Assembly: GCF_009193325.2 (NCBI RefSeq)
Contig: NZ_CP059856.1
Coordinates: 744,001 to 808,000 of the forward strand
Length of the DNA stretch: 64,000 nucleotides
Direction: 5' to 3'
Origin: Bacteroides zhangwenhongii
GTDB taxonomy: Bacteria > Bacteroidota > Bacteroidia > Bacteroidales > Bacteroidaceae
The notes below the pieces were generated by a model. It did no database searches and was not told the origin of the DNA. It saw nothing but the letters and a program-made list of their open reading frames with translations. The position numbers and the translations under genes are program-made. This document shows, one piece after another, positions 1-64,000 of the stretch. The number at the start of each line of letters is the position of its first letter. Position 1 is the stretch's first letter.

Positions 1-2633
1 TCGCTACCATCAATGTGCTTGATGTGATTCGCCGTATTCCGGGAGTGGGACGTGTTTCAAATATTGGTAGCCGTTATTATGCAATGCAGATATGGGCACA
101 GCCCGATAAATTGGCGAATTTCGGTCTGACCGTGCAGGACTTGCAAAATGCCTTGAAAGATCAGAATCGTGAATCTGCGGCAGGTGTGCTAGGGCAACAA
201 CCGGTGCAGGGATTGGATATAACGATTCCTATTACAACTCAAGGACGCCTTTCTACGGTTGGACAGTTTGAGGATATTGTGGTGCGTGCCAATGCAAACG
301 GTTCCATCATTCGGTTGAGGGATGTGGCGCGTGTTTCTTTGGAGGCTTCTTCCTACAATACAGAGAGTGGTATCAACGGTGAGAATGCCGCCGTGCTTGG
401 TATCTATATGTTGCCGGGTGCCAATGCGATGGAGGTGGCTGAAAGAGTGAAGGAAGCGATGGCGGAAATTAGCAAGAACTTCCCGGAAGGGTTGAGCTAC
501 GAGATTCCGTTTGATATGACAACCTATATTTCAGAATCTATCCATGAAGTATATAAAACCTTATTTGAGGCTTTAGTACTGGTAGTGTTGGTGGTATATC
601 TTTCTTTACAGAGCTGGCGTGCGACGTTGATTCCTGTAGTGGCGGTACCTATTTCATTGATCGGTACTTTCGGTTTTATGTTGATTTTTGGTTTCTCTTT
701 GAATATCTTGACTTTGCTCGGATTGATTCTTGCCATCGGTATTGTGGTGGACGATGCAATTGTAGTGGTGGAAGGAGTAGAGCATATTATGGAAACGGAA
801 AAGCTGAGTCCTTATGAAGCTACCAAGAAAGCGATGAACGGACTGGCAAGCGCCTTGATTGCCACTTCATTGGTATTGGCTGCTGTGTTCGTTCCTGTCA
901 GTTTCTTGAGCGGAATTACAGGACAGTTATATCGTCAGTTTACAGTGACGATTGTAGTGTCCGTACTCATTTCCACAGTCGTAGCTTTGACATTGAGTCC
1001 GGTCATGTGTTCTCTGATCTTAAAACCGGATAGTGGGAAGAAGAAAAACATTGTTTTCAGGAAAATCAATGAATGGTTAGGTATTGGCGGTAATAAATAT
1101 GTAGCTGCCGTTACCCGGACTATCAAGCATCCTCGCCGGGTGTTGAGTGCTTTCGGTATGGTGTTGATAGCCATAATGTTGGTTCATCGTATTATTCCGA
1201 CTAGTTTTTTGCCCGTAGAGGACCAGGGTTACTTTAAGATTGAATTGGAATTGCCGGAGGGAGCTACTTTGGAACGTACGCGCATTGTGACCGATCGTGC
1301 CATTGCTTATCTGGAAAAGAATCCATACATAGAATATATTCAGAATGTGACAGGAAGCAGTCCGCGTGTAGGCAGTAATCAGGGACGTGCCGAGTTGACG
1401 GTTATACTGAAACCTTGGGAAGAGCGCAAGAACACAAGTATCGAAAAGATTATGGATACAGTGGAGAGACATCTTGAGGAATATCCGGAATGTAAAGTCT
1501 ATCTTTCCACTCCGCCGGTGATACCGGGTTTAGGTACTTCGGGAGGCTTTGAAATGCAGTTGGAAGCTCGTGGGGAAGCCACTTTTGACAATTTGGTGGA
1601 TGCGGCGGATACATTAATGTATTACGCTTCTAAAAATAAGGCATTGACGGGTTTGTCTTCTTCTTTGCAATCGGAGATACCGCAGCTCTATTTTGATGTA
1701 GACCGGGACAAAGTGAAAATGCTCGGTGTACCTTTGGCTGATGTATTTTCTACCATGAAAGCCTATACCGGCTCGGTATACGTAAATGACTTCAATATGT
1801 TCAACCGTATATATAAGGTATACATTCAGGCGGAAGCTCCTTACCGTGAACATAAGGATAATATCAATCTATTCTTCGTCAAGGCCTCTAATGGAGCTAT
1901 GATACCGTTAACATCTTTAGGAAACGCTTCTTATACCACAGGGCCGGGTAGTATCAAGCGCTTCAATATGTTTACTACGGCAGTCATTCGTGGGGCGGCT
2001 GCGCAAGGATACAGTTCCGGACAAGCGATGGAGATCATGGAACAGATTGCTCGTGAACATCTTCCCGACAATATCGGTTTGGAATGGAGCGGACTTTCTT
2101 ACCAGGAAAAACAGGCCGGAGGTCAGACAGGCATGGTGATGGCATTGGTATTCCTTTTCGTATTCCTCTTTCTTGCCGCGCAATATGAAAGCTGGACAGT
2201 ACCTATTGCCGTATTGCTTTCTTTGCCCGTTGCCGCTTTGGGTGCTTATCTTGGGGTATGGGTATGCGGATTGGAGAACGATGTGTATTTTCAGATCGGT
2301 CTGGTCATGTTGGTGGGGCTTGCCGCCAAGAATGCAATTTTGATTGTTGAATTTGCTAAGGTGCAGGTTGACAAGGGAGAAGACTTGGTGCAGTCGGCTA
2401 TTTATGCGGCCCGTTTACGTTTCCGTCCGATCTTGATGACTTCTCTCGCGTTTGTGCTCGGTATGCTTCCAATGGTTTTGGCTAGCGGACCCGGTTCGGC
2501 AAGTCGGCAGGCAATCGGTACAGGTGTCTTTTTCGGAATGATATTTGCTATTGTATTCGGTATCATTCTTGTACCGTTTTTCTTTGTGATGGTATATAAG
2601 ACGAAGTCTAAACTCTTAAAACAGAAGAAATGA
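1..2633 (+). CDS. RND multidrug efflux transporter, inner-membrane permease (5' end outside window)
   Basis: This is an AcrB/MexB-type HAE1 resistance-nodulation-division pump, which exports drugs or other amphiphiles using the proton gradient. The reading frame is open from the first bases of the window, so the start and first transmembrane helix lie upstream; about 875 residues are visible. The visible part begins in the porter domain (IPGVGRVSNIG, where AcrB has its GVGDV region) and contains two helix clusters, including GIVVDDAIVVVE with the Asp-Asp pair used for proton relay in this family, and a second near the C-terminus (GLAAKNAILIVEFA with the relay Lys). The stop overlaps the next gene as ATGA, so pump and channel are translationally coupled. 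The adaptor (membrane fusion) gene is expected just upstream. Substrate cannot be read from sequence. Confidence 0.95.
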   Translation, partial: ATINVLDVIRRIPGVGRVSNIGSRYYAMQIWAQPDKLANFGLTVQDLQNALKDQNRESAAGVLGQQPVQGLDITIPITTQGRLSTVGQFEDIVVRANANGSIIRLRDVARVSLEASSYNTESGINGENAAVLGIYMLPGANAMEVAERVKEAMAEISKNFPEGLSYEIPFDMTTYISESIHEVYKTLFEALVLVVLVVYLSLQSWRATLIPVVAVPISLIGTFGFMLIFGFSLNILTLLGLILAIGIVVDDAIVVVEGVEHIMETEKLSPYEATKKAMNGLASALIATSLVLAAVFVPVSFLSGITGQLYRQFTVTIVVSVLISTVVALTLSPVMCSLILKPDSGKKKNIVFRKINEWLGIGGNKYVAAVTRTIKHPRRVLSAFGMVLIAIMLVHRIIPTSFLPVEDQGYFKIELELPEGATLERTRIVTDRAIAYLEKNPYIEYIQNVTGSSPRVGSNQGRAELTVILKPWEERKNTSIEKIMDTVERHLEEYPECKVYLSTPPVIPGLGTSGGFEMQLEARGEATFDNLVDAADTLMYYASKNKALTGLSSSLQSEIPQLYFDVDRDKVKMLGVPLADVFSTMKAYTGSVYVNDFNMFNRIYKVYIQAEAPYREHKDNINLFFVKASNGAMIPLTSLGNASYTTGPGSIKRFNMFTTAVIRGAAAQGYSSGQAMEIMEQIAREHLPDNIGLEWSGLSYQEKQAGGQTGMVMALVFLFVFLFLAAQYESWTVPIAVLLSLPVAALGAYLGVWVCGLENDVYFQIGLVMLVGLAAKNAILIVEFAKVQVDKGEDLVQSAIYAARLRFRPILMTSLAFVLGMLPMVLASGPGSASRQAIGTGVFFGMIFAIVFGIILVPFFFVMVYKTKSKLLKQKK

Positions 2634-4012
2634 TGAAACGAAAGAAACTATATATTGCCATATTGTTATTTGCAGGAATATTGACTTCCTGCAAGGTAGG
2701 AAAAAGTTATGTCCGTCCCGATCTTCATCTACCCGACAGTTTGGCTCAACATCAGGACTCAGTTAGCTTTGGTGATCAGGACTGGAAAGATATTTATACG
2801 GATTCTACATTGAGAAGCTTGATAGAACGGGCATTGGATCATAATAAGGATATGCTGATAGCTGCTGCCCGTGTGAAAGAGATGGCTGCACAGAAGAGGA
2901 TTTCTACGGCAGCATTGCTTCCTGATATAAAAGGGAAAGTGACGGCAGAGCGTGAACTCGAAAATCATGGAGGAGAGGCTTTTAAGAGGTCGGATACCTT
3001 TGAAGCGCAGTTTCTAGTTTCTTGGGAACTCGACTTTTGGGGAAATTTGCGTTGGGCGCGTTCGGCTAGCATTGCCGAGTATTTACAGTCAGTAGAGGCA
3101 CAACGGGCACTCCGAATGACTATTGTAGCGGAGGTGGCACAGGCATATTATGAGTTGGTGGCTTTGGATACGGAATTGGATATCGTAAAACAAACCTTGA
3201 AAGCCCGTGAAGAAGGAGTCCGTTTGGCTCGTATCCGTTTTGCCGGAGGATTGACTTCGGAGACGTCGTACCGTCAGTCGCAGGTGGAATTGGCACGTAC
3301 GGCAACTTTGGTTCCGGACTTGGAACGGAAGATTTCCTTGAAAGAGAATGATATAGCTTTTCTGGCAGGTGAATATCCAAACAAGATTGCCCGCTCACGT
3401 TTGCTTCAGGAGTTTAAGTCACCGGAAACGCTTCCTATCGGATTACCGTCCACTTTATTGGAACGTCGTCCCGACATCCGTCAGGCTGAACAAAAGCTGA
3501 TTGCAGCCAATGCCAAAGTAGGGGTGGCTTATACGAATATGTTTCCGCGTCTTGCCCTGACAGGAGGATTTGGCTCGGAAAGCACGTCTCTATCGGAACT
3601 GTTGAAATCTCCTTATGCGGTTATGGAAGGGGCTTTATTGACTCCAATTTTTGGCTGGGGAAAGAACCGTGCCGCATTGAAAGCGAAAAAGGCGGCCTAT
3701 GAAGCTGAAGTACACAATTATGAGAAGTCTGTATTGCAGGCTTTCAAAGAGACACGTAATGCGATAGTGAATTTCAACAAGATAAAAGAGGTATATGAGC
3801 TTCGTGCGAATCTGGAACGTTCAGCGAAGAGCTATATGGATCTTGCACAGCTTCAATACATTAACGGTGTCATTAATTATCTGGACGTGTTGGATGCGCA
3901 ACGTGGATACTTCGATGCGCAGATCGGCTTGAGTAATGCGATTCGCGACGAATTGATAACTGTAGTACAACTTTATAAGGCTTTAGGTGGAGGTTGGAAA
4001 CAAAATCCCTAA
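2630..4012 (+). CDS. TolC/NodT-type outer-membrane efflux lipoprotein
   Basis: Outer-membrane channel of the tripartite efflux pump whose permease lies directly upstream. The protein has 460 residues, the usual size for the OprM/NodT family. It starts with a lipoprotein signal peptide ending LTSC, followed by the family motif V-G-x-x-Y-x-x-P. Two OEP repeats follow, with long coiled-coil-forming helices. The second contains LLERRPDIRQAEQKL, a hallmark of NodT-family proteins. The start overlaps the permease stop by four bases; a second ATG three bases downstream (2633) is an equally possible start. The next gene (pfp) is 106 bp away and unrelated, so the efflux operon probably ends here, although I see no convincing hairpin terminator in the gap. 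Confidence 0.95.
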   Translation: MMKRKKLYIAILLFAGILTSCKVGKSYVRPDLHLPDSLAQHQDSVSFGDQDWKDIYTDSTLRSLIERALDHNKDMLIAAARVKEMAAQKRISTAALLPDIKGKVTAERELENHGGEAFKRSDTFEAQFLVSWELDFWGNLRWARSASIAEYLQSVEAQRALRMTIVAEVAQAYYELVALDTELDIVKQTLKAREEGVRLARIRFAGGLTSETSYRQSQVELARTATLVPDLERKISLKENDIAFLAGEYPNKIARSRLLQEFKSPETLPIGLPSTLLERRPDIRQAEQKLIAANAKVGVAYTNMFPRLALTGGFGSESTSLSELLKSPYAVMEGALLTPIFGWGKNRAALKAKKAAYEAEVHNYEKSVLQAFKETRNAIVNFNKIKEVYELRANLERSAKSYMDLAQLQYINGVINYLDVLDAQRGYFDAQIGLSNAIRDELITVVQLYKALGGGWKQNP

Positions 4013-4118
4013 ACAAAAGAAAGAAGAATTTTCATAATTCGGAAAAAAGTGCGAAATTTGCAACGCTTTTCAAGTTTGATAAGAAACTTACTAACACCTT
4101 TAAATAAAAATAAAGAAA

Positions 4119-5765
4119 ATGACTAAAAGTGCATTGCAAATCGCAAGGGCTGCTTATCAGCCCAAACTTCCAAAAGCATTGGCATCAGGAGCTGTTAAAG
4201 CAGTGGCAGGTACTGCTACTGAATCTGTAGCCGATCAGGAAGCTATCAAAGCTTTGTTCCCCAACACGTACGGAATGCCGTTGATTACATTTGAAGCCGG
4301 TGAAGCGGTAGCTCTTCCTGCTATGAATGTAGGTGTGATTCTTTCGGGTGGTCAAGCTCCCGGTGGACACAATGTGATTTCCGGTTTGTTTGACGGTATC
4401 AAGAAACTGAATCCGGAAAACAAATTGTATGGTTTCATCTTAGGCCCCGGTGGCTTGGTAGACCATAACTATATGGAGCTGACTGCTGACATCATCGACG
4501 AATATCGTAATACTGGTGGTTTCGATATTATCGGTTCCGGTCGTACGAAATTGGAGAAGGAAGATCAGTTTGAAAAAGGACTTGAGATTATCAAGAAACT
4601 CGGTATCAAAGCATTGGTTATCATTGGTGGTGACGACTCTAACACAAACGCTTGTGTTTTGGCTGAATACTATGCCGCCAAGAAGTATGGTGTACAGGTA
4701 ATCGGTTGCCCGAAAACAATCGACGGTGACTTGAAGAACGATATGATTGAAACTTCTTTTGGTTTCGATACAGCTTGTAAGACTTATGCTGAAGTAATCG
4801 GTAACATCCAACGTGACTGTAACTCTGCACGTAAATATTGGCACTTCATCAAATTGATGGGTCGTTCGGCCTCTCACATTGCATTGGAATGCGCTTTGCA
4901 GGTACAACCGAACGTATGTATCATTTCAGAAGAAGTTGAAGCTAAGGATATGTCTTTGGATGACGTGGTAACATACATCGCTAAAGTAGTGGCAGAACGT
5001 GCCGCACAGGGACATAACTTCGGTACAGTATTGATTCCTGAAGGTTTGGTTGAGTTCATTCCGGCTATGAAACGTCTGATTGCTGAGCTGAATGACTTCC
5101 TGGCTGCTAATGCAGAAGAATTCGCTCAGATTAAAAAATCTCACCAGCGTGATTATATCATCCGCAAACTTTCTCCGGAGAACTCTGCTATCTATGCAAG
5201 TCTGCCGGAAGGTGTTGCCCGTCAGTTGACTTTGGACCGTGACCCTCACGGAAACGTTCAGGTATCATTGATCGAAACAGAAAAACTGTTGTCTGAAATG
5301 GTAGCTACGAAGTTGGCGGCTTGGAAAGAAGAAGGTAAGTATGTAGGTAAGTTTGCTGCTCAGCACCACTTCTTCGGTTACGAAGGACGTTGCGCTGCTC
5401 CGTCAAACTTCGATGCAGATTACTGCTATTCTTTGGGTTACACAGCTTCTATGCTGATTGCTAACGGTAAGACAGGTTATATGTCTTCTGTACGCAATAC
5501 CACTGCTCCTGCTGCCGAATGGATTGCAGGTGGTGTGCCTATCACAATGATGATGAATATGGAACGCCGTCACGGTGAAATGAAACCGGTTATCCAGAAA
5601 GCATTGGTAAAACTGGATGGTGCTCCTTTCAAAGCATTTGCCGCACAACGTGACCGTTGGGCTATTGAAACGGATTATGTATATCCGGGTCCGATTCAGT
5701 ACTTTGGTCCTACGGAAGTTTGCGACCAGGCAACAAAGACTTTGCAGTTGGAACAACAGAAATAA
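4119..5765 (+). CDS. pfp: Diphosphate--fructose-6-phosphate 1-phosphotransferase
   Basis: PPi-dependent phosphofructokinase, which interconverts fructose-6-phosphate and fructose-1,6-bisphosphate reversibly using pyrophosphate instead of ATP; cytosolic glycolysis. At 548 residues it matches the long PFP clade. Visible motifs are GGDDSNT at about residues 169-175 (the Asp replaces the Gly used by ATP enzymes) and PKTIDGDL at about 198-205, where the Lys is diagnostic for PPi use and the following Asp is the catalytic base. MGRSASH follows at about 247-253. Codon use is highly regular, suggesting strong expression. It appears monocistronic: 106 bp separate it from the efflux operon, and a strong hairpin follows 37 bp after its stop. 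Confidence 0.97.
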
Positions 5766-5801
5766 TCTTAACTGTTAGCGGTTAACGGTAAATAATAAAT
5801 T

Positions 5802-5850
5802 AACGATGGACGGTAGGTGTCGTATGACAGATTATCGTTCATCGTTTTTC
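5802..5850 (+). terminator. Intrinsic terminator after pfp
   Basis: Inverted repeat AACGATGGACGGTA (5802-5815) / TATCGTTCATCGTT (5833-5846) pairs over 14 positions, including G-T wobbles, and is followed by a short T-run. It sits between pfp and the GH25 gene. Confidence 0.6.
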
Positions 5851-5874
5851 ACTAACCCTTAATCATTCAGTCAT

Positions 5875-6765
5875 TTGTCGTCACGTAATAATCCGATAGC
5901 TGCAGTTCAGAAGAAAAAGACGGTTTCCGCCACTCGAAAAAAGGGAACAGCTTCTTCTAAATCTTCCCGTGCCCCCAAAAGGGTGCAGATGAAGACGAAC
6001 CATGTTATGCCTGTCTGGTTGCGTAATATTCTGGCAGTACTGATTGTGGGTTGTTTCTCTGTTGCTTTCTATTATTTCTTTATTCGCCCTTATGCTTATC
6101 GTTGGAAGCCTTGCCACGGATTAAAAGAATATGGAGTTTGTATTCCTGACGGCTACGATGTTCATGGAATTGATGTTTCCCATTATCAGGGAAAAATAGA
6201 CTGGCAGAAACTTCGGCAAAACAAGGAGACGGTGACTCCTTTGCATTTTGTTTTTATGAAGGCGACAGAAGGAGGCGATCATGGTGACACTACTTTCTCG
6301 GCAAACTTTGCCAATGCGCGTAATCATGGATTTATACGTGGAGCTTATCATTTTTATATTCCGAGTACAGATGCTTTGAAGCAAGCCGACTTTTTTATTC
6401 GTACGGTAAAACTGGATACCGGAGATTTGCCCCCTGTGCTTGATGTAGAAGTGACCGGAAGAAAGAATAAGACAGAATTGCAGCAAGGTATCAAGCGCTG
6501 GCTCGACCGTGTGGAGGCTTATTATGGGGTAAAACCTATTCTTTATACTTCTTATAAATTTAAAACCCGTTATCTGGACGATTCTATCTTTAACGCATAT
6601 CCTTATTGGATTGCCCACTATTATGTGGACTCTGTGAAATATCAAGGTAAATGGGATTTCTGGCAACATACGGATGTGGGAAATGTACCCGGCATTGAAG
6701 AAGAGGTGGATCTGAATGTCTTCAACGGTACATTGGAAGATCTCAAGAAGCTGACAATAAAATAG
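5875..6765 (+). CDS. GH25 lysozyme-like muramidase, membrane-anchored
   Basis: Glycoside hydrolase family 25 (Cellosyl/Acm type), predicted to cleave the MurNAc-GlcNAc bond of peptidoglycan. The first ~50 residues are strongly basic (Lys/Arg/Ser-rich). They are followed by one hydrophobic segment at about 51-70, so the catalytic domain probably sits in the periplasm on an N-terminal anchor. The GH25 domain runs from about residue 95 to the end: GIDVSHYQG (D100), the catalytic pair in LDVEV (D190 and E192), YTSYKF, and the C-terminal WQHTDVGNVPGI...VDLNVF. The frame opens with TTG at 5875 (an in-frame stop lies at 5860); the first in-frame ATG, at 5989, would shorten the basic tail. Start is therefore uncertain, family assignment is not. 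Confidence 0.9.
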   Translation: MSSRNNPIAAVQKKKTVSATRKKGTASSKSSRAPKRVQMKTNHVMPVWLRNILAVLIVGCFSVAFYYFFIRPYAYRWKPCHGLKEYGVCIPDGYDVHGIDVSHYQGKIDWQKLRQNKETVTPLHFVFMKATEGGDHGDTTFSANFANARNHGFIRGAYHFYIPSTDALKQADFFIRTVKLDTGDLPPVLDVEVTGRKNKTELQQGIKRWLDRVEAYYGVKPILYTSYKFKTRYLDDSIFNAYPYWIAHYYVDSVKYQGKWDFWQHTDVGNVPGIEEEVDLNVFNGTLEDLKKLTIK

Positions 6766-6810
6766 CAGCTGTTTCTTTTTCAAACAACTTATCTCTTCTC
6801 TTATTTGTTA

Positions 6811-6841
6811 TAATCGTATTATTATTAAAAATATACGATTA
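6811..6841 (+). promoter_or_regulatory. Inverted repeat covering the lpdA start region
   Basis: TAATCGTAT (6811-6819) and ATACGATTA (6833-6841) are perfect 9-bp arms around a 13-nt AT-rich loop. The right arm ends on the A of the lpdA start codon, so in mRNA the hairpin could hide the ribosome-binding region; alternatively it could be an operator. Function is inferred only. Confidence 0.4.
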
Positions 6842-8184
6842 TGAACTTTGATATAGCTATTATTGGTGGTGGCCCGGCCGGTTATACGGCTGCCGAACGG
6901 GCAGGTGCAAACGGATTGAAAACTGTTCTTTTCGAGAAAAAGGCAATAGGGGGAGTATGTCTGAATGAAGGATGTATTCCTACTAAGACTTTATTGTATT
7001 CTGCTAAAATACTGGATAGTGTTAAGGCTGCTTCCAAATATGGAGTTTCTGCTGAATCTCCTTCCTTTGATTTGTCTAAAATAATGAGCCGTAAAGATAA
7101 GACGGTGAAGATGTTGACAGGTGGTGTGAAGATGACTGTAATCTCTTATGGTGTGACGATTGTAGAGAAAGAGGCTTTCATAGAAGGGGAGAAGGACGGG
7201 CAGATTCACATCTCTTGCGGTGGTGAGACCTACTTTGTAAAATATCTGTTGGTGTGTACCGGTTCTGATACGGTAATACCTCCGATACCGGGATTATCGG
7301 AAACCGCTTATTGGACTTCCAAAGAGGCTTTGGAAGTAAAGCAGCTACCTAAGACTTTGGTTATTATAGGTGGCGGTGTAATAGGGATGGAATTTGCTTC
7401 TTTCTTTAATAGCATGGGCGTGAAAGTTCATGTAGTGGAAATGATGGCTGAAATTCTAGGGGTGATGGATAAGGAGACAAGTGGTATGCTTCGTTCCGAA
7501 TATACCAAAAGAGGAGTTACTTTTTATTTGAATACGAAGGTGGTGGAGGTGAATCCTCATGGAGTGGTGATAGAGAAAGATGGAAAAACTTCGACTATTG
7601 AAGCCGAACAGCTATTGCTTAGCGTGGGGCGTAAAGCGAATCTCTCCGGTGTAGGATTGGATAAGCTGAATATCGAACTTCTGCGTAACGGAGTGAAAGT
7701 GGATGAACATTTGCTGACATCTCACCCTAGGGTGTATGCTTGCGGAGATATAACAGGTTATTCCCTGTTGGCACATACTGCCATTCGGGAAGCGGAAGTT
7801 GCTATCAATCATATTTTGGGAGTAGAAGACCGAATGAATTATGAGTGTGTTCCGGGTGTCGTCTATACTAATCCGGAAGTTGCAGGAGTAGGAAAGACAG
7901 AAGAAGAACTGATCAAACAGGGGATTCCTTATCGTGTTTCGAAGTTACCGATGGCTTATTCCGGACGATTTGTGGCGGAGAATGAGCAAGGCAACGGACT
8001 TTGTAAATTGATTCAGGACGAAAAAGGAAAAATCATAGGTTGTCATATGCTAGGGAATCCGGTATCGGAATTGATTGTGATAGCAGGAATTGCTATTCAA
8101 AAAGGTTATACCGTAGAAGAATTTCAGAAGACAGTATTTCCACATCCTACGGTCGGAGAGATTTATCATGAGATTATGTTTTGA
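6841..8184 (+). CDS. lpdA: Dihydrolipoyl dehydrogenase (E3)
   Basis: FAD-dependent E3 component, which re-oxidises dihydrolipoamide on the E2 lipoyl domain and reduces NAD+. The protein has 447 residues. It shows the N-terminal Rossmann FAD motif GGGPAGYTAAE, the redox-active disulfide GGVCLNEGCIPTK (C40/C45), and a second nucleotide motif IIGGGVIGMEFASFF for NAD. It also has the FAD-binding ACGDITG, and the C-terminal FPHPTVGEIYHE supplying the His-Glu pair (H435, E440). It is the first gene of an operon with lplA, E2 and fused E1 on the same strand (gaps 12, 66 and 37 bp), so its partner is most likely the branched-chain 2-oxoacid dehydrogenase complex encoded here. Confidence 0.96.
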   Translation: MNFDIAIIGGGPAGYTAAERAGANGLKTVLFEKKAIGGVCLNEGCIPTKTLLYSAKILDSVKAASKYGVSAESPSFDLSKIMSRKDKTVKMLTGGVKMTVISYGVTIVEKEAFIEGEKDGQIHISCGGETYFVKYLLVCTGSDTVIPPIPGLSETAYWTSKEALEVKQLPKTLVIIGGGVIGMEFASFFNSMGVKVHVVEMMAEILGVMDKETSGMLRSEYTKRGVTFYLNTKVVEVNPHGVVIEKDGKTSTIEAEQLLLSVGRKANLSGVGLDKLNIELLRNGVKVDEHLLTSHPRVYACGDITGYSLLAHTAIREAEVAINHILGVEDRMNYECVPGVVYTNPEVAGVGKTEEELIKQGIPYRVSKLPMAYSGRFVAENEQGNGLCKLIQDEKGKIIGCHMLGNPVSELIVIAGIAIQKGYTVEEFQKTVFPHPTVGEIYHEIMF

Positions 8185-8196
8185 TTTCTGCGATCT

Positions 8197-8934
8197 ATGA
8201 TTCGATGTATATATAGTCCGTCTACTGATATTTACTTCCATTTAGCGGCGGAAGAATACTTGCTGAAACAGGGAAACGAAGATGTTTTTATGCTTTGGCA
8301 GGATACTCCTTCTGTTGTGATAGGAAAACATCAACGCCTGCAGGCAGAGGTGGATCGGGAATGGGTAGAGCGGAAACGGATACATATAGCCCGTCGATTT
8401 TCGGGTGGAGGAGCAGTGTATCATGATTTGGGTAATGTCAATCTGACGTTTATTGAAAAAGCTTCGCGTTTTCCCGATTTTACCGTTTATCTTCAGCGGA
8501 CACTGGATTTTCTGGTTGCTATGGGGATAATGGCAAAGGGGGACGATCGGTTGGGAATCTATCTGAATGGATTAAAAATATCGGGAAGTGCGCAGTGTGT
8601 ACATAAAAACCGGGTTTTATATCATTGTACTTTGCTTTATGATACAGACCTCACCGCATTAAATAAGGCATTAAATCCTAAATCATTGTTTAATGAAGAG
8701 AGAAATAAAGAGAGAATATCTTCCACATACGCTGTTCCTTCGGTTCGGAGTGAAGTGACAAATATCCGTAGACACTTATCGAGGGGGAGCGTGGACGATT
8801 TCAAGGAAGAGGCTTTTCGCTATTTCAGCCGGTCACAGGTGGTCAGTTCCTTCAGTGAGGAGGAGAGGAGGATTATCAACCGGCTTCGGAAAGAGAAGTA
8901 TATGCGGGATGAATGGATATTAAAAATACCTTAA
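8197..8934 (+). CDS. lplA: Lipoate--protein ligase A, short form
   Basis: Predicted to activate lipoate with ATP and attach it to the E2 lipoyl lysine. It has 245 residues and starts 12 bp after lpdA. The catalytic BPL/LplA domain shows the RRFSGGGAVYHDLGNVN motif at about residues 67-83 (R-R-x-S-G-G-G-x-V-x-H is the family signature) and GLKISGSAQ at about 127-135 with the catalytic Lys. E. coli LplA has about 338 residues with a C-terminal accessory domain. Here the protein ends shortly after the first helices of that region (EKYMRDEWILKIP), so most of the accessory domain is absent. Its position between E3 and E2 genes suggests dedicated lipoylation of this complex. Confidence 0.92.
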   Translation: MIRCIYSPSTDIYFHLAAEEYLLKQGNEDVFMLWQDTPSVVIGKHQRLQAEVDREWVERKRIHIARRFSGGGAVYHDLGNVNLTFIEKASRFPDFTVYLQRTLDFLVAMGIMAKGDDRLGIYLNGLKISGSAQCVHKNRVLYHCTLLYDTDLTALNKALNPKSLFNEERNKERISSTYAVPSVRSEVTNIRRHLSRGSVDDFKEEAFRYFSRSQVVSSFSEEERRIINRLRKEKYMRDEWILKIP

Positions 8935-8949
8935 CATAAAACTTTCTAT

Positions 8950-8982
8950 TTCAACCTATTGTTCTACTATATCAAGGTTGAA
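8950..8982 (+). repeat. Inverted repeat between lplA and E2
   Basis: TTCAACCT (8950-8957) and AGGTTGAA (8975-8982) form an 8-bp stem with a 17-nt loop in the only sizeable gap inside the lpdA-lplA-E2-E1 operon. No T-run follows directly, so it is a weak terminator candidate. It could be an RNA processing or stabilising structure. Confidence 0.35.
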
Positions 8983-9000
8983 TAAATAAAATTACTGTCT

Positions 9001-10233
9001 ATGTCAAGATTCGAAATAAAAATGCCTAAGTTGGGCGAGAGTATAACAGAAGGGACGATCGTTTCCTGGTCTGTAAAAGTGGGTGATATGATTCAGGAAG
9101 ATGATGTTCTTTTTGAAGTGAATACAGCTAAAGTAAGTGCTGAGATACCTTCTCCGGTAGCGGGAAAGGTTGTTGATATTTTATATAAAGAGGGAGATAC
9201 CGTAGCGGTGGGTACGGTGGTCGCTATTATTAATTTGGATGGTGAAGCTACATCTGACGAAGAGAGTATCCATGAAGAAAGCGTAAAAGAGGAGGAAGAA
9301 CGTTGGTATTCTCCCATTGTCATTCAGTTGGCAAGAGAAGCGAAGATTTCTAAGGAAGAACTGGACTCTATTCAGGGAACCGGTTATGAAGGACGGCTGA
9401 GTAAGAAAGATATTAAAGATTATATTGATAAAAAGAAAAGAGGAAGTAATAAAACGTCTGCTACCGTTCCTTCTGAATCTGTAAGTCCTCAATCTTCTCC
9501 GGTTGAACCTAAATCTGCTGCTCCTGTCGCAATGTCGGGAGTAGAAGTGAAGGAGATGGATCGTGTCCGCCGGATTATTGCCGACCACATGGTCATGTCC
9601 AAGAAAGTATCTCCGCATGTCACCAATGTGGTCGAAGTGGATGTCACCCGGTTAGTAATTTGGCGTGAGAAGAACAAAGATGCTTTCTTCCGTCGTGAAG
9701 GTGTGAAGTTGACCTATATGCCTATGATTGCGGAAGCCGTAGCGAAAGCATTGGCAACCTATCCGCAGGTGAATGTATCGGTGGATGGATACAATATTCT
9801 CTTCAAGAAACATATCAATGTGGGTATTGCCGTTTCTTTGAACGATGGAAATCTGATTGTGCCTGTAGTACATGATGCCGACCGTCTGAGTTTGAACGGA
9901 CTGGCTGTTGCCATTGATTCTTTGGCTCTGAAGGCGAGAGACAATAAATTGCTGCCCGATGATATTGACGGTGGTACGTTTACTATTACTAACTTCGGTA
10001 CATTCAAGAGTTTGTTTGGAACCCCTATCATTAACCAGCCTCAGGTTGCCATTCTGGGTGTAGGTTATATTGAAAAGAAACCTGCTGTTGTAGAGACTCC
10101 GGAGGGGGATACGATTGCTATCCGTCATAAAATGTACCTTTCTTTGTCTTATGACCATCGTGTAGTGGATGGAATGCTGGGAGGGAATTTCCTCCATTTT
10201 ATAGCTGATTACCTGGAAAACTGGAAAGGTTGA
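9001..10233 (+). CDS. Dihydrolipoamide acyltransferase (E2) of a 2-oxoacid dehydrogenase complex
   Basis: E2 core enzyme that accepts the acyl group from E1 on a lipoyl arm and passes it to CoA. It has 410 residues in three parts. The lipoyl domain covers about 1-77 (MPKLGESITEGTI; the lipoylated Lys lies in TAKVSAE, where most homologues read T-D-K). A peripheral-subunit binding domain lies at about 101-140 (SPIVIQLAREAKI...GRLSKKDI), after an acidic Glu-rich linker. The catalytic domain, from about 175, ends with SYDHRVVDG, carrying the catalytic His and Asp. It has one lipoyl domain only, typical of branched-chain complexes. The adjacent fused E1 and the E3 and lplA genes make this a complete operon. 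Confidence 0.94.
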   Translation: MSRFEIKMPKLGESITEGTIVSWSVKVGDMIQEDDVLFEVNTAKVSAEIPSPVAGKVVDILYKEGDTVAVGTVVAIINLDGEATSDEESIHEESVKEEEERWYSPIVIQLAREAKISKEELDSIQGTGYEGRLSKKDIKDYIDKKKRGSNKTSATVPSESVSPQSSPVEPKSAAPVAMSGVEVKEMDRVRRIIADHMVMSKKVSPHVTNVVEVDVTRLVIWREKNKDAFFRREGVKLTYMPMIAEAVAKALATYPQVNVSVDGYNILFKKHINVGIAVSLNDGNLIVPVVHDADRLSLNGLAVAIDSLALKARDNKLLPDDIDGGTFTITNFGTFKSLFGTPIINQPQVAILGVGYIEKKPAVVETPEGDTIAIRHKMYLSLSYDHRVVDGMLGGNFLHFIADYLENWKG

Positions 10234-10270
10234 TAACCGATTATTTTATTCATTAAGAACTTCATTAACT

Positions 10271-12304
10271 ATGAGAAAGTATGATATAAAAAATACAGAT
10301 GTCGAAACTTTGAAGAAGTGGTATCATCTGATGACATTAGGGCGTGCGCTGGATGAGAAGGCTCCGTCTTACTTATTGCAATCTCTAGGTTGGTCTTACC
10401 ATGCTCCCTATGCGGGGCATGATGGAATCCAACTGGCCATCGGGCAAGTCTTTACTCTTGGCGAAGATTTCCTGTTTCCCTATTACCGGGATATGCTGAC
10501 CGTACTATCTGCCGGAATGACTGCAGAGGAAATTATCCTGAACGGTATCTCAAAGGCAACAGATCCCGGAAGCGGAGGACGTCATATGTCGAACCATTTT
10601 GCCAAACCTGAATGGCATATCGAGAACATCTCTTCCGCAACAGGAACACATGACCTTCATGCGGTGGGTGTGGCAAGGGCAATGGTATATTATGGGCATA
10701 AAGGAGTGGCTATCACCTCGCATGGAGAATCGGCGACTTCCGAAGGATTTGTCTATGAGGCCATCAATGGTGCCAGCCTCGAACGGCTTCCTGTCATTTT
10801 TGTAATACAAGATAACGGCTATGGAATTTCCGTTCCTAAATCGGAACAGACTGCTAACCGGAAAGTGGCGGAGAATTTTTCCGGTTTCAAGAATCTGAAG
10901 ATTATCTATTGCAACGGAAAAGATGTATTCGATTCGATGAATGCCATGACTGAGGCTCGTGAATATGCTATCAGCACGCGTAATCCGGTGATTGTACAAG
11001 CTAACTGTGTTCGTATCGGTTCCCATTCCAATTCGGATAAGCATACCTTATACCGGGATGAGAACGAACTGGAATATGTGAAGGATGCCGACCCGTTGAT
11101 GAAATTTCGACGAATGTTGTTGCGCTACAAGCGTTTGACTGAAGAAGAACTGCAACAAATAGAAGCTAATGCTAAAAAAGAGTTGTCTGCTGCCAACCGG
11201 AAAGCTTTGGCTGCTCCCGATCCTGATCCTAAGAGTATTTATGATTTTGTAATGCCGGAACCCTACCAACCGCAGAAATATAAGGATGGAACTCATGATG
11301 CGGAAGGGGAAAAGACTTTCTTGGTCAATGCGATTAACGAAACATTGAAAGCTGAGTTTCGTCATAATCCCGATACGTTTATCTGGGGGCAGGACGTTGC
11401 CAATAAGGAAAAAGGCGGTGTGTTTAATGTAACGAAAGGTATGCAGCAAGAATTTGGGGAAGCACGTGTGTTCAGTGCCCCGATAGCTGAAGATTATATT
11501 GTAGGTACAGCTAATGGAATGAGCCGCTTTGATCCAAAGATTCATGTTGTGATAGAAGGAGCGGAGTTTGCCGATTATTTTTGGCCTGCTGTCGAACAAT
11601 ATGTGGAATGTACGCATGAATATTGGCGTAGCAATGGAAAGTTTGCTCCTAACATCACCCTGCGTTTGGCTTCCGGTGGTTATATTGGCGGAGGACTTTA
11701 TCATTCTCAAAACATAGAAGGTGCTTTGACCACTTTGCCCGGAGCACGTATTGTCTGTCCGTCTTTTGCGGATGATGCAGCCGGGCTACTCCGTACCAGT
11801 ATGCGTTCCAAAGGTTTTACTTTATTCCTTGAGCCGAAAGCATTGTATAATTCCGTTGAGGCTGCTGCAGTCGTACCGGAAGATTTTGAAGTTCCTTTCG
11901 GAAAGGCACGTATTCGTCGTGAAGGGGCAGATCTAAGTATCATTACGTATGGAAATACAACGCATTTCTGTCTGAATGCTGCGGAACGGTTGGAGAAAGA
12001 AAAGGGGTGGAAAGTAGAGGTTATAGATATCCGTTCTTTGATTCCTTTGGACAAGGAAACGATATTCGAATCAGTGAAAAAGACGAGTAAGGCATTGGTT
12101 GTACATGAAGATAAAGTTTTCTCCGGCTTTGGAGCGGAGCTTGCCGCAATGATAGGTGGAGAGATGTTTCGCTATTTGGACGGACCTGTGCAACGTGTCG
12201 GCTCTACCTTTACACCCGTCGGTTTCAATCCTATTTTGGAAAAGGAGATTTTGCCGGATGAAGCTAAGATCTATGAAGCAGCCAGGAAGTTATTAGAATA
12301 TTAA
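10271..12304 (+). CDS. 2-oxoisovalerate dehydrogenase E1, fused alpha and beta subunits
   Basis: Thiamine-diphosphate-dependent E1 that decarboxylates branched-chain 2-oxoacids and acylates the E2 lipoyl group. The 677 residues correspond to E1alpha (about 1-330) joined to E1beta (about 345-677), an arrangement common in Bacteroidota. The alpha half shows GSGGRHMSNHF and the ThDP motif region GESATSEG...QDNGYGIS (a G-E variant of the usual GDG...NN). The beta half shows WGQDVANKEKGGVFNVTKG, FSAPIAEDYIVG and the transketolase C-terminal region with VEVIDIRSLIPLDKETI. Substrate preference (branched-chain versus pyruvate) is inferred from the fused architecture, not proven. A flavodoxin-like gene starts 12 bp after the stop. 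Confidence 0.92.
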   Translation: MRKYDIKNTDVETLKKWYHLMTLGRALDEKAPSYLLQSLGWSYHAPYAGHDGIQLAIGQVFTLGEDFLFPYYRDMLTVLSAGMTAEEIILNGISKATDPGSGGRHMSNHFAKPEWHIENISSATGTHDLHAVGVARAMVYYGHKGVAITSHGESATSEGFVYEAINGASLERLPVIFVIQDNGYGISVPKSEQTANRKVAENFSGFKNLKIIYCNGKDVFDSMNAMTEAREYAISTRNPVIVQANCVRIGSHSNSDKHTLYRDENELEYVKDADPLMKFRRMLLRYKRLTEEELQQIEANAKKELSAANRKALAAPDPDPKSIYDFVMPEPYQPQKYKDGTHDAEGEKTFLVNAINETLKAEFRHNPDTFIWGQDVANKEKGGVFNVTKGMQQEFGEARVFSAPIAEDYIVGTANGMSRFDPKIHVVIEGAEFADYFWPAVEQYVECTHEYWRSNGKFAPNITLRLASGGYIGGGLYHSQNIEGALTTLPGARIVCPSFADDAAGLLRTSMRSKGFTLFLEPKALYNSVEAAAVVPEDFEVPFGKARIRREGADLSIITYGNTTHFCLNAAERLEKEKGWKVEVIDIRSLIPLDKETIFESVKKTSKALVVHEDKVFSGFGAELAAMIGGEMFRYLDGPVQRVGSTFTPVGFNPILEKEILPDEAKIYEAARKLLEY

Positions 12305-12316
12305 ACAGTATGGATT

Positions 12317-12823
12317 ATGAAGAAGATAGGTTTGTTTTATGCTGCCAAAGCTGAGAAAACGAGTTGGGTGGCGGAAAGAATACAGAAAGAATTCGGTGAA
12401 AGTCATATAGAAGCGGTACCGATAGAACAGGCTTGGCAGAACGATTTTGCCGCTTATGATTGTTTTATTGTCGGAGCCTCCACTTGGTTTGACGGAGAGT
12501 TGCCTACTTATTGGGACGAGCTGTTGCCGGAGCTTAGAACGATGGATTTGAAAGGAAAGAAGGTAGCTATCTTTGGATTGGGAGATCAGGTACGCTATCC
12601 GGAAAACTTTGCCGATGGTATCGGGCTATTGGCAGAAGTATTCGAAGAAGACGGGGCGGCATTGGTGGGCTTTACTTCTTCGGAAGGATATACTTTTGAG
12701 CGTTCCAGAGCATTGCGTGGCAATCAGTGGTGTGGGTTGGTTATCGACTTGGATAATCAGTCGGACCAGGCAAAAAAGAAAATCAAGGATTGGTGTGAAC
12801 AGGTAAAAAAGGAGTTTGCGTAA
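12317..12823 (+). CDS. Flavodoxin-like protein with altered phosphate-binding loop
   Basis: A 168-residue protein of long-chain flavodoxin length. Family features present are the 60s-loop region GASTWFDGELPTYWDE (aromatic stacking Trp at about residue 57), the FGLGDQVRYPENFADG segment at about 91-106, and a C-terminal helix. Unusually, the N-terminal FMN phosphate loop (T/S-x-T-G-x-T in flavodoxins) reads AAKAEKTS at about residues 9-16, so the usual Thr/Gly residues are missing. It may bind FMN weakly, bind another ligand, or hold FMN differently. It is last in the E3-lplA-E2-E1 gene series with a 12-bp gap, so co-transcription is likely, and a terminator hairpin follows. Confidence 0.82.
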   Translation: MKKIGLFYAAKAEKTSWVAERIQKEFGESHIEAVPIEQAWQNDFAAYDCFIVGASTWFDGELPTYWDELLPELRTMDLKGKKVAIFGLGDQVRYPENFADGIGLLAEVFEEDGAALVGFTSSEGYTFERSRALRGNQWCGLVIDLDNQSDQAKKKIKDWCEQVKKEFA

Positions 12824-12850
12824 CTCCTTTTATAAGCTATTATATATTAT

Positions 12851-12898
12851 GAGGGTGTCATAATGAATAATCTGCGTTTTGACACTCTCTATTTTTAT
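12851..12898 (+). terminator. Intrinsic terminator after the 2-oxoacid dehydrogenase operon
   Basis: GAGGGTGTCA (12851-12860) pairs with TGACACTCTC (12880-12889) with one G-T wobble, and the right arm is followed by TATTTTTAT. It lies between the flavodoxin gene and the convergent prmA gene and may serve both strands. Confidence 0.7.
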
Positions 12899-12935
12899 CC
12901 CTGTATTCCTTGTTTCTGTTGGCAGAGTAATAGTA

Positions 12936-13784
12936 TTAAACTTTATAAATGAATTTCACTGCCGCCCAGCGATTCTTTTCTTTGTGATGGATATAAGTCA
13001 GTCCGTTCTTTTCCGCTTCTTCGCGGATAGCAGGGATGTCATCCACATAAAATCCGCTCATGTATAGTTCCGTTCCGGGATGCATACAAGTGACATATTG
13101 TTTCATATCATTCAGTAGGATATTGCGGTTAATATTAGCTATAACCACATCAAACGGCCCTTTTCCGGAAAGTGAAGAGGCATCTCCTTGAGAAACGGCA
13201 ATATTATCTACGTGGTTCAATTCGATGTTTTCGATAGAGTTTCGTACACACCATTCGTCGATGTCGATAGCGGTACATGGATGTGCGCCTTTCATTCGTG
13301 CAAGGATGGCGAGAATAGAAGTTCCACAACCCATATCCAGCAATGATTTATCTTTCAGCTCGCTATCCAACAGTTCTTCGATAATAAGGCTGGTAGTCTC
13401 GTGATGTCCTGTACCGAAAGCCATTTGCGGATTGATTACGATATCGTATTCTGCTTTAGGAACATCCTGATGAAATGTGCTGTGGATTACACAGCGGTCA
13501 CCGATGATAATCGGTTGAAAGAAATTCTTTTCCCATTCCTCGTTCCAGTCCTTGTCTTCTGCTTCTGCATATGTATAGGTGATTTCCGTATCGGGTAGGG
13601 GAAATTCGGCGATTGCATTCTTTATGGAGGTTTCGTCACATAAAGTTTGTTGGATATATGCGGTTAATCCGTTCTCGTTTTCAACAAAACTCTCGAAGCC
13701 GGTTTCGCCTAATACAGCAGCTAATACATCATTTACAATCTCTGTGGACGGATTCGTATGAAAAGTGAACTCAAAATACTTCAT
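12936..13784 (-). CDS. prmA: Ribosomal protein L11 methyltransferase
   Basis: SAM-dependent methyltransferase that modifies ribosomal protein L11. From the ATG at 13784 it has 282 residues. Characteristic segments are WNEEWEKNFFQPI, NPQMAFGTGHHETT (the NPxxAFGTGxHxTT signature of PrmA), the SAM motif LLDMGCGTSILAIL, and DVVIANINRNILL, the N-I-N variant of the D/N-PP-Y region seen in PrmA. The frame is open further upstream to 13871, but a TATCTTTG promoter element lies inside that extension (13814-13821) and residue similarity begins at MKYFEF, so I chose 13784. It is divergent from the secreted Trp/Gly-rich gene. Confidence 0.95.
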   Translation of the reverse strand: MKYFEFTFHTNPSTEIVNDVLAAVLGETGFESFVENENGLTAYIQQTLCDETSIKNAIAEFPLPDTEITYTYAEAEDKDWNEEWEKNFFQPIIIGDRCVIHSTFHQDVPKAEYDIVINPQMAFGTGHHETTSLIIEELLDSELKDKSLLDMGCGTSILAILARMKGAHPCTAIDIDEWCVRNSIENIELNHVDNIAVSQGDASSLSGKGPFDVVIANINRNILLNDMKQYVTCMHPGTELYMSGFYVDDIPAIREEAEKNGLTYIHHKEKNRWAAVKFIYKV

Positions 13785-13813
13785 AGTTGTTTCTAATGCT
13801 GGTGAATAATGTG

Positions 13814-13821
13814 CAAAGATA
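13814..13821 (-). promoter_or_regulatory. Candidate -7 element for prmA
   Basis: Read on the reverse strand this is TATCTTTG, a match to the Bacteroides -7 consensus TAnnTTTG, about 30 bases upstream of the chosen prmA start. No clear TTTG -33 box was found. Confidence 0.5.
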
Positions 13822-13831
13822 ATCACAATTT

Positions 13832-13871
13832 TAGGGAAATCCCTACTATCCTTTGGGGAAAATCTCCCCAA
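13832..13871. repeat. Two adjacent palindromes in the prmA / secreted-protein divergent promoter
   Basis: TAGGGA-aa-TCCCTA (13832-13845) and TTGGGGA-aaatc-TCCCCAA (13853-13871) lie between the two divergent -7 elements. Their centres are about 23-24 bp apart. They look like operator sites or short hairpins; the binding protein is unknown. Confidence 0.5.
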
Positions 13872-13889
13872 GGCGATAAATCTCTTCCT

Positions 13890-13897
13890 TATCTTTG
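13890..13897 (+). promoter_or_regulatory. Candidate -7 element for the secreted Trp/Gly-rich gene
   Basis: TATCTTTG matches TAnnTTTG and lies about 42 bases upstream of the ATG at 13939. No TTTG box at the usual -33 spacing, where the second palindrome lies instead. Confidence 0.5.
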
Positions 13898-13938
13898 TAA
13901 CGTGAATAAGTTTAAGTAATTACATAAACCCAGATGAT

Positions 13939-15252
13939 ATGAAAAAGATTGTTTACTTCTTGCTAGTTGCCTTGTGTCTCCCGATAGGCTTGATGGCACA
14001 AAGCGTTGATGACGACCTTTACTTCGTACCTTCCAAAGACAAAAAGGAGAAAAAAGAAACTCCGGTGAGGAAGGAACCGAAGAAACAGGTGACAAACATC
14101 TATACTTCACCGGGAACTACAGTTGTGGTTCAGGACCGTAGGGGGAGAACACGGGATGTGGATGAATATAACCGCCGTTACGATGCACGTGATAATGAAT
14201 TCGTAATGGATAATGATACCTTATATATAAAGGAAAAATCTACTCCGGACTTGGACGGGGAATGGGTGACCGGCGAATTCAATGGTACGCAGGACGACTA
14301 TGAATATGCCGAACGCATCATCCGTTTCCGTAATCCGCGTTTCGCTATCAGTATCAGCAGTCCGTTATATTGGGATGTAGTCTACGGACCGAATTCTTGG
14401 GACTGGAATATATATACCGATGGTATGTATGCTTACGCATTCCCGACATTCAGTAATCCACTTTGGTGGGATTGGCGTTATGGTTCATACGGCTGGGGCT
14501 GGAACTATGGTTGGGGCTGGAATCGTCCTTATTATGCTTGGGGATATTATCCGGGCTATTGGGGCGGCTGGCATGGCGGCTACTGGGGTGGCTGGTATGG
14601 CGGTGGATATTGGGGACATCATCATCATTGGCACGGTGGTCCTAGCTGGGGCTGGGGCGGTGGAGGCCGTTGGACTGGTCCGACTTATACAAACCGTCGT
14701 TCGTATGGACAAAGCAGTTACAGAAATTCTTCTACTGTACGTCGATATGGTTCAAGCGCCACTCGTTCTGGTGGTTCTGCTGTTCGGTCAACTGGGAGTT
14801 CGTCTCGTACCTCCGGATCAGCTTATGGCAGGGGAACAAGCACAACAAGACGTGTGGTAGGTACGCGTTCTTCGGATGAGCGTTATGGCTCAAGTACTCG
14901 TACGGGAAATTCATCACGTCGTGGCAGTACTTATTCTCGGCCAAGTAGTACTCGGACTAGTGGAACAGGAACCGGTTCTTCTTATTCCCGTTCTTCTGGA
15001 GTGAGAAGTGGCAGTAGTGGAACGAGAACATCTACTTACAATCGCGGTAGTTCTTCCACTCCACGCAGCAACTATTCTAACGGTAATAGTAGCCGTCGTT
15101 CATCATCTTATGGAACTTCTCGTTCATCATCTTCCCGCAATTATTCACCTGCCTCTTCAGGTGGTAGTTCGCGTGGCAGCTATTCTTCCGGTGGGGGAGC
15201 CGGCAGATCTTCTGGCGGAGGAGGTTCTTCTCGTAGCGGTGGTAGAAGATAA
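13939..15252 (+). CDS. Unrecognised secreted protein, Trp/Gly/Tyr-rich then Ser/Arg/Thr-rich
   Basis: I do not recognise a family. The 437 residues begin with a clear Sec signal peptide cut after about residue 20 (LPIGLMAQ). A charged Lys/Glu-rich stretch (about 30-55) and a moderately complex region to about residue 150 follow. Then come about 90 residues dominated by Trp, Gly and Tyr, with a His cluster HHHHWH around residues 227-232. The final ~190 residues are almost wholly Ser, Arg, Gly and Thr with few acidic residues. The gene sits 24 bp before a FadL-like outer-membrane protein and is probably co-transcribed with it. Low-complexity aromatic/Gly sequence suggests a self-associating or surface-coating protein, and the His cluster could bind metal; both are guesses. 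Confidence 0.85.
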   Translation: MKKIVYFLLVALCLPIGLMAQSVDDDLYFVPSKDKKEKKETPVRKEPKKQVTNIYTSPGTTVVVQDRRGRTRDVDEYNRRYDARDNEFVMDNDTLYIKEKSTPDLDGEWVTGEFNGTQDDYEYAERIIRFRNPRFAISISSPLYWDVVYGPNSWDWNIYTDGMYAYAFPTFSNPLWWDWRYGSYGWGWNYGWGWNRPYYAWGYYPGYWGGWHGGYWGGWYGGGYWGHHHHWHGGPSWGWGGGGRWTGPTYTNRRSYGQSSYRNSSTVRRYGSSATRSGGSAVRSTGSSSRTSGSAYGRGTSTTRRVVGTRSSDERYGSSTRTGNSSRRGSTYSRPSSTRTSGTGTGSSYSRSSGVRSGSSGTRTSTYNRGSSSTPRSNYSNGNSSRRSSSYGTSRSSSSRNYSPASSGGSSRGSYSSGGGAGRSSGGGGSSRSGGRR

Positions 15253-15276
15253 AACGAAGGGTATTAATTAAATGGA

Positions 15277-16938
15277 ATGAAAGGTATGAAAAAGATACTT
15301 ATGTTAGCTGTATTGGGACTATTTGTTTCTGCAGCTTCGGGATTAGCACAGACTGTTTATGATGGTGCTAAACTGACGGGAAAAGATTTAAATGGAACTG
15401 CCCGGTTTGTCGGAATGGGAGGTGCTATGGGGGCACTTGGTGGAGATATTTCTACCATAGGGACCAATCCGGCCGGTATTGGGCTTTATCGTAGTAGTGA
15501 TATAATGACTTCTTTTGGTTTCTCATCTTATGGAAGTGAAAGCAAGTATTTAGGCAGTAAGTGGAATTCGGATAAAAACAGGGCTTCATTTGATAATATC
15601 GGATTTGTATTTTCATCAAAGATCGGAAACACTACTCCCTTACGCTATGTGAATTTTGGATTTAACTATCATAAAGCAAAGTCTTTCTATAAGAATATGG
15701 AAATGAACGGTGATCTTGGTAATTATTCACAGACATTCTTGATGGCTTCTCAGGCTGACGGAATTTCAAATTGGGGAAATCCGTTTGATACTAATGATAT
15801 AGGTTGGCTTTCTGCTGTAGGATATGAGGGATATGTAATCAGTCCGAGCCTTACAACTACGCAGAATGAATTTCCGTATAAAGATAAGGAAGGTAATCAG
15901 GTAGTAAATAATGAGGGAAAGCCTCTGTTTTATGATTATGATTATTATAATACAATCGTTCCGGATGGAGTAAGTCCATACGCACGCTTTCATTCAGAAG
16001 AACGTGGTGGTATAGATCAATATGATTTTAATATCGCTTTTAATTTCAGTGACCGTTTTTATCTGGGGCTAACGATTGGGGCTTATTCCGTTGATTATAA
16101 TAAGTACACTTCGTATGATGAAGATTATGGTAATGAAACAGGATATAAACTGCAAGGTTGGAATAAAATTACCGGATCAGGCTTTGATTTTAAATTCGGA
16201 GCGATTCTTCGTCCCTTCGAGTATTCACCTTTCCGTATAGGTTTGGCTATTCATACACCTATTTTTTATAGTCTGGATTATAAGACAAGTGTTTTTATGC
16301 AATCAGATATTTGGGATCCGGCAGCCAATGAAATCACCTATCGTGATATAGATTCTCGTGATTATTTGCCTGGTAAAGACGATATGGTTCAGCGTTTCCG
16401 TTTTCAGACTCCGTGGACTTATAATGTAAGTTTGGGATATACGGTAGGTAATAGTTTAGCTTTAGGAGCGGAATATGAGTATCAAGACTACTCTTCAATA
16501 AAGTTTAGAGATCCTGATGGATATGCTTCCGCTTTCGAATGGGAGAATAGTACGACACCTATGTTGAAAGGCGTGCATACAGCTCGACTAGGTTTGGAAT
16601 ATAAAGTGGTACCTCAGTTTGCTTTTCGTGCAGGTTATAACTACAGTTCGGCTGCATTTAAGAAAGACGCTTATAAGGACTTGGCAATAAATTCTATTCA
16701 AACGGATACGGATTTCGCTAATAGTAAATCACTGAGTAACTATACGTTAGGTATTGGGTATCGGGGTTCTACATTTTATGCTGACCTGGCATATAAATTC
16801 TCTACTTATAAGGAAGATTTTTATCCATTCATTAATGGAACTGTGGATGATGGAGGTGTTTCAATAGCTTCACCGGACGCTACGAAAGTAACCAACACCC
16901 GTAGCCAAGTCCTTTTTACAGTCGGTATGCGTTTCTAA
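15277..16938 (+). CDS. OmpP1/FadL/TodX-like outer-membrane transport protein
   Basis: Predicted outer-membrane beta-barrel, 553 residues, with a signal peptide ending near GLAQ (about residue 25). The mature N-terminus carries ARFVGMGGAMGALGGDISTIGTNPAGIGLY, matched here piecewise to the FadL/PorV pattern A-R-x-x-G-M-G-G-A...N-P-A-G. The rest alternates aromatic and polar residues and ends on Phe (VGMRF), as barrels do. FadL family members import hydrophobic compounds; relatives in Bacteroidota are often annotated as hemin receptor, without strong support. A downstream ATG at 15286 (MKKILML) is an equally good start. It follows the Trp/Gly-rich secreted gene by 24 bp. Confidence 0.85.
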   Translation: MKGMKKILMLAVLGLFVSAASGLAQTVYDGAKLTGKDLNGTARFVGMGGAMGALGGDISTIGTNPAGIGLYRSSDIMTSFGFSSYGSESKYLGSKWNSDKNRASFDNIGFVFSSKIGNTTPLRYVNFGFNYHKAKSFYKNMEMNGDLGNYSQTFLMASQADGISNWGNPFDTNDIGWLSAVGYEGYVISPSLTTTQNEFPYKDKEGNQVVNNEGKPLFYDYDYYNTIVPDGVSPYARFHSEERGGIDQYDFNIAFNFSDRFYLGLTIGAYSVDYNKYTSYDEDYGNETGYKLQGWNKITGSGFDFKFGAILRPFEYSPFRIGLAIHTPIFYSLDYKTSVFMQSDIWDPAANEITYRDIDSRDYLPGKDDMVQRFRFQTPWTYNVSLGYTVGNSLALGAEYEYQDYSSIKFRDPDGYASAFEWENSTTPMLKGVHTARLGLEYKVVPQFAFRAGYNYSSAAFKKDAYKDLAINSIQTDTDFANSKSLSNYTLGIGYRGSTFYADLAYKFSTYKEDFYPFINGTVDDGGVSIASPDATKVTNTRSQVLFTVGMRF

Positions 16939-16981
16939 ACCAGACAGTTTTCAATTTCAATAATAACTTTTGTGTGTAAAG

Positions 16982-17022
16982 AATCCCTGGAATGCTGAGT
17001 GTCTACAGCACTTCCGGGGATT
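16982..17022. terminator. Shared hairpin between convergent genes
   Basis: AATCCCTGGAATGCTG (16982-16997) pairs with CAGCACTTCCGGGGATT (17006-17022) with one bulge and one wobble. It lies between the convergent FadL-like and guaD genes. T-runs are weak, so this is a likely but not strong terminator. Confidence 0.5.
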
Positions 17023-17055
17023 TCTATTAGTCGTCCGGTATGAACGGTTGTCCGT

Positions 17056-17526
17056 CTAATACTCTATTTTATCCTCCTTGTTCATCCATGCTTTGAAAGC
17101 GGAAATAGCTTCCTCGTGCAATAAAATCTCAGAAGGAAGTTTTCTCTCTTCCGGTTTCAGTTCCAGTTCATCATAGATGAAGGAATCATCGAAGCCAATA
17201 TTTTTTGCGTCGGTTTTATTGTTGCCATAGTACATTTTGTCCAACCGTGCCCAGTAAATAGCACCTAAACACATGGGGCAAGGTTCGCAAGAAGTATATA
17301 TCTCATATCCGCTAAGATTGAATGTACCAAGTTTTGCAGCGGCAGCGCGTATGGCGCTTACTTCGGCATGAGCGGTAGGATCGCAGGAAGCGGTGACACG
17401 ATTTACTCCGGTGGCAACTATCTCTCCCTCTTTAGTGGCAATCACAGCACCGAAAGGACCTCCACCGTTCTCGATATTCTCCTTTGAAAGCTCGATGGCT
17501 TTCCGCATCAATTCTTCTTTAGTCAT
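17056..17526 (-). CDS. guaD: Guanine deaminase (cytidine-deaminase fold)
   Basis: Zinc-dependent deaminase that converts guanine to xanthine in purine salvage. It has 156 residues, the same length as Bacillus subtilis GuaD, which it resembles along its length. Zinc ligands are H53 in TAHAEV (E55 is the proton shuttle) and C82/C85 in SCEPCPMCLGAIYWAR. The FDDSFIYDEL segment and C-terminal ISAFKAW typical of the GuaD subgroup separate it from tRNA adenosine deaminase TadA. It lies 33 bp after the Gfo/Idh/MocA gene on the same strand and may share its transcript, though no functional link is obvious. Confidence 0.9.
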   Translation of the reverse strand: MTKEELMRKAIELSKENIENGGGPFGAVIATKEGEIVATGVNRVTASCDPTAHAEVSAIRAAAAKLGTFNLSGYEIYTSCEPCPMCLGAIYWARLDKMYYGNNKTDAKNIGFDDSFIYDELELKPEERKLPSEILLHEEAISAFKAWMNKEDKIEY

Positions 17527-17559
17527 GGTATAAAATAGATTGTTAGTTTAATATGAGGA

Positions 17560-18546
17560 TTATATCTTTCCAAGAATCTTATCCATTACCCAGTTGGTCA
17601 GTGTTGCACTTTCACCGTCGCAGGAACAGATAGATTTGCCCAATAAATGGTCTACTACCGCTTGGATAAGAGGTTGCTGTACATGTTCCGGGTTGCCGAT
17701 ACAGATTTCTTCCCGTCCTTTTTCTGTGTGCAGGCCGATAGGTTCGTAAGTGAAGACAGAAAAACAAATCATTCCTTTGTCCCCAATAATCTCTATACGG
17801 TCTTCGCGAGCTGAATCATGAGCAACAAAGCACCAGGAACCACTGCCTACCAATCCGTTATCGAACTGGAAACAAGCGCTCAACGTATCCTCGGCAGGAT
17901 AAAGTCCGCCACGATTGCTCTTGTAGCCGTTTGCTTCGAGGATACATCCGAACATATCCTGTAATAAATCAATCTGATGTGGAGCAAGATCGTAGAAATA
18001 ACCACCGCCTGCAATGTCAGCCTGTACACGCCAGGGAAGATTTTCACGGTTATAATCCAAGTCACGTGGCGGTTGGGCAAAACGGATCTGTACATTGATT
18101 ACATTACCGATAGTTCCGTTTTCCACCAATTCTTTTACTTTCTGGAAGTAGGGAAGATAACGGCGGTAGTATGCAACGAAACAGGGAACTCCCGTTTCTT
18201 TGGATATGCGGTTAATGCGGGTACATTCTTCGTATGTGACGGCCATCGGTTTCTCAATATAGGCAGGCTTGCCTGCTTTCATCGACATGATGGCGTATGT
18301 AGCATGGGATGAGGGAGGAGTAGCGATATAGATAGCATTCACTTCCGGATCATCTATAAGTTCTTGTGCATCGTCATACCATCTCTTGATACCTCTCTCT
18401 TTGGCGTATGCTTTTGCTTTCGCACCGTCACGGCTCATCACGGCTACTACTTCCGAATGTTCTACTTTTTGGAAAGCAGGGCCGCTTTTAGTTTTCGTCA
18501 CTTCTCCGCAACCGATGAATCCCCATTTGATTATCTTTTCACTCAT
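17560..18546 (-). CDS. Gfo/Idh/MocA family NAD(P)-dependent oxidoreductase
   Basis: A 328-residue sugar or inositol dehydrogenase-type enzyme. The N-terminal Rossmann fold carries GFIGCGEVTKTKSGPAFQ, the middle has IATPPSSHATYA and the EKP motif (AYIEKPMAVT, Lys about residue 98) conserved for catalysis in the family. The C-terminal domain includes GGGYFYDLAPHQIDLL, where the family has its H-x-x-D catalytic pair (APHQIDLL). The natural substrate cannot be read from the sequence. It is followed by guaD on the same strand. A TATCTTTG element lies 36 bases upstream of the start. Confidence 0.92.
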   Translation of the reverse strand: MSEKIIKWGFIGCGEVTKTKSGPAFQKVEHSEVVAVMSRDGAKAKAYAKERGIKRWYDDAQELIDDPEVNAIYIATPPSSHATYAIMSMKAGKPAYIEKPMAVTYEECTRINRISKETGVPCFVAYYRRYLPYFQKVKELVENGTIGNVINVQIRFAQPPRDLDYNRENLPWRVQADIAGGGYFYDLAPHQIDLLQDMFGCILEANGYKSNRGGLYPAEDTLSACFQFDNGLVGSGSWCFVAHDSAREDRIEIIGDKGMICFSVFTYEPIGLHTEKGREEICIGNPEHVQQPLIQAVVDHLLGKSICSCDGESATLTNWVMDKILGKI

Positions 18547-18581
18547 AATACAATTACCTATTTACTTATTCTAATAAACTC

Positions 18582-18589
18582 CAAAGATA
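18582..18589 (-). promoter_or_regulatory. Candidate -7 element for the Gfo/Idh/MocA gene
   Basis: Reverse strand reads TATCTTTG, matching TAnnTTTG, 36 bases before the ATG. Between this site and the PUL 1 terminator (about 18600-18850) I see no gene and no clear structure. Confidence 0.5.
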
Positions 18590-18850
18590 AAGCAATTTTT
18601 TGTCAAGAGCAACTTTATTGATTATTAACTTACTGGAGGAATTTGGAAAATAAAGCCTCTATTTTGCTAAAATGGAGATGCTGTTTGTATGGAATAGATT
18701 TTCCGTTTCGGGTGGATAGGACCTTTGTTCTTGTGAAAGCACATCCTATTTGCAGTATAAAGGCAGGTGAGTAGAGATAAGCCCGGGGGTGAAGGACAAT
18801 ATGCCAATGGAGAAATGAGAAGGAAAGCTGGGATGAGAAGGAATTATCCC

Positions 18851-18892
18851 TTTTTGAAAAAGAGAAAGGCGAGAATTGGAGTTCCCGCCTTT
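18851..18892 (-). terminator. Intrinsic terminator of PUL 1
   Basis: On the reverse strand AAAGGCG(g)GAA...TTC(t)CGCCTTT forms a stem of 7 bp plus 3 bp around one mismatch (arms 18865-18871 and 18886-18892). It is followed by CTCTTTTT. It lies about 80 bp after the last PUL 1 gene. A second small hairpin, GTAGTTT/AAACTAC, lies at 18897-18915. Confidence 0.7.
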
Positions 18893-18974
18893 GCGTGTAG
18901 TTTAATTGAAACTACTTTATCATTAACTCTGTAAAGATACGACATTCGGAAGCGAAAGTCAAGTCTTTGATGGT

Positions 18975-19655
18975 TTATTTTTGGTAATAGGCATTCTCAC
19001 TAGGAGGAATAACCTTTTTGACCGTTATCTTTCCCGGCACAACTAATTTCTGGTCGTTACCCAATGAATTATCATAAATAAGAGTGATGGTGAATTCTGT
19101 ATCCATATTTACTTCTGGAGCTTTGAAAGTGATTTCTGTTGCGTTTTTACTCTCCATCGTTATTGATTCTTCATTAGCCTGCAGTGTTGTGACAATATTC
19201 AAATCAGTTCCTGTGATAGTGATAATGTCGCCTGGCTCTACTTCACCGGATAAGGTAGTAGAGGTTGTAGGAATAACAGGTGCAATATAAACAGTCAGCT
19301 CCTCACATACAACGAGATGATGTACCGAATTATACAATACGGCTAGAGGAACGACTTTTGTTTCTTCGAATACTTCAGTCGGCACATAAACAGTGAGTGA
19401 TTGGTGGTCACGATCCGTTTGCGGTGTTTTAATATCAATCGTGATATCGTTGCCAAAATATACTTTGGAGATAAGATGCATATTTTCGCCTGTCAGAGTA
19501 ATTGCTTCTCCCGGTTGTACGGTTGTTGCTTCCATCATATTGACGGAAGTCTGCGGTATATCAATATCATTGTCACGGGTACATCCGCTTAATAGATATG
19601 TCAGACATAATGTTACCGTCAATGTGATAGTTGCTATATAATTTCTTTTCTTCAT
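18975..19655 (-). CDS. IPT/TIG-domain surface lipoprotein (226 aa)
   Basis: Last gene of PUL 1. It has a lipoprotein signal peptide (LLSGC at about residues 21-25), then two Ig-like IPT/TIG repeats. Each shows the pattern of a Gly-x-x-I-T-(I/L)-(T)-G element (VQPGEAITLTGENM and VEPGDIITITGTDL). Proteins of this build next to SusC/SusD pairs are commonly surface glycan-binding lipoproteins. No separate carbohydrate-binding domain can be seen, so binding is inferred from position. It starts 12 bp after the larger TIG protein and may be a truncated or domain-reduced relative of it. Confidence 0.8.
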   Translation of the reverse strand: MKKRNYIATITLTVTLCLTYLLSGCTRDNDIDIPQTSVNMMEATTVQPGEAITLTGENMHLISKVYFGNDITIDIKTPQTDRDHQSLTVYVPTEVFEETKVVPLAVLYNSVHHLVVCEELTVYIAPVIPTTSTTLSGEVEPGDIITITGTDLNIVTTLQANEESITMESKNATEITFKAPEVNMDTEFTITLIYDNSLGNDQKLVVPGKITVKKVIPPSENAYYQK

Positions 19656-19667
19656 GATCTTTCTTTT

Positions 19668-21200
19668 TTAGCGTTGATAATAAAGGTCGAATGTAATGTA
19701 GGCAATACCTTGATTGTTCTTATCACCGTTATTGACATTGCTGGATTGATCGTAATCGATGTGCACATCCAGAATATCAAGAATTCCGTATTTGTCTTTA
19801 TATTTATTGTGGAATACGATAATACTGCCTTTTTCAAAAATCTGCTCACTTACTGTACCTTCAGCTTCTTCTGCTTTACGAGTGCGGACAGAGCTTTTAG
19901 TAATGTTCAGACTAGTAAAAAGTGTAGGAGTAATTTCCAATTGATCTTTGTTGGTTCTTATCTGTTCGATAAGTGCCGCATTTTTAGTTGTATTCAATAC
20001 TACGAATCTAGTTTGTACTGCCGTAAATGATGTATATTCTGTGGGCAGATCTGTGTTGGGCAGAGAAGATGTTCCACACCAGTAATTTTTTAGATTGTTT
20101 TTGGTTGAATTAAGTATGGCATCCGGTGAATTTAACTGAAAATCCAAAGTCTTGTTTACATATGCTCCGAAATCTATCTTATCATGATTCTCCTTATCTT
20201 TCAGAACACAAGGAGTACAGATAGGATTACCGTCAGCAGAATTACCATTAAGCATACTACCATAACCATATTTACTGTTACGTGTCCCTATCGCTTGATT
20301 AGCAGCGAATAAGTTCTTCATTCGAATCACCTTACAAGCGTCGGCTAGAATGATCTCTTTCGTCTCGTTATAATACGTCACTTTTATTTGCACTGTACTT
20401 GTTTCATCCAAAGTCGGTACTCTAAATACAATGATATTTTCTTCCTGACTGACTGGAGTGCATTTCTCTTCTCCAAAATATATATACTCAATCAGATTGA
20501 GATGTGTGCCGCTTAAGGTAAGCAGGCTTCTTTCCATCAGGCTTTCCTGATCTATCTTCTCTATTTCCGGTTGGTCTTTTTCTACGAGAAAATCATCGGA
20601 TTCTCCCTTTATTTCAGACTCACCACCTGTTTGATTGGTATACTTTAAAGAAACGGTCGTATTATCATCAATGATAAAAGGTACTTTGACGGCAATTTCT
20701 TCTTCACTCTGATAGACAATTTCTCCTTCTTCGTCTCCCATATAAACTTTGGAGATAATATCAAGGTCTGTTCCCAAAATCTCTACATTATTTCCGACTC
20801 TTCCACCTTTCGGAAATTCTGTCACAACCGGAGTAGGATAGGTGACTGTAAATGATTGAGAACTTTCCGCACGGGTACTTTCGCTATCATCATTTTTGCG
20901 TGAGGTAGAAAGTACAATTTTGCCATTCTTTGTACCCTCACGAGGAACTACGATTACGATTTCCTGCTGTGATAGTTTATAAAGTATCTGTGCCTCCACA
21001 CCACCAATGGTTGCAGTTTCTATATCGCGTAGATTATTACCTTTGACAGTTACCTGTGTTCCTGCTTTTCCGCTTACAGGAGCAAACTCAATGATTTCCG
21101 GCGCTCCTTGAACCTCTGTCTCAATGCTCAACTTTTCGTTGCAACTTGTCAATGTGACAAGTACACAGAGGACTAATAGGCTATATAGTTTATTTTTCAT
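19668..21200 (-). CDS. Multi-IPT/TIG-domain surface glycan-binding lipoprotein candidate
   Basis: A 510-residue lipoprotein (signal peptide ending LTSC at about residue 20) with at least three IPT/TIG Ig-like repeats in the first ~280 residues. Examples are FAPVSGKAGTQVTVKGNNL, FPKGGRVGNNVEILGTDL and RSLLTLSGTHL. The C-terminal ~220 residues carry no domain I recognise and probably form the ligand-binding module, as in SusE/F-position proteins built as a rigid TIG stalk plus a tip domain. It lies 20 bp downstream of susD in PUL 1 and presumably sits on the cell surface, passing oligosaccharides to the SusCD complex. Confidence 0.85.
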   Translation of the reverse strand: MKNKLYSLLVLCVLVTLTSCNEKLSIETEVQGAPEIIEFAPVSGKAGTQVTVKGNNLRDIETATIGGVEAQILYKLSQQEIVIVVPREGTKNGKIVLSTSRKNDDSESTRAESSQSFTVTYPTPVVTEFPKGGRVGNNVEILGTDLDIISKVYMGDEEGEIVYQSEEEIAVKVPFIIDDNTTVSLKYTNQTGGESEIKGESDDFLVEKDQPEIEKIDQESLMERSLLTLSGTHLNLIEYIYFGEEKCTPVSQEENIIVFRVPTLDETSTVQIKVTYYNETKEIILADACKVIRMKNLFAANQAIGTRNSKYGYGSMLNGNSADGNPICTPCVLKDKENHDKIDFGAYVNKTLDFQLNSPDAILNSTKNNLKNYWCGTSSLPNTDLPTEYTSFTAVQTRFVVLNTTKNAALIEQIRTNKDQLEITPTLFTSLNITKSSVRTRKAEEAEGTVSEQIFEKGSIIVFHNKYKDKYGILDILDVHIDYDQSSNVNNGDKNNQGIAYITFDLYYQR

Positions 21201-21219
21201 ACTGTTTTCGTTTTGAGAA

Positions 21220-22710
21220 TTAGTAATGTGGATTTTGGGTGATTACGCTTGGATTATTGTCTATCACACTTTGAGGGATAGGAAGCAATAATTGCCATTC
21301 CGCCATTGGGTTGACGGTGAAAGCATATTCTCCGTAGAAGCTCTCGGTTTCTGTAATTTGTTTATTGATAGTTTCCAAAGCCTTGCCCCAACGAACGAGG
21401 TCGAACCAGCGTTGGTTTTCGAATGCCAGTTCCAAACGACGTTCTTTTTCCAGCTTTTCACGGAAAGCGGAACGTACAGGCACTTCGGAAATGTCGATAG
21501 CCCCCAATCCGGCACGGCGGCGTACCTCGTTGAGATACGGTAGTCCGGCAGCGGGACCGTCTATCTTGTTCAGTACTTCAGCGTACATCAACAGCACATC
21601 TGCATGACGAATGACAGGCCAGTCGTTTTCTGCGTCATAACGTACGCTGACGGGCGAAACAAATTTCTTGATATATGCCGATTGATTTGAAATGACTACC
21701 GGATCTTTCTTACTCGGGTCAATATAATGATCGCTTACGCTAACTTCTTTACGCAAGTCACCTTCCGGATAAATACCTAGTACTTCAGTGGTCGGGTAGT
21801 TGCGCCCGTCTCCATCTCCCGTCACTACATTGGCACCACTCTTGGTAGGCGCAAATGTGTTGGCAAAAGGAGAGCCGATCCCCAGACTTCCCGATTTGTA
21901 ACGGACAGCAAAGATTATTTCATCATTCATTTCTTTGGAAATATCAAACACATCAGAATAACTGACAGTCAACTGATCTCCTTTTACATCCACTACCGAT
22001 TTGAGCAGCCTCTTGGCTTCTTCATATTTCCCGATAGTCAGATAAACTTTGGCAAGCAAAGATTGAGCGGCCGGCTGGGTGACGCGTCCTAAATCGGCTA
22101 CATCGTATGTCACACCTTCCAAGTCATCAATGGACGTTTTCAAATCGTCAATAATCTGCTGATAGGTAGCCTCCACACTGCTACGGTCTTTTTTCATAGC
22201 ATCTGCTACACTCAATTCTTCCGTTATAATGAAAGTCGGACCGAAAAGACGTACTAGGTTGAAGTAATGATAAGCACGGATGAAACATGCTTCTCCCTCA
22301 AATTGCGCCCGTTTTTTCTCATTGGCTACTACCGCCAGATTCTCAGGAGCAAGTACGTTATTGCAACTGTTGATATTACTGTAAGTGGCTTCCCAATAAG
22401 TACGTATGTTCGCGTTGCTGGCATCCATTGTACCAAGATCCAATGCCTGTTGTTGCAGGAAAGCGTCATTGGTGGAGCTGTTGCTATTCATGCGGGTATT
22501 GTCCGCACGCAGTTCGGTAAGTGTCCATTCAATGTTTAACGGAGCCTGCATACCTCCGTAACAGCCAATAACGGCAGTATTCATTTCTGCTTCATTCTTA
22601 TAGAACGAACTGTCGGGGATATAGGAGTCCGGTGTGATGTTGAGGTCACAGGAAGAAAGCCCCGGCAGACAAGTAGACAGACTAACGATAAATATATGTT
22701 TTAGTTTCAT
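21220..22710 (-). CDS. SusD/RagB family outer-membrane nutrient-binding lipoprotein (PUL 1)
   Basis: A 496-residue SusD homologue that caps the SusC barrel and captures glycan at the surface. The lipobox is LSSC at about residues 18-21 after a short signal peptide. The N-terminal TPR-like helical part includes FEGEACFIRAYHYFNLVRLFG, a strongly conserved SusD element. The C-terminal half carries WPVIRHADVLLMYAEVLN and the end motif ENQRWFDLVRWG followed by LLPIPQSVI, all typical of the RagB/SusD family. It follows susC with a 20-bp gap. Confidence 0.95.
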   Translation of the reverse strand: MKLKHIFIVSLSTCLPGLSSCDLNITPDSYIPDSSFYKNEAEMNTAVIGCYGGMQAPLNIEWTLTELRADNTRMNSNSSTNDAFLQQQALDLGTMDASNANIRTYWEATYSNINSCNNVLAPENLAVVANEKKRAQFEGEACFIRAYHYFNLVRLFGPTFIITEELSVADAMKKDRSSVEATYQQIIDDLKTSIDDLEGVTYDVADLGRVTQPAAQSLLAKVYLTIGKYEEAKRLLKSVVDVKGDQLTVSYSDVFDISKEMNDEIIFAVRYKSGSLGIGSPFANTFAPTKSGANVVTGDGDGRNYPTTEVLGIYPEGDLRKEVSVSDHYIDPSKKDPVVISNQSAYIKKFVSPVSVRYDAENDWPVIRHADVLLMYAEVLNKIDGPAAGLPYLNEVRRRAGLGAIDISEVPVRSAFREKLEKERRLELAFENQRWFDLVRWGKALETINKQITETESFYGEYAFTVNPMAEWQLLLPIPQSVIDNNPSVITQNPHY

Positions 22711-22730
22711 TTCTGTACGTTTTAAGATGA

Positions 22731-25700
22731 TTAGAAATTAAGTTCGAATCCGAAATTGACGGTAGACTGTATCGGGAATCCTCCGCGTTGGTATCCGTTC
22801 ACCAATGGCGAAGCGTACGATCCGCTTGTCACACGGGCTTCCGGATTGATACCCCGGTAACTCTTTCCCCAGAAGTAAAGCAAGTTCTGACCGGAAGCAT
22901 AAAGGCGAAGCGAGTTGAGTCCTGCCTTTTTCAGTTTTTTCTTATCAAATGTATAACCTAAAACTACGTCGCGCAATGCTACGAATGATCCGTTTTCAAT
23001 CATGTAGTCGGTGAACTCCCATGAGATTCCGGCAGAACCTACTGTCGGCGTGCGTCCGTCGCCCGGATATTCGGCGCTGATCCAGCGGTCTTTCGCATAA
23101 TTGCGATTGAATTTCTTGGATTCGGTATAGTATCCGTCACCGTTGAATACATCCAGTCCGCTTACACCTTGAATCAGGAAATAAAGATCGAACCTTTTCC
23201 ATCTGAAGGTATTGGAAATACCCCACGTCGCTTTCGGGAAGGGATTACCAATGACGGTACGGTCTTTGTCATTGATGACACCGTCGTCGTTGACGTCTAC
23301 AATCTTGAGACTGCCCGGAGTGGCACTTGCCAAGTGTGGTGAAGAATCCAGGTCGGCCTGATTGAGGTAAACCCCGTCAGTCTTGTATCCGAAGAAAGAA
23401 ATGGCACGATGACCGACTTGTGCCAGATAGGTTTCGTTACGTTCTCCGGTAGAAATCAGTCTTTCTTCACCGGAAAGTTCGAGTAACTTGTTGAAGTTGG
23501 ATGAGATGTTGAACGAGGTGGTCCATTCAAAATCCTTAGTACGGATATTGTGTGTATTCAATTCGATTTCGATACCACTGTTACGGATGCGCCCGATATT
23601 GTTCCAATAGTCACTGTAGCCCATGAAAGATACGACCGGTTGCTTGAACAGCAGTTGCTTGGTGATGGAATAGTATCCCTCCAGTGTCAGGTTTATGCGA
23701 TTGTTCAAGGCACTGAAATCGATACCGGCATTATATTCGTAAGTCTGTTCCCAAGTGATGTTGTAATTGCCTTTTGTTGAGGTAGCCTTGTTGAGTCCGG
23801 GAATGAGTGCTCCTGTTCCACTGCCTAATGGGTAGTTGCTGGCATAAAGCAGATTGTAGTAAGAGTTGGCAGGAATATTATTGTTGCCCGTTACACCGAA
23901 GCTGGCACGGAGTTTCAGCATATTCAACCAACTGATACCTTTCAGGAAGGATTCTTCCGAAACACGCCATCCCAGAGATACGGATGGGAACCAGCCCCAT
24001 TGGTGTCCGTCGGCAAATAGGGAACTACCGTCCGTACGTAGACTGGCGGAGAACAGGTATTTGTCGGCATAGCTGTAATTGATACGTGCCAGAGCAGACA
24101 TCATAGCAGTACGGAATTTAACCGTATTTGTTTGGCTTACATCAAAAGAGGTAGCTGCATTGAGTGTATGGACATAGTCGGTCGGGAAGCCCAAGCCTAC
24201 GATATTCGCTGTGGTTTCCGATGTTGTCTGTGCTGTATATCCCAATAAGGCTGCATAGTCATGCTTACCTTTCTTACCGGTATAGTTCAGTGTGTTTTCG
24301 CTCAATAAGTCTACATAGAGACGGTTTTTATAAGTACCCATCGCCGATTCCTCATCTTTGCGGGATTCGTAGTTGCGGTACTCGTTATTTTGCCGGTATT
24401 TGATGTAGAAACCGTTGGAGGTGGTAAAGGTAAGTCCCTCCATTATCTGCACATTGATAGAAGAATTGGCTTGCAGGTTATAATCTTCTTTGAAGCGTTC
24501 TTCGGTATCCATCAATGATTTCGGATTATTGTTGCTGGTGTTGAAAGGGCTTGCTTTCACTTGCGTGCCATCTTCACGGGTGTATATGATATTGCTGAAG
24601 TCGCTACCGCGTGCCCATGAGCCGATGGCTTTTCCGGTGAGAGCTGCCGTTTCTGCCGTATGGCGTACCGGCATGAAAGACGGAGTACGGTAGAAGTCGA
24701 TAAAGTTGGTCGATGGAGTCTCTGTTTTGGTGTAAGACGGAGCGATGTTCAAGCTGAGATCTACGCGCTTGGATAACTTCGCATTGATGCGTGATCGGAG
24801 ATTCAGACGTTTGTAGTTACTGTTAATCATAATACCGTCTTCCTGTGCGTAGTTGCCGGAGATATAGTAAGTAAGACCTTTCTTTCCACCCGATACGGAG
24901 AGTTGTACCTGATGGATTTGTGGAGTATCCTGCAGGCCTTCACGTTGCCAGTCGGTATAATTATCGATAAGCCCGAAGGCTTCGTCATTGGCTGCTATGG
25001 ATTTATTTTGCAGGGCGGCCTCGTAGCCCATCATATTGTAATAGTCTTTAGAACTCATGATGGGGTGCAGTTTGTAGGCCCATTTTAATCCGGTAGAGGC
25101 TTTTACGCTATATTTGGCTTTACTGGCACTTCCTTCTTTTGTGGTCACCAGGATAACACCGTTAGCCGCACGTGAACCGTAGATGGCAGCGGAAGCGGCA
25201 TCTTTTAATACTTCGATGGAAGCGATATCCGCCATATCGAGCGTAGAAAGTCCTTCGGGAACAGGATAACCGTCAATGACAATCAACGGAGAGCTGTCGG
25301 CACTGATGGAACCCATACCACGAACACGGATTTGAGGGGCAGCTCCGGCCTCGGAAGTGGAGTTCTGGATATTCACACCGGCAATCTTTCCTTGCAGCAG
25401 TTGGTCTACTTGCGTCACGGGAATATCTGTGAGACTGTTGACATCCATCTTGGATACCGAACCGGTCAAGTGAGATTTTTTCTGTACACCGTAACCGACC
25501 ACTACTACTTCGTCCAACACTTTTGTGTCTTCCTTTAATTTGATGTTCAGAGTTTTCTGATTATTGACAGGTACTTCTTGTGTGGTGTATCCGATATAAG
25601 AGATGACAAGTATAGATTTGGAGGAAGGGACATTTAATGTAAATTTACCATCTATATCGGTGATAGTACCGGTGGTACTTCCTTTTACCTTCACATTTAC

Positions 25701-25838
25701 TCCGGGAACACCGCCTTGACTATCGGTGACTGTACCGGTAACTGTAAGTGATTGTGCATAGACAACCGCTACGAACGGGGTGCATAATAACAGCAAGAAA
25801 GCTATTATTAAAGGATAATGAAACGATTTATTCCTCAT
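22731..25838 (-). CDS. SusC/RagA family TonB-dependent outer-membrane transporter (PUL 1)
   Basis: TonB-dependent importer of oligosaccharides, 1035 residues. Signal peptide to about residue 28; carboxypeptidase-D-like regulatory domain at about 32-110 (GTVTDSQGGVPGVNVKVKG, SYIGYTTQEV). The TonB-box/SusC signature LDEVVVVGYG follows at about 108-117, then the plug (SSPLIVIDGYPVP, AAIYGSRAANGVILVTTK) and a barrel ending in Phe. It has no N-terminal STN domain, unlike the SusC proteins of PULs 2 and 3. That fits control by the hybrid two-component system rather than by a sigma/anti-sigma pair. It sits between the lyase genes and susD. Confidence 0.97.
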   Translation of the reverse strand: MRNKSFHYPLIIAFLLLLCTPFVAVVYAQSLTVTGTVTDSQGGVPGVNVKVKGSTTGTITDIDGKFTLNVPSSKSILVISYIGYTTQEVPVNNQKTLNIKLKEDTKVLDEVVVVGYGVQKKSHLTGSVSKMDVNSLTDIPVTQVDQLLQGKIAGVNIQNSTSEAGAAPQIRVRGMGSISADSSPLIVIDGYPVPEGLSTLDMADIASIEVLKDAASAAIYGSRAANGVILVTTKEGSASKAKYSVKASTGLKWAYKLHPIMSSKDYYNMMGYEAALQNKSIAANDEAFGLIDNYTDWQREGLQDTPQIHQVQLSVSGGKKGLTYYISGNYAQEDGIMINSNYKRLNLRSRINAKLSKRVDLSLNIAPSYTKTETPSTNFIDFYRTPSFMPVRHTAETAALTGKAIGSWARGSDFSNIIYTREDGTQVKASPFNTSNNNPKSLMDTEERFKEDYNLQANSSINVQIMEGLTFTTSNGFYIKYRQNNEYRNYESRKDEESAMGTYKNRLYVDLLSENTLNYTGKKGKHDYAALLGYTAQTTSETTANIVGLGFPTDYVHTLNAATSFDVSQTNTVKFRTAMMSALARINYSYADKYLFSASLRTDGSSLFADGHQWGWFPSVSLGWRVSEESFLKGISWLNMLKLRASFGVTGNNNIPANSYYNLLYASNYPLGSGTGALIPGLNKATSTKGNYNITWEQTYEYNAGIDFSALNNRINLTLEGYYSITKQLLFKQPVVSFMGYSDYWNNIGRIRNSGIEIELNTHNIRTKDFEWTTSFNISSNFNKLLELSGEERLISTGERNETYLAQVGHRAISFFGYKTDGVYLNQADLDSSPHLASATPGSLKIVDVNDDGVINDKDRTVIGNPFPKATWGISNTFRWKRFDLYFLIQGVSGLDVFNGDGYYTESKKFNRNYAKDRWISAEYPGDGRTPTVGSAGISWEFTDYMIENGSFVALRDVVLGYTFDKKKLKKAGLNSLRLYASGQNLLYFWGKSYRGINPEARVTSGSYASPLVNGYQRGGFPIQSTVNFGFELNF

Positions 25839-25859
25839 AATATTGGGATTTAATAGGAT

Positions 25860-27062
25860 TTATTCTAAACTGTATAATAAGTGCATACGGCTGGAAACAG
25901 GAGTCGTACGGTATTTGGCGCCGATAGTTTCGTATCCGGCTTTCGGATCAAAGAAAGAGGCTTTGCGGAGTACCCAACAAGATTCATCTTGTTTCTTCTC
26001 CCATTCTTTGATTTGCTGGTAAGGCCATTGGCTTTGGGGCTTGCCGATATAAGGAATTACAAACTTTAGGGCAGCAGTAATGGAACGTCCGTCTTTGCTG
26101 GTAGCGTTGTAAATATCAATTCCTTCTGTGGAAGCAATGAAAGACATATCCAGCATATGAGTCAGGTTAAAGAGCGTATAGCCGAATGCAGTTGTGCGTT
26201 CCAGTTCCAACGGTTGTTTTCCGTCCGGTTCAATTTGAGGGAACAAACGCTTTTCAGGAAATGCTTTTAATATTTGTGTTGCCAGTTCTTTATTACCTAT
26301 GTAGAGTGCGTACGCTGTCAACTGTACGTCATATGCCAAACCATGATTGTTTTTCGCCGCATTTTCTTCGGCAGCAACCGGACTGGTCTGTATCCATTCA
26401 ACGAACTGTGTAAACCACTCTTTCATACCTTTCTTGATGGCAGGTGTCATCGCCTTTGAGCTATCCAGCAAGGTGAGTGCATCCAGCATTTCTACAAAAC
26501 AATACGTATCGATCATGCCTGTTCCACGTCCTAATCCTTTTCTGTGGCCGGGGATAGTCTGCCCGTAGTTTAAGTTCGGATTCATTTTTGTTTTAGCGTC
26601 CAGGAACCAGACATTCAGGAAATCAGTAGCTTTCTTTGCATATTGTTCGTTACCTGAAAAATAGTAGGCGATTCCCAAAGTAGTGACGGCTTTCGCCATA
26701 TCCCCCAATCGATTACGGTCTAATTTTGACAGTTCGGGATTACGTTGTCCGTCTTTACGGATATAGGGTAACCCGTCCGGTTTGGAAGGATCAGGCCACC
26801 AGTAAGGGCCCATACTCATATAGTCATGCTTGTCACCGCTAGAGGCCGTCATACTTTTGTCCATCACAGACGGAGGAGTCATTTTCATCGCTTTGTCAGC
26901 GTCTCTCATTAAAGTTTTAATAGCCGGAGCGTATGCAGGGGTATCGGCTTTAGCCTTCACTTTAGCCAGCTTTTCTGCCGGATAGATACGGGTATTAACG
27001 GTCTGTGCATTCATTGGAAGCAGACAAACCAGTGTAAAAGCACTCAATAGTAAGTTTCTCAT
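25860..27062 (-). CDS. Alginate-lyase superfamily polysaccharide lyase (PL5/PL38-like), copy 2
   Basis: A 400-residue secreted protein (signal peptide MRNLLLSAFTLVCLLPMNAQ) with the alpha-toroid alginate_lyase fold (PF05426 type). Recognisable segments are YWWPDPSKPDGLPYIRKDG, TMMNPNLNYGQTIPG-like KMNPNLNYGQ, GRGTGMIDTYCFVEM and EENAAKNNHGLAYDVQ. The N-N-H triad is the conserved catalytic-site element of the superfamily. The usual reaction is beta-elimination in uronic-acid chains, leaving a 4,5-unsaturated end that GH88 can remove. A PL38-like assignment is likeliest but the exact substrate (alginate, glucuronan or another uronan) is not readable. It is paralogous to the next gene upstream. 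Confidence 0.85.
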   Translation of the reverse strand: MRNLLLSAFTLVCLLPMNAQTVNTRIYPAEKLAKVKAKADTPAYAPAIKTLMRDADKAMKMTPPSVMDKSMTASSGDKHDYMSMGPYWWPDPSKPDGLPYIRKDGQRNPELSKLDRNRLGDMAKAVTTLGIAYYFSGNEQYAKKATDFLNVWFLDAKTKMNPNLNYGQTIPGHRKGLGRGTGMIDTYCFVEMLDALTLLDSSKAMTPAIKKGMKEWFTQFVEWIQTSPVAAEENAAKNNHGLAYDVQLTAYALYIGNKELATQILKAFPEKRLFPQIEPDGKQPLELERTTAFGYTLFNLTHMLDMSFIASTEGIDIYNATSKDGRSITAALKFVIPYIGKPQSQWPYQQIKEWEKKQDESCWVLRKASFFDPKAGYETIGAKYRTTPVSSRMHLLYSLE

Positions 27063-27083
27063 AATTATTTTATTTTAAGCGAA

Positions 27084-28256
27084 TTAGTTTAGCCATAATA
27101 AAGGGTGTCGGATAGGAAGGTTGCGTATCACTTCCTCATTGGTAGGGAAATGTTCCAGCTTCTTCCATGTCTGAAAGTAGTCTTTTCGGTAGTGATGTAT
27201 GCTGCCGAATAGCAAGAACGGATGCGCAACAGGCCATTCTTCCCAAAACATGATGTCCGGTTGGTGTTTCCACGAGTTTTTGTCTTTCACAAAAGGAAAC
27301 AGCCAGGCAATTCCTTTTTCGATATTCCGTCCGTCTGTTGTGGTGTAGTCCCATAGATTTTCTTCGGGAGTTGTCAAGAGATGACAAAGAGTAGTCATTG
27401 CGTCCAGATTAAAAAGAGAGTAACCGTAAGGTTTGGTGCGTTCCAGTTCTAAGGGAAAACTGCCGTTAGCGGCCATCTGATTGGGGAGCAATACTGTCCG
27501 GTAACGTTCGCGGCAGAAATGAATCATTTCTTCATTCTGCGTGAATAAGGCGAAGGCAGCGGCTTGCATAGTCCAACAAGTGCCGTGATTATTTTTGGCT
27601 TCCATCTCATTGATTCCGTAACGGTGGGTAGACATCCAGGTCAGATAGTCGGAAAACCACAGGCGGATCGTTCTCAGTTCCTTTTCTTCGATGATTCCCT
27701 GAGCTTCCATTAACCGGAGTGACTGCACGACTTCAATCAGATGAATGGTATCGATGATTCCGATTCCGCGTCCGGTAGCTATACCTTTGATAGCTTGTGC
27801 ATACAAGAGATTAGGGTTCATCATTGTCTCTTGATCGACAAACCAGGCACGGATATGACGCATGGCGGCTTCTGTATATTTTTTGTCACCTGTCAGTAAC
27901 CAGGCAGAGGTCAGGTCGCCTACCAACTGGCTGAATCGTATCATGGCATGACGGTGAGCGGTGAAGTTGTCCGGATTCGTTTCTCCATCACGACGGATGA
28001 ACGGACCGTCCGGGTCTTGAGGGTTTGCCCACCAATAATCACCTTCGGAATAGAAGTCGTGAATGCCTCCTGCGCTTCTTTGAGCGCGGGCAGCAGTGAC
28101 GGTCACAGGTACGGACTCTAATGCTGCGTCTGCCCGTTGCAGGGTTTCTGCTTGTAGGAGTCGGCGTACTTGTTCTTTCACATCTTCTTTAGCCGTCACC
28201 GTGGTGAGGCCGAAGAGTATCATTAATAATCCTATTGAAATTCTTAATCTGTTCAT
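27084..28256 (-). CDS. Alginate-lyase superfamily polysaccharide lyase (PL5/PL38-like), copy 1
   Basis: From the ATG at 28256 the protein has 390 residues, begins with a signal peptide (MNRLRISIGLLMILFGLTTVTA) and overlaps the GH2 stop as ATGA, which supports this start over the longer open frame to 28316. It shares with the neighbouring copy the segments YWWANPQDPDGPFIRRDGE, MMNPNLLYAQAIKGIATGRGIGIIDT (given here in part), MEAKNNHGTCW and ELERTKPYGYSLFNLD. The pair evidently arose by duplication but is now quite divergent, so the two may prefer different uronic acid linkages or chain ends. Confidence 0.85.
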   Translation of the reverse strand: MNRLRISIGLLMILFGLTTVTAKEDVKEQVRRLLQAETLQRADAALESVPVTVTAARAQRSAGGIHDFYSEGDYWWANPQDPDGPFIRRDGETNPDNFTAHRHAMIRFSQLVGDLTSAWLLTGDKKYTEAAMRHIRAWFVDQETMMNPNLLYAQAIKGIATGRGIGIIDTIHLIEVVQSLRLMEAQGIIEEKELRTIRLWFSDYLTWMSTHRYGINEMEAKNNHGTCWTMQAAAFALFTQNEEMIHFCRERYRTVLLPNQMAANGSFPLELERTKPYGYSLFNLDAMTTLCHLLTTPEENLWDYTTTDGRNIEKGIAWLFPFVKDKNSWKHQPDIMFWEEWPVAHPFLLFGSIHHYRKDYFQTWKKLEHFPTNEEVIRNLPIRHPLLWLN

Positions 28257-30725
28257 TGTGCATTCAATTGAGTGTAAACGGTTTTGATTCCGGCTGATTG
28301 AACGGATACGTAACAAGCGTTGGTTACTTGGGCACGTATCATTGCTTTTCCATTATAGGCTTGTACTTTGCGTGATCCGGTCGAAGTACCCAAGTTTTGA
28401 AGTAGTTTTCCGTCTCCGGCAATTTCAAATGAGATGATGTTAGCTGCGTCCAGACAGGGAACTCCTTTTTCATCGGTCAACTGTGCTTCAACACGAACGA
28501 TATTGTTACCTTCAGGATGATGTGTCACCTTTAATTGTTTCGGTTCTCCCCATTCGCTGGTTTGATAAGCAACGGTGATCTCATCGGAAACGGTTTCCTT
28601 ACTTTTTACGGCTACCGCTTTCAAATGATTATTTCCTTCACGCAATATACTTTTCCAGCGAAGTCCGGCTGCCGGAAAGTCCTGGCTGTTCCGCTGTTTT
28701 ATGCCTTGGCTGACTCCATTGACAAACAGTTCTACTGCCGGACAGTTGGAGTATACCAGTATTTCTTTAGGTTCGTTTGCGGCCCCCCAGCGTGTCGGCC
28801 ATGTGTGACCGTAGATGTGTATCATCGGCTTCTCCGTCCAATAAGACTGGAATACATAAAACACTTCCTTCTTGGTGAAGTCCCGTTCGATTACTCCCTT
28901 TTGATTGACGTATGGTACCGGATTTTCCGGTCGTAGAGGAGTGGAGAAATCTTTGAAAGGCCAATAGGCTGTTCCTGTCAGCCAAGTCATGGTTTCCTGT
29001 TCTTTCAAGTGCCAGTCCACTAGTTTTACAATATAGGATTCCGACCAGTCACCGTCTCTCGATGCGCGGGCGTCACCGCCAACGAAGGAGAAGTCTCCTG
29101 CGCGTTCATCGGCTCCGGCTCCGACAGGAATGCCGCCCAATGATTTGAAAGGGTCCTCCGAATGTCTTCGGGCATGAGAGTCACCGCCCCATTCCACATG
29201 CAGGAAGTGTTTAACCTGTTTCATCTCTTTCTCGGAGGTAGGCTTGTAGTCGGTGAATTGCCCGCGATACCAGCCTGCCCAGATGGAAGGGGAATATACA
29301 TCGACAATATCTTTACAGAAGTCGCACCGGCGGATAGAAGTGACACGTGACGGATCCAGACGGTGTGCCAGGTCATTCAGTTCTTTCATAAAGGCGCGTA
29401 TCTGTGATTGCTCGAAAGTCGGGAAATCATTCGGCCAGTCATTCTCATTGCCCAGTCCCCAAAGAATTACAGAAGGATGGTTGTAGTGCTGATTTATCAT
29501 GTTTGTGAGCATTCGTCGGGCTTGTGCTTGGTAGCTCTCTCCACCCAAGCCACCGCGGCACCAAGGGATTTCTTCCCAAACGAGAATGCCCAGCTCGTCA
29601 CACAGGCGGAGAATGATATTCGATTGTTGGTAATGTCCCAAACGGATGAAGTTGACGCCCATTTCTTTCATCATCTTTATTTCCGTTACCATTTGCTCTT
29701 CTGTCATGGCAGCGCCTACGCCGGCATGATCTTCGTGGCGGTGGGTACCTTTTAGTAACAGGCGTTTGCCGTTCAGTTTGAAAGGCCCATAGTCTACAAA
29801 CTCGAAATGGCGAAAGCCAATTTGTTCTGTTACGGTTTGTTCACCTTCAGTAGTTTTGAGAGTGAACTCGCAGGTGTATAGCTGAGGCTGCTCCGGGCTC
29901 CAAAGTAGCGGGCTTTTGACAACAATGTCGAATAGTCGCACTTCTCCTAAGGGAAGAACATCCGTGACAGTCTGTTCGGCTACTTTCTTGCCGTTCGGGT
30001 CTTTCAGTGTGAGGTGCACCGTGGCTTGGCGGGTATCATCCGGATTATAGAAGTTGGCTTGCACTTTCAGGTTTGCATTCTTTAAATCTTTTTGCACCGG
30101 AGTCTCCAGTTTGAAACTACTGAAAGAAAGCGTAGGTTGATAAACTAGATTAACGTTAAAGTCCGCCGTACACATTGAAGTCCGATAAATCTGAAGGAAT
30201 CATTTCCGTATCTCTTGAATTATCGCAACGGATAGATAAAGGTATTTTTCCGTTGAAACGCTTCCGGCAGTCGGGATTGGCCAATGCCTGCCGGATAGCC
30301 TCTGTGATGTCGACGCTCCATTCATCGTAACCGCCTACATGGCTACCGACTTTTTGTGTGTAGATATATACTTCTGTTTTTTGTCCGGCTCCTTCGAATT
30401 CGAGGATAGTACGGCCATTGACTGAGGGATTCTGAATATCGAGTAAAGTACGATACCATCCGGGACCCTGGTAATAGTTGACATCCGGATCTACAGCGTC
30501 TTCCGCATTGAAGCAGTGAGGAAGGGTAACCGGTTGCCAGATGGGCACAGCTTCCGAAGAACCGGGTGCTACCATGCGTACAGCTTCCCAGATGCTTCCG
30601 AGATCACCTTTGAGATATTCCCATTGGTCGGTCAGGCGGATTCTTTGGTTGGTAGGAATCCGGGCACTTATCGGTAGAGCGAATGTTATAAGGGCTGTCA
30701 ATATGTAGATAATTGTTTTTTTCAT
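28253..30725 (-). pseudogene. GH2 beta-glycosidase split by a frameshift near 30156
   Basis: Two fragments together make one family 2 glycoside hydrolase. The N-terminal piece (30725 down to 30156, 189 residues) has a signal peptide and the sugar-binding domain, ending SDFNVYGGL then a TAA stop. The other piece (28253-30175) resumes in the +1 frame at VNLVYQP and contains the immunoglobulin-like and TIM-barrel domains. The acid/base Glu is in WGLGNEND and the nucleophile Glu in HVEWGGDS, both intact. GH2 proteins read GG(I/L)(Y/F)R at this junction; the Y-R pair is missing. A small deletion is the simplest explanation. The stop lies in the context CTT-TAA-C. Activity would be beta-galactosidase or beta-glucuronidase type; which cannot be told. 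Confidence 0.85.
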
Positions 30726-30746
30726 GGTCTGTATAAGTGATGATGA

Positions 30747-31991
30747 TTAGAGTTGTTCTCCTTTTTCCAATTTGTTTTTACGAAGCAGGGCTTCGAGGAA
30801 ATAATAATCGGCATATACGATAGGTACATCAATTTCGCTGTCGTGAGGTTTGGAACCGGTACTGTGGAGTAGCAAGAATCCGTTGTCTCCATTCTGTTGT
30901 GCACGGTAGCTGGCAGTGAGATTCTCTAAAATCCGATCGGCTTCCTGTTTGTAGAGATCCTTGTTTTCCGGTACGTAGGTGCTCAGCTCATAGAGTGCGG
31001 AGGCTATACAGGTTGCTGCAGATGCATCGCGTGGTTCGTCCGGTATTTCAGGAGCATTGAAATCCCAGTAAGGAATCAGGTCTTTGGGTAGGTTGGGATG
31101 GGTGAAGATGTATCTTTCTACCTGTTTTGCCTGTTCCAGAAATTCGGGGAGTCCGGTTTCACGATAACATAGAGTGTAGCCATATAGTGCCCATGCTTGT
31201 CCGCGTGCCCATGCCGAGTCGTCGGAATATCCTTGATGGGTGACTTTACAAATCGGGCTACCGGTGATCGTGTCGTAATTGACCACGTGGTATGTACTGA
31301 AGTCATCGCGGAAATGATTTTTCATCGTAGTCCGTGCATGACTGACTGCTATATTATAAAAGGTGGAATCGTTCGTTTCGCGAGAAGCCCAAAACAATAA
31401 CTCCAGATTCAGCATATTGTCGATGATCACGGGACATTCCCATTGGTCGGCGTGATGATCCCAAGAACGGATGCAGCCTATGTTGGGTTTGAAACGGGTA
31501 ATCAGAGTCCGGGCAGATTCGATAAGTATATCTTTATAGGTAGGGTTACCGGTCAGACGGTAGCCGTTGCCATAGCTGCAATACATTTTGAAACCCATAT
31601 CGTGTGTAGTGCCGTTTTTCTTTTCGCGTTCCAGCATTTCAGTATGTTTTTCGGCTTTCTCCTTCCAAAAAGGATCGTGCGTATATTCATATACATACCA
31701 AAGTTCTCCGGGAAAGAATCCGCTCGTCCAGTCTCTGGAAGGTACGAGCTGTAAAGAACCGTCCGGTTCAGTGTTACGTGGGTTGGTAAGCTCACCCCAT
31801 TGTTTGGCGATTCTTTTGTCTCTGCTTTCTTGGGATTCGTTTGCACGCGCTTCATCTATTTTAGAAAAAGCATACTTGAATTGTTGTTCGGCAAAAGTAA
31901 AATTAGAAGCAACTAAATTTGACTCTTTGGGAGATTGGCAACCAACTAAAGCGGCCACTCCGATGCTAAGGGCTAAAAGATTATGTTTCAT
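30747..31991 (-). CDS. GH88 unsaturated glucuronyl (uronyl) hydrolase, lipoprotein
   Basis: Removes the 4,5-unsaturated uronic acid left at the non-reducing end by polysaccharide lyases. It has 414 residues with a lipobox LVGC (Cys18), so it is membrane-anchored. Family motifs are DWTSGFFPGELW, HDMGF (D131) and IIDNMLNLELL (D191), the two Asp corresponding to the catalytic pair of Bacillus UGL. GYSDDSAWARGQAWALYG and PRDASAATCIASALYEL follow. It is the first gene of the PUL 1 enzyme operon after the regulator, with a TACATTTG promoter element and repeated sequence motifs upstream. It pairs logically with the two downstream lyases. Confidence 0.94.
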   Translation of the reverse strand: MKHNLLALSIGVAALVGCQSPKESNLVASNFTFAEQQFKYAFSKIDEARANESQESRDKRIAKQWGELTNPRNTEPDGSLQLVPSRDWTSGFFPGELWYVYEYTHDPFWKEKAEKHTEMLEREKKNGTTHDMGFKMYCSYGNGYRLTGNPTYKDILIESARTLITRFKPNIGCIRSWDHHADQWECPVIIDNMLNLELLFWASRETNDSTFYNIAVSHARTTMKNHFRDDFSTYHVVNYDTITGSPICKVTHQGYSDDSAWARGQAWALYGYTLCYRETGLPEFLEQAKQVERYIFTHPNLPKDLIPYWDFNAPEIPDEPRDASAATCIASALYELSTYVPENKDLYKQEADRILENLTASYRAQQNGDNGFLLLHSTGSKPHDSEIDVPIVYADYYFLEALLRKNKLEKGEQL

Positions 31992-32036
31992 ATTTTCATA
32001 TTTGTTTCCATATTATTATTTCTAAGTAGGATGTTG

Positions 32037-32044
32037 CAAATGTA
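32037..32044 (-). promoter_or_regulatory. Candidate -7 element of the PUL 1 operon (GH88 onward)
   Basis: The reverse strand reads TACATTTG, matching TAnnTTTG, about 46 bases before the GH88 start. No -33 TTTG box is present, as expected for a promoter needing an activator. Confidence 0.5.
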
Positions 32045-32090
32045 TGGAAACAGTGCGAATTTGGTTTGTCTGGTAGTACCGTAAGTTTAT

Positions 32091-32167
32091 AAAATCATCC
32101 CATTCTTGTATAGGACAATCGCTTCTGTGACGTTCTTGGAACGATTTTTATAACTTGGAATGATTTT
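32091..32167. promoter_or_regulatory. Repeated motif GGRAYGATTTT, candidate HTCS operator
   Basis: CTTGGAACGATTTT (32135-32148) and CTTGGAATGATTTT (32154-32167) are direct repeats with a 19-bp period and one difference. An inverted copy, GGGATGATTTT on the reverse strand, lies at 32091-32101. All lie upstream of the GH88 -7 element, and the last overlaps the stop codon of the regulator gene. Direct half-sites suit AraC-type DNA-binding domains. Confidence 0.5.
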
Positions 32168-35100
32168 ACAAACCTTTGATGTATTCGGTGGGCGAGACTC
32201 CGTAGGTAGCTTTGAAACATTTGGTGAAATAGGCAAGTGTACTGAATCCGGTGGCTATTGAGACTTCTGTTATGTTCATGTCCGTTTCTTTCAGTAATTG
32301 CGCAGCTACTTCAAGACGCTTGTGGCGAATCAGGTCATTCAGAGATAAATCTGTCACTGCTTTGAGCTTGCGGTAGAAGTTACTTCGGCTGAATCCCATC
32401 TCGTCGCATATCAACTCAACTTTTAAGTCCGGGTTGGCAAGATGACTTTCTATAATCTCGAATAATTTCTGCATGAATTTATCATCGGCGGAACTGGCTT
32501 CGATACCCATTGACTGGAGAGAGAAGTTTTTTCCATACATTGATTTCAGTTTTTCCCGTTGCGTCAGCAGGTTGTAAATTCGTATTAGCAGCACATCTAT
32601 ATTGAACGGCTTTACTATATAATCATCAGCCCCCGAAAGGAAACCTTCTTTGACGTGCATTACCATAGTGCGGGCTGTAAGTAGAATTACCGGAATGTGT
32701 CCCGTCTGCAGATCATTCTTTATCATGGAACAGAGTTTCAGTCCATCGACTCCCGGCATCATGATGTCTGTCACAACTAAATCGGGAAACTCTTTCAGTA
32801 CGATATTGAAGGCTTCGGAGCCGTTATCCGCTTCGAGTATCCGGTAATGGCGTTCAAGATGTTCTTTCACATAGCTGCGTATGTCCTCATTGTCTTCCAC
32901 TAGCAGGATTGTCTTGCCTTTCAAAAAAGGAAGTTCCTCTTCAGAGTCAAGAGCTTGCCCGACTACTGCCTGCTCTTCCTGTACATCTTCGGGTTGGGTA
33001 TTTTTCGTGTCTTCCTCTGTTGGTTGCACCTGCTCATTATTCGGAAGTATGATAGTGAATATGCTTCCTTTCGGCTGATTAGAGTCCACACTAATTGTGC
33101 CGTGATGTAAATGTACGATGGATTGTGTCAGACTTAGGCCGATACCTGTTCCGTTTACGTTATCATTGACAGTCTGTGGGGTATTGACTTGATAGAACGG
33201 ATCGAAAATATGGGTACGGGCATTTTCCGGAATTCCTTTCCCTGTGTCCGCTACCTGGATGATGACACGATTGTCGGGGGCCGTTATTAGTCTTAAAGAA
33301 ACTGTTTCTCCTAAAGAAGTGAATTTAAAAGCATTTGAAAGCAGGTTGAATATAGCTTTTTCCAGCAGACTTTGGTCGAAATACACAGGGATTTCCCCTT
33401 CTGGAGCTTCATATTGGAAAGTAATCTGTTTGCTTTCCGCTATTTGTTTGAAGGTGTAATAAATTTCAAGCAGGAAAGCATTCAGATCCGAGTGGGTAAG
33501 TTTCAATGTGAGGCTACCGCTTTGATTTTTTTGCAAATCCATTAATTGATTGACCAGCAACAACAGGCGGCGGGCATTCTTTAATACCAAATCCAGTTTG
33601 GTTTTGATAAAGAGGGGAACTTCTGCCTGACGTACCAGCTCATCGATAGGGCTGATAATCAGAGTTAGCGGTGTGCGCAATTCATGTGAGAAGTTGGTGA
33701 AAAGCCGGATTTTGGTTTGATGAAATTCCTCCATCCGTTGCTTTTCCATTTGTCGCATCCGCAGGTTCAGTTCCAGCTTGTGCTTGCTGTACATATAATA
33801 TCCGATGGTGTAGGTGATTCCTATAAACAACAACGCGTAGATGATATAAGCCCAAGTTGTTTTCCACCAAGGAGAAAGGATTACTATTTCCAAAGTCTTT
33901 CCTTGAGAGTTCCATACACCGTCATTGTTGGAGGCAATGACGTGGAATGTATATTTGCCGGGAGCAATATTGGTATAGAAAGCTTCTTTACGGGTTCCTA
34001 CATGGTTCCAGTCTTGGTCATGGCCTATTAATTTATAAGCATATTGATTCTGTTCGTGCAGGATATAGTTCAGGGCGCAATATGCAATAGAGAAATTATT
34101 CTGGTTGTAGGCGAGGGTAACCGTTTCAGCATCGTCCGGGTTGGTCTCCAATAATTGGCTTTTATCACCCGGTTGTACAACTTTATTGTTAACAGTCAAT
34201 CGGGTAAGCACTACCGGTGGCATCATATTATTCTTAATCAATGAACGGGGAGTGAAAGAGAGAAATCCGTTGCTTCCACTAAAATAGACTTCTCCATTGG
34301 GCAAGCAGATACCTCCTTGGGGGGTAAACTCCAATGTTTCGAGTCCGGCAAAACAGTCATAGGTATGCACTTTTCCTGTTTTTGTATTTATTTCGGTAAT
34401 GCCGTTATCTATGCTTGCCCATATATTCTGATTATATTCCACCAGGGTATATACTTCCTCATTCGCCAATCCTTCTTTTGCACCGATATGGCGGATGATT
34501 CCTTTACCTTCCTGATACTGATAAATTCCTGCGCCGGAAGTTCCTATCCATATCTCACCGTTCTTTTTTCTCAGTATACCGGTGATATAATTGTTCTCCA
34601 GTTTACGGGACGGTTCTTTTTCTTCTGTTGAATATCGTATCAAGGTTCTTTTTTCCGTATCATATTCGTAAAGTCCGAATGAACGCGTCCCGATCAGGTA
34701 TACGTTTTCACGAAGCGGCAGAAATGCCCGTATACTGGAGAAACCAATTGTTTCTCCAGTATCTCCGATAGGGAATTTACGGGTTACCTTTTTATCTTTC
34801 GTAATTCTGACCAGTCCCTGGCGGGAAGTCGTTCCTAGCCAGATAGTTTCTTTTGCATCGCGATAAATAGTATAAATACCTAGATTTTTCTCTTTGAACT
34901 GGTGGATAAGTGAAAAACGTTTTGTCGGAATGTGGAAGCAATACAGTCCGCCGTTATTTGTTCCACACCAGATATTTTCTCCTTCTACCATCAGAGATTT
35001 GATGATATTCTTATTATGCATCCCTACAGGATGTTCTAATAGATAATTGGCGTATTCTTTTGTGACCGGATTGAATTGCAATAGCCCGCCACCTTCTGTT

Positions 35101-36269
35101 GCTATCCAAAGGGAATTGGAACTATATACCATCGGACCGAAAATGTTATATAGCTTTTGCTCACTGCTTTCTAAGGGGTGGTAGAATATAAAACGGTTAT
35201 TAAGAGGATTATAATAATTAACCCCACCGGAATAAGTTCCTACCCATAATGTTCCGGCACGGTCTACACATAAGCTGCGTACAGAAAAGTGGCTTAGATT
35301 ATTACGATTTGCTTCGAATGTATTGTATTGGGTGATGACGTCATTCGTCAGATTGAGAACGCTCAGACCATCGAATGTTCCGATTATCAGCCGTTGGTTT
35401 TGTTCCTGAATACAACGAATGTAATTATCCGTCAGCCCACTGTTATGCTTTGAAAAAGTGACAATGGTCTGTTGGTCCGGGTTCCATTTATTCAGCCCTT
35501 TCATATCCGTACCTATCCATATCTGATGCTGTGAGTCTTCAAAAATGCAACTGATGGTATTATCGGAAAGGGAAGGAGTGCTCTCTTTGTTCAGCTTTTT
35601 TATGATATTCAGGTTTTTATCGCATATCAGCAGACCTTTGTTATGAGTGCCTATGTAGAGTTTTTCCTCCTTATCTATATATAGAGAGGTGATCGATTCC
35701 CGTTCCAACAGTCCGTCAAAAGTTATGGGCTGGAATGTATTCTTTTCCGGCATCCAACGGCAGAGTCCCAAACGTGTGCCTATCCATAGCTCTCCTGACT
35801 TATTCAAACAGAGCGAAAGTATCCTGTTACTGGGAAGTGACGGATAATCTGCTACCTGATAATTGGTGATAAGATTGGTCTTTTGATTGAGATAATTCAG
35901 TCCGTTGGTCGTTCCAATCCAAAGGCCTCCATGAATATTATCCGGCAGTAGTTTGGTGATGTGATTGTCTGTTAAGGAATTGGTGTTTTGATTGCTGTGT
36001 TTGTAAATAGTGAAAGTGGCTCCATCATATTTATTCAGTCCGTTACGGGTGGCAAACCACATATATCCTTTGGCGTCTTGACAAATATCGAGTACGGATA
36101 ACTGTGATAAGCCGTTGTTCAGATTGATTGTTGAAAAGTTGAATGCCCGGTTTTCTTCCGCATACGAAAGGGTATTGCCGAAAGACAATAGAGAGATGAA
36201 GAAAAATAGATAAAAAGTATAGGATTGTTTTCGTTTAGTAAATAGATTGATAAGGTTATTTTTTATCAT
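32166..36269 (-). CDS. Hybrid two-component system sensor/regulator of PUL 1
   Basis: Single-chain periplasmic sensor, histidine kinase and DNA-binding regulator, 1367 residues from the ATG at 36269. In order: signal peptide or N-terminal anchor (to about 37), two beta-propellers made of Reg_prop repeats (WIGT-x-x-G-L motifs, about 45-670), a Y_Y_Y domain (about 690-790) and a transmembrane helix (about 800-820). The kinase has H862 in FSHELRTP, the N box NLLSNAFKF and the G boxes DTGKGI and GTGIGLSL. A receiver (D1168 in VVTDIMMPG) and a C-terminal AraC-type HTH (YFTKCFKATYGVSPTEY) follow. It overlaps the upstream solute-binding gene by 14 bp and lies immediately before GH88. It probably binds an oligosaccharide product and activates PUL 1. 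Confidence 0.96.
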   Translation of the reverse strand: MIKNNLINLFTKRKQSYTFYLFFFISLLSFGNTLSYAEENRAFNFSTINLNNGLSQLSVLDICQDAKGYMWFATRNGLNKYDGATFTIYKHSNQNTNSLTDNHITKLLPDNIHGGLWIGTTNGLNYLNQKTNLITNYQVADYPSLPSNRILSLCLNKSGELWIGTRLGLCRWMPEKNTFQPITFDGLLERESITSLYIDKEEKLYIGTHNKGLLICDKNLNIIKKLNKESTPSLSDNTISCIFEDSQHQIWIGTDMKGLNKWNPDQQTIVTFSKHNSGLTDNYIRCIQEQNQRLIIGTFDGLSVLNLTNDVITQYNTFEANRNNLSHFSVRSLCVDRAGTLWVGTYSGGVNYYNPLNNRFIFYHPLESSEQKLYNIFGPMVYSSNSLWIATEGGGLLQFNPVTKEYANYLLEHPVGMHNKNIIKSLMVEGENIWCGTNNGGLYCFHIPTKRFSLIHQFKEKNLGIYTIYRDAKETIWLGTTSRQGLVRITKDKKVTRKFPIGDTGETIGFSSIRAFLPLRENVYLIGTRSFGLYEYDTEKRTLIRYSTEEKEPSRKLENNYITGILRKKNGEIWIGTSGAGIYQYQEGKGIIRHIGAKEGLANEEVYTLVEYNQNIWASIDNGITEINTKTGKVHTYDCFAGLETLEFTPQGGICLPNGEVYFSGSNGFLSFTPRSLIKNNMMPPVVLTRLTVNNKVVQPGDKSQLLETNPDDAETVTLAYNQNNFSIAYCALNYILHEQNQYAYKLIGHDQDWNHVGTRKEAFYTNIAPGKYTFHVIASNNDGVWNSQGKTLEIVILSPWWKTTWAYIIYALLFIGITYTIGYYMYSKHKLELNLRMRQMEKQRMEEFHQTKIRLFTNFSHELRTPLTLIISPIDELVRQAEVPLFIKTKLDLVLKNARRLLLLVNQLMDLQKNQSGSLTLKLTHSDLNAFLLEIYYTFKQIAESKQITFQYEAPEGEIPVYFDQSLLEKAIFNLLSNAFKFTSLGETVSLRLITAPDNRVIIQVADTGKGIPENARTHIFDPFYQVNTPQTVNDNVNGTGIGLSLTQSIVHLHHGTISVDSNQPKGSIFTIILPNNEQVQPTEEDTKNTQPEDVQEEQAVVGQALDSEEELPFLKGKTILLVEDNEDIRSYVKEHLERHYRILEADNGSEAFNIVLKEFPDLVVTDIMMPGVDGLKLCSMIKNDLQTGHIPVILLTARTMVMHVKEGFLSGADDYIVKPFNIDVLLIRIYNLLTQREKLKSMYGKNFSLQSMGIEASSADDKFMQKLFEIIESHLANPDLKVELICDEMGFSRSNFYRKLKAVTDLSLNDLIRHKRLEVAAQLLKETDMNITEVSIATGFSTLAYFTKCFKATYGVSPTEYIKGL

Positions 36270-37116
36270 AGTATTTCTTGTAAATCTTTTGATATTCTTC
36301 TTCCTTCTGGAATCTATCCAGCCATGCATTCAAACTGTCGAGTAAGACAGGTGATTGTTTGCTGACTGCCCATGAGTAGAATTGTGTGAAACTGATTGCC
36401 GTATTGATATCTATTTGTGGCAAAGAATCTGCAGCAGCCCGTGCGATACTTTCATCACATACGGCATAGTCGATGTCTCCATGTGCCACGAGTGAAATCA
36501 ATTGTTCCGAGCCGTATTTTTCTATTTCCTTTATATAAATGGTATCTCCAATCTCATTTCCCAAGTTCTGAATACGCAAGATTGACGGGGAACCCTTTAT
36601 GACATGGAGTGTTCTTTGCGCTAAATCCAACTGACTGCGTATGTAGAGGGAATCGTTTTCTCCGGTTGCTTTCCGTTGCACTAACACTTGTTTGTTGAGT
36701 ACGATGGGAGAGGTGAGCAGTAAAGAATCCTTCAATTTGCTGGTTGCTAATATACCGTATGCTATTACGTCATAACGGTCCTCGCTCAATCCTCTCAGAC
36801 GATCTTCAAAACTCATATAAGGGCTGATGTCAACTCTTAGTCCTTTATCTCGGCCGAATGCCTGTATCAGTTCATAATTAAACCCTGCAACCGTATCCCC
36901 GTCTACATAAAAACTGATGGAATTGTACTCTGTTGCTACACGTAATACACCTTCTCTGATAATATCTGCATAGTCGCGTGGGGGAAGCGGTTGTTTTTGC
37001 TGATTGTCGCATCGACGGAAACAGAAGAACAATGCCAGTACGATAATTACAGGTATCAGATATCTAAGCAATCTTATTTTGGGGCGTGTCACCATAAGCT
37101 GTAGAAGTTTTATCAA
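36256..37116 (-). CDS. Membrane-anchored protein with a type-3 solute-binding domain
   Basis: A 286-residue protein with one N-terminal transmembrane segment (about 19-35, IPVIIVLALFFCFRRC), followed by a periplasmic-binding-protein domain of the SBP_bac_3 type. Segments include GVLRVATEYNSISFYVDGDTVAGFNYELIQAF, YDVIAYGILAT and DYAVCDESIA. Related domains bind amino acids or form the sensory half of MltF-type transglycosylases, but no transglycosylase domain is present here. No ABC transporter genes are near. It overlaps the porin stop by 4 bp (ATGA) and the regulator start by 14 bp, so the three are translationally linked. Ligand and function are unknown. Confidence 0.85.
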   Translation of the reverse strand: MIKLLQLMVTRPKIRLLRYLIPVIIVLALFFCFRRCDNQQKQPLPPRDYADIIREGVLRVATEYNSISFYVDGDTVAGFNYELIQAFGRDKGLRVDISPYMSFEDRLRGLSEDRYDVIAYGILATSKLKDSLLLTSPIVLNKQVLVQRKATGENDSLYIRSQLDLAQRTLHVIKGSPSILRIQNLGNEIGDTIYIKEIEKYGSEQLISLVAHGDIDYAVCDESIARAAADSLPQIDINTAISFTQFYSWAVSKQSPVLLDSLNAWLDRFQKEEEYQKIYKKYYDKK

Positions 37117-39155
37117 TCATAGAAGTTCCATGAAAGGCCGAATTTCAGCACACGTGGGTTGATAGGGTAATGAGGAGACAGGAAATAATTCGGTCTGCTC
37201 ATTCCTTGATTCACGTGATACATCATTACATAGAAACGTGTACGCTTTAAATGTAAGTTTGCGTAAACATTTACAATAGGATAGCCGCCTATCTGTACCT
37301 GGTCGTCGACCGGTTGCAGATGGAAGTTCTGAATGGCGGGCATATATGCAGGGGCATTGTATTTGGTAAAGTATCTCAGATCAGCGCCCAATTGTACGCT
37401 GAGTACTTTTTTTGCCAGTTTGAACTGCATATAAAAGTTATGATATAGCGAGAGGTCCGGCAAGGGAAGCACGGTCTGGTCGCTGGACTTCTGCCAGGTT
37501 ACCTCATTATCCAAATGGAAGATACCCAATTTGAAGTCCTGATTAAGACTTGCTGACAACACTTGCAGACTTCCGCTTTTTTGTTCGGGCAATGCTTGTT
37601 GATTGAAATAAGTATAGTTCTTAATATTCTCTACTCCTGCTTTCAACTTAGTCCTCCAGCGGGCAATGCTCAATTCTCCTTCAATGCGGGTATGGAATTC
37701 CTTATCCATATCATTGTCCCACCAGAAATGCTTGGAGTGATAGTGGCGCATATAGAACGGAGCCAGTTTATTGCTGACCTCTCCACGGGCTATAAGGCTG
37801 ACCGTATCTTTCCACAGAGGAAAATTCAAGTCTATATCGCCTTTTACATTAAACTGTCCGATTGCTTTTCCTCCCAGTCCCACTTCACCGATGGCATGAT
37901 AATGGAGTACATTACCTTCACGTTTGGACAATTCTCCTCCTACGAATATCTCATTCTCATTGTATTTGTCATTTCCTATGCCTTCCAGGTTCATCAGCGT
38001 ATATTTGCTGATTTTATAGGAGGCAAATGCCGTCAGTCCGGCTTTGGCATATTTATTGAACCCTTCCAACAGGGCAATACCTACGGTGTTTTTGATTCCT
38101 ATATAGGTCGTACTGTCTTTTACTAATGGATTATCAGGTTCTAAATAAGTGTTCTGATAGTAATCTTTCACGTCATCTTCAGAATGGAAACTATGCCGTG
38201 CACGTTCCACTTGAACGGTATGTATAAAACTGGTGACCGGAACGAATTCTTGTTTGGCGGGCATGGTGTCGTTTTCAGCCTGTGGTATATCCCGTTTGAA
38301 TCCCAAGTTATAGCGTTGGGTCAGAAAAACGTAAAAGTCGTGGTTACGGTTGGTCGTAGCGCTTAGTATGGTAGGAATATTCGTTGATTCATACTCCCTT
38401 TGACCCTGTGCCATTTCCTCCGGTGCAGTGATATATCGGTCATCTTCGATACCTCCGTTCTCGTTTGTTTTCAGATAGTTATTGCTGTATATGGCTTGCA
38501 TTTGGTAGCGGTCGCCGATATAACTACCGAAAAAAGCTGCATTGAAATGTGATGTACTTTGATTATTGTAATATCCCCGTCCGTACAGATAATCTATGTT
38601 GAAGCCGAAAGCCAGCCGTTTGTTTACATTGACAGAGAAATATGATTTAAAACGTTCTTCCCCGTTCACCTTGTTACCGGCTTTGTGATATGTCAGGTTG
38701 GTATAAGGTACGTTACTGTTCGTAAAGTTGAATTCCGTAGGACGGATAAAGAAACTGGAGAAAGGCTCCATGAAAATAGTTGGCTCAGGGTCACGACGGT
38801 CGAAGAAAATACGTGACATACGGGGAGAACCCATATTGGCCAGATAATTGTAATGTCCGGTCAGCCCGTCAGTCAGGTTCGTGTTCTGGAAATGATGATA
38901 TGCAGTATCCGCCGGAATCATAGTCCGGTCACCCAACTGGTTTTTGATACGCCACATATATAATTTGGGAGGTAACCCCTGTACTTCAACATTTGCACTG
39001 TCCAGTTTGTCCGGAATCATGGCAGGGTCTACCTGATTACCGTATTGGTCGTATCCGTTTTCGTCGATTCTTTGGCGACCATTATCAAACTGTGCATGAA
39101 CAGTTGTCAGACCTATAACGGTAAGTAATATATATAATAGTAAGATTCGTCTCAT
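37113..39155 (-). CDS. Putative outer-membrane porin (Bacteroidota putative-porin family)
   Basis: A 680-residue predicted beta-barrel with a signal peptide (MRRILLLYILLTVIGLTTVHA). Characteristic segments are FDRRDPEPTIFMEPFSSFF and NSNVPYTNLTYHKAG near residues 120-165. Alternating aromatic strands follow, ending LKFGLSWNFYD. I match it to the 'putative porin' family common in Bacteroides; its substrate is unknown. I chose the ATG at 39155; the frame also has an ATG at 39167, but that lies in a TATCTTTG promoter element. It is the first gene of the porin / solute-binding / HTCS overlap set. Confidence 0.85.
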   Translation of the reverse strand: MRRILLLYILLTVIGLTTVHAQFDNGRQRIDENGYDQYGNQVDPAMIPDKLDSANVEVQGLPPKLYMWRIKNQLGDRTMIPADTAYHHFQNTNLTDGLTGHYNYLANMGSPRMSRIFFDRRDPEPTIFMEPFSSFFIRPTEFNFTNSNVPYTNLTYHKAGNKVNGEERFKSYFSVNVNKRLAFGFNIDYLYGRGYYNNQSTSHFNAAFFGSYIGDRYQMQAIYSNNYLKTNENGGIEDDRYITAPEEMAQGQREYESTNIPTILSATTNRNHDFYVFLTQRYNLGFKRDIPQAENDTMPAKQEFVPVTSFIHTVQVERARHSFHSEDDVKDYYQNTYLEPDNPLVKDSTTYIGIKNTVGIALLEGFNKYAKAGLTAFASYKISKYTLMNLEGIGNDKYNENEIFVGGELSKREGNVLHYHAIGEVGLGGKAIGQFNVKGDIDLNFPLWKDTVSLIARGEVSNKLAPFYMRHYHSKHFWWDNDMDKEFHTRIEGELSIARWRTKLKAGVENIKNYTYFNQQALPEQKSGSLQVLSASLNQDFKLGIFHLDNEVTWQKSSDQTVLPLPDLSLYHNFYMQFKLAKKVLSVQLGADLRYFTKYNAPAYMPAIQNFHLQPVDDQVQIGGYPIVNVYANLHLKRTRFYVMMYHVNQGMSRPNYFLSPHYPINPRVLKFGLSWNFYD

Positions 39156-39164
39156 AATTGGAGG

Positions 39165-39172
39165 CAAAGATA
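39165..39172 (-). promoter_or_regulatory. Candidate -7 element for the porin-SBP-HTCS genes
   Basis: Reverse strand TATCTTTG matches TAnnTTTG, only 10 bases before the ATG at 39155. Transcription would start within a few bases of the start codon, giving a nearly leaderless mRNA. Confidence 0.4.
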
Positions 39173-39193
39173 CTTACTTTAATTGATTTAATG

Positions 39194-39262
39194 ATAATGG
39201 ATAATTGAAAATTATGTTGCATACGTACAACACGTAGCTAATAATTATCAATTATCCATTAT
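39194..39262. terminator. Long AT-rich inverted repeat between the porin operon and the oxidoreductase operon
   Basis: ATAATGGATAATTGA (39194-39208) and TCAATTATCCATTAT (39248-39262) are perfect 15-bp arms separated by 39 bp. It lies downstream of the reverse-strand oxidoreductase operon and upstream of the porin. It could act as a terminator for the former. Similar AT-rich repeats (ATTATCAATTATCC) are common between Bacteroides genes. Confidence 0.45.
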
Positions 39263-39276
39263 TCACTATCCATTAA

Positions 39277-39819
39277 TTAAACTTCGCGGATAAGCTCCAT
39301 ACCTTTCTTGATAGCTTCCTCGTTCATAGGAATCAAGTGGTGGTGGCGTTCCGGCAAAGTCTTTTTCAAGCCTTTGATGACATTTTCTAAAGTAACAATC
39401 GGACGAAGTTTCAGCAGACCGCCTAATACGATCATGTTGAACGCTTTAGCGTTGTTCATTTCATTGGCTGCATCCATTGCGTCGATACGGTATACTTTGA
39501 TGTCTTTGCGGGTAGGAGGGTTGATTATTCCGTAACCGTCATAAATTAAGACACCACCGGGTTTCACCTTACTTTCAAACTTTTCGAGTGAAGGCTGGTT
39601 CAAGATGATGGCGGCATCGTATTTACTAAGAATCGGTGAAGATATCTTGTCATCGCTGACGATTACTGTAACGTTGGCAGTACCACCCCGTTGTTCCGGA
39701 CCGTATGCCGGCATCCAGCTCACTTCCTTGCCTTCCATCAAACCGGAATAAGCCAGAATCTTACCCATAGACAATACGCCTTGTCCACCGAATCCTGCTA
39801 TAATTATTTCTTCTTTCAT
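39277..39819 (-). CDS. 2-oxoacid:ferredoxin oxidoreductase, gamma subunit
   Basis: Gamma subunit (POR_N-adjacent 'acceptor oxidoreductase' domain) of the ThDP-dependent enzyme that oxidatively decarboxylates a 2-oxoacid to acyl-CoA while reducing ferredoxin. It has 180 residues. Typical segments are IAGFGGQGVLSMGKILAYSG, the WMPAYGPEQRGGTANVTVIVSD element and AFNMIVLGGLL. It is the last gene of the operon ferredoxin / alpha / small membrane protein / beta / gamma, 20 bp after beta. Acting with VorB, the likely substrate is 2-oxoisovalerate or related branched-chain acids. Confidence 0.93.
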   Translation of the reverse strand: MKEEIIIAGFGGQGVLSMGKILAYSGLMEGKEVSWMPAYGPEQRGGTANVTVIVSDDKISSPILSKYDAAIILNQPSLEKFESKVKPGGVLIYDGYGIINPPTRKDIKVYRIDAMDAANEMNNAKAFNMIVLGGLLKLRPIVTLENVIKGLKKTLPERHHHLIPMNEEAIKKGMELIREV

Positions 39820-39839
39820 TGTTCTGTTGACTTTTAGCG

Positions 39840-40604
39840 TTATTCTTTATCTTTTAAATCACCCAGCGGATAGAACGGGAACATATGTTCTTCCATCCAT
39901 TTGTTTGCTTTTTCCGGGGTCATCTTCCAACCGGAACTACAAGTGGAAACGATTTCTACCAAATTGGAACCTTTACCGTTCATCGAGTTCTCGAAAGCCT
40001 TGCGAATAGCTTTCTTCGCTTTACGGATGGCCGGTACCGATTGTACGGACTGGCGGCTTACGTAAGCTGTTCCTTCCAGTTGGGCGGCGATTTCTGTGAT
40101 TTTCAATGGATAGCCGTGAAGTTCAACGTCACGTCCGTAAGGACAAGTCGAACTCTTCATACCTACCAGTGTAGTCGGGGCCATCTGACCGCCTGTCATA
40201 CCGTAAATGGCATTGTTGATAAAGATAATCGTGATGTTTTCGCCACGGTTCAAAGCGTGTATAGTTTCAGCTGTACCGATACAAGCCAAGTCGCCGTCAC
40301 CCTGGTAAGTAAATACGAGGCGATCCGGCCACAGGCGCTTCACAGCAGTTGCCACAGCAGGAGCACGTCCGTGTGCAGCTTCCTGCCAGTCAATATCCAA
40401 ATAGTTATAGGCGAAAACTGCACATCCTACCGGAGAGATTCCCACCGTTTTATCTTCCATACCCATCTCCTCTATTACTTCGGCAATGAGCTTGTGTACC
40501 ACACCGTGACTGCAGCCCGGACAGTAGTGCATGGCGTTGTCGTTCATCAGAGTCGGTTTTTTGTAAACCAGATTCTCGGGTTTGATTATTTCTTCTTTAG
40601 TCAT
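39840..40604 (-). CDS. 2-oxoacid:ferredoxin oxidoreductase, ThDP-binding beta subunit
   Basis: The 254-residue beta subunit binds thiamine diphosphate and, in this class, an iron-sulfur cluster. Visible features are HYCPGCSHGVVHKL, the ThDP motif TYQGDGDLACIGTAETIHAL...INNAIYGMTGGQMAPTT (GDG to N-N-x-x-Y-G-M-T-G-G-Q) and STCPYGRDVELHGYPL. It works with the alpha and gamma subunits encoded alongside. A small membrane-protein gene separates it from the alpha gene, which is unusual within an otherwise tightly packed enzyme operon. Confidence 0.95.
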   Translation of the reverse strand: MTKEEIIKPENLVYKKPTLMNDNAMHYCPGCSHGVVHKLIAEVIEEMGMEDKTVGISPVGCAVFAYNYLDIDWQEAAHGRAPAVATAVKRLWPDRLVFTYQGDGDLACIGTAETIHALNRGENITIIFINNAIYGMTGGQMAPTTLVGMKSSTCPYGRDVELHGYPLKITEIAAQLEGTAYVSRQSVQSVPAIRKAKKAIRKAFENSMNGKGSNLVEIVSTCSSGWKMTPEKANKWMEEHMFPFYPLGDLKDKE

Positions 40605-40616
40605 AACTTCTTCTCC

Positions 40617-40793
40617 TTATCTGTTGGTGAACCGTATAAAAAACTCCATCAGCTTGACAAAGATTGCCGCGCCGCATACGTAGATAAACATTTTGAAATC
40701 TTCCTTTCCTACAACGAAATAGGTGATAATGGCTGCAACAGCCAGAATCATGAAAAGGATGTTCAGTACGTTTCTTATTTTATCGGGATTCAT
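40617..40793 (-). CDS. Small predicted membrane protein (58 aa) inside the oxidoreductase operon
   Basis: An open frame of 58 residues starting at the ATG at 40793 (MNPDKIRNVL) and ending at 40617. It fills the gap between alpha (7 bp upstream) and beta (12 bp downstream), so the spacing supports a real gene. It has two hydrophobic stretches, at about residues 9-28 and 35-52, with a short polar turn (VGKEDFKM) between, and a basic C-terminus (FIRFTNR). I recognise no family. It could anchor the oxidoreductase or its ferredoxin to the membrane; that is only inferred from its position. Confidence 0.75.
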   Translation of the reverse strand: MNPDKIRNVLNILFMILAVAAIITYFVVGKEDFKMFIYVCGAAIFVKLMEFFIRFTNR

Positions 40794-40800
40794 CGTTTCG

Positions 40801-41883
40801 TTATTTGATTATTTTTTCTTCCAAAGCAGTTACAATTTCATCCGGGTCGGGGACGATACCACCGAGACGTCCGAAATGCTCTACCTTTATTTTACCGTTA
40901 ACAGCCAGGCGGACATCTTCAATCATCTGTCCGGCATTCAACTCCGTAACAAGCATACCTTTTACTTTGTCAGCATAAGCGGCAATAGCCTTTGTAGGGA
41001 ACGGCCACAAAGTAATCGGACGAAGGATACCTACCTTGATACCTTTCTCACGAGCCAGCTCCATGGCTTTCTGACCGATACGTGCCATTGAGCCAAAAGC
41101 AATAATCAGATATTCTGCATCTTCACAGTTTATTTCTTCAAAACGTACTTCGTTTTCTTCGATTTGGCGATACTTAGCCTGGAAGCGGAGGTTGTTGATT
41201 TCCATTGCTTCCGGTTTCAGTTCCAAAGAAGTGATGATGTTCGGTTTGCGATCTTTAGCCTTTCCGGTAGCAGCCCACGGACATTGCTCAATCACTTCCG
41301 CTTCTGTGCGGCGTGGCTTTTGTGCAGGAAGCACTACCTTTTCCATCATCTGTCCGATCACACCGTCAGCAAGAATAATGGCTGGATTACGATATTTGAA
41401 AGCCAGTTCGAATCCCAATGCCACGAAATCTGCCATTTCCTGTACAGATGCCGGAGCAAGAGCGATTAGCTTGTAGTCGCCATGACCACCGCCTTTCACA
41501 GTCTGGAAATAGTCGGCCTGACTCGGTTGGATGGTTCCTAATCCGGGACCGCCACGCATCACGTTTACAATCAGACAAGGAAGTTCGGCACCTGCGATGT
41601 AAGATATACCTTCCTGTTTCAGACTGACACCGGGACTTGAAGACGATGTCATTACCATCTTTCCGCTGCCTGCGCCTCCATATACCATATTGATAGCTGC
41701 CACTTCACTTTCTGCCTGGAGTACTACCATGCCGGTTGTTTCCCACGGTTTCAGTTCGGCAAGTGTTTCCAACACTTCCGATTGGGGAGTAATAGGATAA
41801 CCGAAGTATCCGTCCGCACCGCAACGGATAGCTGCGTGGGCGATGGCTTCGTTTCCTTTCATTAATACAACTTCTTCTGCCAT
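40801..41883 (-). CDS. vorB: 3-methyl-2-oxobutanoate:ferredoxin oxidoreductase, alpha subunit
   Basis: The 360-residue alpha subunit holds the pyrimidine-binding domain of the ThDP enzyme. Conserved segments are MKGNEAIAHAAIRCGADGYFGYPITPQSE (given in part), LQAESEVAAINMVYGGAGSGK, TSSSSPGVSLKQEG and RGGPGLGTIQPSQADYFQ. This form, in an operon with a separate 4Fe-4S ferredoxin, matches VorB of 2-ketoisovalerate oxidoreductases. The enzyme links branched-chain amino-acid breakdown to reduced ferredoxin, or runs in reverse to make 2-oxoacids. It follows the ferredoxin gene by 11 bp. Confidence 0.93.
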   Translation of the reverse strand: MAEEVVLMKGNEAIAHAAIRCGADGYFGYPITPQSEVLETLAELKPWETTGMVVLQAESEVAAINMVYGGAGSGKMVMTSSSSPGVSLKQEGISYIAGAELPCLIVNVMRGGPGLGTIQPSQADYFQTVKGGGHGDYKLIALAPASVQEMADFVALGFELAFKYRNPAIILADGVIGQMMEKVVLPAQKPRRTEAEVIEQCPWAATGKAKDRKPNIITSLELKPEAMEINNLRFQAKYRQIEENEVRFEEINCEDAEYLIIAFGSMARIGQKAMELAREKGIKVGILRPITLWPFPTKAIAAYADKVKGMLVTELNAGQMIEDVRLAVNGKIKVEHFGRLGGIVPDPDEIVTALEEKIIK

Positions 41884-41894
41884 ATTCTTTTCTT

Positions 41895-42122
41895 TTATTC
41901 TACTTTTACTTTATACACTGAGATACATCCGTCCGGACAAACTGTTGCACACGAGCTGCATCCGTTACAGGTATCTTCTTTCACTTGCCAGGCATAGTTA
42001 TAGCCTTTCATGTTTACCTCTTTGTTGAGGGCGATTACATCGAGCGGACACGCCACTACGCATAGGTTACATCCTTTGCAACGCTCCGTGTCGACTACGA
42101 TTGCTCCTTTGATTTTTGCCAT
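41895..42122 (-). CDS. 4Fe-4S dicluster ferredoxin (delta) subunit of the oxidoreductase
   Basis: A 75-residue bacterial-type ferredoxin with two cluster motifs: CKGCNLCVVACPLDVIAL at about 16-33 and CNGCSSCATVCPDGC at about 52-66. It is expected to transfer electrons from the ThDP site to a soluble ferredoxin. It precedes vorB by 11 bp and follows the TPR-protein gene by 34 bp. Confidence 0.95.
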   Translation of the reverse strand: MAKIKGAIVVDTERCKGCNLCVVACPLDVIALNKEVNMKGYNYAWQVKEDTCNGCSSCATVCPDGCISVYKVKVE

Positions 42123-42156
42123 AATCTTTATTTTATTACGTTATCTTTGAGTTCGA

Positions 42157-42438
42157 TTATTGATTATACATATCTTTGTGATAGAAGTTTAGAATATCTA
42201 TCGCCATTTTCCGGGCCTGAACGGCGGGGCTGTCAGGATTAAGGTCGATAGCGTACTGGTAATTGTCCAGCGCTTGCTTCCAGTCTCCTTTTTTCCGGTA
42301 GGCATTTCCCCGTAAATAGTAGAGAATATCTTTCTCGTTTTCGACAGAAGTGTCTAGGAGAAGTTGGTTCAATTGCTCAATCGCTGTGTCCACATCCCCC
42401 TGATTGATAAGCTCTTTTAGGTTTTCTATTTGCTCCAT
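42157..42438 (-). CDS. Small TPR-repeat protein
   Basis: From the ATG at 42438 it encodes 93 residues. Two tetratricopeptide repeats are visible: one around residues 5-35 (degenerate) and one around 36-75 (YYLRGNAYRKKGDWKQALDNYQYAIDLNPDSP, given in two parts here as YYLRGNAYRKKGDW and QALDNYQYAIDLNPDS). The frame is open further upstream to 42588, but a good promoter lies within that extension, so I use 42438. It is likely the first gene of the oxidoreductase operon and may act as a small assembly or scaffold protein, which the sequence does not prove. Confidence 0.85.
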   Translation of the reverse strand: MEQIENLKELINQGDVDTAIEQLNQLLLDTSVENEKDILYYLRGNAYRKKGDWKQALDNYQYAIDLNPDSPAVQARKMAIDILNFYHKDMYNQ

Positions 42439-42466
42439 TTCTTTTGTCTTTCGGGATTCTGAAACG

Positions 42467-42500
42467 CAAAGATAGTTTTTATTTGTGTAAATGAGACAAA
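42467..42500 (-). promoter_or_regulatory. Promoter of the TPR-oxidoreductase operon
   Basis: On the reverse strand, TTTG (42500-42497), 22 bp, then TATCTTTG (42474-42467). Both boxes match the Bacteroides sigma-ABfr consensus (TTTG at -33, TAnnTTTG at -7), 28 bases before the TPR start codon. Confidence 0.7.
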
Positions 42501-42607
42501 TGAAGCCGGAAATTTGTATTTGGGAAAAGACTTTCCTGTGGATATTGTTATGCTCACAAGGATAAATGAAATAAAAAAAGACCTTCACTTTTTCTCTGTA
42601 TCGACCT

Positions 42608-43056
42608 GTTTATCGGAATTAGCGGGTGAAGGGCAATCTTTTCACCTGCTGTTTCACCTTCCTTGAATCCGAATCAAATATACGGTCGCTTTAGTCTATT
42701 GTATTGGCAATAGACTTCTGGGAGACTAATGGATAACTTCGTGTACCTTATTAGAGAAACTCCTTGTTAGTGTAGACAAAGTTGCATTTCATTAGATGTA
42801 TTCTATAAACAAAGGCTTCGTTTGTAAAAACAAAGGTTTGGTTTATATAAACGAAGCCTTCATTTATAAAAACGGAACCTTCGTTTATAGATTGTTTGTA
42901 GTAGAAAGCAAGTTAGGTTGTAACAAAAGTAAGTTTAGTTGGATTGAAAAATAAGTTCTACTACAATAGAAACATAGAGAATTAGCATATTATCGGATTG
43001 TATGGGTGAGGAGAAGGTGAAAGAGCTGCTCTTCACCCGCAAACATTGATAAACAA
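42608..43056. repeat. Imperfect inverted repeats bounding a 449-bp non-coding block
   Basis: The left arm core GCGGGTGAAGGGCAATC... (42622-42646) matches the reverse complement of 43016-43040 at 20 of 25 positions. Similarity extends outward (TTTATC then GCGGGTG on both sides, 42608-42628 and 43034-43056). The 696 bp between the TPR gene and the sigma gene contain no open frame I would call a gene. This could be a small non-autonomous mobile element or a structured RNA; no target-site duplication was identified. Confidence 0.45.
42808..42891. repeat. Four tandem 21-bp dyad repeats
   Basis: Units at 42808, 42829, 42850 and 42871, each exactly 21 bp. They are AACAAAGGCTTCGTTTGTAAA, one base above the quoting limit, so given as consensus AACRAAGSYTTSRTTTRTA with 2-6 differences between units. 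Each unit is itself an approximate palindrome (AACRAAG...CTTCGTT type). The period equals two DNA helical turns. It is not a CRISPR, since there are no spacers. Confidence 0.8.
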
Positions 43057-43134
43057 AGCGTTTCAGCGAAAAGGTGAAGGGCATTTGAAACAGGAAAAAG
43101 TGTGTAAATTGTAGGGGGGGACAACAATGAAGAT

Positions 43135-43692
43135 TTAGATTTTTGCAAATAATAGCAGAAATAAGGGCAGATAATCTTTCAATTCATTTCGCAGAAGCTC
43201 CATTGTTTTTTGTTTGTACCGATTGATGGACTTCACGCTAAGATTCATTTCTTCCGCAATTTCCGCATGGGTCTTTCCTTCAAAGAAACTTTTTATAAAT
43301 ACCGTGCGATAACTTTCCGGGAGTTTATTCAGTGTTTCGTACAGCATTCTGTATAATTCGTCAAGGGTATATACGCTGTCCGGTTCCACTTCGTAAATGG
43401 GAGCTTTCTTTTGAATAACTTCTGCATAGTTCCATTCATACTCTTGATGTTTCAGATAATTCAGGCAGCTGTTTTTTACACACATTTTGATATATCCCAA
43501 TGCTGTGTCCGATTGAAAATCAAAAGAATCTATTTTATCCCATAGTGAAGTAAATACATCCGAAACAATATCTTCCCGTGTCTCTTTATCATCAATAAAT
43601 CTTTTTGCATATAGGACGAATGGAGCATAAAACTCTTCATAAAGTTGCTTGAAGGTCTGTTCTTTAGGCTGTTTTTGAAAAGATATTTTCAT
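43135..43692 (-). CDS. ECF RNA polymerase sigma factor (PUL 2)
   Basis: A 185-residue sigma-70-family factor of the extracytoplasmic-function type (start at the ATG at 43692, MKISFQKQP). Region 2 lies at about 10-80 (LYEEFYAPFVLYAKRFI, EDIVSDVFTSLWDK). Region 4 lies at about 115-170 (LPESYRTVFIKSFFEGKTHAEIAEEMNLSVKSINRYKQ, quoted in the parts LPESYRTVF and HAEIAEEMNLSVKSI), the HTH for the -35 box. It is divergent from fecR across 208 bp, whereas in PUL 3 the sigma and fecR genes are in tandem. It is predicted to be released by FecR when the SusC transporter is loaded, and then to transcribe the susC operon. Confidence 0.95.
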   Translation of the reverse strand: MKISFQKQPKEQTFKQLYEEFYAPFVLYAKRFIDDKETREDIVSDVFTSLWDKIDSFDFQSDTALGYIKMCVKNSCLNYLKHQEYEWNYAEVIQKKAPIYEVEPDSVYTLDELYRMLYETLNKLPESYRTVFIKSFFEGKTHAEIAEEMNLSVKSINRYKQKTMELLRNELKDYLPLFLLLFAKI

Positions 43693-43725
43693 TATTTTGA
43701 GATTCTGTTGTTTTTCATTTCGTTG

Positions 43726-43733
43726 CAAATATA
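43726..43733 (-). promoter_or_regulatory. Candidate -7 element of the PUL 2 sigma gene
   Basis: Reverse strand TATATTTG matches TAnnTTTG, 33 bases upstream of the sigma start. The -33 box is not evident. Confidence 0.45.
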
Positions 43734-43900
43734 TAATAAGATAATCGCTAAACCTTAATTTTTCTGTTTCTTTTTTTATTCTTTTGATGAGAAATTTGGA
43801 AATAAAATAAAAAAAATCCGTTTTTCCTGTCCCTTTTGGGAAACTTTGATTGTATTATAAATGTAATTGCAATTAACAGATAAAGATTTTGAAAGAAAAT

Positions 43901-44824
43901 ATGGAAAATATGAATCCGGAATCATTGTTTCGCAAAGCACAGGCATTGGGAGATGATATTAGAGAAATGGAGTCCATCGATACATTGGCGGCCTATCATA
44001 AAGCGAAACTTGATATAAATAAGGTAGAAAGAAAAAAGACTGTTTATAGTCAGTTGATGCGATATGCGGCATTATTGGCTATTCCTCTTTTAATGACATC
44101 TTTGGTTCTGGGATATTTATATTTTGATGGAGCGGAAGAAGAAGTAAAGTATGCCGAAATTACGGCTGCTACCGGTTCGGTGATACGTTATGAACTTCCG
44201 GATGGTTCTGTTGTGTGGCTGAATGCTGGTACGACTTTACGTTATCCTACGGTCTTCAAAAAAGATAATCGGAGTGTAGAACTGAAAGGGGAGGCCTATT
44301 TTGAGATACAGGCAGATCAAGAACGTCCTTTTTATGTAAATACCCGGAATGGATTGAGTGTCTATGTTTATGGTACAAAATTCAATGTAAACGCTTATGA
44401 AAATGACGATTATATAGAAACAGTGTTGGAGAAAGGTAAAGTAAATGTAATAACCCCCAATCGGGAAACAATAGTTTTGACTCCCGGAGAACAATTGCTT
44501 TACGATAAACAGAGTCAGAAATCGGTAAAGAATAAAGTAGATGTTTATGGAAAGATAGCTTGGAAAGATGGAAAGTTAGTTTTTAGAAATACGCCGTTAG
44601 AGGAAATCTTCAAGAGATTGGAACGCCATTTCAATGTGGATATTCAATATAATAATAGGTGTGAAAAAGAATATAGATATCGGGCTACTTTCCGGGATGA
44701 GACTTTGTCGCAGATATTGGATTATTTGGCTAAATCTGCAAAAATGAAATGGAAAATTGAAGAATCTCAGCAACAAGCTGATGATACATTTACAAAGAAA
44801 AAAATTATAGTGGATTTGTATTAG
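43901..44824 (+). CDS. FecR family anti-sigma factor (PUL 2)
   Basis: A single-pass inner-membrane anti-sigma factor, 307 residues from ATG 43901 (a TTG at 43889 in the same frame is possible). The cytoplasmic N-terminus of about 45 residues binds the sigma factor. A transmembrane helix follows at about 46-68 (YAALLAIPLLMTSLVLGYLYF, partly). The FecR domain at about 80-205 shows ELPDGSVVWLNAGTTLRYP, GEAYFEI, PFYV and VYGTKFNVNAY. The C-terminal domain (about 225-300) is of the DUF4974/secretin-like kind that contacts the STN domain of the TonB-dependent transporter. It is the partner of the divergent sigma gene and of the downstream susC. Confidence 0.95.
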   Translation: MENMNPESLFRKAQALGDDIREMESIDTLAAYHKAKLDINKVERKKTVYSQLMRYAALLAIPLLMTSLVLGYLYFDGAEEEVKYAEITAATGSVIRYELPDGSVVWLNAGTTLRYPTVFKKDNRSVELKGEAYFEIQADQERPFYVNTRNGLSVYVYGTKFNVNAYENDDYIETVLEKGKVNVITPNRETIVLTPGEQLLYDKQSQKSVKNKVDVYGKIAWKDGKLVFRNTPLEEIFKRLERHFNVDIQYNNRCEKEYRYRATFRDETLSQILDYLAKSAKMKWKIEESQQQADDTFTKKKIIVDLY

Positions 44825-44827
44825 TAG

Positions 44828-44855
44828 TAACCTTTAAAAATAGAATAGCCTATGA
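44828..44855 (+). promoter_or_regulatory. Candidate ECF-sigma promoter of PUL 2
   Basis: TAACCTTTAAAAATA (44828-44842) and ATGA (44852-44855). The same pair, TAACCTTAAAATA with ATGA at the identical 23-bp offset from AACC, occurs before the PUL 3 susC (55108-55135). The AAC-type first box resembles ECF -35 elements. Inferred from this two-site comparison only. Confidence 0.45.
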
Positions 44856-44874
44856 GATACACGCATTAAAGATG

Positions 44875-44992
44875 AAAAAAGGAAGAAAGTTGCTACCAAC
44901 AACTGTCTTCCTCAGAAAACAGATTCACGGTATGGGGTCTTGCAAACACTAACCGGAATCAAACCATAGTTCATTTAGTAATAAACTTTAGT
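44875..44992 (-). ncRNA. Predicted cis-antisense sRNA opposite the PUL 2 susC leader (DonS-type)
   Basis: On the reverse strand a TACATTTG element (45006-44999) would start transcription near 44992. About 80 bases later comes a hairpin of 12 pairs with one mismatch (arms 44900-44911 and 44881-44892, 7-nt loop), followed directly by six T (44880-44875). This is a textbook intrinsic terminator facing no annotated reverse-strand gene. The RNA of about 118 nt would be antisense to the susC 5' leader. PUL 3 repeats the arrangement. B. fragilis DonS is the described precedent for such RNAs, repressing its PUL. Confidence 0.7.
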
Positions 44993-44998
44993 TAGCCG

Positions 44999-45006
44999 CA
45001 AATGTA
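44999..45006 (-). promoter_or_regulatory. -7 element of the PUL 2 antisense sRNA
   Basis: Reverse strand TACATTTG (TAnnTTTG). Its first base is the complement of the A of the susC ATG. No -33 TTTG box found. Confidence 0.55.
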
Positions 45007-48000
45007 TGAAAAAAAATCATTCATTTATTGCATTATGTTCTAAATATGCTTTAAATCTAAAATTTCCTTTAATTATGAGGATCAGTCTTACACTACTTTT
45101 CCTAGTTGTATTACAGCTTTCTGCTGAAAATAGCTACGCCCAACGAATGCGTATTGCCATTTCTATGAGTAATGTATCTGTAGAACAGGTACTGAACAAA
45201 ATCGAGGAGACTTCTGACTATGTATTCCTCTATAATGATGAGACGATTCAAAAGAGTCGTATTGTGTCTGTAAGAAGTAAATCCGGAAAAATTACTGATA
45301 TTCTGGATGATATATTCAAAGGAACGGATATATCATATACTGTGATTGATAAACAAATAATCTTGTCTAAATCAAATAAAGTTAATCAGAATGCTAAGGC
45401 TATTCAGATAAAAGGTACGGTAAAAGATGCCTTGGGAGAGCCGTTAATTGGTGTCAGTGTATTGGTGAAAGGTACTTCTAACGGTACGGTGACTGATTTG
45501 GACGGGAGATTTTCTTTGAATGTTTCCGTTGGAGATATTCTTGAATTCTCGTATGTTGGTTATGCAGCTCAGTCGGTAACGGTAAAAAATGCGAATCCGT
45601 TGGATATTGTGTTGAGTGAAGATGCGCAAGCTCTGGACGAGGTGGTAGTAACCGCATTGGGTATCAAGAGAGAAGCTAAGGCTTTGACGTACAATGTGCA
45701 GGAAATAAAAGCAGCCGGTATTACAAAAGTGAAAGATGCTAACTTTGTAAATAGTCTTTCCGGTAAGATTGCAGGTGTGACTATCAATCAGAGTTCATCG
45801 GGAACCGGTGGATCTTCCCGTGTTGTCATGCGTGGAACGAAATCTTTGTTTGGTGAAAATAATGCATTATATGTTTTGGATGGTATTCCAATGCAGGGGT
45901 TAAGGACCAAACAATCCGATAATTTTTATGAGTCTGTTGAAGTAGCTGATGGTGACGGTATATCTAATATCAATCCGGAAGATATAGAAAGTATGTCAGT
46001 TTTGACTGGAGCTTCTGCAGCGGCTTTGTATGGTAACAGAGGAGCTAACGGTGTGATATTGATTACAACCAAAAAAGGTGCAATTGGAAAGCCTAGAATA
46101 AGTTACTCTAACAGCACTAGTTTCTCAAGACCTTTCGTTACTCCGGAATTTCAGAATACATACGGACGTAAGGAAGGTGAATTCAAGAGTTGGGGAGATA
46201 AATTGGAGAAACCTTCTACATATAACCCATTGGACTTCTTCCAGACAGGTTTCAATACGATGAATTCTATTGCCGTATCGACCGGAACGGAAACTAATCA
46301 GACTCATATATCTTTTGGAGCTGTAAACTCAGAGGGTATTATTGACAATAATAAATACAACCGTTACAACTTTACATTCCGTAATTCTTGGGATATTGTG
46401 AAGAATGTTTTGAGTATGGATATGGGATTATTTTATATTAAACAGAATAATCAGAACAGTAATGGCCAGGGTATGTATTATAATCCTTTGGTACCAATTT
46501 ATTTGTTTCCACCAAGTGACGATATAAATAAATATGCTGTTTATGAAAGATATGATACCGACAGAAATTTCAAGACTCAATATTGGCCTTATGGTAATCA
46601 GGGATTGGGTATGCAAAATCCGTATTGGATTATCAACCGTAATATGTTCAATACCGACAGAGATCGTTATATCATGTCATTGTCAATGAAATGGAATATA
46701 ACCAATTGGCTTAATATTATCGGACGTGCCCGCATTGATAATGCTTATACTGATTTCGAACGTAAACTGTATGCATCTACAGATGGGTTATTCTCTAAAT
46801 CTCAAGGAAATTATATGAATCAAGAAGATAAGAATACTTCAACTTATCTTGATTTCTTAGTGAATGTAGATAAGAAGTTCGGTGAAAATTATCATCTGTT
46901 GGTAAATTTAGGAGGGAGCTTTTATGATGAGAAATATAAATCGGATACGTTTGAAGGCAATTTAGTAGGGGTGCCTAATTTCTTTCACCCGAGTAATATA
47001 CCTTCTACGGAAAGTAATTATAACAAATCAGAATTACATACCCAGACACAGTCCATCTATGGTAAAGCTGAAATCGGTTATCGGAACTTTCTTTATGCAG
47101 ATGTCACAGGACGTATAGACTGGTTTTCTACATTGGTAGGTACATCTAAAGAATATGTATGTTATCCTTCAGCTGGTCTTTCAGTCATATTGTCAGAAAT
47201 ACTTCCTTTGCCGGAAAAGATCATTTCTTTCTGGAAGATTCGTGGATCATATGCACAAGTTGGTAATCCTCCAAGCGCATACCTTCCTTATGCTACGGTA
47301 GCATTGGAGAATGGTAATGCAACAAGTGCCAATTTTACGCCTGCCAGTCATTTAAAACCGGAGATGACCAAGGCATTCGAGTTCGGTATGGACCTGCGCT
47401 TGTTCCAAAATAAATTGAATATCGCAGCAACATATTATAATTCAAACACTTATAACCAATTGTTTAAATATGAGCTACCGCCTAGTACAGGGTATGCTTT
47501 TGCTTATGAAAATGCCGGTAAGGTAAATAACTGGGGTATTGAATTGAGTGTTGGTTTTAATCAAGATCTGGGACCTGTACAGTGGAATTCAAACTTGATT
47601 TATTCAATGAACCGTAATGAGATTAAAGAATTACTTCCTGAATATGTAACCGACCGCACTACGGGTATGACCGTAAAGTCACCGACAGAGTTTTCTGTGG
47701 CCACTGCTGATTCATATAGAATGATTTTGAAAGAAGGTGGTAGTATGTCTGACATTTATGCGACTAAACTGAAACAGGACTTGCATGGAAACATTCTTAT
47801 TACTAATGGGGGCGTGTCGGCAGAAGAAAATACTTTCATCAAAGTAGGTTCTGCGGCTCCAAAATATAATTTAGGTTTTAGAAACAGCTTTTCTTGGAAG
47901 GGGCTGGAACTTGATTTCTTGATTGACGCACGTGTTGGCGGTGAAGTTATCTCGGCTACACAGGCTCTGATGGATCAGTTTGGAGTGTCTCAGCAAACAG

Positions 48001-48353
48001 CAGACGCACGTGATAATAAAGGTGTAGTGGTGAATAAAGGAAAACTGGATGCAGAACAGTATTATGGAACTGTTGCTTCAGGTAAGACCGGTTTGCTGGC
48101 ACATTATGTATATAGTGCAACCAATGTTCGTTTACGTGAAATGTCATTATCATATATGCTTCCATCAAAATGGTTTGGAGAAAAGTTAAATATTTCTCTT
48201 TCTTTGACGGGACATAACCTGTTGATGTTCTACAATAAAGCCCCATTCGATCCGGAACTTACGGCTAATACAGGGACTTATTATCAAGGTTTCGATTATT
48301 TTATGCCTCCTAGTTTGCGTAGTTTCGGTTTTGGTGTAAAAGTTAACTTTTGA
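45006..48353 (+). CDS. SusC/RagA TonB-dependent transporter with N-terminal STN domain (PUL 2)
   Basis: Outer-membrane glycan importer, 1115 residues. In order: an extended signal peptide (to about 46, ending AENSYAQ); an STN domain (about 50-125) that signals to FecR; a carboxypeptidase-D-like domain (about 136-215, GTVKDALGEPLIGVSVLVKG); and the SusC signature ALDEVVVTALGIKRE. The plug (LYVLDGIPM, AALYGNRGANGVILITTKKG) and a barrel ending in VNF complete it. The STN domain plus adjacent sigma/FecR genes indicates trans-envelope signalling. It is closely similar to the PUL 3 transporter throughout, for example KDANFVNSLSGKIAGVTIN against the same run with two or three changes. Confidence 0.97.
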   Translation: MKKNHSFIALCSKYALNLKFPLIMRISLTLLFLVVLQLSAENSYAQRMRIAISMSNVSVEQVLNKIEETSDYVFLYNDETIQKSRIVSVRSKSGKITDILDDIFKGTDISYTVIDKQIILSKSNKVNQNAKAIQIKGTVKDALGEPLIGVSVLVKGTSNGTVTDLDGRFSLNVSVGDILEFSYVGYAAQSVTVKNANPLDIVLSEDAQALDEVVVTALGIKREAKALTYNVQEIKAAGITKVKDANFVNSLSGKIAGVTINQSSSGTGGSSRVVMRGTKSLFGENNALYVLDGIPMQGLRTKQSDNFYESVEVADGDGISNINPEDIESMSVLTGASAAALYGNRGANGVILITTKKGAIGKPRISYSNSTSFSRPFVTPEFQNTYGRKEGEFKSWGDKLEKPSTYNPLDFFQTGFNTMNSIAVSTGTETNQTHISFGAVNSEGIIDNNKYNRYNFTFRNSWDIVKNVLSMDMGLFYIKQNNQNSNGQGMYYNPLVPIYLFPPSDDINKYAVYERYDTDRNFKTQYWPYGNQGLGMQNPYWIINRNMFNTDRDRYIMSLSMKWNITNWLNIIGRARIDNAYTDFERKLYASTDGLFSKSQGNYMNQEDKNTSTYLDFLVNVDKKFGENYHLLVNLGGSFYDEKYKSDTFEGNLVGVPNFFHPSNIPSTESNYNKSELHTQTQSIYGKAEIGYRNFLYADVTGRIDWFSTLVGTSKEYVCYPSAGLSVILSEILPLPEKIISFWKIRGSYAQVGNPPSAYLPYATVALENGNATSANFTPASHLKPEMTKAFEFGMDLRLFQNKLNIAATYYNSNTYNQLFKYELPPSTGYAFAYENAGKVNNWGIELSVGFNQDLGPVQWNSNLIYSMNRNEIKELLPEYVTDRTTGMTVKSPTEFSVATADSYRMILKEGGSMSDIYATKLKQDLHGNILITNGGVSAEENTFIKVGSAAPKYNLGFRNSFSWKGLELDFLIDARVGGEVISATQALMDQFGVSQQTADARDNKGVVVNKGKLDAEQYYGTVASGKTGLLAHYVYSATNVRLREMSLSYMLPSKWFGEKLNISLSLTGHNLLMFYNKAPFDPELTANTGTYYQGFDYFMPPSLRSFGFGVKVNF

Positions 48354-48377
48354 TTTTAATTTTTTAAAAAGAAGAAA

Positions 48378-49949
48378 ATGAAAAACAAAATTTATAACAT
48401 CTCACATATTTGTTTCCTGATGCTTATTTCCTGTTTTTTGTTAGGAAGCTGTATGTCTGATACGATTAATCTGGATCCTGATAAAATTCAGGAAGAAGAA
48501 TTAGACAAAGACAATTTATGGGGTAGTTATCTCACGACGATGCAGCGTAGGGTAGTTCCTGAAGATGTTAACTTGTTTCAGCGCTCGGAGGACCTTTTTG
48601 GTAATATGTATTCTGGATATTTTGCAGGAACGCAGAACTGGGGAGGGGGAGCAAATGGTACTACTTACGCTATTTCTGATGAATGGAAGGATGCTCCTTT
48701 TAAAAGTGCGTTTGTGGAATTTTTGTCTTCTTGGAATATTCTGCGTCAGAAAGTGGATTCTACATCTGTTCTTTTTGCTGTTGGTGAAATTGTAAAGGTG
48801 GAAGCTATGCATAAAGCTACGGATATGTATGGTCCATTACCCTACTTGAAATTTGGATTGACAAATCCTGTCCCTTATGATTCACAACAGGCTATCTATG
48901 AATCATTCTTTAAGGAACTTGATCATGCCATTGACATCTTGGTTAAATTTGATCAGGCTAATCCGAGTTCTAAAGCCCTTGTTAAATTTGACCTGATTTT
49001 TAATAGTAATATCTCGAATTGGATTCGTTTTGCAAATTCTCTGAAATTACGTTTGGCGATGCGTATAAGTGCTGTTTATGAGGATGCTCAGAAAATAGCT
49101 GAAGCAGCAGTTGCTCATCCGTATGGGGTGATTGAAAGTAATGACAACAATCCGACAATGCAGTCCAATTCTAACCTTTCGTTTACCTATCACAATCCTA
49201 TTCACAGTATTAGTAGTGCCGAAGGTTATGAAGAGGATGTAATGGGTGCCACTATGGATGCTTATTTGAATGGTTTTGAGGATCCTCGTAGAGCTGTGTT
49301 TTTTGCGTTGTCTTCTAATGGCAATTATCGAGGGTTGCGTAATGGACATAAGAATGGAGATGTTTTTAAAGGTGACGAGGGGTTGTCTAAACCTAATATA
49401 CAACAAGGAACACCTTACATCTGGATGACTGCGGCTGAAGTTTTCTTTTTACGGGCGGAAGGAGCCTTAAAGCAATGGGATATGAAAGGTACTCCGGAGG
49501 CTCTTTATAAATCCGGAATACGTGCTTCTTTTGAACAGCATGGAGTCAAAAATGTGGAAAATTATCTGGTCAGTACTAAAGTCCCGGCAAGATATCCTGG
49601 ATTTAAGACTAGCCCTTCCGCACCTGTGCCATCTGATATTACGGTTGTTTGGAATACGAACAGTACAAAAAAACAGTTGGAACAGATTATTACCCAGAAA
49701 TGGATTGCAATGTATCCATTAGGACAGGAAGCATGGAGCGAATTCCGTCGTACAGGATATCCTAAAATATATGAGATTGTCAATAACGAAAGTGGCGGTG
49801 TTATTAGTACTTCTATACAGATCCGCCGTGTTCCTTTCCCTTATTCTGAATATCTGGGGAATAAGGATGAAGTAGAAAAGGCTATAAAACTATTGAACGG
49901 TCCGGATACCGGAGCAACTCGTTTATGGTGGGATTTAGCAGACAAATAG
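48378..49949 (+). CDS. SusD-like outer-membrane lipoprotein (PUL 2)
   Basis: A 523-residue surface lipoprotein (lipobox LLGSC near residue 25) that partners SusC. It belongs to the SusD-like branch with EAMHKATDMYGPLPYLKFG, WIRFANSLKLRLAMRIS and the C-terminal QKWIAMYPLGQEAWSEFRRTGYP motif. That last motif sets this subfamily apart from the RagB type in PUL 1. It starts 24 bp after susC and is followed 27 bp later by the GH18 enzyme. It presumably captures N-glycan-type oligosaccharides released by that enzyme. Confidence 0.95.
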   Translation: MKNKIYNISHICFLMLISCFLLGSCMSDTINLDPDKIQEEELDKDNLWGSYLTTMQRRVVPEDVNLFQRSEDLFGNMYSGYFAGTQNWGGGANGTTYAISDEWKDAPFKSAFVEFLSSWNILRQKVDSTSVLFAVGEIVKVEAMHKATDMYGPLPYLKFGLTNPVPYDSQQAIYESFFKELDHAIDILVKFDQANPSSKALVKFDLIFNSNISNWIRFANSLKLRLAMRISAVYEDAQKIAEAAVAHPYGVIESNDNNPTMQSNSNLSFTYHNPIHSISSAEGYEEDVMGATMDAYLNGFEDPRRAVFFALSSNGNYRGLRNGHKNGDVFKGDEGLSKPNIQQGTPYIWMTAAEVFFLRAEGALKQWDMKGTPEALYKSGIRASFEQHGVKNVENYLVSTKVPARYPGFKTSPSAPVPSDITVVWNTNSTKKQLEQIITQKWIAMYPLGQEAWSEFRRTGYPKIYEIVNNESGGVISTSIQIRRVPFPYSEYLGNKDEVEKAIKLLNGPDTGATRLWWDLADK

Positions 49950-49976
49950 TAATAAGTATTATTTATAATAAACGAT

Positions 49977-51002
49977 ATGAAGAAATTATTAATGTATATA
50001 ATTGTTTCTGTGATGATTGGCACGGGGATTATATCGTGCAATACGGATATAGAAGCTTTGGATATAGTAGTTCCTGATAATATGTCTGAAGAATATTGGG
50101 AAAGTTTGAGAGCATATAAAGCTAGGAATGATCATGAAGTCTTTTTTGGCTGGTTTGGCGGATGGACAGCTAACTCTGCTGATATGATAAACTTCTTGAG
50201 CAGTGTACCTGATAGTGTGGATATTATTTCTATATGGGGTGATTATAAAAATTTAAGTCCGGCTCAAATAGAAGATTTGCGTTATGTGCAGGATGTGAAA
50301 GGAACTCGGGTGACATATACGATCTTCGCTCACAAAATTCCTGATGAATTTATGTCTGGAGAGAATCATGAAATTGCAACTTCGGAGGGAATAGAAGAAT
50401 ATGCCAAGGCATTAGTTGATACAATGTATAAGTATGGTTATCAAGGTATTGACCTTGATTATGAACCTGGATATCAAGAATTCCCGGGAGTTCCGTTCAA
50501 TGGCCCTTTGGTTGGACCTTCATATATGTGGCCTGACTATATGGACAATATGGAAATTTTTGTAAAAGCATTGGGTAAGTATATTGGTCCAAAATCCGGA
50601 ACTCGTAACTTGTTGATTATCGATGGTGTGCCTTATCATTTGAAACAAGGACTGGCTGAGTACTTTAATTATGGTGTTGTGCAGTCATATAATTCTCCAT
50701 CGTATTATGATTTACAGAGTCGCTTTGATAATGCTGCTCGGAATGGTTGGAAACCAGAACAGTATATCTTTGCAGAGACATTTGAAGGTGGAAAATATGT
50801 GAATGGAGGGGTTTCGCATACTTTAAGAGAGGGAGGTACAGTACCGTCACTGGAAGGTATGGCACGTTTTCTTCCTATGTATGAAGGTAAACTGGCTACT
50901 CGTAAAGGAGGTTGTGGTACATATCATATGGAAAATGACTACCGCTCTAATCCTAATTACAAATGGACACGTGAGGCTATCAGAATAATGAATGAACATT
51001 AA
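49977..51002 (+). CDS. GH18 endo-beta-N-acetylglucosaminidase-like lipoprotein (PUL 2)
   Basis: A 341-residue GH18 TIM-barrel lipoprotein (lipobox IISC at about residues 17-20). The catalytic strand reads GIDLDYEPG, with E163 as acid/base and D161 as its partner; the first Asp of the usual D-G-x-D-x-D-x-E is Gln156. Substrate-site segments FFGWFGGW, SIWGDY and VVQSYN fit Bacteroides GH18 endoglycosidases that cut the GlcNAc-GlcNAc core of N-glycans, rather than chitinases. The location in a SusCD operon with LamG binding proteins supports glycoprotein glycan release at the cell surface. The exact N-glycan type (high-mannose or complex) is unknown. Confidence 0.9.
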   Translation: MKKLLMYIIVSVMIGTGIISCNTDIEALDIVVPDNMSEEYWESLRAYKARNDHEVFFGWFGGWTANSADMINFLSSVPDSVDIISIWGDYKNLSPAQIEDLRYVQDVKGTRVTYTIFAHKIPDEFMSGENHEIATSEGIEEYAKALVDTMYKYGYQGIDLDYEPGYQEFPGVPFNGPLVGPSYMWPDYMDNMEIFVKALGKYIGPKSGTRNLLIIDGVPYHLKQGLAEYFNYGVVQSYNSPSYYDLQSRFDNAARNGWKPEQYIFAETFEGGKYVNGGVSHTLREGGTVPSLEGMARFLPMYEGKLATRKGGCGTYHMENDYRSNPNYKWTREAIRIMNEH

Positions 51003-51013
51003 TATTTGAAAAA

Positions 51014-52216
51014 ATGAAACAGAATATAAAATATGCACTATTGACTCTGTTCTCCTTTTTAATGATGTCTTGTCAGAAAAGTCAGGAATATTATGAAGGA
51101 GTGTATATTGTAGGAGCAGATAAATTATCTCCGGTTGCTAATTTGACGATTGATGATTTACCGGCAGTGATTGGTATTAAGGTTGCTTCATCTAATACAA
51201 TAGAGAATAATGTGGAAGTAATGATGAAGTCTACTCCGGAATTGGTAGAAGCGTTTAATAAGGAGTATAAGAAGAATTATGAATTACTTCCTGAAAAATC
51301 TTATAAGTTGGAAAATACAAGCTTGATAATTGAAAATGGAAAAAGCATTTCTTCAGAAGGTGTACGTTTAAGTATTATCAGTCGCGAACTATTGAAAGAG
51401 GGTACGACTTATGTGCTTCCGGTAAGTATTGCGGGAGTGTCTGATAAGAATCTTTCTGTCATAGAAGGCTCGCGTACTATATACATCGTTATTAATCAAG
51501 TTATCATAACCCAAGCGGCTGATTTGTCTAACAGTTGGGAATATTTTAAGGTTGATTTTAGGAAAGAATCAAAATATAATACCGCGGCATTGACAAATGT
51601 AACGTTTGAAGCTCGGGTACGTTTTAAGAAGATGATACCTACAAGTGGAAAATGGTGCTTCTCTGTTATGGGATTGGAAGAGAACTTCTGTTTGCGTACG
51701 GCAGGCAGTAATACAGAGGGTTGGAAACTGCAATTGAGTGGTGGAAGTCCAGCTATTGATTCTAGAGATGTTTTGCCTAATGATAAGTGGGTGCACTTAG
51801 CCTGTGTTTATGATGGTTCACAAGGTAAAAAGTTTATTTATGTTAATGGCGAATTACAAGGAGAACTTCCGGATACACGAGGTACTGTTGATTTAACCTA
51901 CGCTTACGGGCAGGATGCAAATGCTGCATTCTATATTGGACAATCAGCTGCTGATGACCGTTATATGAATGGGTATGTCAGCGAGGCACGTGTATGGGCT
52001 GTCGCCCGTTCAGCTGCCGATCTGAAGAATAACGTATGTTGGGTGGATCCTTTAACTGATGGGTTGGTTGCTTATTGGAGATTCAATGAACCTGCTGAGG
52101 ATAATGCTAAGGTTGTAACCGATCTTACCGGTAATGGATACAATGCTACTTTTGCTGGTTGGGGAAATCTTAGGTTTGTAGAAGGAGTGCGTTGTCCTGA
52201 TAATACTGCTGAATAG
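51014..52216 (+). CDS. DUF1735 + LamG-domain surface glycan-binding lipoprotein (PUL 2)
   Basis: A 400-residue lipoprotein (lipobox LMMSC at about residues 16-20). The N-terminal ~150 residues form the DUF1735 (BT_3987-like N-terminal) fold. The C-terminal part from about 170 is a concanavalin-like LamG/Laminin_G_3 domain (VHLACVYDGSQGKKFIYVNGELQG, quoted in part, YIGQSAADDRYMNGYVSEARVW, quoted in part, VAYWRFNEP). Such proteins accompany GH18 endoglycosidases in N-glycan PULs and probably bind glycoprotein glycans. It is the last gene of PUL 2 and is followed by a strong terminator. Confidence 0.88.
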   Translation: MKQNIKYALLTLFSFLMMSCQKSQEYYEGVYIVGADKLSPVANLTIDDLPAVIGIKVASSNTIENNVEVMMKSTPELVEAFNKEYKKNYELLPEKSYKLENTSLIIENGKSISSEGVRLSIISRELLKEGTTYVLPVSIAGVSDKNLSVIEGSRTIYIVINQVIITQAADLSNSWEYFKVDFRKESKYNTAALTNVTFEARVRFKKMIPTSGKWCFSVMGLEENFCLRTAGSNTEGWKLQLSGGSPAIDSRDVLPNDKWVHLACVYDGSQGKKFIYVNGELQGELPDTRGTVDLTYAYGQDANAAFYIGQSAADDRYMNGYVSEARVWAVARSAADLKNNVCWVDPLTDGLVAYWRFNEPAEDNAKVVTDLTGNGYNATFAGWGNLRFVEGVRCPDNTAE

Positions 52217-52245
52217 TTATAATGAAGATATTTAAACAATAGTGT

Positions 52246-52287
52246 GAAGCCTAAAAGTTAGATAAAGGGACTTTTAGGCTTCTTTTT
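52246..52287 (+). terminator. Intrinsic terminator of PUL 2
   Basis: GAAGCCTAAAAGT (52246-52258) and ACTTTTAGGCTTC (52270-52282) are perfect 13-bp arms with an 11-nt loop, followed by TTTTT. It lies 30 bp after the LamG gene. Confidence 0.9.
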
Positions 52288-52375
52288 AATTTTAATCGAT
52301 GTAGGTTTATATACAAACAGGAGGTATTTCGGAAAAATAAAGTCTCCCAATGCACAGATATCCAAATATATGTGC

Positions 52376-52383
52376 TATTTTTG
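52376..52383 (+). promoter_or_regulatory. Candidate -7 element of the Rpn-family gene
   Basis: TATTTTTG matches TAnnTTTG, 22 bases before the chosen ATG (52406). It also lies within the longer open frame to 52370, supporting the later start. Confidence 0.5.
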
Positions 52384-52405
52384 TCATATACAAAAGTTAT
52401 GTAAT

Positions 52406-53347
52406 ATGTCTAGATACGTCAATCCTTTTACAGATATAGGGTTTAAGATAATTTTCGGTCAGCCTGCCAGTAAGGAGCTTCTTATAATTCTACTGAATGA
52501 GTTGCTCGCCGGAGAGCACCATATTGAGGACCTTGTTTTTTGGGATAAGGAGGATCGTGCGGATAATGTTCATGACAAGGGAATTATTTATGATCTATAT
52601 TGTCGTACAGATAGCGGTGAATTTATAATTGTGGAAATGCAGAATCGGTGGCATAGCCATTTTCTGGACCGTACACTTTATTATGTTTGCCGTGCCGTGA
52701 GCCGTCAGATAGAGAATCCTCTTCCCAAACATATTCCGATACCCGAGAATCGGGATGAAAATGGAATGTTGGTGAAAGAAGAATTTGTTCCTTATGGAAA
52801 ACATTATCAACTTTTTACTGTTTATGGTGTTTTCTTAATGAATTTCAAGGAAGCGGGATTGGAGGAAAAGTTCCGTACGGATACGGTTGTCTCGGATAAG
52901 GATTCGGGAGCTGTGGTAAATCCCCATTTTCGCCAAATCTATTTGCAGTTCCCCTATTTTACAAAAGAATTGGCGGATTGTAATACCTTATATGATAAAT
53001 TAATTTATGTATTGAAGAACATGAGTAATTGGAGCAGAATGCCTGATGCATTGAAAGACCAGGTATTTGAACATTTGGCAAAATTGGCGGCAGTCGCAAA
53101 TCTGTCGGAGGAGAATCGTATCGCTTATGATAAAGCGGTAGACCGCTATAGTGTGAGTCAGATTGTGGAAGAAGACGAACGTCGGGCGGCTGAAGAAAGG
53201 TGCCGGATTGCTTTAGAAAAAGGATTGAAGGAAGGTCGAAAAGAAGGGCAGCGTATTATTGCTTCTCAAATGAAGCGTGACGGAATATCTATTGAAAGTA
53301 TTGCTAAATATACGGAGCTTTCTATAGAAGAAATAGAAGATTTGTAG
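52406..53347 (+). CDS. Rpn family PD-(D/E)XK nuclease / putative transposase
   Basis: A 313-residue protein of the Rpn (recombination-promoting nuclease, PDDEXK_2) family, start at the ATG at 52406. The N-terminus MSRYVNPFTDIGFKIIFG and the nuclease core (VFWDKEDRADNVHDKGIIYDLYC, quoted in part, then FIIVEMQN) supply the Asp and the E-x-Q of the PD-(D/E)XK site. A helical tail rich in Arg/Glu/Lys follows (EEDERRAAEERCRIALEKG). Rpn proteins of E. coli are nucleases that increase recombination. No terminal inverted repeats are seen, so it is not clearly mobile here. It has its own terminator and promoter and stands between the two paralogous PULs. Confidence 0.9.
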   Translation: MSRYVNPFTDIGFKIIFGQPASKELLIILLNELLAGEHHIEDLVFWDKEDRADNVHDKGIIYDLYCRTDSGEFIIVEMQNRWHSHFLDRTLYYVCRAVSRQIENPLPKHIPIPENRDENGMLVKEEFVPYGKHYQLFTVYGVFLMNFKEAGLEEKFRTDTVVSDKDSGAVVNPHFRQIYLQFPYFTKELADCNTLYDKLIYVLKNMSNWSRMPDALKDQVFEHLAKLAAVANLSEENRIAYDKAVDRYSVSQIVEEDERRAAEERCRIALEKGLKEGRKEGQRIIASQMKRDGISIESIAKYTELSIEEIEDL

Positions 53348-53390
53348 CCTGGTATATTGTATGCATTTTAATAAAAAATCGGGAGAATAT

Positions 53391-53420
53391 GATTGATACA
53401 TTTGACAATCTCGTTTTTTT
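53391..53420 (+). terminator. Terminator after the Rpn-family gene
   Basis: A short stem GATTG (53391-53395) / CAATC (53406-53410) followed by TCG and seven T (53414-53420). Stem is weak but the T-run is strong. Confidence 0.5.
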
Positions 53421-53433
53421 GTTATCTCATTTA

Positions 53434-53465
53434 TTTGTTTATTCTATTAAAATACCCTACTTTTG
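53434..53465 (+). promoter_or_regulatory. Promoter of the PUL 3 sigma gene
   Basis: TTTG (53434-53437), 20 bp, then TACTTTTG (53458-53465). Both boxes match the Bacteroides housekeeping consensus. The ATG is 35 bp further on. Confidence 0.7.
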
Positions 53466-53500
53466 GCTTACATATAATCAATGTAACCTGAAAATCTCTG

Positions 53501-54040
53501 ATGACATATCATGATGAACAACTGAAAAAGAGAAAATTCGAACAATTTTTTATTCTGACTTTTCCGAAGGTAAAAGCTTTTGCATGGAAGATTTTGCAAT
53601 CGGAAGAAGATGCTGAAGATATTGCTCAAGACATATTCGTTAAATTATGGGATAATCCGGAAATCTGGGAAGATAAAGAAACGTGGGATAGTTATATCTA
53701 TACAATGTCTCGTAACCAGATTTATAATTTTCTGAAACATAAATCCATTGAATCCAACTATCGGGAGAAAGTCATAGAAGAAGATTCCCCCTCTTATGAA
53801 TTTGACATATATGACCAACTCTATGCCAAAGAACTTCAGCTCTTGATCAAGCTCACTTTGGATAACATGCCGGAACAAAGAAGAAAAGTTTTCCAGATGA
53901 GCCGTCAGAAAGGAATGACTAATAAAGAAATTGCTGATAATCTGCAACTTTCTATTCGTACAGTGGAACGCCACATCTATTTAGCACTACAAGAACTAAA
54001 AAAAATCATTTTAATCGCATTTTTTTTCTATTTCAGTTGA
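53501..54040 (+). CDS. ECF RNA polymerase sigma factor (PUL 3)
   Basis: A 179-residue ECF sigma factor with region 2 at about 10-80 (FILTFPKVKAFAWKILQSEEDAED, partly quoted; IAQDIFVKLWDN) and region 4 at about 110-165 (MPEQRRKVFQMSRQKGMTNK; QLSIRTVERHIYLALQEL). It precedes its FecR by 47 bp on the same strand, unlike the divergent pair in PUL 2. Predicted to drive the PUL 3 susC operon when released by FecR. The hydrophobic tail (IILIAFFFYFS) is slightly unusual for a soluble sigma factor, though similar short tails occur in Bacteroides ECF factors. Confidence 0.95.
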   Translation: MTYHDEQLKKRKFEQFFILTFPKVKAFAWKILQSEEDAEDIAQDIFVKLWDNPEIWEDKETWDSYIYTMSRNQIYNFLKHKSIESNYREKVIEEDSPSYEFDIYDQLYAKELQLLIKLTLDNMPEQRRKVFQMSRQKGMTNKEIADNLQLSIRTVERHIYLALQELKKIILIAFFFYFS

Positions 54041-54087
54041 GTAGTCCGTTTTAGGTAATTGTCTATATTATATAAGGCAAATCTAAA

Positions 54088-55083
54088 ATGAAGAATTATA
54101 TTCAAAAAATTATCAATGTATTCACTGCTTCCAAGCATAGTGAGAAGGTAACCGAAGAAGTACATCAATGGTTAGTGGGTGAGGAACATGCCGATGAAAA
54201 GGAGGCTGCGTTGAATACTTTATGGGAAGAAACAACAGGAGCTGTGGATGCAGGTACATGGAATTCTTTAGCTAAGGTATATGATAAGTTGGGAGTAAGT
54301 TCAAAGGATGCAAAAACAAGATTCCGAATAAGAGTATGGCAGTATGTTGCGGTAGCGGTAGTGGTGTTGACCGTTGCTATCTCCGGTACTTTCTTCTTCA
54401 CCAAAGATATGTATTCGGAAATTGCCATGGTTGAGAAATTTACCCCTGCGGGTGATACAGATATGATAGAACTTCCTGATGGAAGTAGAGTGCAGACTAA
54501 TTCCGGTACTCTTTTACTTTATCCGGAAACATTCAAAGGAGATACGAGAACCGTATACTTAATAGGTGAAGCCAATTTTAAAGTGCAGAAGAATCCTGAT
54601 AAACCTTTTATCGTAAAATCGACCACAATGTCCGTAACGGCTTTAGGGACTGAATTTAATGTAATGGCTTATCCGGAAAATGACGAAATTGTAGCTACGT
54701 TGATTCATGGTAAGATAAAAGTAGACTGCAATAATGGAAAAGAAAGTTATATCTTGAATCCGGGCCAACAGATAAGCTATGCACGTTCAACTACAAAAAG
54801 TAGATTTGCCGAAGCCAATTTGGACGACGTAACTGCCTGGCAGAAAGGACTGTTCGTGTTCAGAGGAGCAACAATGAAAGAAATCTTGTCGACATTGGAA
54901 CGCAGATATGTAGTGACTTTCCAGTATAATGCCAATCTTTTCAATGAGGACAAATATAATTTCCGTTTCCGTGAGAACTCGAATATAAAAGAAATTATGG
55001 ATGTGATGAAAGAAGTTGTAGGAGGATTTGATTATAAAATAGAAGAAGATGTATGCTATATAAAAGCGACTAGGAAGAAGTAA
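54088..55083 (+). CDS. FecR family anti-sigma factor (PUL 3)
   Basis: A 331-residue single-pass anti-sigma factor. The cytoplasmic N-terminus covers about 1-85 and the transmembrane helix is at about 90-107 (VAVAVVVLTVAISGTFFF, partly). The FecR domain at about 120-240 has ELPDGSRVQTNSGTLLLYP, GEANFKVQ, PFIV and ALGTEFNVMAYP. The C-terminal secretin-like domain (about 255-330, FRGATMKEILSTLERRY) receives the signal from the STN domain of SusC. It lies between its sigma gene and the susC leader, which contains the predicted antisense RNA. Confidence 0.95.
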   Translation: MKNYIQKIINVFTASKHSEKVTEEVHQWLVGEEHADEKEAALNTLWEETTGAVDAGTWNSLAKVYDKLGVSSKDAKTRFRIRVWQYVAVAVVVLTVAISGTFFFTKDMYSEIAMVEKFTPAGDTDMIELPDGSRVQTNSGTLLLYPETFKGDTRTVYLIGEANFKVQKNPDKPFIVKSTTMSVTALGTEFNVMAYPENDEIVATLIHGKIKVDCNNGKESYILNPGQQISYARSTTKSRFAEANLDDVTAWQKGLFVFRGATMKEILSTLERRYVVTFQYNANLFNEDKYNFRFRENSNIKEIMDVMKEVVGGFDYKIEEDVCYIKATRKK

Positions 55084-55107
55084 ATTAGTCAAAAAATACC
55101 GTTTGTA

Positions 55108-55135
55108 TAACCTTAAAATAACCGTTTTGTCATGA
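55108..55135 (+). promoter_or_regulatory. Candidate ECF-sigma promoter of PUL 3
   Basis: TAACCTTAAAATA (55108-55120) with ATGA at 55132-55135, the same pair and the same 23-bp offset as at 44828-44855 in PUL 2. Only two examples support it. Confidence 0.45.
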
Positions 55136-55248
55136 AAAAAAGTATCCGGAAGAAGGATGCCGCCCAATTCCGGATATGAAATCGTACTTTTAGTATTAAA
55201 GCTATAAGCTTACTCTTGAGAAATAAATATTATGATTTAACACTAAAA
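55135..55248 (-). ncRNA. Predicted cis-antisense sRNA opposite the PUL 3 susC leader (DonS-type)
   Basis: On the reverse strand TAGATTTG (55262-55255) would start an RNA near 55248. A hairpin with perfect 9-bp arms TATCCGGAA / TTCCGGATA (arms 55143-55151 and 55168-55176, 16-nt loop) follows, then C and seven T (55141-55135). There is no reverse-strand gene for this terminator to serve. The predicted RNA of about 114 nt overlaps the susC leader, with the same geometry as in PUL 2 but essentially different sequence, as expected for locus-specific antisense regulators. Confidence 0.7.
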
Positions 55249-55254
55249 AACGCT

Positions 55255-55262
55255 CAAATCTA
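55255..55262 (-). promoter_or_regulatory. -7 element of the PUL 3 antisense sRNA
   Basis: Reverse strand TAGATTTG (TAnnTTTG), ending on the complement of the A of the susC ATG, exactly as in PUL 2. Confidence 0.55.
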
Positions 55263-58200
55263 TGAATTTTTATCGATTTAAAGCTATTCTTTTTATAATT
55301 TTTAGCTGTTTCTTACTGCAAACAGTCCTTTTTGCTCAAAGTAATATCAAAATTACGATCAAAAAGAAAAATATGACCTTACAAGAAGCATTGCAAGAAG
55401 TAGAAAAACAATCTACCTATTTAGTTGCTTTCAATGAATCTAAACTGGAGAAAACCAAACGGGTTGATTTGAATATCAATGCCGAACCTCTCGAAAAAGC
55501 TCTTGATATCATCTTATCAGGCACGGGGCTAACCTTCAAAATCAAGGATAAATATATTATGATTATCCCGGTTTCTAAGTCGGTTCCGATGAAGAAAAGG
55601 ATAACAGGTGTAGTGCGTGATGCTAACGGAGAACCTCTTATTGGCGTTAATGTTTCAGTAAAAGGAACTTCCTCTGGTACAGTAACCAATCTTGATGGTG
55701 AATTTTCTTTGGAAGCTGCCAAAGGAGAAATAGTAGAATTCTCTTATATCGGTTACACCCCCGGTGTTCAAACGATATCGGACGCTACTGCATTAAATGT
55801 AGTGATGAAAGAAGACTCCCAGGCTTTGGATGAAGTTGTTGTGACTGCACTGGGCATCAAACGTGCAGAAAAAGCATTGAGCTATAATGTACAGAAAGTG
55901 AAATCAGAAGATATAACTGGAATAAAAGACGCCAACTTTGTAAACAGCCTGAATGGTAAAGTTGCCGGTGTGACTATCAACAGCAGTGCTTCCGGCCCTG
56001 GTGGTGCTACACGTGTTATTATGCGTGGCGCAAAGTCAATCGTAGGTAATAATAATGTATTGTATGTGATTGATGGTATGCCCATTGGCAATCCTTCTAA
56101 AGGGGAAATAAAAGATGAATATTCGGCGCCAAGTAGTGGTGAAGGTATCTCTGACTTCAACCCTGATGATATTGAAAGTATCTCTGTGCTCACAGGTCCT
56201 TCGGCTGCAGCTTTGTATGGCTCGTCGGCTGCCAATGGCGTGATTCTTATCAACACCAAAAAAGGAGAAGAAGGTAAATTGAAAGTTAGCGTATCCAATA
56301 ATACCGAATTTTCTTCCGCTTACATCATGCCCGAATTTCAGAATCAATATGGCAACAGGCCCGGAGCTTACAAGAGTTGGGGAGATAAACTGGATACTCC
56401 ATCTACTTTCAATTCAAAAGACTTTTTTAATACAGGATTGAATGTGATGAATTCTATCAATCTCTCTACCGGTACAAAGAGTAATCAGACCTTTTTATCA
56501 GCCGCCACTACCAATTCGAAAGGTATTATTCCCAATAACGAATATTATCGTTATAATTTTACTTTACGTAACACAGCTACCCTGCTGAATGATAAACTGC
56601 ATCTGGATTTAAGTGCCAGCTATGTCTTGCAGGGGAATCAGAATATGTTGTCGCAAGGTCGTTATTTCAATCCGTTACTGCCATTATATCTATTCCCCAG
56701 AGGAGAGGATTTTGAAGCAGTGAAGATATATGAACGTTATGACACTAACCGTAAACTCCCGGTGCAGGAATGGAGTTATGGAGATCAGGGGATGAGTCTG
56801 GAAAATCCTTATTGGATAATAAATCGAGAGATGTTTACTTCTAAGAAGAAACGCTATATGTTCTATGCCAATGCGAGATATGATATTTTAGATTGGTTGA
56901 ATGTTGCCGGGCGTATTCGTATCGACAATACCAATACGACAACAGAAAGAAGATTACATGCATCTACATTACAATTACACGCACAGTCAGATAAAGGACA
57001 TTATACCAAGAGTTTGGAAGAATATCAGCAAACATATGGTGATGTTATGTTAAACATCAATAAGATGTTTGGTAATTTCAACTTGACAGCAAATTTAGGA
57101 GCCAGCTACGAAGATCATTATACAACAGGAATGGGAATCGGTGGAAAACTATTTACTGTACCTAATTTGTTTTCGGCTTACAATCTTGATCCAAGTTCAG
57201 GGCCTGGAACAGAATCTTATAGTCGCAATCGTACAATCGGCGTATTTGCCAGTGCCGAGTTAGGATATAGGAGCATGGTTTATCTGACGCTGACAGGGCG
57301 TAATGACTGGGCTTCGCAGTTAGTAAACACCAATCATCCTTCTGTCTTTTATCCTTCGATAGGCCTTTCGGGAGTTATTTCGGAGATGATGAAGCTTCCA
57401 GAGTTTGTTTCATTCCTAAAAGTAAGAGCTTCTTATACGGAGGTAGGCTCCCCCATATCCAAACAAGGATTAACCCCAGGTACGGTAACTGATGATATGA
57501 TTGGTGGAGTTATCAATCCTAATTCGATCTATCCATTTCCTGACTTTGAACCGGAGCGAACAAAGTCTTATGAACTGGGCCTAAATTTGCGTTTATGGAA
57601 TAATCGTATTAATATTGACGCTACTTTATATCAATCCAATACGTACAAACAATTATTTCTTTCTTCTCTGCCGCCAACTTCCGGTTATTCCGGTTTCTAT
57701 GTGCAGACGGGGAATGTTCGCAACAGAGGTATCGAGCTATCAATAGGGTATACAGATAAATTCGGTTCATTCGGTTATTCAACCAATGTGACTTATACAG
57801 CAAATGAGAACAAGATTCTTCGGATGGCCCGCGGTTATGTGAATCCGATAGATAAATCAACTTTTGATATAACAGAACTTACTTTGACTGAAGCCGGCGG
57901 AGTTTATTTGCGTGAAGGTGGTTCGATAGGGGATGTTTATGTGAAAGGAATCTTGCAAAGAGATAGAAATAAGATGTTGGTCGAAGAAGGAGGTGGCTAT
58001 CAGATAGACCGTTCACAACGCATCAAGATTGGTTCGGCTAATCCCGATTATACTATTGGCTGGAGAAATGATTTCAATTGGAAAGGTTTAAATTTGGGAC
58101 TTTTATTTAATGTAAGGGTAGGGGGGATTGTTACTTCGCAGACTCAAGCCTATCTGGATGCTTATGGAGTCTCAAAAGAATCGTTGAAAGCCAGAGAAAA

Positions 58201-58531
58201 CGGCGGCGTATGGGTTGATGGAGTACAATATGATGCAGAGAAATATTATAATACGATTGGCGGACAGAACCTGATGGCATATTATGCATATAGTGCAACC
58301 AATGTTCGTTTGCAAGAAGCCAGTTTGAGCTATACTTTCCCTAAAAAGTGGTTTGGCAATGTAATCAATCGGTTGACAGTGGCTGCTATTGGGCGTAATT
58401 TGTTGATGATTTACCGGAAAGCTCCATTTGACCCGGAAATGGTATCATCAACAGGTACATATAACCGTGGTGACTTTTTTATGCCACCCAGTTTACGAAA
58501 TGTGGGATTTAGTGTGAAAATAGATTTTTAA
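55262..58531 (+). CDS. SusC/RagA TonB-dependent transporter with N-terminal STN domain (PUL 3)
   Basis: A 1089-residue outer-membrane importer. The signal peptide covers about 1-25 (ending LFAQ). The STN domain covers about 28-105 (ITIKKKNMTLQEALQEVEKQ), the carboxypeptidase-D-like domain about 113-190 (GVVRDANGEPLIGVNVSVKG), followed by ALDEVVVTALGIKRAEK. The plug (LYVIDGMPI, AALYGSSAANGVILINTKKG) and a barrel ending in KIDF complete it. It is paralogous to the PUL 2 transporter along its length but has a different signal peptide and STN sequence, consistent with a separate sigma/FecR pair. The susD gene follows by 20 bp. Confidence 0.97.
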   Translation: MNFYRFKAILFIIFSCFLLQTVLFAQSNIKITIKKKNMTLQEALQEVEKQSTYLVAFNESKLEKTKRVDLNINAEPLEKALDIILSGTGLTFKIKDKYIMIIPVSKSVPMKKRITGVVRDANGEPLIGVNVSVKGTSSGTVTNLDGEFSLEAAKGEIVEFSYIGYTPGVQTISDATALNVVMKEDSQALDEVVVTALGIKRAEKALSYNVQKVKSEDITGIKDANFVNSLNGKVAGVTINSSASGPGGATRVIMRGAKSIVGNNNVLYVIDGMPIGNPSKGEIKDEYSAPSSGEGISDFNPDDIESISVLTGPSAAALYGSSAANGVILINTKKGEEGKLKVSVSNNTEFSSAYIMPEFQNQYGNRPGAYKSWGDKLDTPSTFNSKDFFNTGLNVMNSINLSTGTKSNQTFLSAATTNSKGIIPNNEYYRYNFTLRNTATLLNDKLHLDLSASYVLQGNQNMLSQGRYFNPLLPLYLFPRGEDFEAVKIYERYDTNRKLPVQEWSYGDQGMSLENPYWIINREMFTSKKKRYMFYANARYDILDWLNVAGRIRIDNTNTTTERRLHASTLQLHAQSDKGHYTKSLEEYQQTYGDVMLNINKMFGNFNLTANLGASYEDHYTTGMGIGGKLFTVPNLFSAYNLDPSSGPGTESYSRNRTIGVFASAELGYRSMVYLTLTGRNDWASQLVNTNHPSVFYPSIGLSGVISEMMKLPEFVSFLKVRASYTEVGSPISKQGLTPGTVTDDMIGGVINPNSIYPFPDFEPERTKSYELGLNLRLWNNRINIDATLYQSNTYKQLFLSSLPPTSGYSGFYVQTGNVRNRGIELSIGYTDKFGSFGYSTNVTYTANENKILRMARGYVNPIDKSTFDITELTLTEAGGVYLREGGSIGDVYVKGILQRDRNKMLVEEGGGYQIDRSQRIKIGSANPDYTIGWRNDFNWKGLNLGLLFNVRVGGIVTSQTQAYLDAYGVSKESLKARENGGVWVDGVQYDAEKYYNTIGGQNLMAYYAYSATNVRLQEASLSYTFPKKWFGNVINRLTVAAIGRNLLMIYRKAPFDPEMVSSTGTYNRGDFFMPPSLRNVGFSVKIDF

Positions 58532-58551
58532 CCTTTTAAAGATACAATGAT

Positions 58552-60183
58552 ATGAAACACAATAATATAGAAAAGAGAATCGGGAGTTTCTTATTGGCTA
58601 CTTTTCTATTTCTGCTGTTAGGTACTTCTTGTATAGATGATTTTGCAGAGATCAATAAGAATCCTCTTTATCCTGATAAAGAAGTGGAAAAGCAAGATGG
58701 GATACTTTACGGAGCATATTTAGCAAATTTCCAAAAGGCAGTTATTCCCATCGGAACAGCAGCTGATAAGACAGAGCCGGTAAATAGGTATCAGATTAGC
58801 GTCAACTTGGCTGGTGATGCATGGGCGGGATATATGTCTGCACGCGAAAATAAGTGGAATGGTGCTCTGAATTTTACGAATTATTTTATGTATGAGAATT
58901 GGGTGAATTATACATTTGGCTTTATGGTGACAGATGTATTCACCCCATGGATTCAGATCAAACGTAATTCACAGGATGAAGGAGCCAAAAATGATGAAAT
59001 TTATGCGTTGGCGCAAGTGATTAAGATTGCGGCATTGCATCGCACTACTGATATGTTTGGTCCGATACCTTATTTCAAGGTAGGAAGTGGCTCCTTTAAA
59101 GTTCCATATGATTCACAGGAAGATGTATATCGCTCATTCTTTAAAGAATTGGAAGAAGCAATAGATATGTTAACTAAATATTCGGAAAAAAGTGATAAAG
59201 TTCTTGCGGATTTTGATGCAGTGTATGAAGGCGATGTGAATAAATGGATTCGTTTTGCCAATTCACTAATGTTGCGGTTGGCTATTCGTGTTCGTTATGC
59301 AGATGAAGCATTGGCCAAAGAATATGCAGAAAAAGCAGTAATCCATCCGAAAGGACTGATTACTACGCCGGAAGATGCTCCGAAAATGGGAAAAGGTGCC
59401 GGGTTGCAGATGAAGAATCCTTTGAAGACAATTAGAGACGAATATAATGATACGCGTATGGGAGCTACTATTTATTGTTATTTGCAAGGATATAGCGACC
59501 CTCGTGGTGCTGTATATTTTAATAAAGTAAGTGGTGCTTTTAAAGCTGTGCGTACCGGTATTCCTCAAACCAATGTTTATGGAGATTTCTCTACTCCCAA
59601 GACCAGTGAAGATGATCCCCTCTACTGGATGAAAGCATCCGAAGTCTTGTTTCTGAAGGCAGAAGGTGCTTTGGCAGGGTTTGAAATGGGAGGAAAAGCT
59701 AAAGATTTTTATAATGACGGAGTACGTATGTCATTCCAGGAGAATGGGGTAAGTGATGCTGATACATATTTGGCAAATAGCTCTTATAAACCGGTCAATT
59801 ATACAGATTCGCAGAACTCTTCTTTGAGTGTAGAAGCTCCAAGTGCAATAACCATTCGCTGGAACGAATCGACAGATGCCATAGAGGAAAATCTAGAGCG
59901 AATTATAACCCAAAAATACCTGGCAATCTATCCTAACGGACAGGAAGCGTGGACGGAATGGAGACGTACCGGTTATCCTCGTCAGATTGTAGTAGCAGAG
60001 AATAAAACGAATGCTAATGTTAGTACAGGTAATGGATTTAATCGGGGCGGAGTGCGCAGACTGCCATATCCTCGTAATGAATATGACCAGAATGGAGCCA
60101 ACGTGAGCGATGCGGTAAGTAAATATCTGAATGGTACGGATGATGCGGCTACCAATGTGTGGTGGGATAAGAAATATAAATAA
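58552..60183 (+). CDS. SusD-like outer-membrane lipoprotein (PUL 3)
   Basis: A 543-residue surface lipoprotein (lipobox LLGTSC at about residues 20-25) of the same SusD-like branch as in PUL 2. The shared features are IAALHRTTDMFGPIPYFKVG, WIRFANSLMLRLAIRVRY and the C-terminal QKYLAIYPNGQEAWTEWRRTGYP (quoted in part as IYPNGQEAWTEWRRTGYP). It lies between susC and the GH18 gene with gaps of 20 and 24 bp. It is predicted to bind glycans at the mouth of its SusC. Confidence 0.95.
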   Translation: MKHNNIEKRIGSFLLATFLFLLLGTSCIDDFAEINKNPLYPDKEVEKQDGILYGAYLANFQKAVIPIGTAADKTEPVNRYQISVNLAGDAWAGYMSARENKWNGALNFTNYFMYENWVNYTFGFMVTDVFTPWIQIKRNSQDEGAKNDEIYALAQVIKIAALHRTTDMFGPIPYFKVGSGSFKVPYDSQEDVYRSFFKELEEAIDMLTKYSEKSDKVLADFDAVYEGDVNKWIRFANSLMLRLAIRVRYADEALAKEYAEKAVIHPKGLITTPEDAPKMGKGAGLQMKNPLKTIRDEYNDTRMGATIYCYLQGYSDPRGAVYFNKVSGAFKAVRTGIPQTNVYGDFSTPKTSEDDPLYWMKASEVLFLKAEGALAGFEMGGKAKDFYNDGVRMSFQENGVSDADTYLANSSYKPVNYTDSQNSSLSVEAPSAITIRWNESTDAIEENLERIITQKYLAIYPNGQEAWTEWRRTGYPRQIVVAENKTNANVSTGNGFNRGGVRRLPYPRNEYDQNGANVSDAVSKYLNGTDDAATNVWWDKKYK

Positions 60184-60207
60184 GAGGACCTATAAACTAA
60201 TAATCAT

Positions 60208-61254
60208 ATGAAAAATTTATTATTAATATGTATCAGTTCCATCTTGATAATGAGCGTTTTCGCTTGCAATGAATGGAATACGCCTGAAACGTTGAATTTG
60301 GAAGATGAGGCTGTAAAAGACCTTTATTCTAAGAGAGATTCTGCTAAATGGGCAGAAGAAGACAAACGTCATGAAGAGAATGAGAAAGCATATGCGCAAT
60401 ATTTGGAGAACCTGAGAGCCTATAAGAATTCCAAACATCCGATTATGTTTGGTTGGTTCAATGCCTGGCAACCGGATGGAAATGGTAAATACCCGAAATT
60501 GTCATTGATACCTGATAGTATGGACGTTGTTTCTATTTGGGGAAACTGGCATTCACTGACTGAAGATAAAATAAAAGAACTTCGTGAAGTGCAGGCAAAA
60601 GGTACCAAAGTTGTAATAGGATGGATTATTGAGGATATTGGCGACCAAATCAAATGGGGACGTGAAAACTGGCCGAAAGATGATAAAGAAGCTATTGTAG
60701 CCTATGCACAAGCCATTGTCGACACAATTACTAAGTACGGTTATGATGGATTCGATTATGATTATGAACCATCGTACGCTTCTCCTTTCAAGCCGGGAAA
60801 TCATTGTGGAAATCTGACTTCATGTTCTCAAAACTACGATAAGGAAAAAGAAATCTTGTTTATGAAAACTATGCGTGAATTGTTAGGCCCCGACAAGTTA
60901 TTCCATTTGAATGGTTCTATTCATTGGCTGGACCCGAGTGCTGCAAAGTATTTCGACCGTTTTGTCGTTCAGTCTTATGCAGGGAATACAAGTGAATTTA
61001 ATAGTTGGACTAATATGATTATGAATCGTTTGGATATAAGAATGGATCAAATCGTATTCTGCGAGAGTTTTGAAAATAAAGGGGCCAGTGCTAGAAAGGA
61101 ATTTCCAAAAGCATATGCTGAATATGTGGTTTCTAAAGGTGGAAATTTAGGCGGTATTGGCGTATATCATATAAATGAGGATGCAAAAGAAGATAATACC
61201 TATATTAATATTCGCACGGCTATTTCAGTCATGAATCCACCTGTAAATGAATAA
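60208..61254 (+). CDS. GH18 endo-beta-N-acetylglucosaminidase-like lipoprotein (PUL 3)
   Basis: A 348-residue GH18 lipoprotein (signal peptide with Cys at about residue 16, SVFAC). The full catalytic motif D-G-F-D-Y-D-Y-E is present at 180-187, E187 being the acid/base. Other conserved parts are PIMFGWFNAWQPDG, SIWGNWHS and FVVQSYAG. Residues 25-75 are unusually rich in Glu/Lys (ERHEEN-type), perhaps a spacer holding the enzyme off the membrane. It differs substantially from the PUL 2 enzyme in loops around the site (for example the GNHCGNLTSCSQNYDK insert), so the two may act on different N-glycan types. Confidence 0.9.
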   Translation: MKNLLLICISSILIMSVFACNEWNTPETLNLEDEAVKDLYSKRDSAKWAEEDKRHEENEKAYAQYLENLRAYKNSKHPIMFGWFNAWQPDGNGKYPKLSLIPDSMDVVSIWGNWHSLTEDKIKELREVQAKGTKVVIGWIIEDIGDQIKWGRENWPKDDKEAIVAYAQAIVDTITKYGYDGFDYDYEPSYASPFKPGNHCGNLTSCSQNYDKEKEILFMKTMRELLGPDKLFHLNGSIHWLDPSAAKYFDRFVVQSYAGNTSEFNSWTNMIMNRLDIRMDQIVFCESFENKGASARKEFPKAYAEYVVSKGGNLGGIGVYHINEDAKEDNTYINIRTAISVMNPPVNE

Positions 61255-61278
61255 TGAATCTATTAAAAGTGTAATAAG

Positions 61279-62451
61279 ATGATGAAATATATATATAATA
61301 AATATTGGATTGCTTTGATAAGCCTTTCATGCTTGTTGTTGACTAGTTGTGATTATGCTGACGGTGAAGGAGAAGCTTCTGCAAATGCAGTATATATGGA
61401 AACTCCTGATAATAAAGGAGTGTTGCCATTTGTGTTGGAACCAGAAGGTGGTACTATTGCGATAACTCCCCGGTTAGCCAATATTACCGGTCAAGAAGTT
61501 ACGATTAAAGTAGAGTATGACAAATCAGTGCTCGACACATATAATAAGAAAAATGCTACCTCCTATGTCGCGTTGCCGGCTTCTGCTTTTAAACTGTCTG
61601 ATGGCGGTCAGAAAGAGATGACAGGAGGCATTGACATTAAAGTTGCTAAGGGAGATTTTGCCACTCAGGCATTTGTAAAAGTGGGAAAACTGGATGAAGA
61701 GCAATTCCCGAATACTGAGAAATATGCTATACCCTTGTTGATAACCAGTGCTTCTGCATATACGTTGATACCTTCGCAACGCACGGTACTTTTGTTATTA
61801 AATCGTCCACTAGTAACTTCTGTCGCTTTAGTATCCGGTTATTTTAGGTATAAACCAGCTAATGTATGGACACAACCGGAATGGACTATTCAGATGAGTG
61901 CTATGTATTCTTCTTTATCCAGAAGCAATCTGACAACTGCCTTTATCAGCAATTGGGCGGGTAGTGAATTCTACACGCGTATTAACTCTAACCAGGGAAT
62001 TCAGGTGAAGAACGGACGTGACGGAGATGATACATGGACTCAGGTTTCGTTACAACCGCATAAATGGTTACATATCTCCTATGTGCATAAAGATAGAACA
62101 GTGACCGTTTATGTCAATGGAAAAGTACATAAGGTATTTCCTACGGGTGCAATTTGGATGACAGAGGATAGCTGGATTCAAGTTGGTAATGACGGATATA
62201 AAAATGATTATCTGCGTGAATTGCGATTTTGGAGTAAGGCATTGACCGAAGCAGAAATCAATGACATGCTTTATACTCCTGTATCTCCTGACACTCCGGA
62301 CTTGAGAGCTTATCTTCCTTTGACTAAGGAAGCAGGAACAAAAGATTTGGTAGCTCCGGAAGGTGCAACACCTGTCGAATTTACCGGAAAAATTGAATAT
62401 GTGGAGAATGTAAAATTCCCTTCTGATGATTTAGTAATCGTAGAGAAGTAG
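61279..62451 (+). CDS. DUF1735 + LamG-domain surface glycan-binding lipoprotein (PUL 3)
   Basis: A 390-residue lipoprotein (lipobox LLTSC at about residues 20-24). An N-terminal DUF1735-type domain lies at about 35-175 (VEYDKSVLDTYNKKNATSYV, FVKVGKLDEEQFPNTEKYAI). A C-terminal LamG-type domain lies at about 190-370 (WLHISYVHKDRTVTVYVNGK; IQVGNDGYKNDYLRELRFW). It matches the arrangement of the PUL 2 counterpart in the same operon position, directly after GH18. A role in binding host glycoprotein glycans is inferred. Confidence 0.88.
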   Translation: MMKYIYNKYWIALISLSCLLLTSCDYADGEGEASANAVYMETPDNKGVLPFVLEPEGGTIAITPRLANITGQEVTIKVEYDKSVLDTYNKKNATSYVALPASAFKLSDGGQKEMTGGIDIKVAKGDFATQAFVKVGKLDEEQFPNTEKYAIPLLITSASAYTLIPSQRTVLLLLNRPLVTSVALVSGYFRYKPANVWTQPEWTIQMSAMYSSLSRSNLTTAFISNWAGSEFYTRINSNQGIQVKNGRDGDDTWTQVSLQPHKWLHISYVHKDRTVTVYVNGKVHKVFPTGAIWMTEDSWIQVGNDGYKNDYLRELRFWSKALTEAEINDMLYTPVSPDTPDLRAYLPLTKEAGTKDLVAPEGATPVEFTGKIEYVENVKFPSDDLVIVEK

Positions 62452-62467
62452 TTTTTAATAATAATAT

Positions 62468-63502
62468 ATGAAAGATATGAATAACATAATAACATATATA
62501 AAAAGTATTTTATGTATAGGATGTCTTCTTTTCGTCACTTCTTGCGGAGATGATGGGGTAGAAGTTGTATCTCAAGATGTTTCCTGGACTATGGATAGTC
62601 AATATATAGAGGAAGACGTGCGCGAAGAATTGGGTATCAATCCGTTTATGGATCTGGTTTATTTCAGTTATTACAGTACTCCGTTAATGTCGGTCAAAGC
62701 GAATTACGATTTGGAGCACGTGACACTTGTCGGTGACAATGATTTTTCTTTCAATGTGAAAATAACGAAACCTTTCAAGGAAGATTTGAAACTGAAGTTG
62801 ACGACGATTTCTAATACCCAATTTCCGGTAGCAGTAGAAGAATATACAAAAGTGGCGGATGATAATTGTATATTAGGAACAGCAGTATTGAAAGCCGGGG
62901 AATTAGAGACTACAATTAAATTTAGTTTCAAGGACATCGATAAATTAAACGAATTACCAGGTTATGTATTGGCTTTGACCTTGGTTATTGAAAACCAACA
63001 AGAACACTTGGGGGTATCAAAATCGCGTGGAACTTTTTTTATAAAAGTAGATACTGCGATTCAAATCGAGAATATCGAAGCTAGTAATGAACCTATTGAA
63101 GGAGAATTATTTAATGATATTGTAACATTTGAATCAGATATACGACCAGATAAGTTATCAACATTGAATGATGGAGATCGTAAGAAGAATTCATGGTATA
63201 CTTCTAATGCGCAAAATTATTTGACTATGAAATTCTCAAATTCTGTGACTCTAAAGGGTATTATGGTGGATACTAATCCAAGTGTTACGAGTAATTATGC
63301 ATTGAAGAGTGTGAAAGTAATGGTAGATAAAGGAAATGGGCAATGGTTGAGTAACGGTGTATATGAACAAGGGCATGTGAAGGGAGTGGCGTATATTAAG
63401 TTTAAGACTCCGATTGATTGCGTCGGGATACGATTTGAAGACATTATGTCTATTACTAATAGATTTACGGTAGATGTTAATGAAGTGACCTTTATCAAGT
63501 AA
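62468..63502 (+). CDS. DUF1735-domain lipoprotein with discoidin-like C-terminus (PUL 3)
   Basis: A 344-residue lipoprotein (lipobox FVTSC at about residue 26; ATGs at 62468 and 62477 are both possible). An N-terminal DUF1735-like Ig fold lies at about 40-200. The C-terminal ~130 residues (from about TFESDIRPDKLSTLNDGDRK) have the outline of an F5/8 type C (discoidin) galactose-binding-like domain: LNDGD, YLTMKFSNSVTLKGIMV and a late VGIRFEDI. It has no counterpart in PUL 2 and lies between the LamG gene (16 bp) and the NlpE-like gene (8 bp). Probably a second surface glycan-binding protein. Confidence 0.75.
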   Translation: MKDMNNIITYIKSILCIGCLLFVTSCGDDGVEVVSQDVSWTMDSQYIEEDVREELGINPFMDLVYFSYYSTPLMSVKANYDLEHVTLVGDNDFSFNVKITKPFKEDLKLKLTTISNTQFPVAVEEYTKVADDNCILGTAVLKAGELETTIKFSFKDIDKLNELPGYVLALTLVIENQQEHLGVSKSRGTFFIKVDTAIQIENIEASNEPIEGELFNDIVTFESDIRPDKLSTLNDGDRKKNSWYTSNAQNYLTMKFSNSVTLKGIMVDTNPSVTSNYALKSVKVMVDKGNGQWLSNGVYEQGHVKGVAYIKFKTPIDCVGIRFEDIMSITNRFTVDVNEVTFIK

Positions 63503-63510
63503 CTGTAATA

Positions 63511-63921
63511 ATGGCAAAAATACTATATATTCTATTGTTGATTCTGTGCATGACCTCTTGCAGATTAAAAGAAGAGACTATGCTTAAGTCACAATTGCCC
63601 GGTACTTATATCGGATTAGCCCCTTGTGCTGATTGCGACGGTGCCTTTTCCGGCATAACGTTTGAAGAAGATGGGACAGTATGGTTCTATTCCTCGCCGA
63701 ATCAACAGAAAGCAACATCGCAAAAAGGTTGTTGGGATATAAAGAACTCGTTGGTTTACGTGATAATGAGAAGTGATACATTTTATTATCGTCCGGCATT
63801 ACCGGACAGTATTATCTCACTTTATCGAGACAGGCGAAATCCCAAAGAACTTATAGAGTCTTATACATTAAAAAAATATCTGCAAAAATCAGATAAGGGC
63901 AGTGTCCATAATATTGTGTAA
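63511..63921 (+). CDS. Small NlpE N-terminal-like lipoprotein
   Basis: A 136-residue lipoprotein with lipobox MTSC (Cys at about residue 17). Its core PGTYIGLAPCADCDGAFSGI matches the N-terminal domain of NlpE / copper-resistance lipoproteins, including the C-x-x-C pair, and continues with GTVWFYSS and GCWDIKNSLV as in that beta-barrel fold. NlpE in E. coli reports lipoprotein-sorting and redox or copper stress to Cpx; no Cpx system is in this window. It starts 8 bp after the discoidin-like gene, so it is probably the final gene of PUL 3. Its role there is unknown. Confidence 0.8.
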   Translation: MAKILYILLLILCMTSCRLKEETMLKSQLPGTYIGLAPCADCDGAFSGITFEEDGTVWFYSSPNQQKATSQKGCWDIKNSLVYVIMRSDTFYYRPALPDSIISLYRDRRNPKELIESYTLKKYLQKSDKGSVHNIV

Positions 63922-63932
63922 ATGTAAACGGG

Positions 63933-63969
63933 ATTCAGTTATAAGTTCTCTTATATCTGGATTCTGTTT
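63933..63969 (+). terminator. Probable terminator at the end of PUL 3
   Basis: ATTCAGTTATAAG (63933-63945) pairs with CTTATATCTGGAT (63950-63962) with one mismatch and one wobble around a TTCT loop, followed by TCTGTTTT. It lies 12 bp after the last gene. The remaining 31 bases show nothing. Confidence 0.65.
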
Positions 63970-64000
63970 TCAAAAATAAGCATAAACTGGTTCATAATCA

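Follow-up and report, generated by a model that had tools for sequence, protein, structure and literature searches.

A candidate DonS-like antisense RNA with a conserved fold opposite the susC leader of a GH18 PUL in Bacteroides zhangwenhongii

Introduction

Related bacteria are already known to use antisense RNAs of the DonS-like class as regulators, and DonS itself was reportedly described in Cao et al. 2016, J Bacteriol 198:2410. Passages of later papers state that DonS represses its N-glycan PUL in B. fragilis, ‘albeit through an unknown mechanism’ (PMC11697453), that DonS-like PUL cis-antisense RNAs measure 78–128 nt (PMC7366714), and that ten, later 32, PUL-associated antisense RNAs have been counted in B. 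thetaiotaomicron (PMC7366714, PMC11697453, PMC5635687, PMC10994844). The sigma-ABfr promoter is given in one such passage as TAnnTTTG at -7 and TTTG at -33, with 52% of the B. thetaiotaomicron cis-antisense RNAs assigned a -7 box of this type, and the same source raises noise from AT-rich DNA as a doubt about such RNAs (PMC7366714). Both anti-correlation and positive correlation between antisense RNAs and their PULs are mentioned in a further excerpt, which calls for functional work (PMC10994844).

The locus examined here lies in a 64,000-nucleotide stretch of the B. zhangwenhongii genome (hereafter the window), for which an initial annotation had proposed a small reverse-strand RNA across the leader of a susC homologue. 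A search of the open-access literature found no paper on this susC-leader RNA.

Results

Gene order and the predicted RNA

The PUL begins with a reverse-strand ECF sigma factor gene (43135..43728; Pfam PF08281, PF04542), divergent from the gene of a FecR-type anti-sigma factor, fecR (43889..44824; PF04773, PF16344), which is followed, likewise on the forward strand, by a susC homologue (45006..48353; ORF, translation and PF13715 match), the presumptive antisense target, a susD homologue (48378..49949; PF12741), a BT1044-like GH18 of the endo-beta-N-acetylglucosaminidase type (49977..51002; PF16141, PF23916) and a putative lectin-like surface glycan-binding protein (51014..52216; PF08522, PF13385). 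Because susC is followed by susD, a BT1044-like GH18 and a lectin-like protein, the PUL appears to be of the N-glycan type, with the substrate deduced from the GH18 family.

As the initial annotation had reported, the reverse strand carries TAnnTTTG at the susC ATG, reading TACATTTG at 45006-44999. This putative -7 promoter box (44999..45006) overlaps the start codon, its first two bases (TA) facing the A of the susC ATG (45006) and the preceding base. The corresponding forward-strand arrangement, CAAAnnT directly 5' of an ATG, is found at eight of the 2249 ATG triplets in the window, the susC one included. The start of a PD-(D/E)XK nuclease family transposase gene (52370-53347, forward strand), which lies between two GH18 PULs, also reads CAAATATATG. 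A -33 TTTG at the usual spacing was not seen by eye in the alignment of related loci.

Box and terminator together predict a reverse-strand antisense RNA of 117–119 nt (about 118 nt; 44875..44993), with its start placed at 44992-44995 and its end at 44875. The RNA 44993-44875 folds as three stem-loops at -35.9 kcal/mol compared with -20.9 kcal/mol for shuffles (z -4.6), and none of 200 dinucleotide shuffles folded as well as the 119-nt RNA. Stem-loop 1 (44962..44993) is complementary to the susC leader about 13–44 nt before the ATG, stem-loop 2 (44922..44960) rests on the predicted fold and on covariation, and stem-loop 3 (44879..44913) is the stem of an intrinsic terminator that ends in six T on the reverse strand (44880-44875). 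The hairpin with its six T and its end at 44875 had been described correctly; its earlier count of 12 pairs is revised by folding to 15 pairs with one C-U mismatch (44913-44879). A T run follows the hairpin on the antisense strand only, with none on the fecR strand. A simple consensus terminator scanner did not list the 44913-44879 hairpin and listed 44922-44903 on the reverse strand instead, and its terminator count was not clearly above that of shuffles (three found versus 1.9 expected, sd 1.3).

It also held true that no reverse-strand gene is served by this terminator, the adjoining fecR and susC both being on the forward strand; the reverse-strand ECF sigma gene is not its user because it lies on the far side of fecR. 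A small ORF within the RNA was considered and rejected: the RNA in the window could encode 20 aa, but the ORF is not conserved, since, counting only ATG starts within the first 90 nt of the examined stretch, the longest ORF varies between 0 and 51 aa across the 27 related loci (one of which contains N) and is 2 aa in eight of them.

Conservation and covariation among relatives

At the DNA level, 32 of the 158 genus genomes searched, the own genome included, gave matches, and 30 loci were returned, of which L001-L027 were studied; the short matches L028-L030, and those in two genomes for which no locus was returned, were taken as chance. All 27 loci have a long ORF in the susC position, and upstream of it there is a fecR of at least 309 codons in 25, a 243-codon ORF in L010 and a contig end in L022. 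The box is exactly TAnnTTTG in 23 of the 27 (own included) and one base off in four, with the free n positions varying among CA, AC, AA and TC.

The fold was assessed on two alignments. In A2, a MAFFT alignment of 21 sequences that was not fitted to a model, pairing is kept in 85.3% of the cells that the named structure defines, compared with at most 54.4% for slid versions of the structure, and there are both-side changes at 14 pairs versus 9.3 in shuffles (one shuffle in 500 as high); further pair types were no more numerous than in shuffles, 371 of 500 of which reached as high a count. A5, a model-fitted alignment of 27 sequences built from 28 sources (L027 gave no match), adds Dysgonomonas and three other genera and favours the structure by construction; in it 86.9% of the cells are paired, and both-side changes occur at 23 of 37 pairs, where shuffles give 11.3 ± 1.9 and slid versions no more than 13. 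In A5 all nine pairs of stem-loop 2 have both-side changes in at least one sequence, as do 13 of the 15 pairs of stem-loop 3, while stem-loop 1, the least tested of the three stems, shows mostly invariant pairs or one-sided changes. The apical loop of stem-loop 2 keeps a TTGCRAGACT core in most sequences. A B. finegoldii scaffold (L011/L031) has an N run inside stem-loop 2, and an insertion in the nearest relative (98% identical) proved to be apparent only, being an N run in the scaffold.

Sites for the conserved loop GRGTCTYGCAAAC in the own genome, allowing one mismatch, were not in excess (nine versus seven for the reversed control), and the single exact site is the susC leader locus itself. 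The conservation argues that the predicted RNA is a selected feature and not noise of AT-rich DNA.

Which strand carries the fold

At pairs that are Watson-Crick in the window, the antisense reading of A2 gives 44 G-U versus 17 A-C cells and that of A5 gives 48 versus 15; because related sequences contribute cells that are not independent, p-values for this comparison are only a guide. Each A-C cell in the antisense reading corresponds to G-U on the mRNA; with G-U prevailing in the antisense reading, the fold appears to be kept on the antisense strand.

These counts bear on the idea that the structure belongs to the sense leader of the susC mRNA, as an attenuator, processing site or regulatory leader, and that the antisense box and terminator are incidental. 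We regard this as distinctly unlikely. The mRNA strand, too, folds better than its shuffles (z from -1.1 to -5.2) and by z-score surpasses the antisense strand in L020, loop conservation could serve the mRNA as well as an antisense RNA, and cis-acting PUL mRNA leaders are reported in a passage of PMC5635687. Energy is nonetheless lower on the antisense strand in all 21 sequences, and the excess of G-U over A-C on that strand, the one-sided T run, and a TAnnTTTG kept while its n positions vary all speak against a sense leader and for an antisense RNA.

Distribution of the RNA and of its layout

A covariance model (R2) trained on related loci, the window's own sequence included, matches the window at 44874-44998 with 126 bits and reaches at least 66 bits in 25 of the 158 genus genomes; some match at E 0.01 was present in 48, the rest being weaker. 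Among the sources of a named-record set, 19 of 50 match, B. xylanisolvens XB1A (L038) included, several of the 19 being training loci under named records, and outside the training set there were matches in Dysgonomonas hofstadii (L040, 74.9 bits) and Bacteroidales bacterium F22 (L048, 69.3 bits). Twelve of the 399 family genomes matched at E 1e-4. Three of the twelve lie outside the genus, and their matches (L266, at the same place as L048; L267 and L269; L268) fall at fecR-susC leaders, with L267 showing susC in a locus that ends before fecR. One of these genomes, from another genus (G159), carries the RNA twice (L267, L269), once at each of two susC leaders, a pattern that would fit joint duplication of RNA and PUL. 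Of 393 order genomes, five matched at E 1e-4: the own genome, one congener and three with terminator-like matches.

Several low-scoring candidates were set aside. The order-level matches L270-L273 (32–39 bits) look like ordinary terminators, with both strands matching and no adjoining susC-like ORF by eye, and a candidate paralogue in the own genome (1252566-1252668, 29.6 bits) likewise looks like an ordinary two-sided terminator, lying 40 bases after a 615-aa ORF and having a weaker match on the other strand; the other genus matches at 24.9–31.7 bits are weak. The B. salyersiae and B. nordii loci gave no R2 match, and B. pyogenes reached only 18–21 bits. Genome G049 (L154) has two neighbouring FecR relatives (62% and 59%) and no BT1044-like GH18 match.

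The layout reaches further than the sequence. From 49 named FecR loci, 46 were examined by script and 42 have an ORF in the susC position within 500 bases; an antisense TAnnTTTG lies in the same register on the first ATG in 24 of the 42 and was not found there by the script in the other 18, a different ATG having been taken as first in L031 and L047. Ten of the 24 are Parabacteroides, Tannerella/Tannerellaceae or unplaced Bacteroidales (L058, L060, L064, L065, L067-L071, L076), and all ten have an antisense terminator 84–108 bases before the ATG and a different RNA sequence; in an alignment of 12 such leaders, both-side changes occur at seven of 14 terminator pairs. With the same register and a terminator in ten loci of different sequence, position and layout appear to be older than the RNA sequence.

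A box held in the start-codon register above a changing RNA is also what would be expected of promoter interference, in which antisense transcription collides with polymerase on the susC leader and the RNA is a by-product. Such a by-product would need just a promoter and some terminator, whereas the covariation and the strand-specific G-U pairs indicate selection on the RNA's own fold, and we consider interference as the whole explanation unlikely.

Survey of fecR-coupled leaders and a second predicted antisense RNA

The own genome has 30 FecR_C genes, and for 27 of these a PF13715 (SusC-type) gene lies no more than 2.5 kb away; the remaining 81 of the 108 PF13715 matches over the cut-off, taken by domain match, served as controls, 80 with a usable ATG (L291, without one, was dropped). 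An antisense box together with a terminator was present in 11 of 27 fecR-coupled leaders versus two of 80 controls (p 2.4e-6), under criteria set after the finding had been seen and loosened once; a stricter first rule, under which a stem counted only if it ended no earlier than the first base of the T run, overlooked plain terminators and gave 6/27 versus 0/53. The RNAs predicted at the 11 leaders are 78–134 nt long. CAAAnnT before an in-frame ATG occurs in six fecR-coupled leaders versus two controls (p 0.003), and a sense-strand box plus terminator was found in none of the 27 and none of the 80.

Antisense terminators alone occur in 15 of the 27 fecR-coupled leaders (5/80 controls), and sense terminators in one (12/80 controls). 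This distribution bears on whether the hairpin at susC is a mere fecR terminator or a chance hairpin from which no sRNA is made. Intergenic hairpins are common, and ordinary two-sided terminators can give low-scoring R2 matches; against that stand the rarity of sense terminators in these leaders, the absence on the fecR strand of a T run following the hairpin, and the two further conserved helices and the promoter box that accompany it, so that this possibility is extremely remote. With its kept box, covarying helices, kept terminator, strand-specific G-U pairs and enrichment in the genome, the small antisense RNA of the initial annotation is borne out as a prediction, and its encoding opposite the susC leader is strongly supported.

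Some of these leaders resemble one another. In six fecR-coupled susC leaders of the own genome (L198, L199, L201, L202, L205, L206) the antisense terminators have similar ATCCGG...CCGGAT stems, and L193 and L207 share another, ATACGGGA...TCCCGTAT; shared terminator stems may mark sub-families of PUL antisense RNAs.

The next GH18 PUL in the window has the same layout on the reverse strand (55135..55262), with a box TAGATTTG at 55262-55255 on the susC ATG and a T run that ends at 55135. The second RNA predicted there, at about 55248-55135, has a terminator reading TATCCGG...CCGGATA followed by a T run. In genome G017, which we take to be B. fragilis NCTC 9343, the leader of this second PUL finds an 87% identical alignment (L152), and susC is 1089 aa long in both PULs. 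The second RNA (55135-55262) is possibly the true DonS orthologue. This presumed B. fragilis genome contains two BT1044-like GH18 genes, compared with twelve such matches in the own genome, two of which are pieces of one gene.

That the RNA at the first susC is itself the orthologue of DonS we hold to be very improbable. Its best-scoring FecR counterpart in the presumed B. fragilis genome is 36% identical and none exceeds 41% among the matches listed, R2 has no match there at E 0.01, and the B. fragilis GH18 PUL with the 87% identical leader corresponds to the window's second PUL. On the other side, G017 holds a second GH18 PUL (L151) that could also be don, and a passage of PMC11697453 places DonS in an N-glycan PUL, with the same position opposite susC. 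Since presumed B. fragilis has no close relative of the first PUL but shares the leader of the second, the RNA is probably not DonS itself; most likely it would be a DonS-like RNA at a paralogous PUL, the RNA shared with B. fragilis being its neighbour at about 55248-55135.

A putative promoter of susC

A block upstream of susC, GTAACC-16 bp-CCTATG (44827..44855, forward strand), is a putative ECF-sigma promoter. Of 26 aligned related loci, 23 have GCCTATG, with more variation in the upstream half of the block, and AACCTT(T)WAA occurs in seven of the 27 fecR-coupled leaders versus two of the 80 other leaders of the own genome. If the block is an ECF promoter, the susC mRNA would start at about 44861-44865 and the antisense RNA would cover most of the 5' UTR.

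Discussion

We consider it likely that the locus encodes a reverse-strand, DonS-like cis-antisense sRNA, about 118 nt long, that sharpens the off/on switch of the GH18 PUL, and the RNA would most likely be a repressor of susC. Control of the GH18 locus, also part of the initial annotation, is what we infer. In the proposed mechanism, the housekeeping sigma factor would transcribe the antisense RNA as long as the glycan is absent. Over most of the susC 5' UTR, from about 11–14 nt before the ATG upstream, this RNA would be fully complementary to the mRNA; it would pair with leaky susC transcripts, perhaps making first contact at the exposed apical loop of stem 2, and the pairing would hinder translation and lead to degradation of the duplex. 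Once the glycan is sensed, the ECF sigma factor would drive strong susC transcription through the antisense promoter, and, with that promoter lying over the start codon and first codons, the two transcripts would be mutually exclusive. Together, these steps would make the PUL switch more sharply between off and on.

A broader reading is more tentative. The arrangement may represent an ancient Bacteroidales module, in which a promoter within the start codon (CAAAnnTATG), an antisense gene about the extent of the susC 5' UTR and a selected fold and loop are kept in Bacteroidaceae, Dysgonomonas and Tannerellaceae/Parabacteroides while the RNA sequence is replaced; this is possible, though we would not presume it. 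An antisense promoter built into the susC start codon means that start codon and promoter are coupled, and, if the reading is true, the persistence of the module points to a shared mechanism of loop-started pairing and mutually exclusive transcription. A conserved, covarying fold with a named loop, together with changes to the TTTG part of the box, opposite bases 4–7 before the susC ATG, that are neutral for the protein, provides concrete mutants with which to approach the mechanism of PUL antisense RNAs.

The susC-leader RNA can be placed among several described antisense and small RNAs. CopA/CopT and RNAI/RNAII are antisense systems of plasmid copy-number control; as in those systems, a fully complementary stem-loop antisense RNA would have an exposed loop from which pairing could start, and, unlike in copy-number control, loop-started pairing at susC is a deduction. 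FopS and GibS of B. thetaiotaomicron are likewise small RNAs acting near translation starts, FopS repressing PULs at susC, but, according to passages of the same paper, they act in trans via a shared seed, and the FopS structure has been deposited in Rfam (PMC11697453). The susC-leader RNA differs from both in having no excess of loop partners elsewhere in the genome and no Rfam match: no family reached its gathering score in the window, and 44800-45100 gave two microRNA-family hits with E 1.9 and 4.3.

Position, predicted size and PUL type support the closest likeness suggested by the initial annotation, that to the DonS class. The RNA lies opposite a susC leader in a PUL with an ECF sigma/anti-sigma pair, has a -7 box of the sigma-ABfr type and, at a predicted length of about 118 nt, falls within the 78–128 nt that a passage of PMC7366714 gives for such RNAs. 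It differs from DonS in its own RNA sequence and in a PUL that has no close relative in the presumed B. fragilis genome. What appears to be new, as read from sequence comparison, is the deep conservation, the fold on the antisense strand and the promoter embedded in the start codon, the last found also in Tannerellaceae/Parabacteroides; the covarying three-stem fold and the start-codon promoter, both known here from sequence, may set the susC-leader RNA apart from the described members of the class.
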